From a virus: a stretch of 42,965 bases of DNA. Positions within the stretch are counted from its first letter, which is position 1, and the number at the start of each line of letters is the position of its first letter. Under the pieces are notes generated by a model. It was not told the DNA's origin, searched no databases, and saw nothing but the letters and a program-made list of their open reading frames with translations. Positions 1-42,965 of the stretch are shown here, piece after piece. The DNA lies in the IMG/VR virus record IMGVR_UViG_3300003321_000240, positions 1 through 42,965 of that record; one strand, 5' to 3'. Both the position numbers and the translations under genes were made by a program.

Positions 1-488
1 AAGATAAGTTGCCTTACCTTATTCCCTGCTTGATACGCCCATTGTCGTGCATCCGCCATTGCGTTGGGGTTGAAGGAGGATAGGTGTGCGAGGATTATGT
101 CCGTGTAGCCGGTGACGGAATCAAAAACTATCGTCTTGTATGGCAACGACGGCTTGCCCGCAAGCTGGTTATAATCCCGATAAAAAGTCTGCATGCCTTC
201 TTGAGACTTAGTGGGAAGGTAGTCGAGGCTTAACGCAACGGGAGAGACTGTCGCGTAGTCTAGAGCGGTGACGGGCTTTGTTGGCTCGTTAATTGCAAAG
301 CTACCAACCTTGCGGAAGTCAATGTCGGAGTGCGTGACGTCAAAGCCTTCGGTCTTGGCTTCGGGGATGATGTCAATGCCGCCATGGTCGAAGCCGAAGT
401 AAAGCAGTGGTTTAGGATAGCTGCCTACGATAGCGCCGGTTTTGAAAGACTTAGGCGCACCCATTCTTAATTCACGTATTAACTTCAT
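1..488 (-). CDS. Sak4-like RecA-fold ATPase (recombination), partial
   Basis: This is a RecA-fold phage ATPase of the Sak4 type, which assists single-strand annealing recombination. It starts MKLIRELRMGAPKSFKTGAI, where GAPKSFKT is a P-loop with F replacing the usual last G. It is followed by LLYFGFDHGG, typical of Sak4 proteins, and by the Walker B-like strand TIVFDSVTGYTD. The ATG at 488 overlaps the TGA of the upstream nuclease gene (ATGA), which fixes the start and suggests translational coupling. The gene runs off the left edge after 162 codons, so roughly the last third is missing. Pairing with a Cas4-like exonuclease supports a recombination/replication module. The family call is by pattern; a related RecA-like ATPase cannot be excluded. 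Confidence 0.75.
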   Translation of the reverse strand, partial: MKLIRELRMGAPKSFKTGAIVGSYPKPLLYFGFDHGGIDIIPEAKTEGFDVTHSDIDFRKVGSFAINEPTKPVTALDYATVSPVALSLDYLPTKSQEGMQTFYRDYNQLAGKPSLPYKTIVFDSVTGYTDIILAHLSSFNPNAMADARQWAYQAGNKVRQLI

Positions 489-1423
489 ACCTTTAACCCT
501 TTTGTCCATTGGTTATCTTCAAACAGACTACCATTAAGAATCATGTCTCTTTGATGTTGGTTACTACTGCAAACATCGTAGTAATCACACAAGCCAAACT
601 TATTTGTACAATTCCAGCGATGCCTTGGAAAATGTCCGCTTGAGTGATAATCAAACACATTCTTAATCAAAGTCATCACGTCATTCTTCCACTCCGCAAT
701 CATGTCTTCGCTGACGTAATGCGGAGTGCGTTTAAAGTCCGTGCCGTCAATGCAGCTTTTCTCGCTGAACTCGTCTTTCTTTGTTGGACGGCGAACGCGG
801 ATGGCGTCGATGATGTAGCCTTGTGGCTTCTTACCAGTGACTTGCCATAACGCCCAGCAGTAACCAAGCTGGCCCCCATCCATTGCCATTTGCTTGTCGA
901 AGGTTTCGCCGAATTGGAAGGTTGTTTTATGATCGAATGACCATAGGCCGTTGTGGTCTTCAATGCCTAAGTCGATTTTGCCGCAATAGAAGACGTCAAT
1001 GTTATTAACTTTGCCGAACGGTAGCATGAAGCTCGCTTCAACAATTGACTTGCCCTCTTTGTTCGCCATAATCTTGAACCCTTCCTTACGATAGATGTTA
1101 TTATAAACCTGCATCATCTTGCAAGCATGGTTGAAGTTGCGGAAGTCCGTCTCCGGCTGCGGGTTTTCATCTAGCCATTCACGCATGGCTTGTTCGATTT
1201 GGGGTTGTTGTGCTAGCGTGACTTCTTCACTTCCGCAAAGCTTGTATCGAGTCTCTAATCCGCGGTGAATAGTTGAGCCGAAGTTAGCTCCGGCTCGCTC
1301 AGCCACCGGCACCCGACGTGCTAGCTCGCTGTATTGAAAAGCTCTCGGACACTTAAGCTTTTCTAGTCCCGAATTGTCGATTAAGAAAGCTCCATCGACG
1401 AGAGGTAGAGGCGGTAATGTCAT
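485..1423 (-). CDS. Cas4/RecB-like PD-(D/E)XK exonuclease with Fe-S cysteines
   Basis: A 312-residue nuclease of the PD-(D/E)XK superfamily. Core elements are in order: FGSTIHRG (H53), E129, KIDLG (D151), FDHKTT (D164, K166) and the QxxY element GGQLGY (Q185, Y188). Cys25 near the N terminus and Cys272, Cys279 and Cys285 near the C terminus have the spacing of the [4Fe-4S] cluster of Cas4/AddB-type enzymes. Known relatives degrade DNA ends to expose single strands for recombination. It lies directly upstream of the Sak4-like ATPase with a 4-bp overlap and overlaps the next upstream gene by 4 bp as well. It is not linked to any CRISPR array here, so a phage recombination role is the best inference. 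Confidence 0.85.
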   Translation of the reverse strand: MTLPPLPLVDGAFLIDNSGLEKLKCPRAFQYSELARRVPVAERAGANFGSTIHRGLETRYKLCGSEEVTLAQQPQIEQAMREWLDENPQPETDFRNFNHACKMMQVYNNIYRKEGFKIMANKEGKSIVEASFMLPFGKVNNIDVFYCGKIDLGIEDHNGLWSFDHKTTFQFGETFDKQMAMDGGQLGYCWALWQVTGKKPQGYIIDAIRVRRPTKKDEFSEKSCIDGTDFKRTPHYVSEDMIAEWKNDVMTLIKNVFDYHSSGHFPRHRWNCTNKFGLCDYYDVCSSNQHQRDMILNGSLFEDNQWTKGLKV

Positions 1424-1572
1424 ACGAATTCACTTATGTCTTGTTGTTTTTTGGTGCTTGATGTTTTCTTCTCTTTTAACGGCGCAACACTGGCGATATG
1501 TGCTTGCATCGTCTGGAAGTTTCGATGATCACGCAGCTTGGCGTGCCAGGCTTGTAGCTCCGCGTCTGTCAT
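1420..1572 (-). CDS. 50-residue protein ending in DISEFV
   Basis: A short helical, charged protein beginning MTDAELQAWHAKL and ending QQDISEFV. The reading frame is open up to 1761, but that extension is a Ser/Pro/Ala-rich stretch lying wholly on top of the previous gene. I choose the ATG at 1572, which falls one base after that gene's TGA. The gene overlaps the nuclease start by 4 bp (ATGA). The C-terminal six residues recur on two other small proteins of this phage (stops at 7681 and 10496). Function unknown; the shared tail suggests a common binding partner. Confidence 0.6.
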   Translation of the reverse strand: MTDAELQAWHAKLRDHRNFQTMQAHIASVAPLKEKKTSSTKKQQDISEFV

Positions 1573-1573
1573 T

Positions 1574-1918
1574 TCAATCAACGGTTTGCTTGGGCTGAGT
1601 ACGCTTACTCCGGGCGGCAGGCTTAGCAACGGTGCCTCCGCTTGCAGAATCGTCGATAAGGGGCTTGCCGGTGCTATCGCAGAGGACGATTCTTGCGTTA
1701 GTGATGGCGGCGTGATAGCCGTAGCGGTCGCCGGGTTCGAGTTTGGCTCGTTCGAGTTCATTGATTACTTTTTTAAGGATGATGCTGAGGGTTGTTTGGA
1801 GGACTCCTGTGCGTGGTTCGTAAGCTTTAAGCTTGCTGACTTCCGTGAACGGAATCTCTAGTGTTGTTCGTTGTATCTGTTCGCTCGGTAGGTCTAGGTA
1901 CGGATTCTTGAACTCCAT
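1574..1918 (-). CDS. Conserved-looking hypothetical protein (114 aa)
   Basis: Not recognised. The central part (VLQTTLSIILKKVINELER) looks like an amphipathic helix, followed by an ordered-looking segment (PGDRYGYHAAITNARIVL) and a basic, disordered C terminus (RSKRTQPKQ). It sits between a zinc-motif protein and the DISEFV protein in the tightly overlapping leftward operon leading into the recombination genes, so a DNA-metabolism accessory role is possible but unproven. The 5' end overlaps the preceding gene by about 90 bp, unusually long for this operon, so one of the two starts may be wrong. Confidence 0.55.
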   Translation of the reverse strand: MEFKNPYLDLPSEQIQRTTLEIPFTEVSKLKAYEPRTGVLQTTLSIILKKVINELERAKLEPGDRYGYHAAITNARIVLCDSTGKPLIDDSASGGTVAKPAARSKRTQPKQTVD

Positions 1919-2114
1919 TTTGTTTGCCTGTTGTTGGTGGTTGTGTGTTTGGATTAGGGATAAGGATTAGTAAGACTTGTTTGCAATCAAGGCAGGTTTT
2001 CTTTGTCTTCTCAATGAACCAGCGATGTTTGCATGTTTGCTCGCGAAAGATTTGTTCAGCGCGTTTGATTGAGTGCGGAAATTTTGATGGCCTTATGCGT
2101 GCGTCGCCGTTCAT
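1827..2114 (-). CDS. Small zinc-motif protein
   Basis: The N-terminal 50 residues contain a probable metal site: CKHRW followed about 13 residues later by CLDC, a spacing common in small phage zinc proteins. The C-terminal third is Thr/Pro/Asn-rich and overlaps the next gene, so it may be an unconstrained tail. The start overlaps the end of the upstream basic protein by 59 bp. No function can be assigned. Confidence 0.5.
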   Translation of the reverse strand: MNGDARIRPSKFPHSIKRAEQIFREQTCKHRWFIEKTKKTCLDCKQVLLILIPNPNTQPPTTGKQNGVQESVPRPTERTDTTNNTRDSVHGSQQA

Positions 2115-2277
2115 GGTATTTTCGTTTTTGTCTAAGTAAAATATGTTCTCGCTGCTTCCAGTAGTTTAACTGATTACGTATTGAATCTAGGTTTCTACTT
2201 TGAAAGTCAGTTCTTTGTTTAGGTGGTATTTTTAATAGGTTGTAGTGTTTAAAAATAAGGTGTTGAATATGAGTCAT
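2056..2277 (-). CDS. Small basic hypothetical protein
   Basis: 73 residues, strongly basic in the second half (LRQKRKYHERRRTHKAIK), with a predicted helical middle. It begins three bases after the stop of the 26-residue membrane peptide gene and overlaps the next gene by 59 bp. The basic tail would suit nucleic-acid contact, but nothing recognisable is present. Confidence 0.45.
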   Translation of the reverse strand: MTHIQHLIFKHYNLLKIPPKQRTDFQSRNLDSIRNQLNYWKQREHILLRQKRKYHERRRTHKAIKISALNQTR

Positions 2278-2280
2278 ACA

Positions 2281-2361
2281 CTAAAACACGAAATGCACAA
2301 CGGCGAACGCGATGGCTGTGGCGATCAACGCGATTCCTAAGTCGATTAAATGTTCTTTCAT
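2281..2361 (-). CDS. 26-residue single-pass membrane peptide
   Basis: Starts MKEHLIDLG and continues as one hydrophobic helix (IALIATAIAFAVVHFVF) to the C terminus. Its ATG follows directly on the stop of the zinc protein upstream, and the next gene begins three bases after its own stop, which is the packing expected of a real gene in this operon. Role unknown; one of several tiny membrane proteins in this block. Confidence 0.5.
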   Translation of the reverse strand: MKEHLIDLGIALIATAIAFAVVHFVF

Positions 2362-2362
2362 A

Positions 2363-2509
2363 TCATTTCTTTGGTCTTGGTGTGCCGCAGAGGGGGCAGA
2401 ATTTCCAATCATATGGAACAAAGTCATGCACCGTTCGCCAATCTCCGCTTGATGGAACACCGAAGTGGTGCCAGTAAATATGCCTACACCAACGTTTCTT
2501 TGTTTTCAT
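2363..2509 (-). CDS. 48-residue zinc-ribbon-like protein
   Basis: Starts MKTKKRWCRHIYWHHFG and ends with WKFCPLCGTPRPK, i.e. an N-terminal C-R-H and a C-terminal CPLC knuckle, as in small phage zinc ribbons. The ATG overlaps the TGA of the coiled-coil gene (ATGA). Probably a small DNA- or protein-binding accessory factor; the specific role is unknown. Confidence 0.6.
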   Translation of the reverse strand: MKTKKRWCRHIYWHHFGVPSSGDWRTVHDFVPYDWKFCPLCGTPRPKK

Positions 2510-3396
2510 ATTCCCAAGTTCTTTAGTTTGGCGAGGGCGTCATTTCGGCCGCAGGTGCATTCCAACTTGTAATCTCTTGCTTTTTTGCAGCCGGAGGTAT
2601 GACTATGTCCCTCAATGAAGCTAACAGCTTCCCTCAAAACCTGCACCACGTCGGATTGCGTCGATGTTGAGACAATTTTGTCCGTGTTTTCAATAATGCA
2701 AGAGTCGCCAATCTGGTAACGAGAGCATCCATCATGTTCTGCGATTCTGTTTCTACAAATAATTAACGCCTCCCGCATCTTCCCTCTTGCGAGTTCGGAG
2801 GCGAGGAGTTGTTGCTTTGCTTCTGTTAATTTTTCCAGAGATTTTACATAGCACTGTTTTGTGCTAAGCAAATCCAGCAATGCGCCCTGCAGTTCATAAC
2901 AGATTCGCTTAACTGCAGCCCTGATGCCTTCGTTTTCTTTTGCGCCAATTTCCATCCGCAGCGTGCGAATGCCTTCAATTTCAGCGTCTCGATTTCGCTC
3001 CAACTCCTCCACCTTAGCGCGGAGGTCATCTCGCTCCTTGGCGATGCAGTTAGGGCAGCCATCCTCGCCCTTCAAGTGAGCGCAAACATCGCAAATAGCT
3101 TCAATGTGATTGACAAGATTTCGCGCCTTAATCTTATCTGTTTCCAGCTTAAACTCCTTGGCCTTCGATTCTTGCTCTTCAACTTTAGCGCGAAGGTCTT
3201 TGTTTTCTTGAGCAGTAGCTGTATTGATGGCGACTTGAACCAGTTCCTCAAGTTCTTTTTGGCGAATGACTGTGCCGAAACTGTTAACGTAATTAGCAAC
3301 TGTGTTCTTCGATAAGTCACCAACTTGAATCTTGGCCTTAATGCCCATGACAGACTCTTCTGTACCACCAAAATGATGTAAGTGCGGATCACTCAT
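2506..3396 (-). CDS. Coiled-coil protein with cysteine pairs (296 aa)
   Basis: Residues about 50-220 are rich in heptad-like E/K/L/A patterns (for example NKDLRAKVEEQESK and RDDLRAKVEELERN, a repeated DLRAKVEE unit), predicting a long coiled coil. A CPNC motif interrupts it and a C-terminal pair CTCG may bind metal. A His/Gly-rich N terminus (DPHLHHFGG) precedes it. The start is an ATG preceded by an AAGAAAGA purine run. It heads the next set of small genes. Function not recognised; a scaffold or oligomerising accessory protein is the most one can say. Confidence 0.65.
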   Translation of the reverse strand: MSDPHLHHFGGTEESVMGIKAKIQVGDLSKNTVANYVNSFGTVIRQKELEELVQVAINTATAQENKDLRAKVEEQESKAKEFKLETDKIKARNLVNHIEAICDVCAHLKGEDGCPNCIAKERDDLRAKVEELERNRDAEIEGIRTLRMEIGAKENEGIRAAVKRICYELQGALLDLLSTKQCYVKSLEKLTEAKQQLLASELARGKMREALIICRNRIAEHDGCSRYQIGDSCIIENTDKIVSTSTQSDVVQVLREAVSFIEGHSHTSGCKKARDYKLECTCGRNDALAKLKNLGI

Positions 3397-3423
3397 AGAT
3401 TCTTTCTTGTTCGAGGTTTGGGG

Positions 3424-3567
3424 TCATAAATCATCTTTGTACTTTGATATTTTGTAAAGGCCTAGCGCGAATAAGGAGCAACCGGCGATGCATTGAATTA
3501 AGTTCAGTGGCCAATCTAAAGTTATAGACAATGCAATAACGCAAATCGCTAACATAATTTGTTTCAT
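3424..3567 (-). CDS. 47-residue membrane peptide
   Basis: Begins MKQIMLAICVIALSITLDW, a hydrophobic segment, then a second hydrophobic stretch (CIAGCSLFALGLY) and a lysine/aspartate tail, consistent with two short membrane passes. Its ATG overlaps the TGA of the upstream gene (ATGA), supporting it as a real gene. No function recognised. Confidence 0.5.
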   Translation of the reverse strand: MKQIMLAICVIALSITLDWPLNLIQCIAGCSLFALGLYKISKYKDDL

Positions 3568-3869
3568 TTCTTCTCCTCTCGCTCGATGGCTTGTTGGATT
3601 GCTTGGCGCAAATCTTTAATGTGGTCATAGTTGTACCAAATGTTTCCAACATTGGGAAATCCAGCTTGTGGATCACGTCCAAGCCAATCCAAATACAGCG
3701 AATCCTTCTTCGCCTCGGAGAGTTGGCGGGTTAGCTTCTTATTTTCTTTGCGTAAATCGGAAAGCTGGTTTTCAAGGCAAGCTTCAGAGTTTGGCGAATG
3801 CCCATCTCCATACATAGCATAACTTCGACCGCAAATATCACAATGATCTGGCATATTATTTTCTTTCAA
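3564..3869 (-). CDS. Small zinc-finger/coiled-coil protein (101 aa)
   Basis: The N terminus carries CDICG, a treble-clef-like knuckle followed by SYAMYGDGHSP. Residues about 34-58 (LSDLRKENKKLTRQLSEAKK) form a clear short coiled coil. The C-terminal part ends in a charged helix. A second start at the internal Met6 (MPDHCDICG) is possible. Lies between two small genes in the same orientation. Function unknown. Confidence 0.6.
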   Translation of the reverse strand: MKENNMPDHCDICGRSYAMYGDGHSPNSEACLENQLSDLRKENKKLTRQLSEAKKDSLYLDWLGRDPQAGFPNVGNIWYNYDHIKDLRQAIQQAIEREEKK

Positions 3870-3881
3870 CTTTTGCTCAAG

Positions 3882-4082
3882 CTATTGAACACGCTGACGG
3901 AGTAGCCCTGCGTGACCATTAGCTGCTTCAAGCCGACCATCCAACTCCTTCACCTTCTCATTCGCAGCATTGAGTTCCGCCCTATATTCAACTTCCTTTT
4001 CGGCTCTATGCTCATAGTAAGAGAATGATTTCTTGGCAGGTTCGGTTCTCGGCGTCTTTGATTCGTTGGGTTGCGCGCTCAT
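3882..4082 (-). CDS. Small coiled-coil protein (66 aa)
   Basis: A polar, Lys/Glu-rich N terminus is followed by a heptad-patterned helix (ELNAANEKVKELDGRLEAA). The ATG overlaps the TGA of the upstream gene (ATGA). The coiled coil resembles in style that of the neighbouring 101-residue protein, so the two might interact; this is inference only. Confidence 0.55.
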   Translation of the reverse strand: MSAQPNESKTPRTEPAKKSFSYYEHRAEKEVEYRAELNAANEKVKELDGRLEAANGHAGLLRQRVQ

Positions 4083-4309
4083 GTTGGCCTTTCAATTTTA
4101 ATCCATTGACCGGGATGGTCTTTGCAGAATTTGTCTAATAGGTGGTTGTAAGCCATTCTGCCACCGTTAGACTCCAGCCAATGAAGATGAAACACATTTC
4201 CAAAATCATCCTGATTGCCAATAACAATTCTCATCAGCTCAAACTCTTTTGCGCCTTTCGGCTTCCACCACCAAAGACCTTCGCCTGTAGGTTGCTCTAC
4301 TGATTCCAT
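4079..4309 (-). CDS. Hypothetical phage protein, WWWKPKG type (76 aa)
   Basis: An aromatic-rich protein with GEGLWWWKPKGAKEF near the N terminus and GQWIKIERP near the C terminus. This resembles small phage proteins that open with a W-x-R/K-P-x-G beta hairpin, but I cannot name a family. It overlaps the upstream membrane peptide gene by 13 bp and the downstream coiled-coil gene by 4 bp. Confidence 0.6.
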   Translation of the reverse strand: MESVEQPTGEGLWWWKPKGAKEFELMRIVIGNQDDFGNVFHLHWLESNGGRMAYNHLLDKFCKDHPGQWIKIERPT

Positions 4310-4461
4310 GTAAACGCTCCTGTTGTTTGGTCGTAGTGGGCTGCCTTGTGTTGGATTGCAATGTCTCTCATGCCGGACATTTCAAGCCATGAGCCAACTA
4401 TAGTTCCAATAACGATGCCGATTAAGATTCCAATGCAAATTCCTATACCATCTGCTTTCAT
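4297..4461 (-). CDS. 54-residue membrane-anchored phage peptide
   Basis: Starts MKADGIGICIGILIGIVIG, a glycine-rich transmembrane helix, and ends AAHYDQTTGAFTWN. The cytoplasmic-type tail (an A-A-H-Y...TG-x-F-x-W pattern) is a recurring ending among small phage membrane proteins of unknown role. The ATG directly abuts the TGA of the preceding gene. A single-pass membrane location is likely. Confidence 0.6.
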   Translation of the reverse strand: MKADGIGICIGILIGIVIGTIVGSWLEMSGMRDIAIQHKAAHYDQTTGAFTWNQ

Positions 4462-4632
4462 TCACTTTCCTTTCTTTGAAAATTCAATTCTAAGCGTGTC
4501 AATGAATGCTAAAAATAAAATTGCCCCGATAATACAAAAGGTCGAATGACCATATAAGTCGCAAAAATAAGCTAAGTCGTTGACCCAGAACATCAATCCT
4601 ATGGTCAGGTGCGTTAAATCAAACAGGTTCAT
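4462..4632 (-). CDS. 56-residue membrane peptide
   Basis: Begins MNLFDLTHLTIGLMFW and contains a second hydrophobic run (FCIIGAILFLAFI) before a basic tail (EFSKKGK). Two membrane passes are plausible. The start overlaps the preceding stop (ATGA) and its own stop abuts the next ATG, so spacing supports a real gene. Function unknown. Confidence 0.55.
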   Translation of the reverse strand: MNLFDLTHLTIGLMFWVNDLAYFCDLYGHSTFCIIGAILFLAFIDTLRIEFSKKGK

Positions 4633-4832
4633 CTCTTCCTTTTCTTGGTGCGTGGTTTGATGCGGCGGTAAAGCGCGATGAAAAAATACGCCTTTAAACC
4701 CACTAAAAATGGCGTTTCAAGTCTAGCCTCTTTGTGGCTATCCGCCCACACGTCTCTGGCTTTAATTTCTTCACTGTGCAAAACTAACCGCCAACCTCGC
4801 GCTGGGAATTTTGATGGGATTTTAGTTTTCAT
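4629..4832 (-). CDS. Small basic hypothetical protein (67 aa)
   Basis: Basic at both ends, with a central segment GWRLVLHSEEIKARDVWADS and a hydrophobic stretch FLVGLKAYFFIALYRR that may contact a membrane. The ATG overlaps the upstream TGA (ATGA). No family recognised. Confidence 0.55.
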   Translation of the reverse strand: MKTKIPSKFPARGWRLVLHSEEIKARDVWADSHKEARLETPFLVGLKAYFFIALYRRIKPRTKKRKR

Positions 4833-4915
4833 TTATGAAATCTTGCAAGGCCAAGTGCAAAAATTACTCCAAGGCAAAAACTTCCAATGCATATTGAGAT
4901 AAGTGCTATGATCAT
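4829..4915 (-). CDS. 28-residue membrane peptide
   Basis: A single hydrophobic helix starting MIIALISICIG and ending ALGLARFHK, with a positive C terminus that would favour a cytoplasmic tail. It starts two bases after the preceding stop and overlaps the next gene by ATGA. Function unknown. Confidence 0.45.
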   Translation of the reverse strand: MIIALISICIGSFCLGVIFALGLARFHK

Positions 4916-4917
4916 AG

Positions 4918-5172
4918 TTACTTCTTCCACTTCCCGCACGCTTTGACGAGTGCGATTGATAATTGTTTGGCAGTCGCTAGACAGGTGTACTCACCTGCAA
5001 TTCTAGCTACGATCATTGATTCTTGCTTCTCAATCACCGGAATAATGGCGTCACGGGAGGTGAGATAAGGTGGTCTGTGTGATAGGTTATCACAAGTACC
5101 TTCTACATGATAGTAAGTACAAGGTCTGTTATCCAATTTTGCTACTTCGATTATGAGTTCGGTGTCGGTCAT
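4918..5172 (-). CDS. Hypothetical phage protein (84 aa)
   Basis: Starts MTDTELIIEVAKLD and includes YLTSRDAIIPVIEK and a C-terminal ALVKACGKWKK. The pattern of an N-terminal 'E...A.LDG'-like helix, a 'Y.TS.DA..P.I' middle and a C-terminal 'AL..A.G.W' helix resembles a widespread small phage family whose function is unknown. I choose ATG 5172, which overlaps the upstream TGA (ATGA), rather than the ATG at 5178. Confidence 0.65.
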   Translation of the reverse strand: MTDTELIIEVAKLDNRPCTYYHVEGTCDNLSHRPPYLTSRDAIIPVIEKQESMIVARIAGEYTCLATAKQLSIALVKACGKWKK

Positions 5173-5378
5173 GACCATTCTCCTTTATTTTTTCTGTGAA
5201 AAGCGTCTTGGTCAGCAATAAGACGTATTTCTGTTTTAGAATCCCAGTCTTTGATTATGATAACTGGAAGGTCTTGACCTGTTGTCGTCTTTGCCATCTC
5301 TTTTTCTAGCCTGTCAGCATATAGGCGCAGTAAGCGTGGTGTCATATATACTTCTAAAACCGTCAAGTTTCTAATCAT
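5169..5378 (-). CDS. Hypothetical phage protein (69 aa)
   Basis: Begins MIRNLTVLEVYMTPRL; the middle is helical and the C terminus contains the beta-like segment PVIIIKDWDSKTEIRL. A longer frame to 5399 exists, but ATG 5378 lies one base after the upstream stop and is favoured. No function recognised. Confidence 0.55.
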   Translation of the reverse strand: MIRNLTVLEVYMTPRLLRLYADRLEKEMAKTTTGQDLPVIIIKDWDSKTEIRLIADQDAFHRKNKGEWS

Positions 5379-5379
5379 A

Positions 5380-5733
5380 TCATTCCTCCCACAGTCCAAG
5401 TGTTTTTAGAAGTGCCTCAGCTCGTTGCTCGAAGGTGGCGTGGCAATGTAGAAAGCCTTCATTAGAAATTTCAGGCCAGTACATATCCTTTCTATTTAAT
5501 AGACCATATAAAGCACCTGAATAGTCATATTGTTGTGCAGGCGTTAACTTCTTCTCACACTCATGGACAACATAGAGCCATTCGCGGGAAGTGATTCTGT
5601 CGCCCAATCTGCTTCCGACTCTCCATCTTAATGAAAGTACGATAACATCAGTTGAACAGTCATTGCCAATATGGGTTCCAATCATCTCCGGCAACAACTT
5701 TGCGAGGGCTAGTTTTTGTTTTTCGAGGGTCAT
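5380..5733 (-). CDS. Hypothetical phage protein (117 aa)
   Basis: A mixed alpha/beta protein with REWLYVVHECEKKLTP in the middle and the C terminus ATFEQRAEALLKTLGLWEE. The ending (A-T...Q-R-A-E-A-L-L-x-x-L-G-L-W) is a pattern seen in small phage proteins of unknown function encoded in clusters like this one. It precedes the 69-residue protein by one base. Confidence 0.65.
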   Translation of the reverse strand: MTLEKQKLALAKLLPEMIGTHIGNDCSTDVIVLSLRWRVGSRLGDRITSREWLYVVHECEKKLTPAQQYDYSGALYGLLNRKDMYWPEISNEGFLHCHATFEQRAEALLKTLGLWEE

Positions 5734-5735
5734 AA

Positions 5736-5948
5736 TCAGTCCTCCTGTAAAGCTTCTCTTAATGCTCTTTCTTCGTAATAAGTTCCCATTGATTCACAAT
5801 CAGATTCTTTAGCTGCTTCTTGTGCTTCTGCTTTGATGTAAGCAATTAGAGCATCCATTTGTTCTTTGTTAAGTTTCATAAAAGGTTCACTGGTGGCAAG
5901 GTTGGTTACTTGCATGAGGGCTAATTTGTCGGATTTTATTACTGCCAT
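5736..5948 (-). CDS. Hypothetical acidic protein (70 aa)
   Basis: An acidic helical protein (LNKEQMDALIAYIKAEAQEA) with no recognisable domain. It is the first protein gene downstream of the structured RNA/tRNA-like region, so the small-gene operon to its left probably shares a transcript with that RNA. A hairpin sits directly in front of its start. Confidence 0.6.
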   Translation of the reverse strand: MAVIKSDKLALMQVTNLATSEPFMKLNKEQMDALIAYIKAEAQEAAKESDCESMGTYYEERALREALQED

Positions 5949-5952
5949 TATT

Positions 5953-5970
5953 AGAGTGTTTACTCACTCT
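5953..5970 (-). promoter_or_regulatory. Hairpin just upstream of the small-gene operon
   Basis: A perfect 6-bp stem (AGAGTG/CACTCT) with a 6-base loop ends five bases before the ATG at 5948. It is close enough to mask the start region or mark an RNA-processing site. A similar stem based on CACTCT/AGAGTG lies on the other side of the tRNA-like element at 6117-6141. Between this hairpin and the tRNA-like element (5971-6029) a second small hairpin (TAGTG/CACTA) is seen and nothing else. Confidence 0.35.
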
Positions 5971-6029
5971 ACTCGCCTACAACGCGTCTTAGTGTTTTGC
6001 ACTATCTTCCGCCACACCAGTGATTAAAT

Positions 6030-6112
6030 TGGAGCTAGGCGTGAGATTTGAACTCACCTTCGGAAAACTACATTCGTCAATGTAGCTCCAACCTTCGCGG
6101 TTTGCACCTAGC
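6030..6112 (-). tRNA. tRNA-like cloverleaf with encoded CCA, non-canonical arms
   Basis: Reading leftward, GCTAGGT pairs with GCCTAGC as a 7-bp acceptor stem, followed by a discriminator T and an encoded CCA. The T arm is standard (GTGAG TTCAAAT CTCAC). The D arm is AACC/GGTT with a 5-base loop and no GG. The anticodon arm is CTACAT/ATGTAG with a 6-base loop, or a 5-bp stem with the 8-base loop TTGACGAA; a normal 7-base loop cannot be formed. About 10 bases separate this arm from the T arm. If it is a working tRNA the anticodon would be near GAC (Val), but I do not trust that. A tRNA mimic or processing signal is an alternative. Confidence 0.5.
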
Positions 6113-6116
6113 TTAA

Positions 6117-6141
6117 CACTCTTTATCGCTCCCAAAGAGTG
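6117..6141 (-). other. Hairpin between ncRNA and tRNA-like element
   Basis: A perfect 8-bp stem (CACTCTTT/AAAGAGTG) with a 9-base loop lies four bases from the 5' end of the tRNA-like element. There is no U-run, so it is not a typical terminator. It could be a processing signal or the 3' terminal stem of the large RNA. Confidence 0.4.
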
Positions 6142-6979
6142 AGAGAAGGGAATGGAGTTCACTTATAACTCGCACTAAGTAGTCAGTTCTTATTTATGCT
6201 AGCTAATTATCTGACAACTAGTTCTGCTTGCGAGGCATATTATTCGCCCTTACTAAATCACTATGATTGTTCAGGGCTGGTCAGTACTTTTTGTGGGTCA
6301 AATGACTCTGGCATACACATCACCTCAACTTTCATTTACTGACCTAAATTGGTGACTCCAAATAGGATATTATCCACACCAACTGTTGCCCATTTAAACC
6401 GTGCTCGATATGAGCATCAACCACGGTATTGTTAGCCGTGCCTTACACACGATAGGAGTCATAAAATCATTTTGAGCACGAGCAGGATTTAGTTTCCCTA
6501 CCTGCATATAGGTGAACCAACGTTGCCTATGCGTATTCCTCTCTGCGTCTTGGTGTTTCCGCCATCGTGCTCAAATTTGAATGTGTGGTAGTGAGGAACT
6601 TAGCTAACGGGATATAGTTCTTTACCCGTATGACTTGCTAATGAGCTTCGGCTGGTCAGTCATGGTATTGACAACCTTAGTGCTTAAATACTTGATGCTA
6701 ATTGGCCTGCATCGCCGCTCACCACCACAAAATTATTTCAAAAGATCGAATTGTGTTGGTGACTCCGTTGCGATTTTCAGACAACTTCATACGCACAGCG
6801 TCCGTTGCCCACAGATTAAACGTGTTCCAATCGCTGAGAATGTCCGGTCGCTGGAAGTCTTTCGACTAAGACCGAATTTCCGTGATTTGCCACATTCTCA
6901 CTTCACTAAGTTCCTTACGGTGCGCCGTAACACATCACTTAACTCGCTCTGGCAAAGAGAACGACTGGAACACTAAATT
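6142..6979 (-). ncRNA. Candidate large structured non-coding RNA
   Basis: About 0.84 kb without a convincing gene on either strand, in a genome that otherwise has almost no spacer. It contains long perfect helices: 6835-6843 with 6892-6900 (9 bp), 6471-6480 with 6566-6575 (10 bp), 6915-6920 with 6925-6930, and 6607-6611 with 6625-6629. On the minus strand, 6856-6867 forms AGTC-GAAA-GACT, a GNRA tetraloop, which argues for leftward transcription. Four short boxes recur in the same order about 0.4 kb apart, so the RNA looks internally duplicated. Size, phage context and the adjoining tRNA-like element recall the ornate phage RNAs GOLLD and ROOL, but I cannot confirm membership by sequence. Boundaries are approximate. 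Confidence 0.55.
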
Positions 6980-7684
6980 CTACAAAATCACGTAACAACC
7001 TTCTTCGTCGGTTGTTTTATCAAGTGCAATATCGTACCGATTCTCAAGATCGGTTTTTTGATCCTCAGTTAAGCCATGCACAACGAAAACCGGCTTCGGG
7101 TTGAACGCCTTTTCGTGCAGCAGTTTGCAGAGCTTTTCGACGTCATTAAAGTCAACACGAACATGCACTTCATTGTCTCGTGATTCGACGATTTTTAGCT
7201 CGTTCTTCTGTTCGCTTTGTCGGTCGACTTGCTTTTTATGCTTGCTACCGATAAGGACGCCGTTCTTTGTCGGCTCAATGCTAATTAAATGGCAGCGTTC
7301 GTTCCATTCTTCATCGTTGATATCAGGATGCTGCCAGCCGTAGGTTTGTTTGGCTTCACGAGCTTCACGGAGTTTGCGAGTAACGGTTTCGACAGACAAG
7401 CTGCCAACGTCAACAAGAAAGCTTTTAGGAAAATCCCTAATCGCCCGTGCCCATATCGGCGCAACGGACTCAAAATGGTGCTTCCGGTGTTTCGAGGGTA
7501 TTGAACTGCTCATACTGAAAAATTGACGGTAGATTCTGAATTGTTCGTTGGTTTCGAGATCGCGTACGAAAAGGAAACCAGTGGTTTCGTCGACATAATC
7601 GATAACGACGGGACGAGGGCCTTTGAGCGTCGTGGCTGCTATGCCTCGGCTGTTCAGTCCGAATTCCGGACAAGACTTATTCAT
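6980..7684 (-). CDS. Hypothetical protein (234 aa) with palindrome-derived N terminus
   Basis: Not recognised. The central segment (SVETVTRKLREAREAKQTYG) looks like a helix-turn-helix-style basic helical region. The C-terminal half is alpha/beta with VHVRVDFNDVEKLCKLL and PVFVVHGLTEDQ. The ATG overlaps the TGA of the upstream DITEFV protein gene. Codons 5-10 lie in a copy of the dispersed GTCC-N7-GGAC palindrome and read CPEFGL, so the N terminus may have been created by the element. It is the last protein gene before the structured RNA. Confidence 0.65.
   Translation of the reverse strand: MNKSCPEFGLNSRGIAATTLKGPRPVVIDYVDETTGFLFVRDLETNEQFRIYRQFFSMSSSIPSKHRKHHFESVAPIWARAIRDFPKSFLVDVGSLSVETVTRKLREAREAKQTYGWQHPDINDEEWNERCHLISIEPTKNGVLIGSKHKKQVDRQSEQKNELKIVESRDNEVHVRVDFNDVEKLCKLLHEKAFNPKPVFVVHGLTEDQKTDLENRYDIALDKTTDEEGCYVIL
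7657..7671. repeat. Dispersed palindrome, copy 1
   Basis: GTCC-GAATTCC-GGAC with flanks GTTCA and AAGAC; lies in codons 5-9 of the 234-residue gene. Confidence 0.8.
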
Positions 7685-7929
7685 ACAAATTCAGTAATGT
7701 CGACGACAGGAACGCAACGCTTGGTACACACGGGAACGCCTTCATAGCGTTTCAGCTGTTCCTTCGCTGCCGAACGGGTGGCTTTGTTCGATGACCGCGC
7801 CAGCAAGCGGAGTTTCGGCAATAAGCCGTACCAGCCTTCTTTGATGCGGTTCGTGATGCGGCGGTCCGTTAATGGAACGCCGATCGCTTCACGCCAGGTT
7901 GATTTGATTGGGACTTCGTTGGGTTTCAT
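7681..7929 (-). CDS. 82-residue basic protein ending in DITEFV
   Basis: A basic, helical protein (LLPKLRLLARSSNKATRSAA) likely to contact nucleic acid, ending VVDITEFV. The last six residues match, with one S/T change, the ends of two other small proteins (stops at 1420 and 10496). The stop overlaps the next ATG. Function unknown; the tail may be a docking peptide. Confidence 0.65.
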   Translation of the reverse strand: MKPNEVPIKSTWREAIGVPLTDRRITNRIKEGWYGLLPKLRLLARSSNKATRSAAKEQLKRYEGVPVCTKRCVPVVDITEFV

Positions 7930-7988
7930 GTTCTAATGCGTATTAACTCAAAGCTCGGCACGCTTTGGAAGAATGCCGAGGTGTTGAA

Positions 7989-8180
7989 TTAATCTTTATC
8001 TTCGACGTCTTGATCGTCATCCTCAACGTCAATAATCCGGTCAACTTCTTCGACCGAATCAACGCCGGGAACATGATTAATCTCGCGACGAATTGCGTCT
8101 GAAATCTTGTCAATCGCTTCTTCGCTTGTTTGTTCTTCGATTTCAACATCAAAGCAGAGCTGTCCTGTATATTTTGCCAT
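7989..8180 (-). CDS. Small acidic protein (63 aa)
   Basis: Begins MAKYTGQLCFDVEIEEQTSE and ends in a run of Asp/Glu (IIDVEDDDQDVEDKD). A ferredoxin-like or small alpha/beta fold followed by an acidic tail is plausible. Acidic tails of this kind occur in phage ssDNA-binding accessory proteins and DNA mimics, but there is no specific evidence here. Between its stop and the next gene (7930-7988) I see nothing. Confidence 0.6.
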   Translation of the reverse strand: MAKYTGQLCFDVEIEEQTSEEAIDKISDAIRREINHVPGVDSVEEVDRIIDVEDDDQDVEDKD

Positions 8181-8239
8181 AAATTAAACGCTCCAGATTA
8201 CTCGCTGGAGCACCGAGTTGTTCCCCTGACCCAAGATGC

Positions 8240-8992
8240 TTACGCGAATTCCGGTGCGCGTTTCGCTTCTTCCTGACGACGAACTTCGACGATGCAACGG
8301 GCCAGATTGCGAATGTTGCGGTCGAGAATCGCTTGCTTGTCTGCTGGCGATGCGTCAGCCGGCGGCACAACGTCGAACGCTTCAAACGCAATGGGGTCGA
8401 TGGCGATACCGGAACCACTGGTATAGCCATTCGTGAACTTCTCGGCCCATTTTGCTTGCGAACCGTTGTTGATGATGTTCGTGGCGGCGTCCTTGGCGTA
8501 TTTCGGCAACAGGCCAACACCCGGCTTGCGGATGGCTTTGTTGATGTCGAGGATGTAGCAGGGCTTGCCGTCGTGGGTTTTATCACCGCAGGTGTTGGCG
8601 ATAGTTTGCAGGAATGCATAGGCGGCGTTCTCAACAACCTTCGCGTCACCAGACGGTTTCGTCCAGCCACTCGGCGAGGCAGTGCCGTCGACAAGAGCGT
8701 CGACAAAACGCTGAATATGCTTGCCTTCAGTTTCGGCAGGCACTTCGACGTCTTCGCCATCCTTCTTCACGGTTTCCATGAGCATCTTGAAACCGTAGTC
8801 GTTGTTCAACTTTTGGCTCAAGTCATAGCGAGCTTCGACGAGAGCGACTTTCTGTCGGCGGTCAGCATTGACGCAGTCGGTGACGCGAGCAAGCTTCGTC
8901 GGGTCTTGCACCAACGAAAGAATGTCCGAATCCTCGAACTCCACAATGCGGAACGTAACGCCGATTTGCGTATCGGCAGATGTTAACTTCAT
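8240..8992 (-). CDS. Hypothetical phage early protein (250 aa)
   Basis: A well-formed acidic alpha/beta protein with no domain I can name. It opens MKLTSADTQIGVTFRIVEFE, has an internal segment GKPCYILDINKAIRKPGVG and a helical C-terminal part ending KRAPEFA. The EFA ending loosely resembles the DISEFV tails. Its upstream region (9000-9200) is an unusual array of inverted repeats, suggesting that it starts a regulated transcription unit. It could be a DNA-binding or modification-related early protein; this is a guess. Confidence 0.65.
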   Translation of the reverse strand: MKLTSADTQIGVTFRIVEFEDSDILSLVQDPTKLARVTDCVNADRRQKVALVEARYDLSQKLNNDYGFKMLMETVKKDGEDVEVPAETEGKHIQRFVDALVDGTASPSGWTKPSGDAKVVENAAYAFLQTIANTCGDKTHDGKPCYILDINKAIRKPGVGLLPKYAKDAATNIINNGSQAKWAEKFTNGYTSGSGIAIDPIAFEAFDVVPPADASPADKQAILDRNIRNLARCIVEVRRQEEAKRAPEFA

Positions 8993-9026
8993 TTGTTTAA
9001 CTTTCTACTTGTTTGTTTATGTTTTT

Positions 9027-9172
9027 GCCCTATTTGCCCGTAGGGCGTTGTCGGGTTTGTTTCGTAGCTACGAAACGAAATTAACGTGCAACAAGTTCTG
9101 GGCTAGTATGCCACAACAGCATCCCGCGACCTGTTGCACGGAGGTTTAGTGATTACGTGTTAATATAATCAC
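9027..9172 (-). promoter_or_regulatory. Array of four inverted repeats upstream of early gene
   Basis: Within 146 bp lie GCCCTA/TAGGGC (9027-9046), a perfect 18-bp palindrome GTTTCGTAGCTACGAAAC (9059-9076), CGTGCAACA/TGTTGCACG (9085-9093 with 9132-9140) and GTGATTA/TAATCAC (9149-9172). The spacer between the stop at 9201 and the ATG at 8992 is otherwise empty. The dyads could be operators or a folded leader of the 250-residue gene; the 18-bp palindrome looks most like a repressor site. No riboswitch family is recognised. Confidence 0.5.
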
Positions 9173-9200
9173 AGCGTTGCCGCTTCAACCTCGAAAGTGG

Positions 9201-9530
9201 TTAGTCAAAAACTTGCCGTTGCATCTTGGAGAACCAGTCGTATTCTTGTACGCGGCCAATTTCCCAGACGCCTGGCGCGAGAGTAATTGGGTTGTGTTCT
9301 TCGTGTTTGACCGTCGCGGCTTTCGTAAGCTTCAAAAGCATTTTCTCACCGATTTGAATAAGTTCGGCGTCATTATCCTCAATGACGTGCGAATGGCCTG
9401 TATGCTCGCCTTCGGCGACAACGCAACGCTTGCGTGCAATGACCTTTAGCTCTCCAATAGGCGTGCCTTCAACGCGCTGGAAAAGCACGTCGCCTTGCTG
9501 AGCTGTTTTTGTGGCAATTTTATCTTTCAT
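9201..9530 (-). CDS. Conserved phage protein with GEHTGHSH motif (109 aa)
   Basis: Member by pattern of a common phage family of unknown function: QQGDVLFQRV at the N terminus, then VVAEGEHTGHSHVI, then VKHEEHNPITLAPGVWEI and a C-terminal QEYDWFSKMQRQVFD. The His-rich motifs suggest a metal-binding cupin-like beta fold. It is encoded seven bases downstream of the DUF6745-like gene, with which it probably shares a transcript. Family relatives occur widely in phages; the cellular role is not established. Confidence 0.75.
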   Translation of the reverse strand: MKDKIATKTAQQGDVLFQRVEGTPIGELKVIARKRCVVAEGEHTGHSHVIEDNDAELIQIGEKMLLKLTKAATVKHEEHNPITLAPGVWEIGRVQEYDWFSKMQRQVFD

Positions 9531-9536
9531 ATTTTG

Positions 9537-10499
9537 TTAAGTGAGAATTTCTGCGTTTTCAAAACGATTTTGGTTGCGCCAGTTCAGAGCTTTTTCGATT
9601 GTGGTGCAGCTCGGTGCTACGCCTTCGAGGTGGTAGCAACCGACACTGGGGTTGAGCATTTTTAGGTAGAGAGCGTTTGTGGCTTCTCCGCCAAGGTTTA
9701 TGGATAAAAGTTCGTAGTTTTGCTTTTTCTGCAAAACGGTTGTTGGCAAAGCCGTCAACATCCTTTCTATGCCGATTTTACGGATAAGTTCGCGGCGAAC
9801 ATCGACATTTTGCTCTTTAAGCGCGTCGAAAGGATTAAGTTGTTCTGCCGGAGTCAAAACATGTTCTGGTTTCATCACCACGCCGTTCAAAGCCCAAACA
9901 CCCCACCCGTCACGGTATTCTAAAGCCATGCTTCCGTCTTGGTGGAGTTGGTTTTGAGCGTTGCGTTTTATTTTAATAGGAACGCTTCCGACAATTACAA
10001 AATCTTTAAAAGGGTAGTACAACCCTTGTCTAGTTGTTTCTGACCAAATTCGCCACTCGTTTAAGTTAGAAACGCCAATATACTCCATTGATTCAACCCA
10101 AGAAAAATAGCTTGCAAAAAAATGTCCGTCAATGTACGGCCAAACAAAATTTGACCTGACTTGTGACTCGACTTGTGACCTGACTTGTGACTCGACTTGT
10201 GACTCGACTTGTGACTCGACTTGTGACTCGACTTGTGACCAGACTTGTGACCTGACTTGTGACCTGACTTGTGACCAGACTTGTGACAACACTATCCCTC
10301 CAAGCCAACACCCAAAAGGCGAATCTAAAACAATTATTGGCCTTTCTTCGTTCTTGCCGTAAAGCCGTTTATGCAACTTTCTCGAAATCAAACGGCTTTC
10401 CTCGATAGATATCGGACCGGTATTTAACCCAATCTTAAGCCACTTATCTCGAATTTCGAGAATTTTTGCTTCCTGTGCTTTGGTTAGCGAATTAATCAT
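9537..10499 (-). CDS. DUF6745-like protein with SQVx tetrapeptide repeats
   Basis: A 320-residue protein with an N-terminal helical region, about a dozen SQV(R/E/W) tetrapeptide repeats around residues 75-120, then WPYIDGHFFASYFSWVESM, EYRDGWGVWALNGVVM and a C-terminal HLEGVAPSCTTIEKALNW. The order (Q-V repeats, W...F...V-E...G-V, YRDGWG-x-W..NGV, VAP...T...A-L-x-W) matches my memory of DUF6745 proteins, whose function is unknown. The repeats correspond to a 12-bp minisatellite likely to vary in copy number. The stop overlaps the neighbouring gene by ATGA. Function unknown. Confidence 0.65.
   Translation of the reverse strand: MINSLTKAQEAKILEIRDKWLKIGLNTGPISIEESRLISRKLHKRLYGKNEERPIIVLDSPFGCWLGGIVLSQVWSQVRSQVRSQVWSQVESQVESQVESQVESQVRSQVESQVRSNFVWPYIDGHFFASYFSWVESMEYIGVSNLNEWRIWSETTRQGLYYPFKDFVIVGSVPIKIKRNAQNQLHQDGSMALEYRDGWGVWALNGVVMKPEHVLTPAEQLNPFDALKEQNVDVRRELIRKIGIERMLTALPTTVLQKKQNYELLSINLGGEATNALYLKMLNPSVGCYHLEGVAPSCTTIEKALNWRNQNRFENAEILT
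10150..10287 (-). repeat. 12-bp minisatellite inside a coding region
   Basis: A run of about twelve 12-bp units, plus-strand consensus GACTTGTGACCT or GACTTGTGACTC, encodes SQVR, SQVE and SQVW on the minus strand. Units are near-identical with changes limited to the variable fourth residue. Because the unit is a multiple of three, copy-number change would keep frame. Confidence 0.85.
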
Positions 10500-10825
10500 A
10501 CAAATTCAGATATATCGACGATGGGTTTCTTTGCTGCAACCGGCTTGTTTTGACAAGCTGTTTTAAACTCCACCTGTGATTGAACATCCGGCACGAAATT
10601 GTCAATATGGCCGAAGGTTAGCGTCTCATCGCCTTTAATTATAGCACAAATTATCCCGTTCGTAGCGACTGCGACACCCCTCATATTCGGCAATGCGTGA
10701 ATCTGGCCGACGACAGGACTAGCAATCAAACGCCAGTCCTGCCAGGGTTTTGGTAGAACAACACGATATTGTTGTGCAAGTTCTTTGCACGAAGAAAAAC
10801 GCTGAAGGATTGTTATGCGTGCCAT
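10496..10825 (-). CDS. 109-residue protein ending in DISEFV
   Basis: Begins MARITILQRFSSCKEL; the body looks like a small beta-rich domain (WRLIASPVVGQIHALP, GVAVATNGIICAIIKG, ETLTFGHIDNFVP) followed by a linker and the tail KKPIVDISEFV. I take ATG 10825, which follows the upstream stop at 10827, rather than the ATG at 10861 inside the upstream gene. The last six residues are identical to those of the protein ending at 1420. Function unknown. Confidence 0.65.
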   Translation of the reverse strand: MARITILQRFSSCKELAQQYRVVLPKPWQDWRLIASPVVGQIHALPNMRGVAVATNGIICAIIKGDETLTFGHIDNFVPDVQSQVEFKTACQNKPVAAKKPIVDISEFV

Positions 10826-10826
10826 T

Positions 10827-11033
10827 TTAGCTCCTCGAAATAATCTCCACGCATTCCGCACGAATGTTCCATTTTTTCAGCGTGCCAACAAACGGCGCAG
10901 TAACGGCAAAATGCCCGTCATGCTCGTCAACGTCGAACTCTTTATCAAGAATTTCTTCGACGACGCTGGTTGGCACACAATCCATATAAAGCATTTGTGC
11001 GACTTGCGGAGTGTTTTTAATCTTAATCTTCAT
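10827..11033 (-). CDS. Small hypothetical protein (68 aa)
   Basis: Begins MKIKIKNTPQVAQMLYMDC and is alpha/beta in character, with an acidic middle (EEILDKEFDVDEHDGHF). The ATG overlaps the TGA of the LuxR-type gene (ATGA). It is therefore co-translated with that regulator and could be its partner, though nothing in the sequence proves it. Confidence 0.6.
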   Translation of the reverse strand: MKIKIKNTPQVAQMLYMDCVPTSVVEEILDKEFDVDEHDGHFAVTAPFVGTLKKWNIRAECVEIISRS

Positions 11034-11380
11034 TGACTGATGCTACTTCCCACCACTTTTATTGGAATTGCCTGTTCCGGTGGCGAAATTATGTTCGCTG
11101 ACAGAGCGTGCTTATAAAGCGAAAGGCGAGTATGGACGCCTAGTTTGAAATAAATGTTACTAACATGCTGATTGACTGTTCTGGCCGACAAAAACAAATC
11201 GTTTGCAATTTGCTTTTCGCTTTTGTCGTCACAAATCATTAGCATAACTTCCAATTCTCTCCGTGAAAGCTTCGGCTGGCCAGCAACAGGCATTCGTGGG
11301 GGCCGGCCAACCGGCGTGGGCATAGAAGCGCGCATAAGTTGTTTCGCGCTGGTAAGATTATTTGTTTGAGTAATACCCAT
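11030..11380 (-). CDS. LuxR/GerE-type helix-turn-helix regulator
   Basis: A 116-residue protein whose residues about 38-95 form a textbook GerE HTH: LSRRELEVMLMICDDKSEKQ, then IANDLFLSARTVNQHVSNIY and FKLGVHTRLSLYKHA. There is no receiver or ligand-binding domain; the first 35 residues are Pro/Gly-rich and probably disordered. It is likely a stand-alone phage transcription factor acting on phage or host promoters. The spacer upstream has several dyads, including one GTCC-N7-GGAC element, which may be its or another regulator's sites. Confidence 0.85.
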   Translation of the reverse strand: MGITQTNNLTSAKQLMRASMPTPVGRPPRMPVAGQPKLSRRELEVMLMICDDKSEKQIANDLFLSARTVNQHVSNIYFKLGVHTRLSLYKHALSANIISPPEQAIPIKVVGSSISQ

Positions 11381-11432
11381 AGTTGCTGGCAGCTATATAG
11401 CATATGGCATGCCAAGCTGCATCCGGCCTAAA

Positions 11433-11449
11433 GCCTTGATTATCAAGGC
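11433..11449 (-). promoter_or_regulatory. Hairpin/dyad upstream of the LuxR-type gene
   Basis: A perfect 7-bp dyad, GCCTTGA-TTA-TCAAGGC, about 55 bp upstream of the regulator's ATG. The same 136-bp spacer (11381-11516) holds TGGCATGCCA, a 10-bp palindrome, and a copy of the dispersed palindrome. No clear -35/-10 pair is seen. Confidence 0.4.
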
Positions 11450-11467
11450 CTTGCGCGGATTGGCCTT

Positions 11468-11482
11468 GTCCTATTTCGGGAC
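11468..11482. repeat. Dispersed palindrome, copy 2
   Basis: GTCC-TATTTCG-GGAC in the spacer upstream of the LuxR-type gene; an imperfect relative (GTCC...GGAC with longer spacing) follows at 11494-11514. Confidence 0.65.
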
Positions 11483-11516
11483 ATGTCCAATCTGTCCTAT
11501 TCTCAGGCATGGACAC

Positions 11517-11594
11517 TTATTCGCGTTCTTCGTTAGCAGGATGGAACAAGTCGTCCCATATCACGAGAATCATGTATTTAATGGCGTCTATCAT
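11517..11594 (-). CDS. Possible 25-residue peptide
   Basis: Reads MIDAIKYMILVIWDDLF and ends ANEERE. It is supported only by an ATGA overlap with the upstream stop and a hydrophobic N-terminal half. It may be a tiny membrane peptide or chance. Confidence 0.3.
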   Translation of the reverse strand: MIDAIKYMILVIWDDLFHPANEERE

Positions 11595-11827
11595 AATTGT
11601 TCATCTGGTGGCCATTGCTTTCGGCCGTATTCATACCTAAATTGCCCAACGCAATGGCGGTTTGTTACGCTAAACTCGAAATTCATGCTGTCGAGGCCGC
11701 TAGCGTGCTGATGGCTGACTTGCAACGCCAAATCCCGCTCGCTAGGCTCAAACCTCAACATCAGCTGTTCGTTATTTAAGAGTAAACCCATAATCGTGCC
11801 ATCTTTGGTCTTTAGCGTCAGCATCAT
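11591..11827 (-). CDS. Hypothetical beta-rich protein (78 aa)
   Basis: From Met-Met-Leu at 11827 the sequence reads as an ordered small beta protein (LTLKTKDGTIMGLLLNNEQL, then LMLRFEPSERDLALQVSH). The frame is open to ATG 11893, but that extension overlies the previous gene by more than 100 bp, so an internal start is preferred. Function not recognised. Confidence 0.5.
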   Translation of the reverse strand: MMLTLKTKDGTIMGLLLNNEQLMLRFEPSERDLALQVSHQHASGLDSMNFEFSVTNRHCVGQFRYEYGRKQWPPDEQL

Positions 11828-12032
11828 CGTGACTTGCGTGATATCGGCTAACGCCTTCGGCACCGACATGACGTTGCTCTTTAAGCAACTCAACCATTAG
11901 TTTAATGAAGTCCTCCGTCGACATAGCCTCAATAAGCGTTGCAATCTCGGTTTCCTTCACAACTGAATCTTCATTGCGACGAAAACTATCAATAATCAAA
12001 TCCGCCGGCCTTGTTTGATTTCTCAATTCCAT
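11772..12032 (-). CDS. Hypothetical helical protein (86 aa)
   Basis: Acidic and helical (VKETEIATLIEAMSTEDFIK, LMVELLKEQ) with a His/Asp-rich C terminus (RYHASHDDADAKDQRWHD) that overlaps the next gene. It begins within the last codons of the upstream gene. No family recognised. Confidence 0.5.
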   Translation of the reverse strand: MELRNQTRPADLIIDSFRRNEDSVVKETEIATLIEAMSTEDFIKLMVELLKEQRHVGAEGVSRYHASHDDADAKDQRWHDYGFTLK

Positions 12033-12187
12033 AACAACTCCATTTCATTCTCGTGCCAATTCGCCATGCCGATGCGCGTATCAATATACCACCACTTTGC
12101 TAATGGCATGCTGACGTGCTGGCTGAAATAAATCAACGGCCATGGCGCACCTTGCACGCTTCTTAACAATTCTCTTGTTTCTTTCAT
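12023..12187 (-). CDS. Small Trp-rich hypothetical protein (54 aa)
   Basis: Reads MKETRELLRSVQGAPWPLIY, then FSQHVSMPLAKWWYIDTRIG, ending ENEMELLWN. The ATG overlaps the TGA of the GIY-YIG gene (ATGA) and the 3' end overlaps the next gene by 10 bp, fitting the operon. Four Trp in 54 residues suggest a compact folded domain. Function unknown. Confidence 0.55.
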   Translation of the reverse strand: MKETRELLRSVQGAPWPLIYFSQHVSMPLAKWWYIDTRIGMANWHENEMELLWN

Positions 12188-12849
12188 TGGTTTGTTTCTT
12201 CCTTTTTAATGTTCTGTCCGGTTTCCGGACTAGACTGCGGCTTTGCTGCCCAATAACTACCTGCAACCATTGGTCTGCATGTAGGGCAAAACTCACTCCC
12301 ACGCTTTTGCGAGTCGTCCAATGTCAGCACGAACTCCGCTTTACAATGCGGACACTTCTTCAATCCATTCGACGAAAGCGATAATGGCTCAACAGTCTTG
12401 CGTCCTGATTTATTCCAATGTTGCTCTCTACAACCCTTCGTGCAAAATTCTTGCCATTCACGTTGCGCCATGAACAGTTCTTGACAATTCTTACACTTCT
12501 TCTCCTCCCTTTTCTTACCTGTTCCATGCATATTCAACACCGGCTGCCAATGCGCGATTAGCTTGTCTTCTAACTCATACGCAAGCATTTTCTGCTTTGC
12601 TAAAACCATCCTCAACCCGTGCTGTTTCTCCATTGCTTCATCAAACGGCAAATCCCAAAAGTGCAATTCGTCACCCTCCTCAAACGGCATGCTTATTCCT
12701 ATTACCGTATGCTGTACAATCCTACGAAACCCAATCGTCGTTACGCCAATATACAAATACCTATCCTTCCGCCACCAGCCATAGCAGAAAACCTCTCTTT
12801 GCATGAGATTAAACTGATTTATTGTTATCCTTCGTGTTGGTTCATCCAT
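12184..12849 (-). CDS. GIY-YIG endonuclease with two C-terminal zinc ribbons
   Basis: Residues 22-106 fit a GIY-YIG nuclease: CYGWW and YLYIG in place of the two signature strands, the arginines at 42-43, an acidic helix YELEDKLIAHWQP (E92/E94) and final N106. Two zinc ribbons follow: C119/C122/C136/C140 and C166/C169/C188/C191. Free-standing phage GIY-YIG enzymes are often mobile (homing-type) or degrade host DNA, and the zinc ribbons would bind DNA. The last residues (SPETGQN) are encoded by a copy of the dispersed palindrome. It is separated from upstream genes by about 400 bp containing a candidate promoter. Confidence 0.8.
   Translation of the reverse strand: MDEPTRRITINQFNLMQREVFCYGWWRKDRYLYIGVTTIGFRRIVQHTVIGISMPFEEGDELHFWDLPFDEAMEKQHGLRMVLAKQKMLAYELEDKLIAHWQPVLNMHGTGKKREEKKCKNCQELFMAQREWQEFCTKGCREQHWNKSGRKTVEPLSLSSNGLKKCPHCKAEFVLTLDDSQKRGSEFCPTCRPMVAGSYWAAKPQSSPETGQNIKKEETNQ
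12216..12230. repeat. Dispersed palindrome, copy 3
   Basis: GTCC-GGTTTCC-GGAC with flanks GTTCT and TAGAC, coding for SPETG near the C terminus of the GIY-YIG protein. Confidence 0.75.
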
Positions 12850-12890
12850 ATTGGCCTAAAATAAGCATTTTCCATGCCAATAATGCATTT

Positions 12891-12905
12891 GTCCCATTAT
12901 TGGAC
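12891..12905. repeat. Dispersed palindrome, copy 4
   Basis: TT-GTCC-CATTATT-GGAC-AA (6-bp arms) in the leader of the GIY-YIG gene, next to an AATGCATT palindrome. Confidence 0.65.
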
Positions 12906-12982
12906 AATGCCTAGGTCGTTCGTTCGTTTGGACGCTGGCCATACCTGCATCGACCGCGAGCGACGTGGGACGTTCATTCTTA

Positions 12983-13010
12983 TATATATAAATGCATTAA
13001 ACCCTGTCAC
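12983..13010 (-). promoter_or_regulatory. Candidate promoter flanked by AATGCATT palindromes
   Basis: Leftward GTGACA (13010-13005), a 16-bp spacer and TATATA (12988-12983) make a plausible sigma70 promoter for the GIY-YIG gene and those beyond. The 8-bp palindrome AATGCATT lies in the spacer (12991-12998) and just upstream (13019-13026), with a third copy at 12882-12889 in the leader, an arrangement expected of a repressor-controlled promoter. The rest of 12850-13247 holds one GTCC-N7-GGAC element (12891-12905) and hairpins, but no gene I can support. Confidence 0.45.
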
Positions 13011-13154
13011 CCTCTATCAATGCATTTCAGCCGCCAATATGCGCGTATGCATTATGCACGCGGGCGAGTGGCCATAGGGCAGCAGTCGCACACACGAACG
13101 AACTCAATCGCTGCCTAGCTTTGAGACACTCGCGTCCAAGCAGATTGCCGGTAT

Positions 13155-13222
13155 GGCGAACATACCAGCTATTTCAAATAGCAATGAACTGAAAGGAGGA
13201 GTCGTTAGTAACCTCCGACTTC
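13155..13222 (-). other. Cluster of three small hairpins downstream of a gene
   Basis: Reading the minus strand after the stop at 13248 there are three stems in a row: GGAGG/CCTCC, GCTATT/AATAGC and GGTATG/CATACC. The first is followed by three T and might be a weak terminator; the others are unexplained. Confidence 0.35.
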
Positions 13223-13247
13223 TCTTGTTCAATCCACTACTCCTACT

Positions 13248-13577
13248 TCATGCAAACTCAACTTCACTCGCTTTCTCCGAACGCGCCGTCTTTGGCATTA
13301 ACGGCTTGCCGTCGACTTCCGTTGCGTTCAAATATGAATCTTGAACATTTTTACTCGCTGTAAAAAACGGACGTACCATTTCAATCAGCTTCCGGCGGTG
13401 CTCAATGTCAACGGGGTCACTGCTTTCCAGCAGCTCCTTGTCGCCATTTTCTTCCAGAATCGCGCGGACAACGACGGTTGCCGCGTGTTCTTGGCTGAAC
13501 GATTGTCCGCGCTCGACGAGTTTCGGGCAGACGCGCTTGAGTTGGTTAAGCAAGGATGTGTTGGTGATTTTTGGCAT
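13248..13577 (-). CDS. Hypothetical early protein (109 aa) ending in EFA
   Basis: Starts MPKITNTSLLNQLKRVCPKL and is largely helical (EHAATVVVRAILEENGDKEL, IEHRRKLIEMVRPFF), ending KASEVEFA. The frame is open up to 13631, but the extension crosses a G8 run and lacks protein-like character, so ATG 13577 is preferred. It is the first leftward gene after the divergent promoter region and so probably among the earliest expressed. Function unknown. Confidence 0.6.
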   Translation of the reverse strand: MPKITNTSLLNQLKRVCPKLVERGQSFSQEHAATVVVRAILEENGDKELLESSDPVDIEHRRKLIEMVRPFFTASKNVQDSYLNATEVDGKPLMPKTARSEKASEVEFA

Positions 13578-13705
13578 ACGATGTATGCTCAAAGGCATCC
13601 TAGCGGGGGGGGAGTCATTCCCGCCTGTCAACTGGATGTCAAAGAGCTATCGGCTTAATAGCAAGAGGCGTGCCAAGCGTAGCAAGCTTGCGGCCATTGG
13701 CGTAT

Positions 13706-13720
13706 GTCCTGTTCCCGGAC
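13706..13720. repeat. Dispersed palindrome, copy 5
   Basis: GTCC-TGTTCCC-GGAC in the divergent promoter region, upstream of the leftward early gene. Confidence 0.65.
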
Positions 13721-13836
13721 AACTCTGTCTCATTAGATTGGACACTACTTCCCGCCTCCCAAAATAAGCCATCCTAATTGTCCTGTTCCTCGACGTCCTC
13801 TTTTCCTACATGCCTCAATCCTAGCCATCGCCTTTC

Positions 13837-13864
13837 GCTATAGTGTGTATGGTCATGCTACCAA
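13837..13864 (-). promoter_or_regulatory. Candidate leftward early promoter
   Basis: TTGGTA (13864-13859), 16 bp, TATAGC (13842-13837) on the minus strand, pointing toward the early genes from within the gene-free divergent region. The match to consensus is modest (4/6 each), so this is tentative. The divergent region 13578-14102 contains two dispersed palindromes, a G8 run and no supported gene. Confidence 0.3.
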
Positions 13865-13986
13865 TGCCGTGCCTCTCTCCCCGTACCCCTTTAAATGGTG
13901 AGTGTGGAAATGATGAACCCACCCTCCAAAAATCGCACCAATTTAAGGGACTTTCCAGACAAACATCTCAGCAAGCAAAGAGTTCA

Positions 13987-14001
13987 GTCCGGATTTAGGA
14001 C
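13987..14001. repeat. Dispersed palindrome, copy 6
   Basis: GTCC-GGATTTA-GGAC with full flanks GTTCA/AAGAC, 67 bp upstream of the -35 box of the rightward promoter. Confidence 0.8.
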
Positions 14002-14067
14002 AAGACTTCGAAAGCTAGGAATCCGCTTTGCTGCTTGCACGCGCTGCCATTTTCGTGAAATATCCTA

Positions 14068-14095
14068 TTGACAACGCTATGGGTTGTGGTATGAT
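14068..14095 (+). promoter_or_regulatory. sigma70-type promoter for the packaging/structural genes
   Basis: A perfect TTGACA (14068-14073), a 16-bp spacer and TATGAT (14090-14095) give the strongest promoter match seen in the window, pointing rightward into the terminase genes. Host sigma70 recognition fits the absence of a phage RNA polymerase. The predicted start is about 14102. Confidence 0.7.
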
Positions 14096-14102
14096 ATAAG
14101 AA

Positions 14103-14276
14103 ATGAAGGACGAGAGCGTAGAGGCAGAAAAGCAGGGGGCGGGTGGCGAGCTACGTCCCCTGCTTTCGTTGAAAGAGTTGTTGGATAAACAAGATTTGAA
14201 ACCGTTCGATGGACGAAGAACTGAAATTGCCGGAGACCGAAGAACAGAAGCGTGCACGCAGCATTGCGCAGCTTGA
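14103..14276 (+). CDS. Possible small leader ORF (57 aa)
   Basis: The frame starts MKDESVEAEKQGAGG and continues LLSLKELLDKQDLKPF before running into the terminase gene out of frame. Its ATG coincides with the expected transcription start, so it would be leaderless. The first 35 residues look protein-like, the rest does not. Confidence 0.3.
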   Translation: MKDESVEAEKQGAGGELRPLLSLKELLDKQDLKPFDGRRTEIAGDRRTEACTQHCAA

Positions 14277-14796
14277 GGGTTATCGTGCCGGGCCGGAGAG
14301 TGGGAATAAGTATACGCGTCAAGGTGGACTCAACTCGCAATTGCCCAATGCGTTAAAAGGGGATATTGACCCGATCACGTTTCTCAAGTCCGAAAAACCC
14401 GCTCATCGTTTAATGGCAGAAATGTCGGCCCAGGGTTACTCAATAAGAGAAATCGCTGAATATACCGGCTATACCGAGCATCACATTAGCAACGTCCTGC
14501 GTCAGCCCGCAATGCGAGCGCATACGTTAAAAACAATCGAAAAAACCGTGCAAGATCAAATTAAAGACTTTTTGGAGGGCGAGGTTCTGCCTTCGCTGAA
14601 AAAGCTTGTTGCGGTTCGTGATAACGAAATGGCCCGTCCTGCCGACCAGCTTGCCGCTTCGAACAGCATCCTCGATCGCTACCTTGGCAAGCCCGTCCAG
14701 CCAATCACAGAAAATCAAAAGCCTCCATCCGAGTTAACCGACGAACAACTCCGACAAGAAGTTGAGCGCGAACTACGACAATCTAAGTCCAATTAA
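14209..14796 (+). CDS. terS: Terminase small subunit
   Basis: A 195-residue DNA-recognition subunit of the packaging motor. A helix-turn-helix is visible around residues 75-105 (GYSIREIAEYTGYTEHHISN), followed by a long oligomerisation helix (TVQDQIKDFLEGEVLPSLKK) and an acidic/basic C terminus (LTDEQLRQEVERELR) that would contact the large subunit. It directly precedes, and overlaps by 35 bp, the large subunit gene. No Shine-Dalgarno is visible, but the next in-frame Met is within the conserved part. It binds phage DNA at the packaging initiation site. Confidence 0.8.
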   Translation: MDEELKLPETEEQKRARSIAQLEGYRAGPESGNKYTRQGGLNSQLPNALKGDIDPITFLKSEKPAHRLMAEMSAQGYSIREIAEYTGYTEHHISNVLRQPAMRAHTLKTIEKTVQDQIKDFLEGEVLPSLKKLVAVRDNEMARPADQLAASNSILDRYLGKPVQPITENQKPPSELTDEQLRQEVERELRQSKSN

Positions 14797-16261
14797 GAGA
14801 GAGTTCTTGCTTCGGCAAGAGACTCGTAAGAGCTTTCTTAAGTGGTGTCTGCAATGCGGCTTTGAGCCTGCGTTGCATCATAGGCTTGTTATCTCCGAGC
14901 TAGAGAAAATCGTAGCGGGTGAGAACGACCGACTCATAATCCTCATGCCACCCGGGTCGGCCAAATCGACCTACACCTCAAAGCTTTTCCCTCCGTGGTT
15001 CCTTGCGCAACGTCCCAACCTGACAATCCTTGCCTGCTCCCATAGTGGTGAACTCGCAACGACATTTGGACGGTCTGCCCGCAACTTCGCCGAGGGAAAT
15101 GAACGTTGGTTGGGATACAGACTGGACAAAGCAAGCCGTGCTGCTGATGAATGGGCGGCATCGAACGGAGGGCAGTTCTTTTGCGCCGGTGTCGGCGCAG
15201 GCCTCTCTGGCCGCCGCGCTGACTTGGGACTGATCGACGATTTCGTTGGGAAGGAAGAAGAAGTGGCCAGCAAGTCATTCAACGACAAAGTCTGGGACTG
15301 GTATCTCAACGATTTTGTGCCGCGCTTGAAGCCAGGTGCAGCACGGGTTATCATAGCTAACCATAGAAACGAAGACGACTTGGTCGGACGCTTGATGAAA
15401 AATGAGCCGACTAAGTGGAGGATTATTAAGTTGCGGCTGCTTATCGAGACACAGGAGCAAGCCGATAGCGACCCGCTGGGTCGCAAGGTTGGTGAATATC
15501 TTTGGCCGGAGTACTTCACCAAAGAGCTGGTTACCGAACGCATGGCGAATCCACGCTCGTCAGGCATCGAGCAACAAGAACCTAGTCCTGAAAAAGGAGG
15601 TTTCTTTCAGAAAGAGTGGTTCGATAACAATGAATATCATTCGCCGAAGGACGTCGAAACCGGCCACTTCTACGGCGCGAGTGACCACGCAATTAGCGAG
15701 GCGCAACGTGCCGATCTTTCGTGCCTTGGCCTTGGCGTTCTTCGGGACGGTTTGCTTTACGTGCATTACGACCTGGCATGGGACAAGATGGGTTCAGAAA
15801 AGCAGGTCGCTGAGTGGCTGCGCCTTGGTGGAACATACAAGCCCTTGAACTGGTGGGCAGAGAAAGGTCACATTTCGAAGTCGTTGCTGCCCTTTCTAAC
15901 CATCCAGATGCACGAAAAGAAAGTGTATTTCACAATCACTCCTATCTCCCCGACGGCTGACAAAATGACCCGCGCACAAAGCGCGAAAGCCATGATGTCG
16001 ATGGGTTTGATTAAGTGGCCGGCGTTCGCTCCTTGGTATCAACGCGCAAAAAGAGAACTGCTTCTGTTCCCTAACGGCGCGCATGACGACTTTGTCGACT
16101 TCCTTGCGCACCTCGGCGCAGGCGTCCACATGATGGCGAACATGAAGGCGAAAAAAGTTGAATTTGCTAACGAGCCTACAAGCGGCTTTAACATCACGCC
16201 ACGTCTTATCAAAGAAGAACGCACGCGCAATCTCCGAATCCGTTCAATGCTTGACCGATGA
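14762..16261 (+). CDS. terL: Terminase large subunit
   Basis: The packaging ATPase/nuclease, 499 residues. Walker A is MPPGSAKST (62-70), Walker B LGLIDD (155-160), preceded by the SGRRAD stretch typical of phage large terminases. The RNase H-like nuclease domain has D308 (GASDHA) and the HDDFVD motif (441-446). The frame has no early ATG; it starts with TTG at 14762, so translation probably depends on coupling with the small subunit. It pumps DNA into the prohead through the portal and cuts genome units from concatemers. The stop overlaps the portal start (ATGA). Confidence 0.95.
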   Translation: MSANYDNLSPIKREFLLRQETRKSFLKWCLQCGFEPALHHRLVISELEKIVAGENDRLIILMPPGSAKSTYTSKLFPPWFLAQRPNLTILACSHSGELATTFGRSARNFAEGNERWLGYRLDKASRAADEWAASNGGQFFCAGVGAGLSGRRADLGLIDDFVGKEEEVASKSFNDKVWDWYLNDFVPRLKPGAARVIIANHRNEDDLVGRLMKNEPTKWRIIKLRLLIETQEQADSDPLGRKVGEYLWPEYFTKELVTERMANPRSSGIEQQEPSPEKGGFFQKEWFDNNEYHSPKDVETGHFYGASDHAISEAQRADLSCLGLGVLRDGLLYVHYDLAWDKMGSEKQVAEWLRLGGTYKPLNWWAEKGHISKSLLPFLTIQMHEKKVYFTITPISPTADKMTRAQSAKAMMSMGLIKWPAFAPWYQRAKRELLLFPNGAHDDFVDFLAHLGAGVHMMANMKAKKVEFANEPTSGFNITPRLIKEERTRNLRIRSMLDR

Positions 16262-18378
16262 ACGATTTACAACAGCAACAATCCCAAGTCGAAGATAACA
16301 AGCAAGACGTCTTGCCCACAGAGCAAGAAACCGTCAAGCTTTGGCGTAAGCGCATTAAAGATGCGAAGGCTTACTTCGATGACGACTTCAAACGGATGCA
16401 GGAGAACATGAAGTTCGCTGCCGGCATCCAATGGATGAGTCAGGAAAGCATTGACGATAAAGAAGATCGTTATATTGCGAACATCACAACGCATCATGTT
16501 AATCAGAAAGTAGCTTCGCTTTACGGTCGTGACCCGAAAGCCATTAGCCGTCGTCGGAAGCGGCTGGATTATCAGTTGTGGGACGGCTCAAACGAGCAGT
16601 TGATTTCAGCACAGCTTGCCTTGCAAGGTTCAATGGTTTCTGGCATGATGACGCCGGAGTCGGTTCAAGCACAGGCGTTGATGCAAGACTTCCAGCAAGG
16701 ACAGCAGATTGAGAAGCTGTGCGAGAAGGTCGGCAAGACGCTAGAATACCTCTATGCGTATCAATGCGATACGCAGGCTCCTTCATTTAAGTTCCAGATG
16801 AAGCAACTTGTTCGTCGAGTTGTTACATGCGGCGTCGGTTATGTCAGATTGAACTACGTTCAGAACTTTGATCATGTTCTTTCGTCCTCGTTGACCGATG
16901 ATTCATTGGCATACAGAATTAAGCGAGCTAAGTCAATCATTGCTGGCATTGATGACGATACGATTCAGAAAGATGATCCGCGTGTTGAGCAGCTTCGGTT
17001 GCTTCTTGAAAGCGTGCAGTCCTCAGTGCAGCAGGGAGACACAACGAATGTTGAGCAACGACTCGAGTTTGATTTCCCTTCTGCCACGTCAATTATTGTT
17101 GATCCCAAGTGTAAATGCTTGAAAGGCTTTATTGGCGCGGAGTGGATAGCGCAGCAGTATATTTTGCCGCTCGACACAGCAAATAGTTATTTTGAACTGC
17201 GCGGCGACAAGGCCGTCAAAGTTGGTGGCGAGTTCGTTCAATACGCTGACGATGCAATGGAAATGCCCAAACCGACGCAGGACGCCAAGCCGGAAGATAA
17301 GTCGAAGAATCCGTTGGGATGCTTCTGGGAGGTTTATGATTTGACCACGAAGTCGTACTTCTTTATCTGCGACGGCTGGCCTGAATACGTGCAAGCCCCC
17401 AAAGCCTGCGACCCTTGTATCAATCGTTTCTGGCCAATCTTTGCGTTGACATTTAATGACATTGAAGTTGAACCCGGCGGCAAGGTCCATATCTATCCGC
17501 CATCTGATGTTCAGTTAATAAAGCCGATGCAGAAAGAACGGAATAGGACTAGACAAGAACTCCGCGAGCACCGCAAGGTCAACCGTCCGTTCTTTTGGGG
17601 TCTTGCTTCGAACATTGATGAAAAGGATCAAGAGAAACTCGCAAATCACGAAACCGGCGAGTTCATTCCTTTGACGTCAGCTCCGAATGGCGCGAACGGC
17701 CAACAGAATGTTGTTGACGCCATTGGCAAATGGACCGGAGTCCCGATTGACGGGAACATGTATAGCACGCAAGCGTTGGATGAGGATACTTCGTTGGCTG
17801 TTGGTTCTAACGCTATCCAACAAGGCATGCCCATTCGGCACGTTGCTGCAACGCCTGCGGTAATTCAGGAGCAGTCGAGAGTTAGTGGTGTCAATAGTAA
17901 TGTCGACGATCTCGATGACTTGCTTTCCGAACTGGCCCAAGCAAGTGGCGAAATGATGCTTAGGGAGTTTACGCCGCAAACAGTTCAGCGCATTGTTGGT
18001 CGTGGCGCGGTCTGGCCTGACGTGCAACGCGAAGACTTCCTTAACGAGATTTTTCTCGATATTGTTGCTTCGTCGAGCGGCCGTCCGAACAAAGCTGTCG
18101 AGATTGCGAACTTCGAGCGCATCGCTCCTGTCATCATGCAAGCTTTGCAGAACCCGGTTCTTTGGCCGATTGTTGAGGAAGGCATCAAGCGTCTTGACGA
18201 CCGCCTTGATATTGCGAAGTTCCTGCCAAACCCGCAAATGCAAGCAATGATGCAGTCGCAGTTTATGCAGCAAGGTCAGCCTACACAGCAACCCGGTCTT
18301 GCCAAGCAAGCACCGCCGCATCAAGCTACTGGCCAGCCACCGGCCAGCGCGCAACCGATGCCGGGTATTGTTAAATAA
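16258..18378 (+). CDS. Portal protein, P22 type
   Basis: A 706-residue portal of the long P22-like kind. The N terminus is Q-rich and charged; VNQKVASLYGRDPKA and the wing/stem regions follow. FDFPSATSIIVDPKCKCLKG and FIGAEWIAQQYILPLD fit the family's core pattern. The C-terminal 60 residues are Gln/Pro/Met-rich (MQAMMQSQFMQQGQ), perhaps equivalent to the barrel or a disordered tail. It forms the dodecameric ring at one capsid vertex, docks the terminase and later the adaptor. It starts within the ATGA overlap with the terminase. Confidence 0.92.
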   Translation: MNDLQQQQSQVEDNKQDVLPTEQETVKLWRKRIKDAKAYFDDDFKRMQENMKFAAGIQWMSQESIDDKEDRYIANITTHHVNQKVASLYGRDPKAISRRRKRLDYQLWDGSNEQLISAQLALQGSMVSGMMTPESVQAQALMQDFQQGQQIEKLCEKVGKTLEYLYAYQCDTQAPSFKFQMKQLVRRVVTCGVGYVRLNYVQNFDHVLSSSLTDDSLAYRIKRAKSIIAGIDDDTIQKDDPRVEQLRLLLESVQSSVQQGDTTNVEQRLEFDFPSATSIIVDPKCKCLKGFIGAEWIAQQYILPLDTANSYFELRGDKAVKVGGEFVQYADDAMEMPKPTQDAKPEDKSKNPLGCFWEVYDLTTKSYFFICDGWPEYVQAPKACDPCINRFWPIFALTFNDIEVEPGGKVHIYPPSDVQLIKPMQKERNRTRQELREHRKVNRPFFWGLASNIDEKDQEKLANHETGEFIPLTSAPNGANGQQNVVDAIGKWTGVPIDGNMYSTQALDEDTSLAVGSNAIQQGMPIRHVAATPAVIQEQSRVSGVNSNVDDLDDLLSELAQASGEMMLREFTPQTVQRIVGRGAVWPDVQREDFLNEIFLDIVASSSGRPNKAVEIANFERIAPVIMQALQNPVLWPIVEEGIKRLDDRLDIAKFLPNPQMQAMMQSQFMQQGQPTQQPGLAKQAPPHQATGQPPASAQPMPGIVK

Positions 18379-18383
18379 AATTT

Positions 18384-19430
18384 ATGTTACACAAATACAT
18401 GGTGCTTCGTGCACCGGACGCTAATACCGATGGGAGTTCGTCCAACTCATCCGACGCTAACGGTGCTGATTCGTCACAGCAAGAACAGGACGCACAAGAA
18501 CAGTCGCAGGAGAACGAGGAATCGTCTTCCGAAACGGCTGATAGCGAGGAGTCGTCCGCCAATGCTACTGGGGAAGAACAAGAAGCTGACGCCCAGGAAA
18601 ACAGTCAGCAAGAGGAGCAGCAAGAACAAGAGGAAGCTGCTCAAGAAGAAAACGTCGTAGTTGACAAAGAGGAAGACAAGAAGCTTCCTTTTCATAAACA
18701 TCCACGGTTCCAAGAAGTCATTAACGAGAAGAACCAGTTCAAGCAAGAGGTTGAAAAAGTCAAACCTCTTGTTGACCAGGCAACCGTTCTCAACGATTTC
18801 ATGCGGGATAACCAAATCTCTCCGCAAGAGTTCCAGTCTGCTTTGCAGTACTTGCAAGCTTTGCGTCGCGACCCCGTTGCGGCGTTCAAGATGTTGCAGC
18901 CTACTTACGAGCAACTGGCCCAGTTTGCGGGAGAACGGCTTCCAGCGGAACTGCAAGCCGAGGTGTCTGCTGGAACGCTCACGCTCGAACGGGCAAAGCA
19001 AATCGCTCGTGCCGAGGCAAATGAGCGTTATCAGCAGGTTCGTCAAAGCTGGCAGCAGAACGGACAGCAATCCGCCGTGGGTGATGTTGTTGGAGCTACT
19101 AAAAATCTTTGGGTTCAAACCAAACAAACAATCGACCCGGATTTGAAAGCTGGTAGTGCGTTGTGGGAACAGACCGACCTAAGGCTTCGTGCTTTAGAAG
19201 CGTCAACTCCGCCGCGCAATGCACAGGAAGCTCAACATCTGTGTGAAAAAGCGTACACTGAAGCAAAGACATTCTTAAAAGGCCTTGCGCCTCGTCAGCC
19301 TGTCCAACGGAAGAACGCCTTGCAATCACGACATTCAGCGTCGGGAAACAATCAAGTGGTTAAGTCAGCCGAAGACGTAGCTCGCGCTATTTCTCGTGGC
19401 GTTAAACCACACCAATTAAGATACTCATAA
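18384..19430 (+). CDS. Scaffolding protein
   Basis: A 348-residue protein with a very acidic, Ser/Gln/Glu-rich N-terminal third, then FHKHPRFQEVINEKNQFKQE, a helical centre and a basic C terminus (residues about 300-348) that would bind the coat protein. Position between portal and capsid, composition and the HPRFQEVI pattern are those of podovirus scaffolds, which direct prohead assembly and leave before or during packaging. The ATG lies five bases after the portal stop. No protease motif is visible, so it is probably recycled rather than cleaved. Confidence 0.85.
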   Translation: MLHKYMVLRAPDANTDGSSSNSSDANGADSSQQEQDAQEQSQENEESSSETADSEESSANATGEEQEADAQENSQQEEQQEQEEAAQEENVVVDKEEDKKLPFHKHPRFQEVINEKNQFKQEVEKVKPLVDQATVLNDFMRDNQISPQEFQSALQYLQALRRDPVAAFKMLQPTYEQLAQFAGERLPAELQAEVSAGTLTLERAKQIARAEANERYQQVRQSWQQNGQQSAVGDVVGATKNLWVQTKQTIDPDLKAGSALWEQTDLRLRALEASTPPRNAQEAQHLCEKAYTEAKTFLKGLAPRQPVQRKNALQSRHSASGNNQVVKSAEDVARAISRGVKPHQLRYS

Positions 19431-19431
19431 T

Positions 19432-20472
19432 ATGGCATTAGGATACGTAACAGCGGGTGACCTCGCAGCCGGACTGCTTCCATTGCACGTCCGCGGCGAC
19501 GCTCTCGCACAGACAATGCAGGACAAGCCGTGGCTCAAATGGTGGGAGTCGAAGAAAAAGACTTTCCCTGGCGGCTTGAACTTTCAAATCACTGAACCCG
19601 TTCAAGGTCAGTTCATGTCGGATACGACGACCTTGCAAGGCTACTCGCAGGACGACCAGTTGAATTTCGGTCAGGCGGCGAACATGCAGCGGACGTCCTT
19701 CTTTGGCAAGGAACATAACTACGGCCTTATCATCACATGGACGGAGTTGAAACAAGACGGCATCACGATTGATGACAAGCAGGCCGTGCGTCGTCATAGC
19801 GATAAGGAGTTGTTCGTGTTGACGGACGTGCTTAAAAACCGCATGAGCGACTTTGCAGAATCGTACGCTCGCGGCAAGGCGCGTTTGTTCTTCCTTGACG
19901 GCTCTCAAGACCCGAAAGCTATGGCTGGGTTTAAGAGCATCGTGCAGGATACGAATACCACTGGCACGGTTGGTGGCATTAGCAAGTCAGTTTATCCCTG
20001 GTGGCAGAACCGGGCAAACCTGAACTTACAGCCGTCTGGCGAGAATCAGACGCTTTGCCGGTTCTTCCAGTCCGAACTGCGCATGCTTCGTTTGTATGGT
20101 GGCCGTCCTGACGCCGCATTCTGCGGTCAAGACTTCCTCAATGCTCTTGAAATGGAAATTCGTGCGAAGGGCATTTACACGCAGGAAGGTTTCACAAAGG
20201 ATGACACGAATGACTTCGGTCAGGGTGCTGTCTCGTTGAAAGGCCTTGGCCGGTTCGTTTGGGAACCCATGCTCGACCAGCTTGGCGAATCTAAACGTTG
20301 CTACATCCTCGATTCCCGTCGCATCAAAGTGCGTCCAATGGAGGATGAAGACGATAAGGCGTTGACTCCTACGCGTCCTTATAACTATCTGGTGTTCTTG
20401 CACAACATCACTTGGACTGGCGCAATGACCACTCAGCAGCTTAACGCTCAGGGTGCTTACGCCATCGCTTAA
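19432..20472 (+). CDS. Major capsid protein
   Basis: 346 residues, expected HK97-fold coat protein. Recognisable by position after the scaffold and by the sequence style: a short N arm, a beta-rich centre (GGLNFQITEPVQGQFMSDTT), a long spine helix (DKELFVLTDVLKNRMSDFAE) and a C-terminal beta region ending in QLNAQGAYAIA. No delta-domain protease site is evident. The gene is followed directly by a copy of the GTCC-N7-GGAC palindrome (20478-20492) and then by a secreted-looking protein. Confidence 0.88.
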   Translation: MALGYVTAGDLAAGLLPLHVRGDALAQTMQDKPWLKWWESKKKTFPGGLNFQITEPVQGQFMSDTTTLQGYSQDDQLNFGQAANMQRTSFFGKEHNYGLIITWTELKQDGITIDDKQAVRRHSDKELFVLTDVLKNRMSDFAESYARGKARLFFLDGSQDPKAMAGFKSIVQDTNTTGTVGGISKSVYPWWQNRANLNLQPSGENQTLCRFFQSELRMLRLYGGRPDAAFCGQDFLNALEMEIRAKGIYTQEGFTKDDTNDFGQGAVSLKGLGRFVWEPMLDQLGESKRCYILDSRRIKVRPMEDEDDKALTPTRPYNYLVFLHNITWTGAMTTQQLNAQGAYAIA

Positions 20473-20477
20473 GTTCA

Positions 20478-20492
20478 GTCCAGAATTAGGAC
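20478..20492. repeat. Dispersed palindrome, copy 7
   Basis: GTCC-AGAATTA-GGAC filling the 25-bp gap between the capsid stop and the ATG of the signal-peptide protein. Confidence 0.8.
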
Positions 20493-20497
20493 AAAAC

Positions 20498-21250
20498 ATG
20501 AATATGAAAAAATTACTCATCTCGTTGCTTGCGACGGTCTCTGTCGCTGCAGTTGCTTCACCGGTACCGAAGTTCCTCCCGTTGCTTTCGGGATACAATG
20601 TTGCCGTTCCTACTAATACCGCTGCCGGTCTTGGTGTCACGAATACATTGTATACGACCTACAACGGGCAGGTTCTTCACTCATTGACGAATGACGTTAT
20701 TAACGGCACTCTTCAAACGAACCTCCAAAACGCTGATGCATTCAAGTATGTTGAGTTGATGCCTGACGCTAATGGCGACGTAAATGCGAACACTGCGCTG
20801 TTCATTTACGTCGGTAATACTAACTGGATTCCGGTTGTCGTGACGAATTCAGTTGGGCAGTATATGGTTACGAATACATGGCTGCTGGCCCCGGCGGGTC
20901 CGTTCCCGAATTGGATGTATCCGGCAACAACGAATTATTATGGCGTTTATACGAACGCTGCAACTAATCTTGTTACGGTTACATTGTATCGGGCACCGGC
21001 ATTGAATCCACAGGGAATGTATCCGGCTTCTTTGAAGCCTTTCGTTCCTCTTTGGGAAACTACGAATACGTTCTCGTTTTCGTTCAGTCCTCAAGGGATT
21101 CAGCCAGTTGGTATGTATACCAACTTGCCAACCACTTGGTTGCAGGGGGCAAGATACGTTTATGCTTCTATCACTGCTGGCGTCAATACCGGCAACTCTG
21201 GAAGCGCGGGTATCTTGGTTAACCAACTCGGTATCCTTCAACCTCAATAA
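20498..21250 (+). CDS. Signal-peptide protein next to the capsid gene
   Basis: Starts MNMKKLLISLLATVSVAAVA, a classic Sec signal with likely cleavage near ASP. The mature part (about 225 residues) is beta-rich and full of Thr/Asn/Tyr/Pro, with repeated 'TNT' turns. The frame extends back to an ATG at 20453 inside the capsid gene, but that would translate the palindrome; 20498 is the better start. Position suggests a head decoration protein, the signal peptide suggests export; I cannot decide. A strong terminator follows. Confidence 0.7.
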   Translation: MNMKKLLISLLATVSVAAVASPVPKFLPLLSGYNVAVPTNTAAGLGVTNTLYTTYNGQVLHSLTNDVINGTLQTNLQNADAFKYVELMPDANGDVNANTALFIYVGNTNWIPVVVTNSVGQYMVTNTWLLAPAGPFPNWMYPATTNYYGVYTNAATNLVTVTLYRAPALNPQGMYPASLKPFVPLWETTNTFSFSFSPQGIQPVGMYTNLPTTWLQGARYVYASITAGVNTGNSGSAGILVNQLGILQPQ

Positions 21251-21255
21251 TTAAC

Positions 21256-21287
21256 AAAGGCGGTTAGTTGCTAACTAACCGCCTTTT
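21256..21287 (+). terminator. Rho-independent terminator after capsid module
   Basis: A perfect 14-bp stem (AAAGGCGGTTAGTT / AACTAACCGCCTTT) with a three-base GCT loop, running into TTTT. Because the stem is flanked by A on one side and T on the other it may work in both directions. It separates highly expressed head genes from tail genes. Confidence 0.9.
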
Positions 21288-21306
21288 AAAAGAGAAAGAC
21301 AAATAT

Positions 21307-21735
21307 ATGGAAGTAGCAAATGCAAGAATGCGGTTGAACAAAGTCGGCTCTGATGTGCCGATTACGGATATGACTCCGGCAGAAGCAATGCTGTTGCATA
21401 TTCTGCACGGGCCGTCGAATGGTGGATTGAGTTTTGGTGAGGAGTTTGAGAAGATTACGGTTACTGGTACGGCGAAGGTTAAGGATGACAAAGGAGTTCT
21501 TCGTGATCGCACTGACGTCGAGGAACTCAAACGTCTCCGAGCCAAGTACGGCGGTGCGAGAGACAAAACCAACAAATCTATCATCGACTCTATCTGGCCG
21601 AACAAGCTTCAACCGAATCTGCCGAAGACGTTCAAGGAGATCAAATGGACCGAAGTCGCCGACGCTGGGTTTGAAACCGCTTCAATCAACTACGCAACCG
21701 GCGCGTTGTCCACTCCCTCGTTGCCGACAAAATAA
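21307..21735 (+). CDS. Hypothetical virion-module protein (142 aa)
   Basis: Starts MEVANARMRLNKVGSDVPIT after a purine-rich AAAGAGAAAGA. The frame extends back to 21268, but that ATG lies inside the terminator stem, so 21307 is chosen. The protein has a helical N-terminal segment (TPAEAMLLHILHGP) and a charged centre. Position between capsid and adaptor genes suggests a minor head or head-completion protein; no family recognised. Confidence 0.65.
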   Translation: MEVANARMRLNKVGSDVPITDMTPAEAMLLHILHGPSNGGLSFGEEFEKITVTGTAKVKDDKGVLRDRTDVEELKRLRAKYGGARDKTNKSIIDSIWPNKLQPNLPKTFKEIKWTEVADAGFETASINYATGALSTPSLPTK

Positions 21736-21747
21736 GGAATCAACAAA

Positions 21748-22494
21748 ATGGCCCGTCAATTAACCCTAGCACAAGTTCGTAACAAGGTGAAAGCTGAGTG
21801 CGGAAAAAGCACTGATGCTTCATCTACGGCCCAGGACTCCGAGATCAACCAAATCATTGAGGATGTTCAAGGAATGCTTGCTGCTACAATTGATTGGCCG
21901 TTTCTTAAATGTCGTTGGGATAGCAGCTTGGTAGCGGGGGTTCGTTACCAGGCTTTCCCGACAACCGATGATCGTAACGTCGTAACGGCGATTAACTTCG
22001 AACGGCCCGTGACGTTAATGATTAAATGGAACATGATTTGGCAGCCGGTGGTTTACGGCATTGATGAGTATCCGGAGTTGAATTATATCGACTCTGATCG
22101 CAGTCAAGTGCTTGACCCAATTCAACGCTGGCAGTTTTCGGACGAGACTCAGTTTGAAGTTTGGCCTCGTCCTGCAAGCGCATCAGCATTACGTTTCATT
22201 GGCCAGCGGGCATTGACAAGCCTGCAAACTGGTGCAACAACTCCCCCAACATGGAACGACTCCGCAACGCTCGACCTTGATGATTTGCTTGTTACGTTCT
22301 ATGCCTCTGTTGAATACCTTCTTCGAGAAGAAAACCCTAAAGCCAAGCTTGTGGCCGAGAAAGCCGAGCGTCGCATGAGAATGCTGCAAGGCTCCTACCC
22401 GATTAGAAAAGAAACAATCTGTATTGGTCGCGGTAACCCGCTTGACCGTAAAGCTATTCGACAGGTTCCTTTGGTTCTTGTCGCTGGGCGATAA
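21748..22494 (+). CDS. Head-tail adaptor/connector protein
   Basis: 248 residues. The N-terminal helical part (LTLAQVRNKVKAECGK ... INQIIEDVQGMLAATIDWPF) is that of podovirus adaptor proteins such as P22 gp4-type connectors. A beta domain follows (RYQAFPTTDDRNVV ... FEVWPRPASASALRF) and then a C-terminal helical region (LDDLLVTFYASVEYLLREEN). It would bind below the portal and receive the tail. The match is by domain pattern and gene order, not by exact motif. Confidence 0.75.
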   Translation: MARQLTLAQVRNKVKAECGKSTDASSTAQDSEINQIIEDVQGMLAATIDWPFLKCRWDSSLVAGVRYQAFPTTDDRNVVTAINFERPVTLMIKWNMIWQPVVYGIDEYPELNYIDSDRSQVLDPIQRWQFSDETQFEVWPRPASASALRFIGQRALTSLQTGATTPPTWNDSATLDLDDLLVTFYASVEYLLREENPKAKLVAEKAERRMRMLQGSYPIRKETICIGRGNPLDRKAIRQVPLVLVAGR

Positions 22495-22500
22495 AATTAT

Positions 22501-23259
22501 ATGTCTACGCAAACAGTTTCAACATTAAATGGTGTTACGCAAACAGCCGGTGCCAGCGCAAGTTTGATTATCTCCGCAAACGCCTTGCCTAACCTACTGG
22601 CAATTACGGGTTATTGCAATGGTACAACCAACGCGCAATACTTCTTGCAGTTATTCAATCAAGCGACGGTTCCAGCAGATACGGCCGTTCCGTTGTATAG
22701 CTGGCAGGTTTTGGGGACCGACGGCTTTCTTTTCAACTTTCGTCCAGATGGATTGGACACTTCCAAACTTAAAGATGGAATCCTTAATCCTGCTAGTGGC
22801 CTTATTTTGTGCCTTTCTACAACTGAGGGAACGTTGACTATTGGGACAGGCAACATTACAATGGATGTGCAGGTCGACCTAGATTCTCCGCAAGGTATAA
22901 TCCCCATTCCGCAAACATTCGTTGGGGATACTACCACCGCTGTTGCCAGTTTAACAGTGGCGGCCGACCCGTCACAAAACAAGTTGGTAAGTTACAACGT
23001 AAAAAACAGCACCGGTGCTGACGGTTACTTAATGTTGTTTGCATACTCGAATCCGTCTACTGGTGCAGTGCCTTTACAGCAATGGAAGATAACTAATGGC
23101 ACAAGAGACCAACGTGTCTTTGGTGGCGGCTTTTTCCTGTCCCAGATTAAACCAACCGACCGGGTTGTGCATACGGGTATTTATCTTTATGGCTCATCGA
23201 CTACTCAAACTTTTACTGCTACTGCCGCTAATTGGAACATGCAAGCTAGTTATATCTAA
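22501..23259 (+). CDS. Beta-rich virion protein with internal duplication
   Basis: 252 residues made of two similar halves: residues about 30-70 (NAQYFLQLFNQATVPADTAV, then PLYSWQVLGTDG) resemble residues about 165-205 (DGYLMLFAYSNPSTGAVPLQ, then QWKITNGT). No signal peptide. Such duplicated beta-sandwich proteins are common among phage decoration or tail-accessory proteins; the specific role is unknown. The 3' end overlaps the next gene by 71 bp. Confidence 0.65.
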   Translation: MSTQTVSTLNGVTQTAGASASLIISANALPNLLAITGYCNGTTNAQYFLQLFNQATVPADTAVPLYSWQVLGTDGFLFNFRPDGLDTSKLKDGILNPASGLILCLSTTEGTLTIGTGNITMDVQVDLDSPQGIIPIPQTFVGDTTTAVASLTVAADPSQNKLVSYNVKNSTGADGYLMLFAYSNPSTGAVPLQQWKITNGTRDQRVFGGGFFLSQIKPTDRVVHTGIYLYGSSTTQTFTATAANWNMQASYI

Positions 23260-23446
23260 CGCACAAGAAACAAGCGTTACGTTAGATTGGAAAGTTCCAA
23301 CAAATTCGATCAGTGTACTTTTCGTAACAACAAACCTGACAACCGGCCCCTGGCTCTGGTATTCGAATGTCGAGCCTCCTTTTGCAACAGATATAACAAA
23401 TCAACAAGCCTTCTTTACGGTGTGGTGCATTAAAACAAATCTTTAA
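23189..23446 (+). CDS. Small secreted protein overlapping upstream gene
   Basis: From ATG 23189 the product begins MAHRLLKLLLLLPLIGTCKL, a strong signal sequence that could also be a lipoprotein signal if GTC acts as lipobox. The mature part (SVTLDWKVPTNSISVLFVTT, then GPWLWYSNVEPPF and QAFFTVW) looks like a single fibronectin-like repeat of a style frequent in Verrucomicrobiota. The signal-coding 71 bp lie out of frame inside the 3' end of the previous gene. The stop at 23446 is followed almost at once by the esterase gene. Probably exported; role unknown. Confidence 0.55.
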   Translation: MAHRLLKLLLLLPLIGTCKLVISNAQETSVTLDWKVPTNSISVLFVTTNLTTGPWLWYSNVEPPFATDITNQQAFFTVWCIKTNL

Positions 23447-23447
23447 A

Positions 23448-24755
23448 ATGAAAACGAAAATGAGCATGTTTTTTGCTGCTGCTTTATGGTTGTGGCCTGC
23501 GTTATTTACTAATGCCCAGCCAAATAGCGGGCCGTTTCCTGTTCCTTTTGGCAGCGCGGCGTTGCTGTCCAGCAACCAAGTAGTAAAGGACTGGCAACAT
23601 TTTGGGCCGGTATCGCAATCAAATCCGGGAAGTTTCGGCCTAGACGGCGGAACAACGATTGTAACCAACTTCATGTCTCGTGCGGGATATAGGCTTACCG
23701 ACGACTGCCGCGATTTAGTCTGCGTTTTTGATTTTAAGAATGGATTTTCAACCCCAAATCCAACCAACACTCTACACATCCACGCGGCATGGGAACGACC
23801 AGATGGGACAATCCAACCGATGACTTTTAACGGCCAATGGGACATAACCCTATCTGCTTTTGGTGTTGCTGTGAGCGACCCACTGCCAGAGTTTTTTAAC
23901 ACCAACACCATAATTTACATTAGGACATTTGGATGGACGGCAAATGGCAACAAATGGCCAATAGGTTATTTCGCCGGCAGTAGCAGTCCTGTTATTAATC
24001 ATGGTTCATACACTTCGGGCTCCAACAACATTGTAGACCAGACGTTAAATGGAAGCATCGCTGACGCGGTTGCCTATGGATATGCACCGCTGGCAATTTT
24101 CGGCACTGTTTCAAACTCTACACCAACACTTCCAAGGGCTTTAGTGTATGGAGATTCATTGAGCTGTCAGGCTGATGTTATTCAGTATCAACATAGCTAC
24201 ATCGAGAGGGCGTTTGCTATGCGTGGCCAATCTTACGTGAATCTTGCAATAAATGGGGGCGCAATTGAGGACGCGCTTACTAACGTTGGTAATGTTCTTT
24301 TGAATTATGTTGACCAGATATACGTCGAGCTTGGGAACAATAATTACCATGGGGATAGAGGAAGTAACAATACAAACACAATAGTTCAACTATACACCTC
24401 GCTTTTCAATCAAATATCCGCTCGGAAAAAGGGACTAGTAATCCAAACCATAGCTCCGTACACGACCTCCTCTGATGCTTGGACTACGACAAACGGACAA
24501 ACGGTTTTATCTACTGAAACAAACAGGGTTTTTCTAAACATGTGGCTCAGAAGCTATGTCACAAATCATCCAACTGCCGTTTTGGTTGATTTGGCGGATG
24601 CCTGCGAAACATCAAGGGATTCGGGTTTATGGAAAGTGTTAAATGGGAATGCTATAACGACGGACGGTCGGCACCCTCGGCCTCCGTATGGTCAGCTTGT
24701 TAGTACTAACATCCTACCTCAAATGCCCAATACATGGACTCCGTTTGTGCCATGA
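23448..24755 (+). CDS. Secreted SGNH/GDSL-type esterase
   Basis: 435 residues with a signal peptide (MKTKMSMFFAAALWLWPALF, cleavage after TNA). The catalytic half starts near residue 230: VYGDSLS (block I Ser), INGG (block II Gly), ELGNNN (block III Asn) and DGRHPRP (block V Asp-x-x-His), so all SGNH residues are present. The N-terminal half (about 200 residues) is beta-rich and may bind carbohydrate. Relatives remove acetyl or other acyl groups from cell-surface polysaccharide or peptidoglycan. In phages such enzymes are usually tail spikes without a signal peptide; this one appears to be exported, so it may remodel the host envelope during infection. Confidence 0.8.
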   Translation: MKTKMSMFFAAALWLWPALFTNAQPNSGPFPVPFGSAALLSSNQVVKDWQHFGPVSQSNPGSFGLDGGTTIVTNFMSRAGYRLTDDCRDLVCVFDFKNGFSTPNPTNTLHIHAAWERPDGTIQPMTFNGQWDITLSAFGVAVSDPLPEFFNTNTIIYIRTFGWTANGNKWPIGYFAGSSSPVINHGSYTSGSNNIVDQTLNGSIADAVAYGYAPLAIFGTVSNSTPTLPRALVYGDSLSCQADVIQYQHSYIERAFAMRGQSYVNLAINGGAIEDALTNVGNVLLNYVDQIYVELGNNNYHGDRGSNNTNTIVQLYTSLFNQISARKKGLVIQTIAPYTTSSDAWTTTNGQTVLSTETNRVFLNMWLRSYVTNHPTAVLVDLADACETSRDSGLWKVLNGNAITTDGRHPRPPYGQLVSTNILPQMPNTWTPFVP

Positions 24756-24964
24756 CCAACCTTATTCTAACTTGTCTAGTTTTTACCAACCTTCCTTATG
24801 GGGGTTTATGGCAAAAGTCAAACAACGTTTGGACAAACTCAAAAGGCTTCTCGATCAGTACAAACTATCATCCCTCAACCATTGCGGCATATCCACCTAA
24901 CATACAAAAGAAGCTTCCTCTCTTATTAAACGGCACTAACTACTTCAATGTAACAAACAAATGA
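24752..24964 (+). CDS. Small protein with N-terminal hydrophobic segment (70 aa)
   Basis: Begins MTNLILTCLVFTNLPYGGLW and continues as a Thr/Asn-rich chain. The ATG overlaps the TGA of the esterase and its own TGA overlaps the next ATG, so it is a genuine member of the operon. The short hydrophobic N terminus could be a signal peptide. Function unknown. Confidence 0.55.
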   Translation: MTNLILTCLVFTNLPYGGLWQKSNNVWTNSKGFSISTNYHPSTIAAYPPNIQKKLPLLLNGTNYFNVTNK

Positions 24965-25266
24965 CTCCTGAACGAGAAACAGAATTGTTTAGACGTCTTG
25001 AAGACACGTCAAAGCGCTGCGACGATATTTATAACGTCCTTGCTGGTGACGGTCTTCATGAGAAACAAGGGTTAATCGGAAGGGTGAAACAAAACGAGAA
25101 CGACATTGACAATATGGACGACGTTCTTAATGATGAAAAGAAGGGCGTTGTGCCTAGGTTGGAAAAAGCTGAAAGTTTTATCTTTCGCGCTACAATCACG
25201 GTTGGAACAATCACTACAGTTTGTATCGTGCTTGGCTGGGTGGTTGAGTTGATAATTAAGCACTAA
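24961..25266 (+). CDS. XhlA-like coiled-coil membrane protein (lysis cassette)
   Basis: 101 residues: a charged coiled coil (ETELFRRLEDTSKRCDDIYN, then LIGRVKQNENDIDNMDD) followed by one C-terminal transmembrane helix (ATITVGTITTVCIVLGWVVE). This coiled-coil-plus-tail-anchor layout is that of XhlA-type accessory lysis proteins which act with a holin. It starts the lysis cassette, 22 bp before the holin. Confidence 0.65.
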   Translation: MTPERETELFRRLEDTSKRCDDIYNVLAGDGLHEKQGLIGRVKQNENDIDNMDDVLNDEKKGVVPRLEKAESFIFRATITVGTITTVCIVLGWVVELIIKH

Positions 25267-25288
25267 AAGAAAAGAAAGGAAAGTAAAA

Positions 25289-25561
25289 ATGAAATGGTTA
25301 ACTCCGGATGTTGTGCAGGGTGTTCTTCGCCACTTGCTTACTTTTGGTGGCGGCATCTTGGTGGCAAACGGGCATGCTACTGCTGAACAAATTAACTCTA
25401 TCGGTGCTGCCTTGGCAGACCCACAATTGATTGGAGGTGTTGCTGCCGTTGTGGGCATTATTATGAGTTATTTTCATAAACAGGACGTGGCGGGGAAGCT
25501 GGCCGATGCGACGGCTCCGTCTGTAACAGTGAGTACGTCTACTAGCACCGTTGCTAAATGA
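25289..25561 (+). CDS. Holin, Pam3 gp28-like
   Basis: 90 residues starting MKWLTPDVVQGVLRHLLTFG then GGILVANGHAT, a pattern I associate with the Pam3 gp28 holin family (helix, R-H-L-L-T, GG-x-L-V-x-x-G). A second hydrophobic stretch (LIGGVAAVVGIIMSYF) gives two membrane passes, and the C terminus is Thr/Ser-rich. A strong purine-rich ribosome site (AAAGGAAAG) precedes the ATG. It would permeabilise the inner membrane at lysis time. Confidence 0.75.
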   Translation: MKWLTPDVVQGVLRHLLTFGGGILVANGHATAEQINSIGAALADPQLIGGVAAVVGIIMSYFHKQDVAGKLADATAPSVTVSTSTSTVAK

Positions 25562-25656
25562 ACATCTTCTGGCTATTCACAGGAACGGTTTGCGCACTTG
25601 GTGCTTTAGCGTTGGGTGCCTTTTCGTTCCTGTGTTTTAGCTGGATTAAGTTATGA
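25558..25656 (+). CDS. 32-residue membrane peptide in lysis cassette
   Basis: MNIFWLFTGTVCALGALALG followed by AFSFLCFSWIKL: a single hydrophobic helix. The ATG overlaps the holin stop and its TGA overlaps the next ATG (ATGA on both sides), strongly suggesting a real gene. It may be an antiholin, pinholin-type partner or spanin helper; unproven. Confidence 0.6.
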   Translation: MNIFWLFTGTVCALGALALGAFSFLCFSWIKL

Positions 25657-25862
25657 TTAGTAGTATTTTGCAGTTGTTGGTTTTGTTACTGCCAGTGATT
25701 CTTACTGCGATTGCGCAGCATAACAGTGCAGCAAACAAGCTTTCTAGAACGAACGAACGCATAGATGAAGACATTGCGAAACATAACGCCGCTGATATTA
25801 CTTTGCTTGTTAATGATGCTCTTAGCAAGTTGCCGGACGCGGACGGTAGTAATAAGCAGTGA
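25653..25862 (+). CDS. Inner-membrane spanin (Rz-like)
   Basis: 69 residues: an N-terminal transmembrane helix (ISSILQLLVLLLPVILTAIA) then a polar helical periplasmic part (ANKLSRTNERIDEDIAKHNA). Type II membrane topology and a following lipoprotein gene that begins inside it in another frame are the hallmarks of Rz/Rz1 pairs. It would join inner and outer membranes at the last step of lysis, implying a diderm host. Confidence 0.7.
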   Translation: MISSILQLLVLLLPVILTAIAQHNSAANKLSRTNERIDEDIAKHNAADITLLVNDALSKLPDADGSNKQ

Positions 25863-25965
25863 TCGCGTGATTAAGTACGACGGGACGAATTACATCGTGC
25901 CGCCTGCTGTAATGCAGGACATTTTGAAACGCCTTGATCGGTTGACGGTTACAAACCAGCCATGA
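25765..25965 (+). CDS. Outer-membrane spanin lipoprotein (Rz1-like)
   Basis: 66 residues with signal MKTLRNITPLILLCLLMMLL and lipobox LLASC (Cys23), leaving a mature lipoprotein of about 44 residues. The gene overlaps the 3' part of the inner-membrane spanin gene by 98 bp in a different frame and continues past its stop. Together with that gene it makes a typical overlapping two-component spanin. Confidence 0.75.
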   Translation: MKTLRNITPLILLCLLMMLLASCRTRTVVISSDRVIKYDGTNYIVPPAVMQDILKRLDRLTVTNQP

Positions 25966-26462
25966 CGCCTTTTCTTATTAACGGTGTTTTGATTACTGAT
26001 GCTATTGACATAGTTCAGAATAATCAAAATCTTGTCGTAACTAGGGCGGACGGCTCTAAGCGTCAGTTCGGCTTCCCTTCTTACGATCTCGCGTTGTTTA
26101 ATTACACCAAGATTGTTGGGCAAGTGTCTGGGTCTAATGCTACTTCAATTTATACAATCTCGCCGAATCCGTTTGACTTTGGCCCAACAAGCGCAACTAA
26201 TCCGATTACGATTTCTGGCTACGGGTTCCAATCCGGCACGATTGGCAGCATGTTCATTGAAGACCTGATTGGCGGACAAGATAGCAACGGTTACCAAATG
26301 GCTTGCACTTACATTAGCTCGCAAACCATTACAGCTGTTTTCTTTGCTGTGAACGATGCACAGTTAGCGGCGAACATGATGATTTACTATCAAGACTCGA
26401 ACGGGGTAAAAACCGCACCTATTTACGGCACGGTTTCCGGCACTGTTTTCACCATTAGCTGA
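25962..26462 (+). CDS. IPT/Ig-like virion protein (166 aa)
   Basis: After an N-terminal segment (FLINGVLITDAIDIVQNNQN), a beta-sandwich typical of IPT/TIG domains is visible: ISPNPFDFGPTSATNPITIS then GYGFQSGTIGSMFIED. Such domains decorate phage tails and heads. It overlaps the spanin stop by ATGA and precedes the tail nozzle genes by one base, so a tail accessory role is likely. Confidence 0.6.
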   Translation: MTPFLINGVLITDAIDIVQNNQNLVVTRADGSKRQFGFPSYDLALFNYTKIVGQVSGSNATSIYTISPNPFDFGPTSATNPITISGYGFQSGTIGSMFIEDLIGGQDSNGYQMACTYISSQTITAVFFAVNDAQLAANMMIYYQDSNGVKTAPIYGTVSGTVFTIS

Positions 26463-26463
26463 T

Positions 26464-28107
26464 ATGCCTTACATTTCGTTTAGTAATTGGAAGTACGGGC
26501 TTGACACTCGACGCTCAGAGTTGACAAGTCAGCCTGGCACGTTGCTTGCATTGACTGATGCTGTAGTTAACGAAGGCGCAGAGATCGAGAACCGAAAGGC
26601 GTTTAACCAAGCGAGTGTTGCCGCGGCAAGTACGTTTGGTCTGGAGACTGTTTCTTCCGGCTTGCTGACTTTCGGTTCTATCGCTGACCCAGGTGGGTGG
26701 ACAAGCCCAGTTTCTTATCAAAGGTTGCAGCATCCCGCAGTTATTAACGGTGCGTCTTTTAATGCGACGTATCACACGATGACTGCTGTCAACTGCTCCA
26801 CAAGCTTTGGCGGTAATGCTTGGGTAGTGGCGACGTTCTCTGATGGCAATACTTACGCTTATTACAACGGCACGCCTATTTATGCGTGGTATGCCGGAAC
26901 TGTTTTGCGTGGTTTGGAGGCTGTTGACAAGCTAGCTACAATTCTGAACACGAATATCGCAGCAGTTTCTGGGTTTCATGTTTCCACGTTAACGACAGGT
27001 GGCGGCACTTCCTATTTCGATTTTTGGTCTGATGTTGGATTAAGCTACGCAGCTGTCATTGGCGATGCGAGTGGCACAGTAACGAACACTGATTACATTC
27101 AATCGGTAACGTCGGGTAGCGGGACTTTGACAGTTCAGCAAATGTTTAATAACGTTTCTGCGGTTAGCGGCGTTCAGGCAACAGGCTCCTTTTGGATTAC
27201 GGGAGGCTCGACAGGCAGCGTGACTTCGATTAAAGTTAATAGTGTTACGATTACGTCCGGCACCGTTAACTTTAATACCAACGTTACTCAAACTGCCGCC
27301 GATATCTGCTCGAACATTAACAGCTTTTTGAGTTCGCCGGATTACACGGCCTCGTATAACAGTCCAGACGGTAAAGTGGCGCAAGTGGTTATTTCTGCTA
27401 ACGTTACTGGCACTTCGCCCAACGGCTTTGTTATTCAAGTCAACGCTAGTGGTGATTTTTGTGTTGATAACACGATAATTGATTTCTCAAAAGGCTCACC
27501 GGCTAACGGAGCAACGTGCACGAACATCACTCCCGCTGGCGGTGCGAATATCATTAACGGCGGGCCTCCTACTTTAGCCGGTACCAACTATGCACAATGG
27601 GCAGCCGATATCGCAACAAACATTAGAGCGTACAGTGGCACATCCGGATATACGGCTGTTGCGATCACGCCTGTTGGCGGGGTCAGTGCGAGTGCCGTTG
27701 TTATTAGCAAACTGGTTAGAAACAGCAACGATTCTATTCCGGCTACGGTTGCGGTAACAACGAGCAGTGGAACGCCTACTGACGCACATAGTGTTAATGT
27801 TACGACGAACACGCCGATCAATGTTGTTTTAGCCGTTCCTGCAAGTCAAACAGTCGGTGGCAATCAATCTATTCTGGAAAGTCTAAACGTTATTGGAGGC
27901 ACTGCTCCTTATACGTATCTTTGGTTTTTCACCGATACGGTAGGAACGTGGTCAATTGGAAGCCCTACAGCAGCTTCGACTACCGTTGTTTTCCAAAAAG
28001 GCCAACAACCCGCTACAGGAAGTGCAACACTGCAATGCAGAATAACGGACAGTTCTCCTGCCGGAAACACCGTGCTTAGTCCTTTAATCCATCTTACTAA
28101 GAACTAA
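26464..28107 (+). CDS. Tail nozzle N-terminal component with repeat and Ig-like domains
   Basis: 547 residues. The opening (MPYISFSNWKYGLDTRRSEL, then TSQPGTLLALTDAVVNEGAE) is the start pattern of podovirus tail nozzle/stabilisation proteins. Three related repeats follow, each with a helix such as QWAADIATNIRAYSGTSGYT and a beta hairpin, and the last 90 residues are an Ig/PKD-like domain (APYTYLWFFTDTVGTWSIGS). The rest of the nozzle appears to be encoded by the next gene, which starts in the final codon here. The inserted repeats are unusual for the family. Confidence 0.7.
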   Translation: MPYISFSNWKYGLDTRRSELTSQPGTLLALTDAVVNEGAEIENRKAFNQASVAAASTFGLETVSSGLLTFGSIADPGGWTSPVSYQRLQHPAVINGASFNATYHTMTAVNCSTSFGGNAWVVATFSDGNTYAYYNGTPIYAWYAGTVLRGLEAVDKLATILNTNIAAVSGFHVSTLTTGGGTSYFDFWSDVGLSYAAVIGDASGTVTNTDYIQSVTSGSGTLTVQQMFNNVSAVSGVQATGSFWITGGSTGSVTSIKVNSVTITSGTVNFNTNVTQTAADICSNINSFLSSPDYTASYNSPDGKVAQVVISANVTGTSPNGFVIQVNASGDFCVDNTIIDFSKGSPANGATCTNITPAGGANIINGGPPTLAGTNYAQWAADIATNIRAYSGTSGYTAVAITPVGGVSASAVVISKLVRNSNDSIPATVAVTTSSGTPTDAHSVNVTTNTPINVVLAVPASQTVGGNQSILESLNVIGGTAPYTYLWFFTDTVGTWSIGSPTAASTTVVFQKGQQPATGSATLQCRITDSSPAGNTVLSPLIHLTKN

Positions 28108-29372
28108 TGGCCACAAATACTTATTCTTATAACGGCACAGCCTCCAGCCTTGCTGGCGGTGTTGCGGCTGTTGCCGGGCAAGGAAATCGTTATCGGGTTA
28201 CGTTTGGTGGCACCTGGGCACAAGGCAATGGTTACCAGTTTTCGCTTGTTACAGCAGCGCAGACGATTACTTTAGGGCAGGGGCGTGTAACAGGAACTGT
28301 TCCGAGTTCTGCCATTACGCTTTACGGGAGGGTACAGTTTGTTGCCGGCTCTTACTGGTACGGCTCAGATAACGCTGATTCAACTGGCTGGGAATTGCAG
28401 GCTCCTGGAGCGTTCAAAATCTTGGTTACAAATCAGAGTCAACAAGCTGAAACTTTGTTAGCGTTAAGTGCATATCAAGGTAGAGTTGCGTTGTTTTCAA
28501 GACTTACCGCTCAAATCTGGTCTATTGATGCCGACCCAACAAACATTACCCAGAATCAAGTGCTTTCGACGGCTGGCACGGTGTCGGCCTTTGGGGTTCA
28601 GGGAATCGGTGACTTCGATGTGTTTTTTGTTAACAATTCCGGTGTTCGTAGTTTGCGCGCAAGAGAAACAACCTTGAATGCTTTTGTTACTGATATCGGT
28701 AGCGCAATCGACTCATTGGTACAGGCCGCAGTAGCTGGGCAAACGCAAACTCAACTAAACGGAATTGTCTCAATTGTCGAGCCGTCGGTTAATCGAGTAA
28801 TGATCTACTTTCCTTCGACTGGGGTTTGGTACGTTTTGAGCTACTTCCCGGCAACAAAGATTATTGCGTGGTCGTCTTATACGTCAAGCGTGCATGCTCT
28901 GGGAACATTCACTTCAGTCGGGCAGCCTAAGATATACAATTCGATTGTTTTCTTTCGCGGGACGATTAGTGGAACGAATTATGTTTTTAGCTATGGAACG
29001 CCTGATGGCACGTCAACTAATATGTATGACGACACCGTGCCGATTGTTACAATGCCTTGGCTTGACTTGAAAGCACCGGGAAAAAGGAAGAAAGCACGCG
29101 GTGTGGACGTGATTGGCAAAGGTCAATGGAGCATTTATGGAAGTATGGATTTTAACGGGGTTAACGGTGGAGCAAGTCTCAAAACCATTGCGAGTCAATT
29201 GAACGCAGGTTCAAATAACGACTTCGCAACATCCCAAAAAGACATGCTTGCTTGGAGTGATGATGGTTATCACGTGCAGTTGCAAGCTAAAGGCGACTCG
29301 ACGGCGTATCCCGGTGCGTTAAAGAAACTTAGTGAATTAGTATTCTACTACCTAGAAGCAGGTGAAAAATGA
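28107..29372 (+). CDS. Tail nozzle C-terminal component (beta-propeller-like)
   Basis: 421 residues. Sequence such as VALFSRLTAQIWSIDADPTN, FGVQGIGDFDVFFVNNSGVR and SVNRVMIYFPSTGVWYVLSY has the repeated blade-like pattern of podovirus tail tubular B/nozzle proteins. The C terminus (WSIYGSMDFNGV ... LSELVFYYLEAG) also matches. It shares one base with the previous gene's stop. Together the two genes probably build one nozzle. Confidence 0.75.
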   Translation: MATNTYSYNGTASSLAGGVAAVAGQGNRYRVTFGGTWAQGNGYQFSLVTAAQTITLGQGRVTGTVPSSAITLYGRVQFVAGSYWYGSDNADSTGWELQAPGAFKILVTNQSQQAETLLALSAYQGRVALFSRLTAQIWSIDADPTNITQNQVLSTAGTVSAFGVQGIGDFDVFFVNNSGVRSLRARETTLNAFVTDIGSAIDSLVQAAVAGQTQTQLNGIVSIVEPSVNRVMIYFPSTGVWYVLSYFPATKIIAWSSYTSSVHALGTFTSVGQPKIYNSIVFFRGTISGTNYVFSYGTPDGTSTNMYDDTVPIVTMPWLDLKAPGKRKKARGVDVIGKGQWSIYGSMDFNGVNGGASLKTIASQLNAGSNNDFATSQKDMLAWSDDGYHVQLQAKGDSTAYPGALKKLSELVFYYLEAGEK

Positions 29373-29755
29373 ATGAAGTCATTACTATCAGGCCCGTCAG
29401 AGAAGAAGACATGCCAATGCTTGTCAAAAACGCAGAAGCCGATAAGCACGCGGGGGTTTATTTACCTACGCATGTTTCTGTTAAACACACGAAAGATGAA
29501 AACGGTCAATCAGTTGAAGAAATCGTTGGGTATCTCTCCATTGGAGTCTTCCCAACGATTCTGTGTTGGCAGCATAGTGAAAAGGTCGGGCCGATTGACT
29601 CTATGCGAATACTTGGTTTTCTTGAAGGCGCACTTTGCAATAGTAAGGCAATCTGCATTCCGTGCGATCCGGAGAGTCCGTACAACAAACTCCTGCCAAA
29701 AGCCGGTTATATCGAGTACACCAAACAAGTAAAACTTTACATAAAGGTACAATAA
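29369..29755 (+). CDS. GNAT acetyltransferase-like protein in tail/ejection module
   Basis: 128 residues with a GNAT-like start (ITIRPVREEDMPMLVKNAEA), a beta strand (EEIVGYLSIGVFP) and a C-terminal PYNKLLPKAGYIEYTKQVKL that looks like the last strand-helix of GNAT. The acetyl-CoA pyrophosphate loop (R/Q-x-x-G-x-G/A) is not obvious, so catalytic activity is uncertain. A GNAT-like gene at this place, between nozzle and ejection genes, is common in T7-like podoviruses. Confidence 0.7.
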   Translation: MNEVITIRPVREEDMPMLVKNAEADKHAGVYLPTHVSVKHTKDENGQSVEEIVGYLSIGVFPTILCWQHSEKVGPIDSMRILGFLEGALCNSKAICIPCDPESPYNKLLPKAGYIEYTKQVKLYIKVQ

Positions 29756-29758
29756 AAT

Positions 29759-30382
29759 ATGGCATGTGGAGCATCTAACGCTGGCGACCAAATGCGTCAG
29801 CAACAAATTCAACAGCAGAAGTTGACCGATCAGAGTGTCGGTAAGATCAATCAAGCGTTCTCTGGATTTACGCCGCAGTTCTTTCAAGGAATCCAGAACG
29901 ACTATCAGAATTATGCGTTGCCGCAGTTGCAAAATCAGTATCAGCAAACACAGAATAGGCTTGGGTTTAAGCTTGCGAATCAGGGTTTGCTTGGTTCGAG
30001 CGTTGGCCAAGACCTTTATAATAAGCTTGGTCAGGCGCAAACGCAAAGCCAACAGCAAATCGCTAGTCAAGGCTTGCAGCAGTCGCAGGATATGCAGCGA
30101 CAAGTCGCGCAGCAAAAAGCACAGTTGATCGGCCAAGCACAGCAAGCAACGGATCCGTTGTCGGTCGGTCAGCAAGCTATAGCTATTGCTAGCGGCTTTA
30201 GCGCACCGAGTTCATTCCAACCTATTGGCCAAGCGTTCGGTAATTTCGCCGATCTTTACCTGGCGAATCAATTAAGAAACACATACAATCCAGCAACGGC
30301 CGGTCTTATGAGCCTTGGTTACGGTGGCGGACTTGGCTCGTCGACCGGATTCTTACCCTCAACCAGTTTTGGAGGACGTTAA
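29759..30382 (+). CDS. Gln-rich virion/ejection protein 1
   Basis: 207 residues starting MACGASNAGDQM; more than 20 percent Gln in the middle (QQQIASQGLQQSQDMQRQVA), helical, with a Gly-rich end (GYGGGLGSSTGFLP). Composition and place fit small internal virion proteins ejected into the host with the genome. It shares the MACG start with the next protein, suggesting common ancestry. Confidence 0.65.
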   Translation: MACGASNAGDQMRQQQIQQQKLTDQSVGKINQAFSGFTPQFFQGIQNDYQNYALPQLQNQYQQTQNRLGFKLANQGLLGSSVGQDLYNKLGQAQTQSQQQIASQGLQQSQDMQRQVAQQKAQLIGQAQQATDPLSVGQQAIAIASGFSAPSSFQPIGQAFGNFADLYLANQLRNTYNPATAGLMSLGYGGGLGSSTGFLPSTSFGGR

Positions 30383-30384
30383 TT

Positions 30385-31137
30385 ATGGCATGTGGAACAG
30401 CTTTAGCATTAACAGCGGGTTCGCTTGCAGCAAATGAAGCAGCGAACGTTAATATCAGGCATAAAATGAACGCGTTGACCGGGCAGGAGTTGGCTCGTCA
30501 GCGTGATTTTGCCAAGAAAGGACAAGGTGTTTTTAATCAGTCGCTCGGCTTGAGTACGCCTGGTGCGGCTCAAAGCCAGATACAACAAGGCCAACAGCAG
30601 CTTGGTCAAAGTATTAACCAAGCGCAAGCGGTTCCGCTGTCTTTGTCGATGCCGGGTTCTGATAACGGTAATACGGCGGTTCAGTCGGCGCAGCGTGGTT
30701 TGTCGAACAGGGCGGCAGCGAGCATTGGAGGTTATTCGAACTTTGGCCTTCAACAGCAGTTGAAAGACTTGGACGCCAATAGTCAGCTTGGGTTGATTGG
30801 TAGCAAGGCAAGGGGCTCGATGAACGTGCTACCAACTGAACTGCAACAAGCGCAGCAAAGCCAGCAAGGGTTGCAGACTCTTGGCACATTGTTAGGAGTC
30901 GGTGGCACGCTTGCTGGTCTTTACGGCTTGTCGGCCGCACCGGCAGCAACTGGTGTTTCCTCCGCACAGCTTGCGGGTCTTGGTGCCGGCTACGGCCCGA
31001 TGACTGCGGCGAGTGCTGCATCACTACCGGCATCAACTTTAATGGCCGGTCAATCAGCATGGGCACCTTACTTTCTTGACAGCACTCTTGGCGGTCTTGG
31101 TTATGGTGGAACACTCTCAACTTTAGGAGGTTTATAA
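30385..31137 (+). CDS. Gln/Gly-rich virion/ejection protein 2
   Basis: 250 residues starting MACGTALALTAGSLAANEAA; helical Gln-rich first half and an Ala/Gly/Leu-rich hydrophobic second half (TLLGVGGTLAGLYGLSAAPA) that may enter membrane. Two bases separate it from ejection protein 1. Like T7 gp14/gp15-type proteins it may help form the trans-envelope channel for DNA entry. Confidence 0.65.
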   Translation: MACGTALALTAGSLAANEAANVNIRHKMNALTGQELARQRDFAKKGQGVFNQSLGLSTPGAAQSQIQQGQQQLGQSINQAQAVPLSLSMPGSDNGNTAVQSAQRGLSNRAAASIGGYSNFGLQQQLKDLDANSQLGLIGSKARGSMNVLPTELQQAQQSQQGLQTLGTLLGVGGTLAGLYGLSAAPAATGVSSAQLAGLGAGYGPMTAASAASLPASTLMAGQSAWAPYFLDSTLGGLGYGGTLSTLGGL

Positions 31138-31138
31138 T

Positions 31139-31822
31139 ATGGCTATCATTGGTAATCCGTACGCACAGGATGCAGCAGCTTTCGGTCAGCAAGCTGGCAA
31201 TGCCCTGGCTCAAGGTTTGATTGGGCTACCGCAGCAACGTTACGCTATGGCGTTGCACGAAGCTGGTTTACGTCAGCAAATGTTGCGGAATCAACAGGTC
31301 AATGAATATCGTCAAGGCTTGTTGGGTGTTCGTCAGCAAGGTCTTGAGAATCATAATGCTAACGAGCAAATGGCTAACCAGATTCGTTTAATGATGGCGC
31401 AGATCGCACAGCAGAATGCGGCGAGAGGGCACGTCGAGGGTGGTTATTACATTCCTGGTGCCGGTCAAATGCCCCAAGGTTTGCAGCAAGGAGGAGATAC
31501 GAATAGTCCGCCGCAGCAAGTTGGCGGATTGCCGAACGGTATTGTTGCGCTGCCCAAGCCGCCGTCCACAATGACGCCTAATGAGCAAGTGCGTGCAGCA
31601 TTAGACGCTGGTCGTCTTTATGCCGGTGCGTTAAGCTCGACAAACATTCCTAACATGGACCCGCGGTTTACTAGCACAATGAGTAATTTGTTTTATCGGG
31701 GGTTGCTTCCTACTCAACCGCAACAACAGCAAGTCGCTATGCCGCAAGGCCTTGGAACGAATAACATCGCGCAAGCCAACACTAATCGTATTGGTCGTTT
31801 CTTAGTCGAACCCGTGCAATAA
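31139..31822 (+). CDS. Gln-rich virion/ejection protein 3
   Basis: 227 residues, Gln/Ala/Gly/Asn-rich (MAIIGNPYAQDAAAFGQQAG), largely helical without recognisable domain. One base separates it from the previous gene and one from the giant next gene. Assigned by position and composition only. Confidence 0.6.
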   Translation: MAIIGNPYAQDAAAFGQQAGNALAQGLIGLPQQRYAMALHEAGLRQQMLRNQQVNEYRQGLLGVRQQGLENHNANEQMANQIRLMMAQIAQQNAARGHVEGGYYIPGAGQMPQGLQQGGDTNSPPQQVGGLPNGIVALPKPPSTMTPNEQVRAALDAGRLYAGALSSTNIPNMDPRFTSTMSNLFYRGLLPTQPQQQQVAMPQGLGTNNIAQANTNRIGRFLVEPVQ

Positions 31823-31823
31823 T

Positions 31824-34800
31824 ATGCCGCAATACAAAGTCACTGATCCTGTTAGCGGGAAGTCCTTGATGCTGACGGGCGATTCTCCGCCGACCGAGGA
31901 GGAATTGGGGCAGGTTTTTGCTGCGCATAGCGAGCCTACTAATTTTGTTTCTCCTCACGACACGATTAGTGCAGTCAGCCCAATGCAAGTAAAGCTTGCT
32001 GGATTGCAACCGGGTCTTGATAAAGCTAAAGAGGTTTTATTCCAGCCGCCGTCGGCTATTCAGAATGCTCAGCCAAAGACGTGGTTAGGTGCAGCAGGTA
32101 AGACTGTTGGAGAGCAGTTGACTCCAGCTAACATGGCGATGTTATTTGGTGGTGCAAAGGTCATTGGCGAGGGCTTGCAATACGGAACCCCGCTTGCAAA
32201 AGCTGCTATTAAAACGGGTTTAGCGTACCTTGCCGCTAAAGGCTTGACTGAAGGAACAAAAGAGGCTGCACAAGTCGCTGGCAACAAAGCCGGTGGCTTG
32301 CCATTATCAAGTCCGCAACAAGCTGCTTTAGAACTAGGCGCGTTGGGCAATCTGTCCCAAGCGTTGCCATTGGCTGCTCCGCACTTGCTCGAACCGCAGC
32401 CGCTGAAGCTTACGCCTGATATGTTCGAGTCTTCTCGAATGGGCGAAGTCAACGCACAAGGCAAAGCAATATGGGAAAAAGCTAATTTAGGTAGTCGTAG
32501 TCCCGCCAAAGTCGAGACACCTGTTTCGCAAACGCAACAAACGGCTGTTACTGAGACAATCCCACAGCTTCAAAAACCAGCTACGACTACCGAAAATCTT
32601 GGCATGCTTGACCAGCAGTTTAGGCATGACGTCGGCAATGCCATGCAGATCGCGTCGTTGCATGGAACGGCGGGCAATTTTAGTCCGGTAGAGGTTGTAA
32701 GAGCGCAGAACGTGATTAAGAACATTGCGTTGCAAGCGAACGAAGGGAAGGATATGTCAGCAGCGTTGGCTGATGCGCGTTCAAGAATCGCTGACGTGGG
32801 GGCGTATAATAAGAATCAACGTTCCTTTCAATCTGCCATTTCCAAAAATGACGAAGCTGCCTTACAGAAAGCATGGACAATTAACGAACAACTGAAAAAC
32901 AAATACGGCGGAATGCCGCCTACGATCGAAGGAGTTAACGAAAATGCCATACAAAAGCCAAGCACAGGAACGGTTCTTCAACGCGAACAAGAGCAATTTG
33001 GAGGAGCGGGGAGTCAACGTGGACGAATTCAACCAGGCCAGCAAGGGCAAGAAGTTGCCCAAGAAAGTCAGCAAGCACAAGGAGGCCAAAAAGGCGTTGT
33101 ACAAACAGCACCTGAAAACCAAGTACCCGGAAATGTCGAGCAAGGAACAGGAGGAACACGCGGAGTTAATGGCCAAGGCAATGCGGGATTAGGTTCAGTC
33201 CGGAATCAGGACATGACGGCTGGGCAGGATGCAAAATATCCGTTGTCGACGAGTAAGCATGAAGGTAAGATGGTTGATGCGGAAGGGAGGACGGTTGACC
33301 CGAAGACGCATAAGACGACGGGGGAACTGGGGGCAATCTTCCCGCAATCACCTTTGCAGCAAGCCTTAACTCAAATGGGCGGCAAAGGCTCGACGGTTGT
33401 TCATCCGGTTGTTCAAAACGCCCTTAACAAGCTTAGCGGCGTTAAGGCCACGGCCAACGATATCTTCGACGCGGTTACCGATCCTCAAGTCTGGAAAGCC
33501 CGCAAGCTTGGCTTTCAGCGTTACGACTTGCCTAAGACCGAAGCCGCGTCGCCGGGTTTAGCTAATGCCGTTAGCAAGTATGCAAATAGCGGCACGGCAG
33601 CGTTGTTAAGAGCGAACGCAGAGATTACGAAGGTCCTTGGCGATAAAACGAACGATGATCAGTTCCGCAAGCAGCTTGGCGGTATTATTTACGAAGACAT
33701 GCGTCAAGCAGAGGGTGGCATTGGGAACTCGGTTCTTAAGTTAAAGAACGGCCCATTCGCTAATCAAGCGCAGTACGACGCAGCGTTAAAGAACCCGGAA
33801 ATGCAAGCTGCGTTACAGCGTTGGAAGCAGTTGATTCAGGCTCCCGCGACTGAAATGCATCAAAAGGTTGGTGGGACGCTTGCGGAATCCGGCAAGGAGA
33901 CTGGAGCGTTCGCTAACTTGATCGCTGTCATGCAGGACGATCAGCCGCTTGATACGCATGCAACGCCTAATGTTGGCCCGTTGTCAACGATGAAGAAGGC
34001 GTCAGCCTTTAGCAAGGAGCGTAAGTTCACCGGCCAAGAATACAATCTTGACGCTAGAGACATGGCGTTAAGGATGCTGACAAAGAACGCTGCGGAGTTT
34101 AATAAACGGCTGGTTTATGAGCAGCTTGAAAAGACAGGCCAAGGCAAGCTGTTGAAACCCGGCGAGGACGTCCCGCAAGGCATGAAGGTCTTGCCGAATC
34201 CGGTAACGCTGCGATCGGTAGTTATTAAAAACGCTGATGGCTCGACTGACGTTGTTGGCCAGAATTTGCGCTTGGCGGTTAATGAGCGTATCGCTCCTGA
34301 AATCAAACAAGCTTTCCAGCTTAACACCAACTGGAAAGAATGGATGAAGGAAACTAGTCCAGCGTTGAATCAGTTAAGTCAAGCGGTGATTAAGACGCAG
34401 GTGGGCCTAGGCATCGACCTTGGTTTTCATACATTCAACGACATGATATCGGTAGCTACATCACCAAAAGGCATGCACGAAATTCCGCAAAAGGTTGTTG
34501 CGGCTGCGAAAGCACGTAGCGACTTGATTGCGAACGAGCCAGCCGTGCAAGAAGAACTTGCTAAAATGGCGGAGTCGGGCGTAACGTTTCGTGGCGACTC
34601 GATGGGTGGATGGAGCAGCCATGTTTTGAAAACGGTGGATACAGTTACTCGGCTTGTTCTTAACCGAGAATATGAAGACCTTGTGAAGGAGGGTAAAGTT
34701 GTTGACTCTCCTGCCGAACGCCGCCGCTATATCAATGGACGTGCTGGCCAGTACAACAAGCGAATGATGACCTGGTTTCAACAAGGTATGCAGGAGACGG

Positions 34801-35927
34801 GACTTGGAGCATTCAATGTTGCAGGCAGGAATTTCAACCGTCTTGCTATTGGGAATTTGACAATGAGTCCGGGAGTGAAAGCGAAGACTAATGTCGATGC
34901 GTTGCGGCTTAGGTTGTCAATCGCTTTAGGCGTCGCTACAGCAGCTGTCGTTACTCCAGCGTTAATCAACATGGCCACGACTGGCGAGCCTCAACCGGCT
35001 GGTACAGAACTCGGCGATATCGTCTTGTTCAAGAACAAAGACGGCACCTACAAAACAATCAACATGCGCAAGTGGGCGATGCTTGAACGTGGAGGACGTG
35101 CTAGCGGGCTTGGCAAGGTTATGTCGGAACAAGTTATGCCGAGATTGCGCGGCGAGCAGCCAGCTACGCTTGGCCAAACTGCGAAGGATTCGTTGCGGGA
35201 CATGATGACGACTGGCTTGGCTCCGTATAGCGGGCCGCCGGTTAATGTGGCATCTACTTTGCTTACTGGCAAAACAGACTTCGGCATTCCTGGTATGGGA
35301 TATGAGCAGCGCACACCTGGCGAGAAGCCTATTCTTGGCATGTATCCGGAAGCTGCCGCGGGTTCGTTGAATCCGCTAGTCGGCCCGTTCGTAGGCTCGG
35401 CTGGTTCCGGCAAAGGAACGCCGCTTGATCGAGCCGGCCAGCGTATTGGGAGTATTGTTGGCGTGCAAGACAGCCGCTCGCCTTTGTCGATCATTAGGAA
35501 CAGGGCAACGCAGTTCAAGGTTAGAAATAACATCCATACCGACGATTCGTCCTTTGCGCCAAGCGAGTTTATTCCCTTGAAGCAAGCGTTGTTGGAAGGA
35601 GATACAGAACGCGCAAAAGAAGCCTACCAGTTGTTGCTTCATGACAAAGCCCAAGGGCATCCGTCGCTAGATGACGATTCTGCTAAACACCAAGCCATGA
35701 TGAACATCCAGAGCGAGTTCTCAAAAATGGAGAATTTCAGGTTTGTGAATAAAGAGAGCGAGGCGATGTTTAAGGCGAGCTTGTCCCCAGAGCAACGGAA
35801 GATGTATGATCTTGCCGTCCAGCAGCAGAAGGACATTGCGAATAAGTTCTTTGCGGAGATTCAAGGTAAGATGGACAATAAAAAGCATGGGTTTCAGCCG
35901 CCACGGTTGGGCAAGCTTAAGCTTTAA
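31824..35927 (+). CDS. Giant internal virion (ejection) protein
   Basis: 1367 residues, the largest gene, in the position of T7 gp16-like ejection proteins. N-terminal 250 residues include hydrophobic/helical stretches; residues about 374-460 are a Gln/Gly-rich linker coinciding exactly with a nested gene in another frame; residues about 500-1340 are ordered and helical (e.g. LGIDLGFHTFNDMISVATSP, a hydrophobic segment near LRLSIALGVATAAVVTPALI). I see no lytic transglycosylase or peptidase motif. The stop overlaps the convergent HNH gene by 4 bp, with no terminator. It is presumably packed in the head and released through the tail. Confidence 0.8.
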   Translation: MPQYKVTDPVSGKSLMLTGDSPPTEEELGQVFAAHSEPTNFVSPHDTISAVSPMQVKLAGLQPGLDKAKEVLFQPPSAIQNAQPKTWLGAAGKTVGEQLTPANMAMLFGGAKVIGEGLQYGTPLAKAAIKTGLAYLAAKGLTEGTKEAAQVAGNKAGGLPLSSPQQAALELGALGNLSQALPLAAPHLLEPQPLKLTPDMFESSRMGEVNAQGKAIWEKANLGSRSPAKVETPVSQTQQTAVTETIPQLQKPATTTENLGMLDQQFRHDVGNAMQIASLHGTAGNFSPVEVVRAQNVIKNIALQANEGKDMSAALADARSRIADVGAYNKNQRSFQSAISKNDEAALQKAWTINEQLKNKYGGMPPTIEGVNENAIQKPSTGTVLQREQEQFGGAGSQRGRIQPGQQGQEVAQESQQAQGGQKGVVQTAPENQVPGNVEQGTGGTRGVNGQGNAGLGSVRNQDMTAGQDAKYPLSTSKHEGKMVDAEGRTVDPKTHKTTGELGAIFPQSPLQQALTQMGGKGSTVVHPVVQNALNKLSGVKATANDIFDAVTDPQVWKARKLGFQRYDLPKTEAASPGLANAVSKYANSGTAALLRANAEITKVLGDKTNDDQFRKQLGGIIYEDMRQAEGGIGNSVLKLKNGPFANQAQYDAALKNPEMQAALQRWKQLIQAPATEMHQKVGGTLAESGKETGAFANLIAVMQDDQPLDTHATPNVGPLSTMKKASAFSKERKFTGQEYNLDARDMALRMLTKNAAEFNKRLVYEQLEKTGQGKLLKPGEDVPQGMKVLPNPVTLRSVVIKNADGSTDVVGQNLRLAVNERIAPEIKQAFQLNTNWKEWMKETSPALNQLSQAVIKTQVGLGIDLGFHTFNDMISVATSPKGMHEIPQKVVAAAKARSDLIANEPAVQEELAKMAESGVTFRGDSMGGWSSHVLKTVDTVTRLVLNREYEDLVKEGKVVDSPAERRRYINGRAGQYNKRMMTWFQQGMQETGLGAFNVAGRNFNRLAIGNLTMSPGVKAKTNVDALRLRLSIALGVATAAVVTPALINMATTGEPQPAGTELGDIVLFKNKDGTYKTINMRKWAMLERGGRASGLGKVMSEQVMPRLRGEQPATLGQTAKDSLRDMMTTGLAPYSGPPVNVASTLLTGKTDFGIPGMGYEQRTPGEKPILGMYPEAAAGSLNPLVGPFVGSAGSGKGTPLDRAGQRIGSIVGVQDSRSPLSIIRNRATQFKVRNNIHTDDSSFAPSEFIPLKQALLEGDTERAKEAYQLLLHDKAQGHPSLDDDSAKHQAMMNIQSEFSKMENFRFVNKESEAMFKASLSPEQRKMYDLAVQQQKDIANKFFAEIQGKMDNKKHGFQPPRLGKLKL
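32944..33192 (+). CDS. Nested out-of-frame small basic protein gene
   Basis: 82 residues in the +1 frame relative to the giant ejection gene: MPYKSQAQERFFNANKSNLE, then VDEFNQASKGKKLPKKV and a Lys-rich helical end (EQEEHAELMAKAMRD). The opening 'P-x-K-S-x-A-Q-x-R-x-F' and 'A-S-K-G-K-K-L-P' pattern is that of small phage proteins I have seen as separate genes. A perfect AAGGAG lies 9 bases before its ATG. In the giant frame the same DNA gives featureless Q/G-rich linker. The stop TAG is followed at once by a dispersed palindrome. Function unknown. Confidence 0.75.
   Translation: MPYKSQAQERFFNANKSNLEERGVNVDEFNQASKGKKLPKKVSKHKEAKKALYKQHLKTKYPEMSSKEQEEHAELMAKAMRD
33198..33212. repeat. Dispersed palindrome, copy 8
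   Basis: GTCC-GGAATCA-GGAC starting directly after the nested gene's stop and translated within the giant ejection protein as SVRNQD. Confidence 0.8.
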
Positions 35928-36439
35928 TCAAGACGTTTCCAGCTTAACGTTTTGAGCCATATCAACGTCATTTCAAAATAATTGAACAACTCTTGATGGA
36001 AGAGTTTGCTTTCTTTGTCCAAGCAAGCTTCCCACGTTATTGGTTCGATGTTAAGTAAGTAGTCTCTGCTTTCAAACCAGTCTGTGCGATAACGCATCCA
36101 TAGTCGTCTTGCTTGTTCTCTTTCTATGTAACCTTTCAAGGAGCCGTCAAGTTTCTCCATTTCTTCTTTTGACCACTCAACCGCTTTAGTTCTTTCGTTA
36201 AGTTTGTGACTTACCTCTCGACAGCGATCGTGAAATGTATCAAACACTCTTGATGCAAGAATTGAGTTGCAACTTGCGCAGCAATGTGCTACAGGCCCAA
36301 ACGCCGTGCTTCTTCTTTTAGGTTTAATCAAGCAGGTTTGAAACGCAACAGGAATTACATGATCTAATTGCGTAGCTGGGTCGCCGCAATAAGTGCAAAG
36401 TTTGCTACAACCGATTACAAAGAACGGATAATTGCTCAT
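35924..36439 (-). CDS. HNH endonuclease
   Basis: 171 residues. C15/C18 (CTYCG) and C54/C57 (CASCN) make the zinc site; LDHVIPV supplies D26-H27 and N58 and H70 complete a beta-beta-alpha metal HNH core. The rest is a helical, basic C-terminal region. Free-standing HNH genes at the junction of phage modules are often homing-type nucleases; some assist terminase. Here it is the last gene of a leftward unit and overlaps the convergent ejection gene. Confidence 0.85.
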   Translation of the reverse strand: MSNYPFFVIGCSKLCTYCGDPATQLDHVIPVAFQTCLIKPKRRSTAFGPVAHCCASCNSILASRVFDTFHDRCREVSHKLNERTKAVEWSKEEMEKLDGSLKGYIEREQARRLWMRYRTDWFESRDYLLNIEPITWEACLDKESKLFHQELFNYFEMTLIWLKTLSWKRLD

Positions 36440-36660
36440 TTAAACTCCTTAACTATTTTAGTTATCCAAGCTTGGTTTGTACAGACAGGGCTGCAATACT
36501 TTTGATGTGCTCTTTTCGGGTTAAACGGCTTCTTACAATTCTTGCATCGACGTGATGCAACCCATTCAATAGGGTCCCACTGCTCTAGTTCTTCTCGACT
36601 TTTTGGCTTCCTGCCTTTTGTTAGCCTAAATTTAGTTGCTTTTCTTAATGTATTTTTCAT
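36436..36660 (-). CDS. Small basic zinc-finger protein (74 aa)
   Basis: A basic N terminus (KATKFRLTKGRKPKSREELE) then a zinc finger CKNCKKPFNPKRAHQKYCSP-VC. The C-x2-C...H-x2-Y-C-x3-C arrangement is frequent in small phage DNA-binding proteins and in nuclease accessory fingers. It overlaps the HNH gene by ATGA and may act with it. The 124-bp spacer upstream (36661-36784) holds small hairpins and no gene. Confidence 0.75.
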   Translation of the reverse strand: MKNTLRKATKFRLTKGRKPKSREELEQWDPIEWVASRRCKNCKKPFNPKRAHQKYCSPVCTNQAWITKIVKEFK

Positions 36661-36784
36661 GCGAGAGGCTTCTAGCTATGATGATATTGCCGGAGGCAAA
36701 TGCCTCTTAAATCGCTTCTAATGCGCGGCGCGGGGCATCATAGTGCCTAGTCCGCGGTCGTCAGACCATCACAAAAGCAGATTC

Positions 36785-38032
36785 TCACTTGCCCTGTTCT
36801 TGCCGCATCTTTTCAAAATGCTGATAGCCGTCTGGAGTGAAGTAGAACGTTCGGGTCACTCCGTCCTTATTAGCTTGCGCTACAATAAGCTCGCCAGTTT
36901 TGACGTACGAATTAACAATTTCAAGGAACTCTGGGCTGGTTGCAAAACGGCGGAAGTACTTCAAGACATTAACCTCTGTTTGCATGCCACCAGTGCGTTC
37001 GATGAAGTCGATGAGTTGCGAGCCGACACCAGCAAGTTCATTACGCCCGATGCCGCTGGTCAGCTTGAGGATTGGTGTTTCCAATCGAGTCACCAACTCC
37101 AATGCAGCTTGCAAGTGATCGGCACCGAGTTTGCGGTCAAATGGCCGCTCGGTCATTTTTAATATAGTCGCTACCTTCAACGTCTGCATCGGCTTCGTAG
37201 CGTGGAACTGAGAAAGAATCGGATCGTTTGGTATTGAGCCAGCAGAGTAATGTTGCTTATACCAGGGTTCCCACCATTTTGTCGCAGTGTCGTCAAACCG
37301 GATTGCACCCGAAAATGCGTCGGCTTCTTTAAGATGTTCGATAACGCGGCTCATTGCTGCGTCGGCACCAACGGGCTTTCGGGGGAACGGGATGACCTTC
37401 GTCTTCTTCCCAACAACAATAATCATGCGTCGCCCCATGCCGGAAGAAAACAAGTCAAGTTTCAAGTTCGCCATAAACCATTCAGGCACGGCACCCGCGA
37501 TCATTGATACATGCGGGTTTTCAAACCATTGCTTGCGTCCTGGGTTCTCGATGCGGTCTTTCTTAAAGCCGGTTGAAAACCGCTTGCCATCGAACACTTG
37601 AATCAAGAACTGCATCATTTTGACTTTGTCGACGGAGAGGAAGTTGTTGAGTTCGTCGTTAAGGATGTAGAACGGACGATAGGCTTGCAAGTGGCCGGTT
37701 TCGGCTTTCCATGTTTTAGGGTTGGTGTCGGAGTCTGTCGCCATTTGTAGGGCGATGTCTTCTCTGGATTGTACGCTGGCCGAGAGCATGAGGTTAGGAA
37801 AATGCTCGACCATAATGTCTTGGTTGACACCTAGGCAAGTGTTCTTACCAGAGCCAGCGTCGCCGACAAGGCAGTTATAAAGGTTTGGAGGAAACTTGAA
37901 GTAGTCTCCATGTTCTACCCAAACCTTGCGGCCGAGGATGTGCCCTAGCAAGTTGAGACCACCCCAGTACAGGTATTCCTCGGGTGTTTCGTTGCCAGAA
38001 CTGTAGTAGATGTAGTCGTTTAGAAAACCCAT
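36785..38032 (-). CDS. DUF3987-type replicative ATPase/helicase
   Basis: 415 residues matching DUF3987 proteins (P-loop ATPases related to primase-associated helicases): MGFLNDYIYYSSGNETPEEY opening, Walker A GDAGSGKN (57-64), Walker B ILNDE (D126-E127), then AGAVPEWFMANL and the sensor region SSGMGRRMIIVV. There is no primase domain, so priming must come from elsewhere. It likely unwinds DNA for the polymerase encoded upstream. A dispersed palindrome fills the 34-bp gap to the ligase gene. Confidence 0.82.
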   Translation of the reverse strand: MGFLNDYIYYSSGNETPEEYLYWGGLNLLGHILGRKVWVEHGDYFKFPPNLYNCLVGDAGSGKNTCLGVNQDIMVEHFPNLMLSASVQSREDIALQMATDSDTNPKTWKAETGHLQAYRPFYILNDELNNFLSVDKVKMMQFLIQVFDGKRFSTGFKKDRIENPGRKQWFENPHVSMIAGAVPEWFMANLKLDLFSSGMGRRMIIVVGKKTKVIPFPRKPVGADAAMSRVIEHLKEADAFSGAIRFDDTATKWWEPWYKQHYSAGSIPNDPILSQFHATKPMQTLKVATILKMTERPFDRKLGADHLQAALELVTRLETPILKLTSGIGRNELAGVGSQLIDFIERTGGMQTEVNVLKYFRRFATSPEFLEIVNSYVKTGELIVAQANKDGVTRTFYFTPDGYQHFEKMRQEQGK

Positions 38033-38043
38033 AGTTATGTTTA

Positions 38044-38058
38044 GTCCGGAATTAGGAC
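38044..38058. repeat. Dispersed palindrome, copy 9
   Basis: GTCC-GGAATTA-GGAC with near-symmetric flanks GTTTA and GGAAC, occupying the 34-bp gap between the ligase and helicase genes. Confidence 0.8.
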
Positions 38059-38066
38059 GGAACAGC

Positions 38067-39011
38067 TTAATCCAATTCTGGCCGAAACCTAACTAGGGAG
38101 CCAATGCGTGGCTTGTCCTTTGTACCGTGTGGCATGAACTTATACTCAATATGCTTACCTTTCCATTTTTCTGGATACTTTTGATAATCCTGCCACCAAG
38201 CTGTTTTGATTGCAGCGTCTTGCCCCTTGCCGGGTTTGACCCGGAAGCTTAGGCCGTCCTGCTCAACAACGAACGCGCCAACCATTCCAGCGGGTTCGTA
38301 AAGGTCTTGTTCATAACGCCGCTCAAGATGACCGAGTTCGTTCTTTGTGCGCTCAACACCTTGCTTGAGCTTCATCTGTTCTTCAACGCCAACAATCATC
38401 GCGTCGTGAGTTACGAACTCCTTGAACTTCCATAAGCCGTCCTGGTTAACCGTGCATCGACCATGTTTATACTTCGCTTGAAGCTGACGCAAGATCATGC
38501 CTTCGTGGCCTAGGTCAAGTTGGCCGATAAAGAATTGTTCAGCTTCTTGCGCATTAGCGACGGTCCATTGTTCAACAAGCTTAACATGCTCAAAGCCTGC
38601 AAGCGTTTGCGAGTAGTTAATATAGCGGTTGATAAAGACCGGCTCCTCGTCAAAGTCCCATTGGCGTTCGGTCATTGTGTCGAAGATATAGTAGCCGACG
38701 TGATCAGGAATCGACGCATCGTAGGAGCGGACGATCGACTGCAGCTCGTTAAACGGAATCTCAGGACTCCAGATTTCGCCATCCGTAACAATGCGATGCT
38801 CGAAACAATGAACCATTAGGTTTTCAAGATGTTTCATTAGGTTGCGGTTGGGAAATTCTTTTAGCTTAGGGCTAAGTAGCTTCTCGCCGCAAAGGTTAAG
38901 ACAACGAAAGCCGTCGAACTTTGTCGACGCAAGCTGTGGATAAACGATCTTGCTATGATCGAACGCAACAATCTCGTTCGGGCCTTTCATGAGTTGTTTT
39001 AAGATAGCCAT
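38067..39011 (-). CDS. ATP-dependent DNA ligase
   Basis: 314 residues. The nucleotidyltransferase motif I is TKFDGFR with adenylated Lys31; later motifs include DGEIW, GYYIFDTM, EGMILRQ and the motif V-like WKFKEF. A short OB-like domain completes it (KGKHIEYKFMPHGTKDKPRI). It seals nicks in replicated or recombined phage DNA. Size and motifs match small viral ligases. Neighbours are polymerase and helicase genes. Confidence 0.9.
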   Translation of the reverse strand: MAILKQLMKGPNEIVAFDHSKIVYPQLASTKFDGFRCLNLCGEKLLSPKLKEFPNRNLMKHLENLMVHCFEHRIVTDGEIWSPEIPFNELQSIVRSYDASIPDHVGYYIFDTMTERQWDFDEEPVFINRYINYSQTLAGFEHVKLVEQWTVANAQEAEQFFIGQLDLGHEGMILRQLQAKYKHGRCTVNQDGLWKFKEFVTHDAMIVGVEEQMKLKQGVERTKNELGHLERRYEQDLYEPAGMVGAFVVEQDGLSFRVKPGKGQDAAIKTAWWQDYQKYPEKWKGKHIEYKFMPHGTKDKPRIGSLVRFRPELD

Positions 39012-39190
39012 ACTTGAACCTTGGTTGGGTGGTGTTGTTTGATTTCTACCTCTGTAAAGCGGAGTGAGATTTCTTTCTCGAAGTCGTCGACGGAGCTATG
39101 AGCGGCAACGTCGAACAAGGAATGAAAGACGACTTCAGCTTGAGAGTTGTTGCATTGTTGCAAGTTGTTAACGAGTTCTTGAACGGTCAT
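38999..39190 (-). CDS. Small hypothetical protein (63 aa)
   Basis: MTVQELVNNLQQCNNSQAEV opening, then a beta/alpha segment ending VQVWLS. The 'MTV-x-E-L-x-x-x-L' start with a beta strand is common among small phage proteins of unknown function. It overlaps the polymerase gene (ATGA) and the ligase gene, sitting between them. Confidence 0.65.
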   Translation of the reverse strand: MTVQELVNNLQQCNNSQAEVVFHSLFDVAAHSSVDDFEKEISLRFTEVEIKQHHPTKVQVWLS

Positions 39191-41883
39191 ATTTTACCTT
39201 CATTGAGATTGCCCCACGAAGGGCCAAAACCACCTTCGTAAGGAATGATGATTTTTTGTCCCGCGATAAGGAGTTCGTTATTAAAGTAGGATTTAATCTT
39301 GCTAGTTGCCCAAATGGTATCCCGCTTCCTGAACTGTCCACAGAGCGCATCATGTACTTGGTGGAGAGGTTCAATGCGTAAGCATACGCCGTCCCGCTGT
39401 GCATTTCCGGTGGGCATTGATCCCAACGCGCCCTCTGTTCTGGTGTCATTGCTAACAGCATGTCGGTTGTCGGGATCAGTCCAAAGTCTATGTGCTGCTT
39501 TGTTTGTTGCATAAGTAGTATTTGCTTGCGGCTCAAACGCCACTGCTTTTGTTAATATCTCATCCGGCCGTCCGAAGAACTGCCTGACCTGGCCAGACGC
39601 AGCAACAAGCACCGGCCGCTCGGCCAGCCTTCTCGCCACCCAGTCGTGCCATTTCTTAATGCCCCAGTAACGGGTGAAAAATGCGTTCTTGAGTTTGTCA
39701 CATTCTGCTGGCGACATGTAAAGCTTGCCCTCAGAGTCCTTAAGAATGTTGCGACTGATTGTTAACCCGCCTTCAAGATAGCTTGCACCGTGTTGGACAC
39801 GCTTGCAGGCGAAGTAGTCCCAGTCGTCTTTCTTGATTGTTTTTTTCTTGTGGTGGTCTTTAAACTCCTCGCGGCTCGTCCGCTCCGTGCAAATTCCACG
39901 CAGAATCAACGCAAGGATATTTGCTGGCTTGAGTCCGGCTTTATAGTCCTCAAGCATGTTGGGGTCGCCGAACATTGCGGAGTACGCGGCAACCGTCCAG
40001 CCGTCCGCACCTGCAAGATCGCATTGAAAAAACCAGTGGTCATCGTCAGCCAAGAATAAGTCTCTATCCCCCAGCACTCCACCAGGTGCTTCTTTTTCGT
40101 TGGTATAGTTAGGAATAGTTTGCAGATTATATCCGCTGCCGGTTGGAGACTCGTAGCAGGTTATCCTTCCCGTGTTCGACCCTACCAAATTATATCCACA
40201 ACGAATCCTTCCGTCCTTATCCGCTGAAATGGATAACATCTGCTGGCGCGTTTGGAGCGCGCGTATTTCAATAGCTTTCTGCACAATTGCATAAGCGTCA
40301 TTTCGGTTGTTTTGTTGGCACCAGCGTGAGAGCTTGAGGAGTGCTTCGTAGTCAGCTGTTGGTGGCGTGTTTGTCTGCCCGCGGACTTCTTTGTATTGGG
40401 TTGGTAGCTTAAGGGTTTCATATAGGAAAGGAATGAATTGTTTTCCTGAGTTAACGTTCATTGAGACTTCGCATAGATTCTCGAGTTCGCCAATTGTGGC
40501 GAGGGAGGGAGTAGGATGCGCAAGCAGGGTTTTAACACGCTCATAGCTTTCGAGGTGTTCTTTATAAACACGATCACCCTTCTTCGTTATCATCAACGAA
40601 TCCCGATGTGCGATAATGGTTTTAACCGAATCGAACTTGAAACCATGACCGCACATAGCGTTGAAAGCCGCTTGTGCTTCGTGGAGTTTGTTAAGCAAAT
40701 CTTGACGACGCCTGGCGGCTCCTTCAACGTCATAACGAATACCCTTCAACTCCATGTAGAGTAACGGACTCAACATCTCCATGTTGAAGCGATAGTGCTG
40801 CAAGCTATCGCCGCGAACGTATGTATCAAGCTTGTTGCTAATCTCTAAAGTAACTGCTGAATCTTTACAGCAATACTTATAGAAGGTATCGAAGTCGTCT
40901 GCTTTTCGCTCGAACTTGTAAAAAGGTTCATCCGTATAGATACTAGCTTGAATGCCCAAAGACTTTTCGAGTTCAGAATATAGCTCCCAGTGCTTAAGCA
41001 TGGTATCTTCCGCGACACCTTGAACCCTGATTCCGTAAGAGTAATGCAGGACAAACCTGTCATAGAGACTGTTTTGGAGGACTTTCGGGACTTGCGGGTC
41101 TTCGAGGGTTTCCGCAAGAGCGCGCCATAGTTGTGGAGTTGTGTCGTTTGTAATAGGGACGATGAAGGCATAGTCTGGGTTGGGTGAAAAGGATATGCAA
41201 GACATTGTGTCGATGCCTCCTTCAATGTCAAGGGCGGTTGGGACTTTCTTAGTGCGAAGTTCTTTTAAGCGGTCAATAAGAACGTGCTCCGGCAAGTTGA
41301 CTTCCAAGTTGCGTTGCGGGAGTTTAAGCAACGGACTGCTCGCTTCTCGAACGGCTTTGCGAAGATCGAATTGGAGGAGTGGAGTAACCTCGTAATCTCG
41401 TAAGGCATATGCTGGATGGTAGGTTGCGATGCACTTGATGTTCTCGAACGGTCCGTTTGCTGCGCCAAGAAACAACGACCCCCTCCACTGCGAACCTTTA
41501 AACTTGAACGCGTTCGGCTTGAGAGCGTGCGGCGTTGTTGGGTCCTTAGCAAGCTTGAGTGCGGTGTTGCCAAGCAGGATACAAATGTTTGGTTTGAACT
41601 CTTTTATGTCTGCGGCAAGCTGCTGCACCGATTCCTGAATCTCGTCGCCTGTCCAAGAGAATAGAGAGATGTCGTTATTGGGTGGGCGGTATTGAGTGAC
41701 GTTGCCAAGAAAACATGCGTCAATCGAGACGCCTGCTCGCGAAAGCAACGCAGCAAGAAACCTACCTGACGCGCCACAGAAAGGACGTCCTGCCTTGTCC
41801 TCATCGGCTCCAGGTGCTTCGCCAATGATTGCTATTCGCAGTCCGCTATATTGTGTTGGAAACCTGTTCGGTACTCGATTCAC
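39187..41883 (-). CDS. Uracil-DNA glycosylase/family A DNA polymerase fusion
   Basis: 898 residues. The first 190 are a family 4-type uracil-DNA glycosylase domain: GEAPGADED, RPFCGASGRFL, and TYHPAYALRD near residue 155; the usual N-terminal Fe-S cysteines are not seen. A DnaQ-like 3'-5' exonuclease starts near ALDIEGG (about 219). The polymerase domain has SNTGRI, motif A FFQCDLAGADGW, motif B KRVQHGASYL and motif C QVHDAL, in which HDA replaces the usual HDE. It is the replicative polymerase. The UDG-like part may proofread uracil in the template; a UDG-like N-terminal domain is also reported for SPO1-type phage polymerases. Confidence 0.92.
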   Translation of the reverse strand: MNRVPNRFPTQYSGLRIAIIGEAPGADEDKAGRPFCGASGRFLAALLSRAGVSIDACFLGNVTQYRPPNNDISLFSWTGDEIQESVQQLAADIKEFKPNICILLGNTALKLAKDPTTPHALKPNAFKFKGSQWRGSLFLGAANGPFENIKCIATYHPAYALRDYEVTPLLQFDLRKAVREASSPLLKLPQRNLEVNLPEHVLIDRLKELRTKKVPTALDIEGGIDTMSCISFSPNPDYAFIVPITNDTTPQLWRALAETLEDPQVPKVLQNSLYDRFVLHYSYGIRVQGVAEDTMLKHWELYSELEKSLGIQASIYTDEPFYKFERKADDFDTFYKYCCKDSAVTLEISNKLDTYVRGDSLQHYRFNMEMLSPLLYMELKGIRYDVEGAARRRQDLLNKLHEAQAAFNAMCGHGFKFDSVKTIIAHRDSLMITKKGDRVYKEHLESYERVKTLLAHPTPSLATIGELENLCEVSMNVNSGKQFIPFLYETLKLPTQYKEVRGQTNTPPTADYEALLKLSRWCQQNNRNDAYAIVQKAIEIRALQTRQQMLSISADKDGRIRCGYNLVGSNTGRITCYESPTGSGYNLQTIPNYTNEKEAPGGVLGDRDLFLADDDHWFFQCDLAGADGWTVAAYSAMFGDPNMLEDYKAGLKPANILALILRGICTERTSREEFKDHHKKKTIKKDDWDYFACKRVQHGASYLEGGLTISRNILKDSEGKLYMSPAECDKLKNAFFTRYWGIKKWHDWVARRLAERPVLVAASGQVRQFFGRPDEILTKAVAFEPQANTTYATNKAAHRLWTDPDNRHAVSNDTRTEGALGSMPTGNAQRDGVCLRIEPLHQVHDALCGQFRKRDTIWATSKIKSYFNNELLIAGQKIIIPYEGGFGPSWGNLNEGKI

Positions 41884-42197
41884 AGAATCCCTTTCAATTG
41901 TTCAGGAAGTTCCTTCCAAGTGATTTCTTGTTCTTCGCCGTCGATTGTTGCAGTGATGCGCTTAAGCCTCTTGCCGTCCCAGTGAAGGTCGTACCGAACT
42001 CCTTTGAAATCAAAGTACGACGGAGCCTCGTCAATAATGGGCAAGACCTTCCAGCCTTTCTTGCGAAAGTAATCAAGCACGTATTGCGATGACAAGCTGA
42101 TCGACCAGTCTATTCCTTGGCTGGCGTCGGTGATGATGCCGGACTGCTCGGTGATTTTGAATCTTGCGATGCCTGCGTGGATGTGGTAGGTGGACAT
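41880..42197 (-). CDS. Hypothetical protein (105 aa)
   Basis: Beta-rich small protein (MSTYHIHAGIARFKITEQSG ... FDFKGVRYDLHWDGKRLKR) with a helical C terminus. The ATG lies inside the 3' end of the methyltransferase gene (88-bp overlap) and its stop overlaps the polymerase start (ATGA), so it is translated in series with the replication genes. Function not recognised. Confidence 0.65.
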   Translation of the reverse strand: MSTYHIHAGIARFKITEQSGIITDASQGIDWSISLSSQYVLDYFRKKGWKVLPIIDEAPSYFDFKGVRYDLHWDGKRLKRITATIDGEEQEITWKELPEQLKGIL

Positions 42198-42965
42198 TGT
42201 TTATTAGCCTTTCTAAAGAGACTGACAATTCGGAAACGGTTTCCCGTAGAGCGGATGTAGCCGATTGCGCCGACGAAAGCCAGCAATTCGTTTTTGAAAA
42301 TTGGGAGTGCTTGGTCGATCCATACAATATAGCCGTTGTCGTTAAGCACTAACGCACATTCTTCCAACACCCTCTCACGATTGACCATAGCGTTGTCATA
42401 ATGTTCTGCGTCTTCAACCGAATACGGCGGGTCAGCGTAAATAAGATCGCACTTGAAAGGAAGCTTTGACGAGAGATAGTGCGCGTCGCATTCAATGTCG
42501 GGCTTGTTGTCTCCTTGTGCCAGACCGACACGAAGGTACCTGTCGGACGGTGGAAGCGAACCGACAAAGAGGTGAATGACTTTGGTGGCGTCAGGGAATA
42601 ATGTTTCGATGCGTCGGAGATATTCAACTTGGTAGCTTCCATAAAGAGCGGAGATGTTTTGGCCGCCGACAAACCAAAAGCCGGTTAGGAACTCACGGTT
42701 GTTTTTGTTGGAGTAGAATAGGTCGGTGTTTGGTGGGCCGAGGTGTTTGAATGCGTTGTTATAAAGCATGGCACGGTCGCGTAAGGGAATGTGCATGCCG
42801 ATTTGCTTGGGAGTCTTGTCCGGAATTGGGACAGAACCGGGGGAAGAATTGGCGACAATCGGGTTGGCTTTTATTGCTGCCGCGACTGGCTCAATGATTT
42901 TGGCGTTGAGTTCACGACGACGATTGATTTCGGCGGCGGTTTGTTTCTCCTGCCGATCACGAAGA
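42110..42965 (-). CDS. DNA methyltransferase, 5' end beyond window
   Basis: The catalytic core has DLIYADPPYS (DPPY) after a degenerate SAM-binding segment (KVIHLFVGSLP) and a following helix (LEECALVLNDNGYIVWID), typical of N6-adenine or N4-cytosine methyltransferases. From ATG 42796 it would be 228 residues, but the frame stays open for 56 more codons to the window edge (e.g. RRELNAKIIEPVAAAIKA), so the real protein is probably longer, perhaps fused to an N-terminal domain. A dispersed palindrome at 42818-42832 is in frame (PIPDKT). The last 30 residues are low-complexity and overlap the next gene. Confidence 0.75.
   Translation of the reverse strand, partial: LRDRQEKQTAAEINRRRELNAKIIEPVAAAIKANPIVANSSPGSVPIPDKTPKQIGMHIPLRDRAMLYNNAFKHLGPPNTDLFYSNKNNREFLTGFWFVGGQNISALYGSYQVEYLRRIETLFPDATKVIHLFVGSLPPSDRYLRVGLAQGDNKPDIECDAHYLSSKLPFKCDLIYADPPYSVEDAEHYDNAMVNRERVLEECALVLNDNGYIVWIDQALPIFKNELLAFVGAIGYIRSTGNRFRIVSLFRKANKQCPPTTSTQASQDSKSPSSPASSPTPAKE
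42818..42832. repeat. Dispersed palindrome, copy 10
   Basis: GTCC-GGAATTG-GGAC in inverted orientation (GTCTT on the left, AGAAC on the right), in frame in the methyltransferase ORF near the expected domain border. Confidence 0.8.

Follow-up and report, generated by a model that had tools for sequence, protein, structure and literature searches.

The largest gene-free stretch of the dense genome studied here (positions 5949-6979, 1031 nt) probably makes a folded RNA. We read it tentatively, with a probability of roughly 45%, as a lineage-specific noncoding RNA of the minus strand that would be cotranscribed with the early operon and would carry a tRNA mimic as its processing or end signal. 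The tRNA-like element (6112-6030, minus strand) is well supported and is the best-supported part of the region. The large RNA is moderately supported, and its function can be suggested by analogy with the phage RNAs GOLLD and ROOL.

Gene content and genomic setting

The window, meaning the whole 42,965-nt stretch of DNA analysed, is an IMG/VR virus record that encodes a terminase, DNA polymerase, primase, ligase and exonuclease, and the genes in its first 14 kb run mostly leftward. The gene-free stretch is bounded by the stop of a 234-aa gene of unknown function (6980-7684, minus strand) and by the start of a 70-aa gene (5948). An earlier note on this DNA had described 0.84 kb without a gene at 6142-6979; this part holds, but the real extent is larger. 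A crude codon-based caller also reports gaps at 4462-5735, which is longer, and at 35928-36784 (857 nt). We discounted both because they contain consecutive same-strand ORFs with plausible starts, and therefore took 5949-6979 to be the longest stretch that is truly free of genes.

That 6142-6979 holds no credible gene was borne out by ORF, Pfam, PHROGs, tblastn and alternative-code checks. The longest ORF in it, a 113-aa TTG ORF at 6635-6976, is oriented against the neighbouring genes and had no tblastn match among 50,697 phage records. When all six frames of the gene-free stretch were searched with stops masked, there were no Pfam matches up to E 1 and a single PHROGs match, of unknown function and at chance level (E 0.11). 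Reading the DNA with genetic codes 4 and 15 revealed no gene restricted to the gene-free region. A conserved protein frame across the region, which the earlier note had named as evidence against an RNA, was looked for and not seen.

We compared the locus with that of a relative (L003/G006) whose terminase is 53% identical to that of the window. At the equivalent place, the relative encodes an orthologue of the 234-aa gene (33% identity, E 9e-37), which directly meets the orthologue of 1574-1918, overlapping its start. The orthologue of 1420-1761 and then that of the exonuclease follow. A 5.06-kb segment of the window (1919-6979, minus strand), comprising the RNA region and roughly 15 closely packed small ORFs, is thus missing at the syntenic site. 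Judged from this gene order, the RNA region is accessory and forms one end of a variable cassette that was gained here or lost in the relative. One of the small cassette genes (4918-5178) is weakly related to a gene at another place in G006, and no direct repeats of at least 8 nt flank the cassette. The genes 1420-1761 and 1574-1918 share about 190 nt, read in different frames; this long overlap is conserved between the window and G006 (51% and 44% identity).

Two further observations concern proteins of these phages. Three window proteins share a C-terminal DI[ST]EFV (10496-10516, 7681-7701 and 1420-1440, minus strand), and four G006 proteins end in DISEFV, DLSEFV or NLAEFV (at 25044, 27015, 30510 and 36327 of G006); by eye, one of these looks SprT-like and another ParB/methyltransferase-like. 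A fifth protein of G006 has NLDEFV at its C-terminus, and this type of C-terminal peptide was absent from six other phage records. By analogy with the SSB tail, the shared tail may dock a common partner. In the gene at 9537-10499, a 12-nt repeat occurs about ten times (10128-10311) and encodes an SQVRSQVESQV tract ahead of a DUF6745 domain.

Searches for homologues of the region itself were negative in the sets covered, which may lack the records closest to the window's own, so siblings may exist. Using 6116-6985 as the query, blastn at E 10 found no phage match, and a blastn search of plasmids gave short chance matches only. The region was not present in 36 phage records with similar terminases, which were searched whole. 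Rfam searches of the region found no family at gathering score and no known riboswitch or leader family, and the large gene-free gaps of related phages, as delimited by a crude gene caller, yielded neither an Rfam hit nor a tRNA. Within the region, three motifs (TGGGCAAC..GGAGTCACCAA, ACTGACCAGCC and TGGCGGAA..AACACYAAGACGC) are repeated in the same order, and self-alignment of the region against shuffles gave p of about 0.003-0.03. We rejected an internal tandem duplication, as 7-21% of other windows from the same genome score as high, and over a third do so once relatives are included. The motifs were nevertheless kept as search patterns, and these gave only chance matches in IMG/VR viral contigs and GTDB genome contigs; the viral contig collection was also probed by protein searches. 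Almost all of the motif matches we examined lie inside ORFs of unrelated genes, three being copies of one gene, and one further match (L006) was dismissed as a relative on its sequence and its lack of blastn similarity. Run against 761 kb, a sequence model of the first motif recovered nothing beyond its own two copies.

A tRNA mimic within the gene-free stretch

The earlier note had placed a tRNA-like element next to the structured region. Such an element is present, but it lies inside the gene-free stretch. At 6112-6030 on the minus strand, the predicted fold has four paired arms (MFE -32.7 kcal/mol, z -4.37) and none of 200 shuffles folds as low. Its acceptor stem has 7 bp (GCTAGGT/GCCTAGC), its T-arm is canonical with a TTCRANN loop (GTGAG-TTCAAAT-CTCAC), and its 3' end carries a U discriminator and an encoded CCA. 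The D-arm (AACC-GCGAA-GGTT) has a 5-nt loop from which the usual GG is absent. The anticodon arm is a single long stem closed by GACG, without a 7-nt anticodon loop; an alternative 8-nt loop, TTGACGAA, is possible on paper and is not the predicted fold. Directly upstream of the element is a 9-bp hairpin on the same strand (6117-6141; z -3.8, 0/200 shuffles).

ARAGORN called no tRNA and no tmRNA in the window, so the element was not called, and the Rfam tRNA model RF00005 did not match it. The Rfam tRNA-Sec model (RF01852) gave 19.6 bits, mainly over the acceptor stem and T-arm, where the gathering score is 47 bits. When the tRNA-like part was included in the query, blastn matched phage tRNA genes across 43 nt, a weak similarity to their 3' part. 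A pattern combining acceptor stem, T-arm and NCCA had its sole match at 6112-6030 in eight phage records (~350 kb). Taken together, the closed anticodon arm and the missing ARAGORN and RF00005 calls rule out an ordinary tRNA with a 7-nt anticodon loop, and with the sole pattern match they identify the element as a tRNA mimic rather than an ordinary decoding tRNA.

Folding of the large part and competing readings

Upstream of the mimic, 6142-6979 folds better than shuffled sequence on either strand (MFE z -2.55 on the minus strand, -3.8 on the plus strand), as does 5949-6985, which includes the whole gene-free stretch (-3.96 and -5.52); in all four cases, 0 of 60 shuffles were as low. These z-scores vary with the number of shuffles: that of 6010-6985 went from -6.0 with 20 shuffles to -3.2 with 60. 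For natural 838-nt windows of the genome the mean z is about -1 with an sd of 1.5, and values down to -5.6 occur in coding windows. Within the region, 200-nt windows mostly show ordinary folding, and the folding signal is therefore long-range. The earlier note had also pointed to many long perfect helices. An excess of Watson-Crick helices of at least 8 bp over shuffles was confirmed (15 versus 6.4+-2.6; none of 60 shuffles reaches 15), but it is moderate: other genome windows have 8.8 on average, three of 41 equal the region's 15, and helices of at least 9 bp, or with G-U pairs, show no excess over natural windows. Folding thus exceeds that of shuffles only moderately and does not stand out among the genome's coding windows.

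The predicted minus-strand structure, derived from one sequence, begins with a 5' domain (6822-6973) closed by a 13-pair helix, GTGTTCCAGTCGT (6973-6961) with GCGATTGGAACAC (6834-6822), at a pair probability of 0.99. The GNRA-capped minus-strand hairpin described earlier is indeed there, as AGTC-GAAA-GACT at 6867-6856 (pair probability 0.93). A second domain (6584-6729) is closed by a 12-pair helix of TGTGGTGGTGAG (6729-6718) and CTCACTACCACA (6595-6584) with a pair probability of 0.98, and the predicted fold closes a third (6471-6575) with a perfect 11-bp helix of TTTGAGCACGA (6575-6565) and TCGTGCTCAAA (6481-6471). A local hairpin of 12 pairs follows at 6398-6427 (pair probability 0.96). Fold energy does not decide the strand, as the plus-strand z is at least as strong; we chose the minus strand because of the tRNA-like element and the direction of the operon.

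We favour a folded RNA because six frames contain no protein in the largest accepted gene-free stretch of a dense genome, because the fold energy is below that of 60/60 shuffles on either strand and helices of at least 8 bp are in excess, and because a unique four-armed tRNA-like fold lies on the same strand as the surrounding genes. Against it count the lack of a homologue in the searched sets, folding that some coding windows equal, the plus-strand z and the lack of any promoter or terminator above chance. The analysis shows the lack of genes, the tRNA-like anatomy, the folding beyond that of shuffles and the accessory location; transcription of the RNA, its strand, processing and action are what we infer. 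Transcription of the minus strand, from about 6979 down to 5949, would yield a folded RNA of ~0.85-1.0 kb within the leftward early operon. The mimic retains the acceptor stem, the T-arm and the CCA, by which RNase P, CCA-end enzymes and EF-Tu-type partners recognise a tRNA, but lacks a usable anticodon; it would likely serve as a processing and end-forming signal. A cut by RNase P at 6112/6113 would give the large RNA its 3' end; alternatively, the tRNA-like element would stay in place and form a protected 3' end. During infection, the large part may then have a structural or sequestering role, like the one proposed for GOLLD and ROOL.

The main rival of this large-RNA reading is a quite possible one: function would be confined to the tRNA-like element, perhaps together with the hairpin just upstream, and the other ~0.85 kb would be spacer or the remains of lost genes in a fast-changing accessory cassette. 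The modest fold excess of the large part on its own (z -2.55 on the minus strand), the ordinary inner 200-nt windows and the absence of the cassette from the relative are all consistent with it. However, phages rarely retain 0.85 kb of spacer, none of the 60 shuffles folds as well, perfect helices are in excess, and there is no trace of a decayed protein.

Less probable, and in our view rather unlikely, is a long cis-acting leader for the small downstream genes (5948 and below), in which an RNase P cut at the mimic would separate or stabilise mRNAs. The stretch shares its strand with these genes, and a 7-bp hairpin (5952-5971, minus strand; z -3.72) lies directly before the start codon at 5948; this hairpin was ruled out as a typical terminator, as no T-run follows it. 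Yet ~1 kb would be very long for a leader, and no known riboswitch or leader family matched. We consider a decayed tRNA gene next to functionless noncoding DNA very improbable. The failure of ARAGORN and the Rfam tRNA model to score a tRNA, and the weak blastn similarity to phage tRNA genes in their 3' part, would fit decay. But decay should destroy pairing rather than create it, and here every one of the four arms is paired, the anticodon arm forms a single long stem and the CCA is intact.

Comparison with known RNAs

Only a few giant RNAs have been described in phages, and what they do is still an open question. GOLLD and ROOL, two large phage RNAs often found near tRNA islands, form RNA-only cages of unknown function (PMC12286853). 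The suggestion in the earlier note that the region is a divergent member of either class was not supported by the Rfam searches, and we regard it as the least probable of all readings. The GOLLD model RF02032 (416 positions), which represents the conserved 3' region, gave no match up to E 10 in the whole record or in 5950-7050; nor did the ROOL model RF03087 (574 positions), for which the record-wide search was also silent in control genomes, which weakens this negative. Membership is therefore not supported, despite the size, the phage origin, the GNRA hairpin and the embedded tRNA-like element. It is possible, if somewhat doubtful, that the region is the founding member of a new class of ~1-kb ornate phage RNAs borne on accessory cassettes and carrying a built-in tRNA mimic without an anticodon. 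A giant RNA that carries a tRNA mimic, rather than just lying near tRNAs, would suggest a purpose for the tRNA link, such as processing, protection or contact with the ribosome or EF-Tu, which would become testable; as a single sequence, the region is a candidate only.

Like GOLLD, the region is phage-borne and ~0.8 kb or more in size, and GOLLD linkers sometimes contain tRNAs (PMC12286853). GOLLD frequently, though not universally, has a tRNA in its linker or lies close to a tRNA island, whereas this genome has no tRNA gene called by ARAGORN and the region carries only the anticodon-less mimic. The likeness to ROOL lies in large size and phage origin, ROOL being often located close to tRNA genes (PMC12286853); the region differs in being unmatched by the ROOL model, although control genomes gave no match either. 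The acceptor stem and T-arm of the element align to tRNA-Sec (RF01852), while its D and anticodon arms do not fit and its score is far below the gathering score. In tmRNA and in viral tRNA-like 3' ends, the acceptor stem, T-arm and CCA are retained and the anticodon is lost. Although there was no tmRNA call by ARAGORN and no Rfam match at gathering score, the element likewise retains its acceptor stem, T-arm and CCA without an anticodon.
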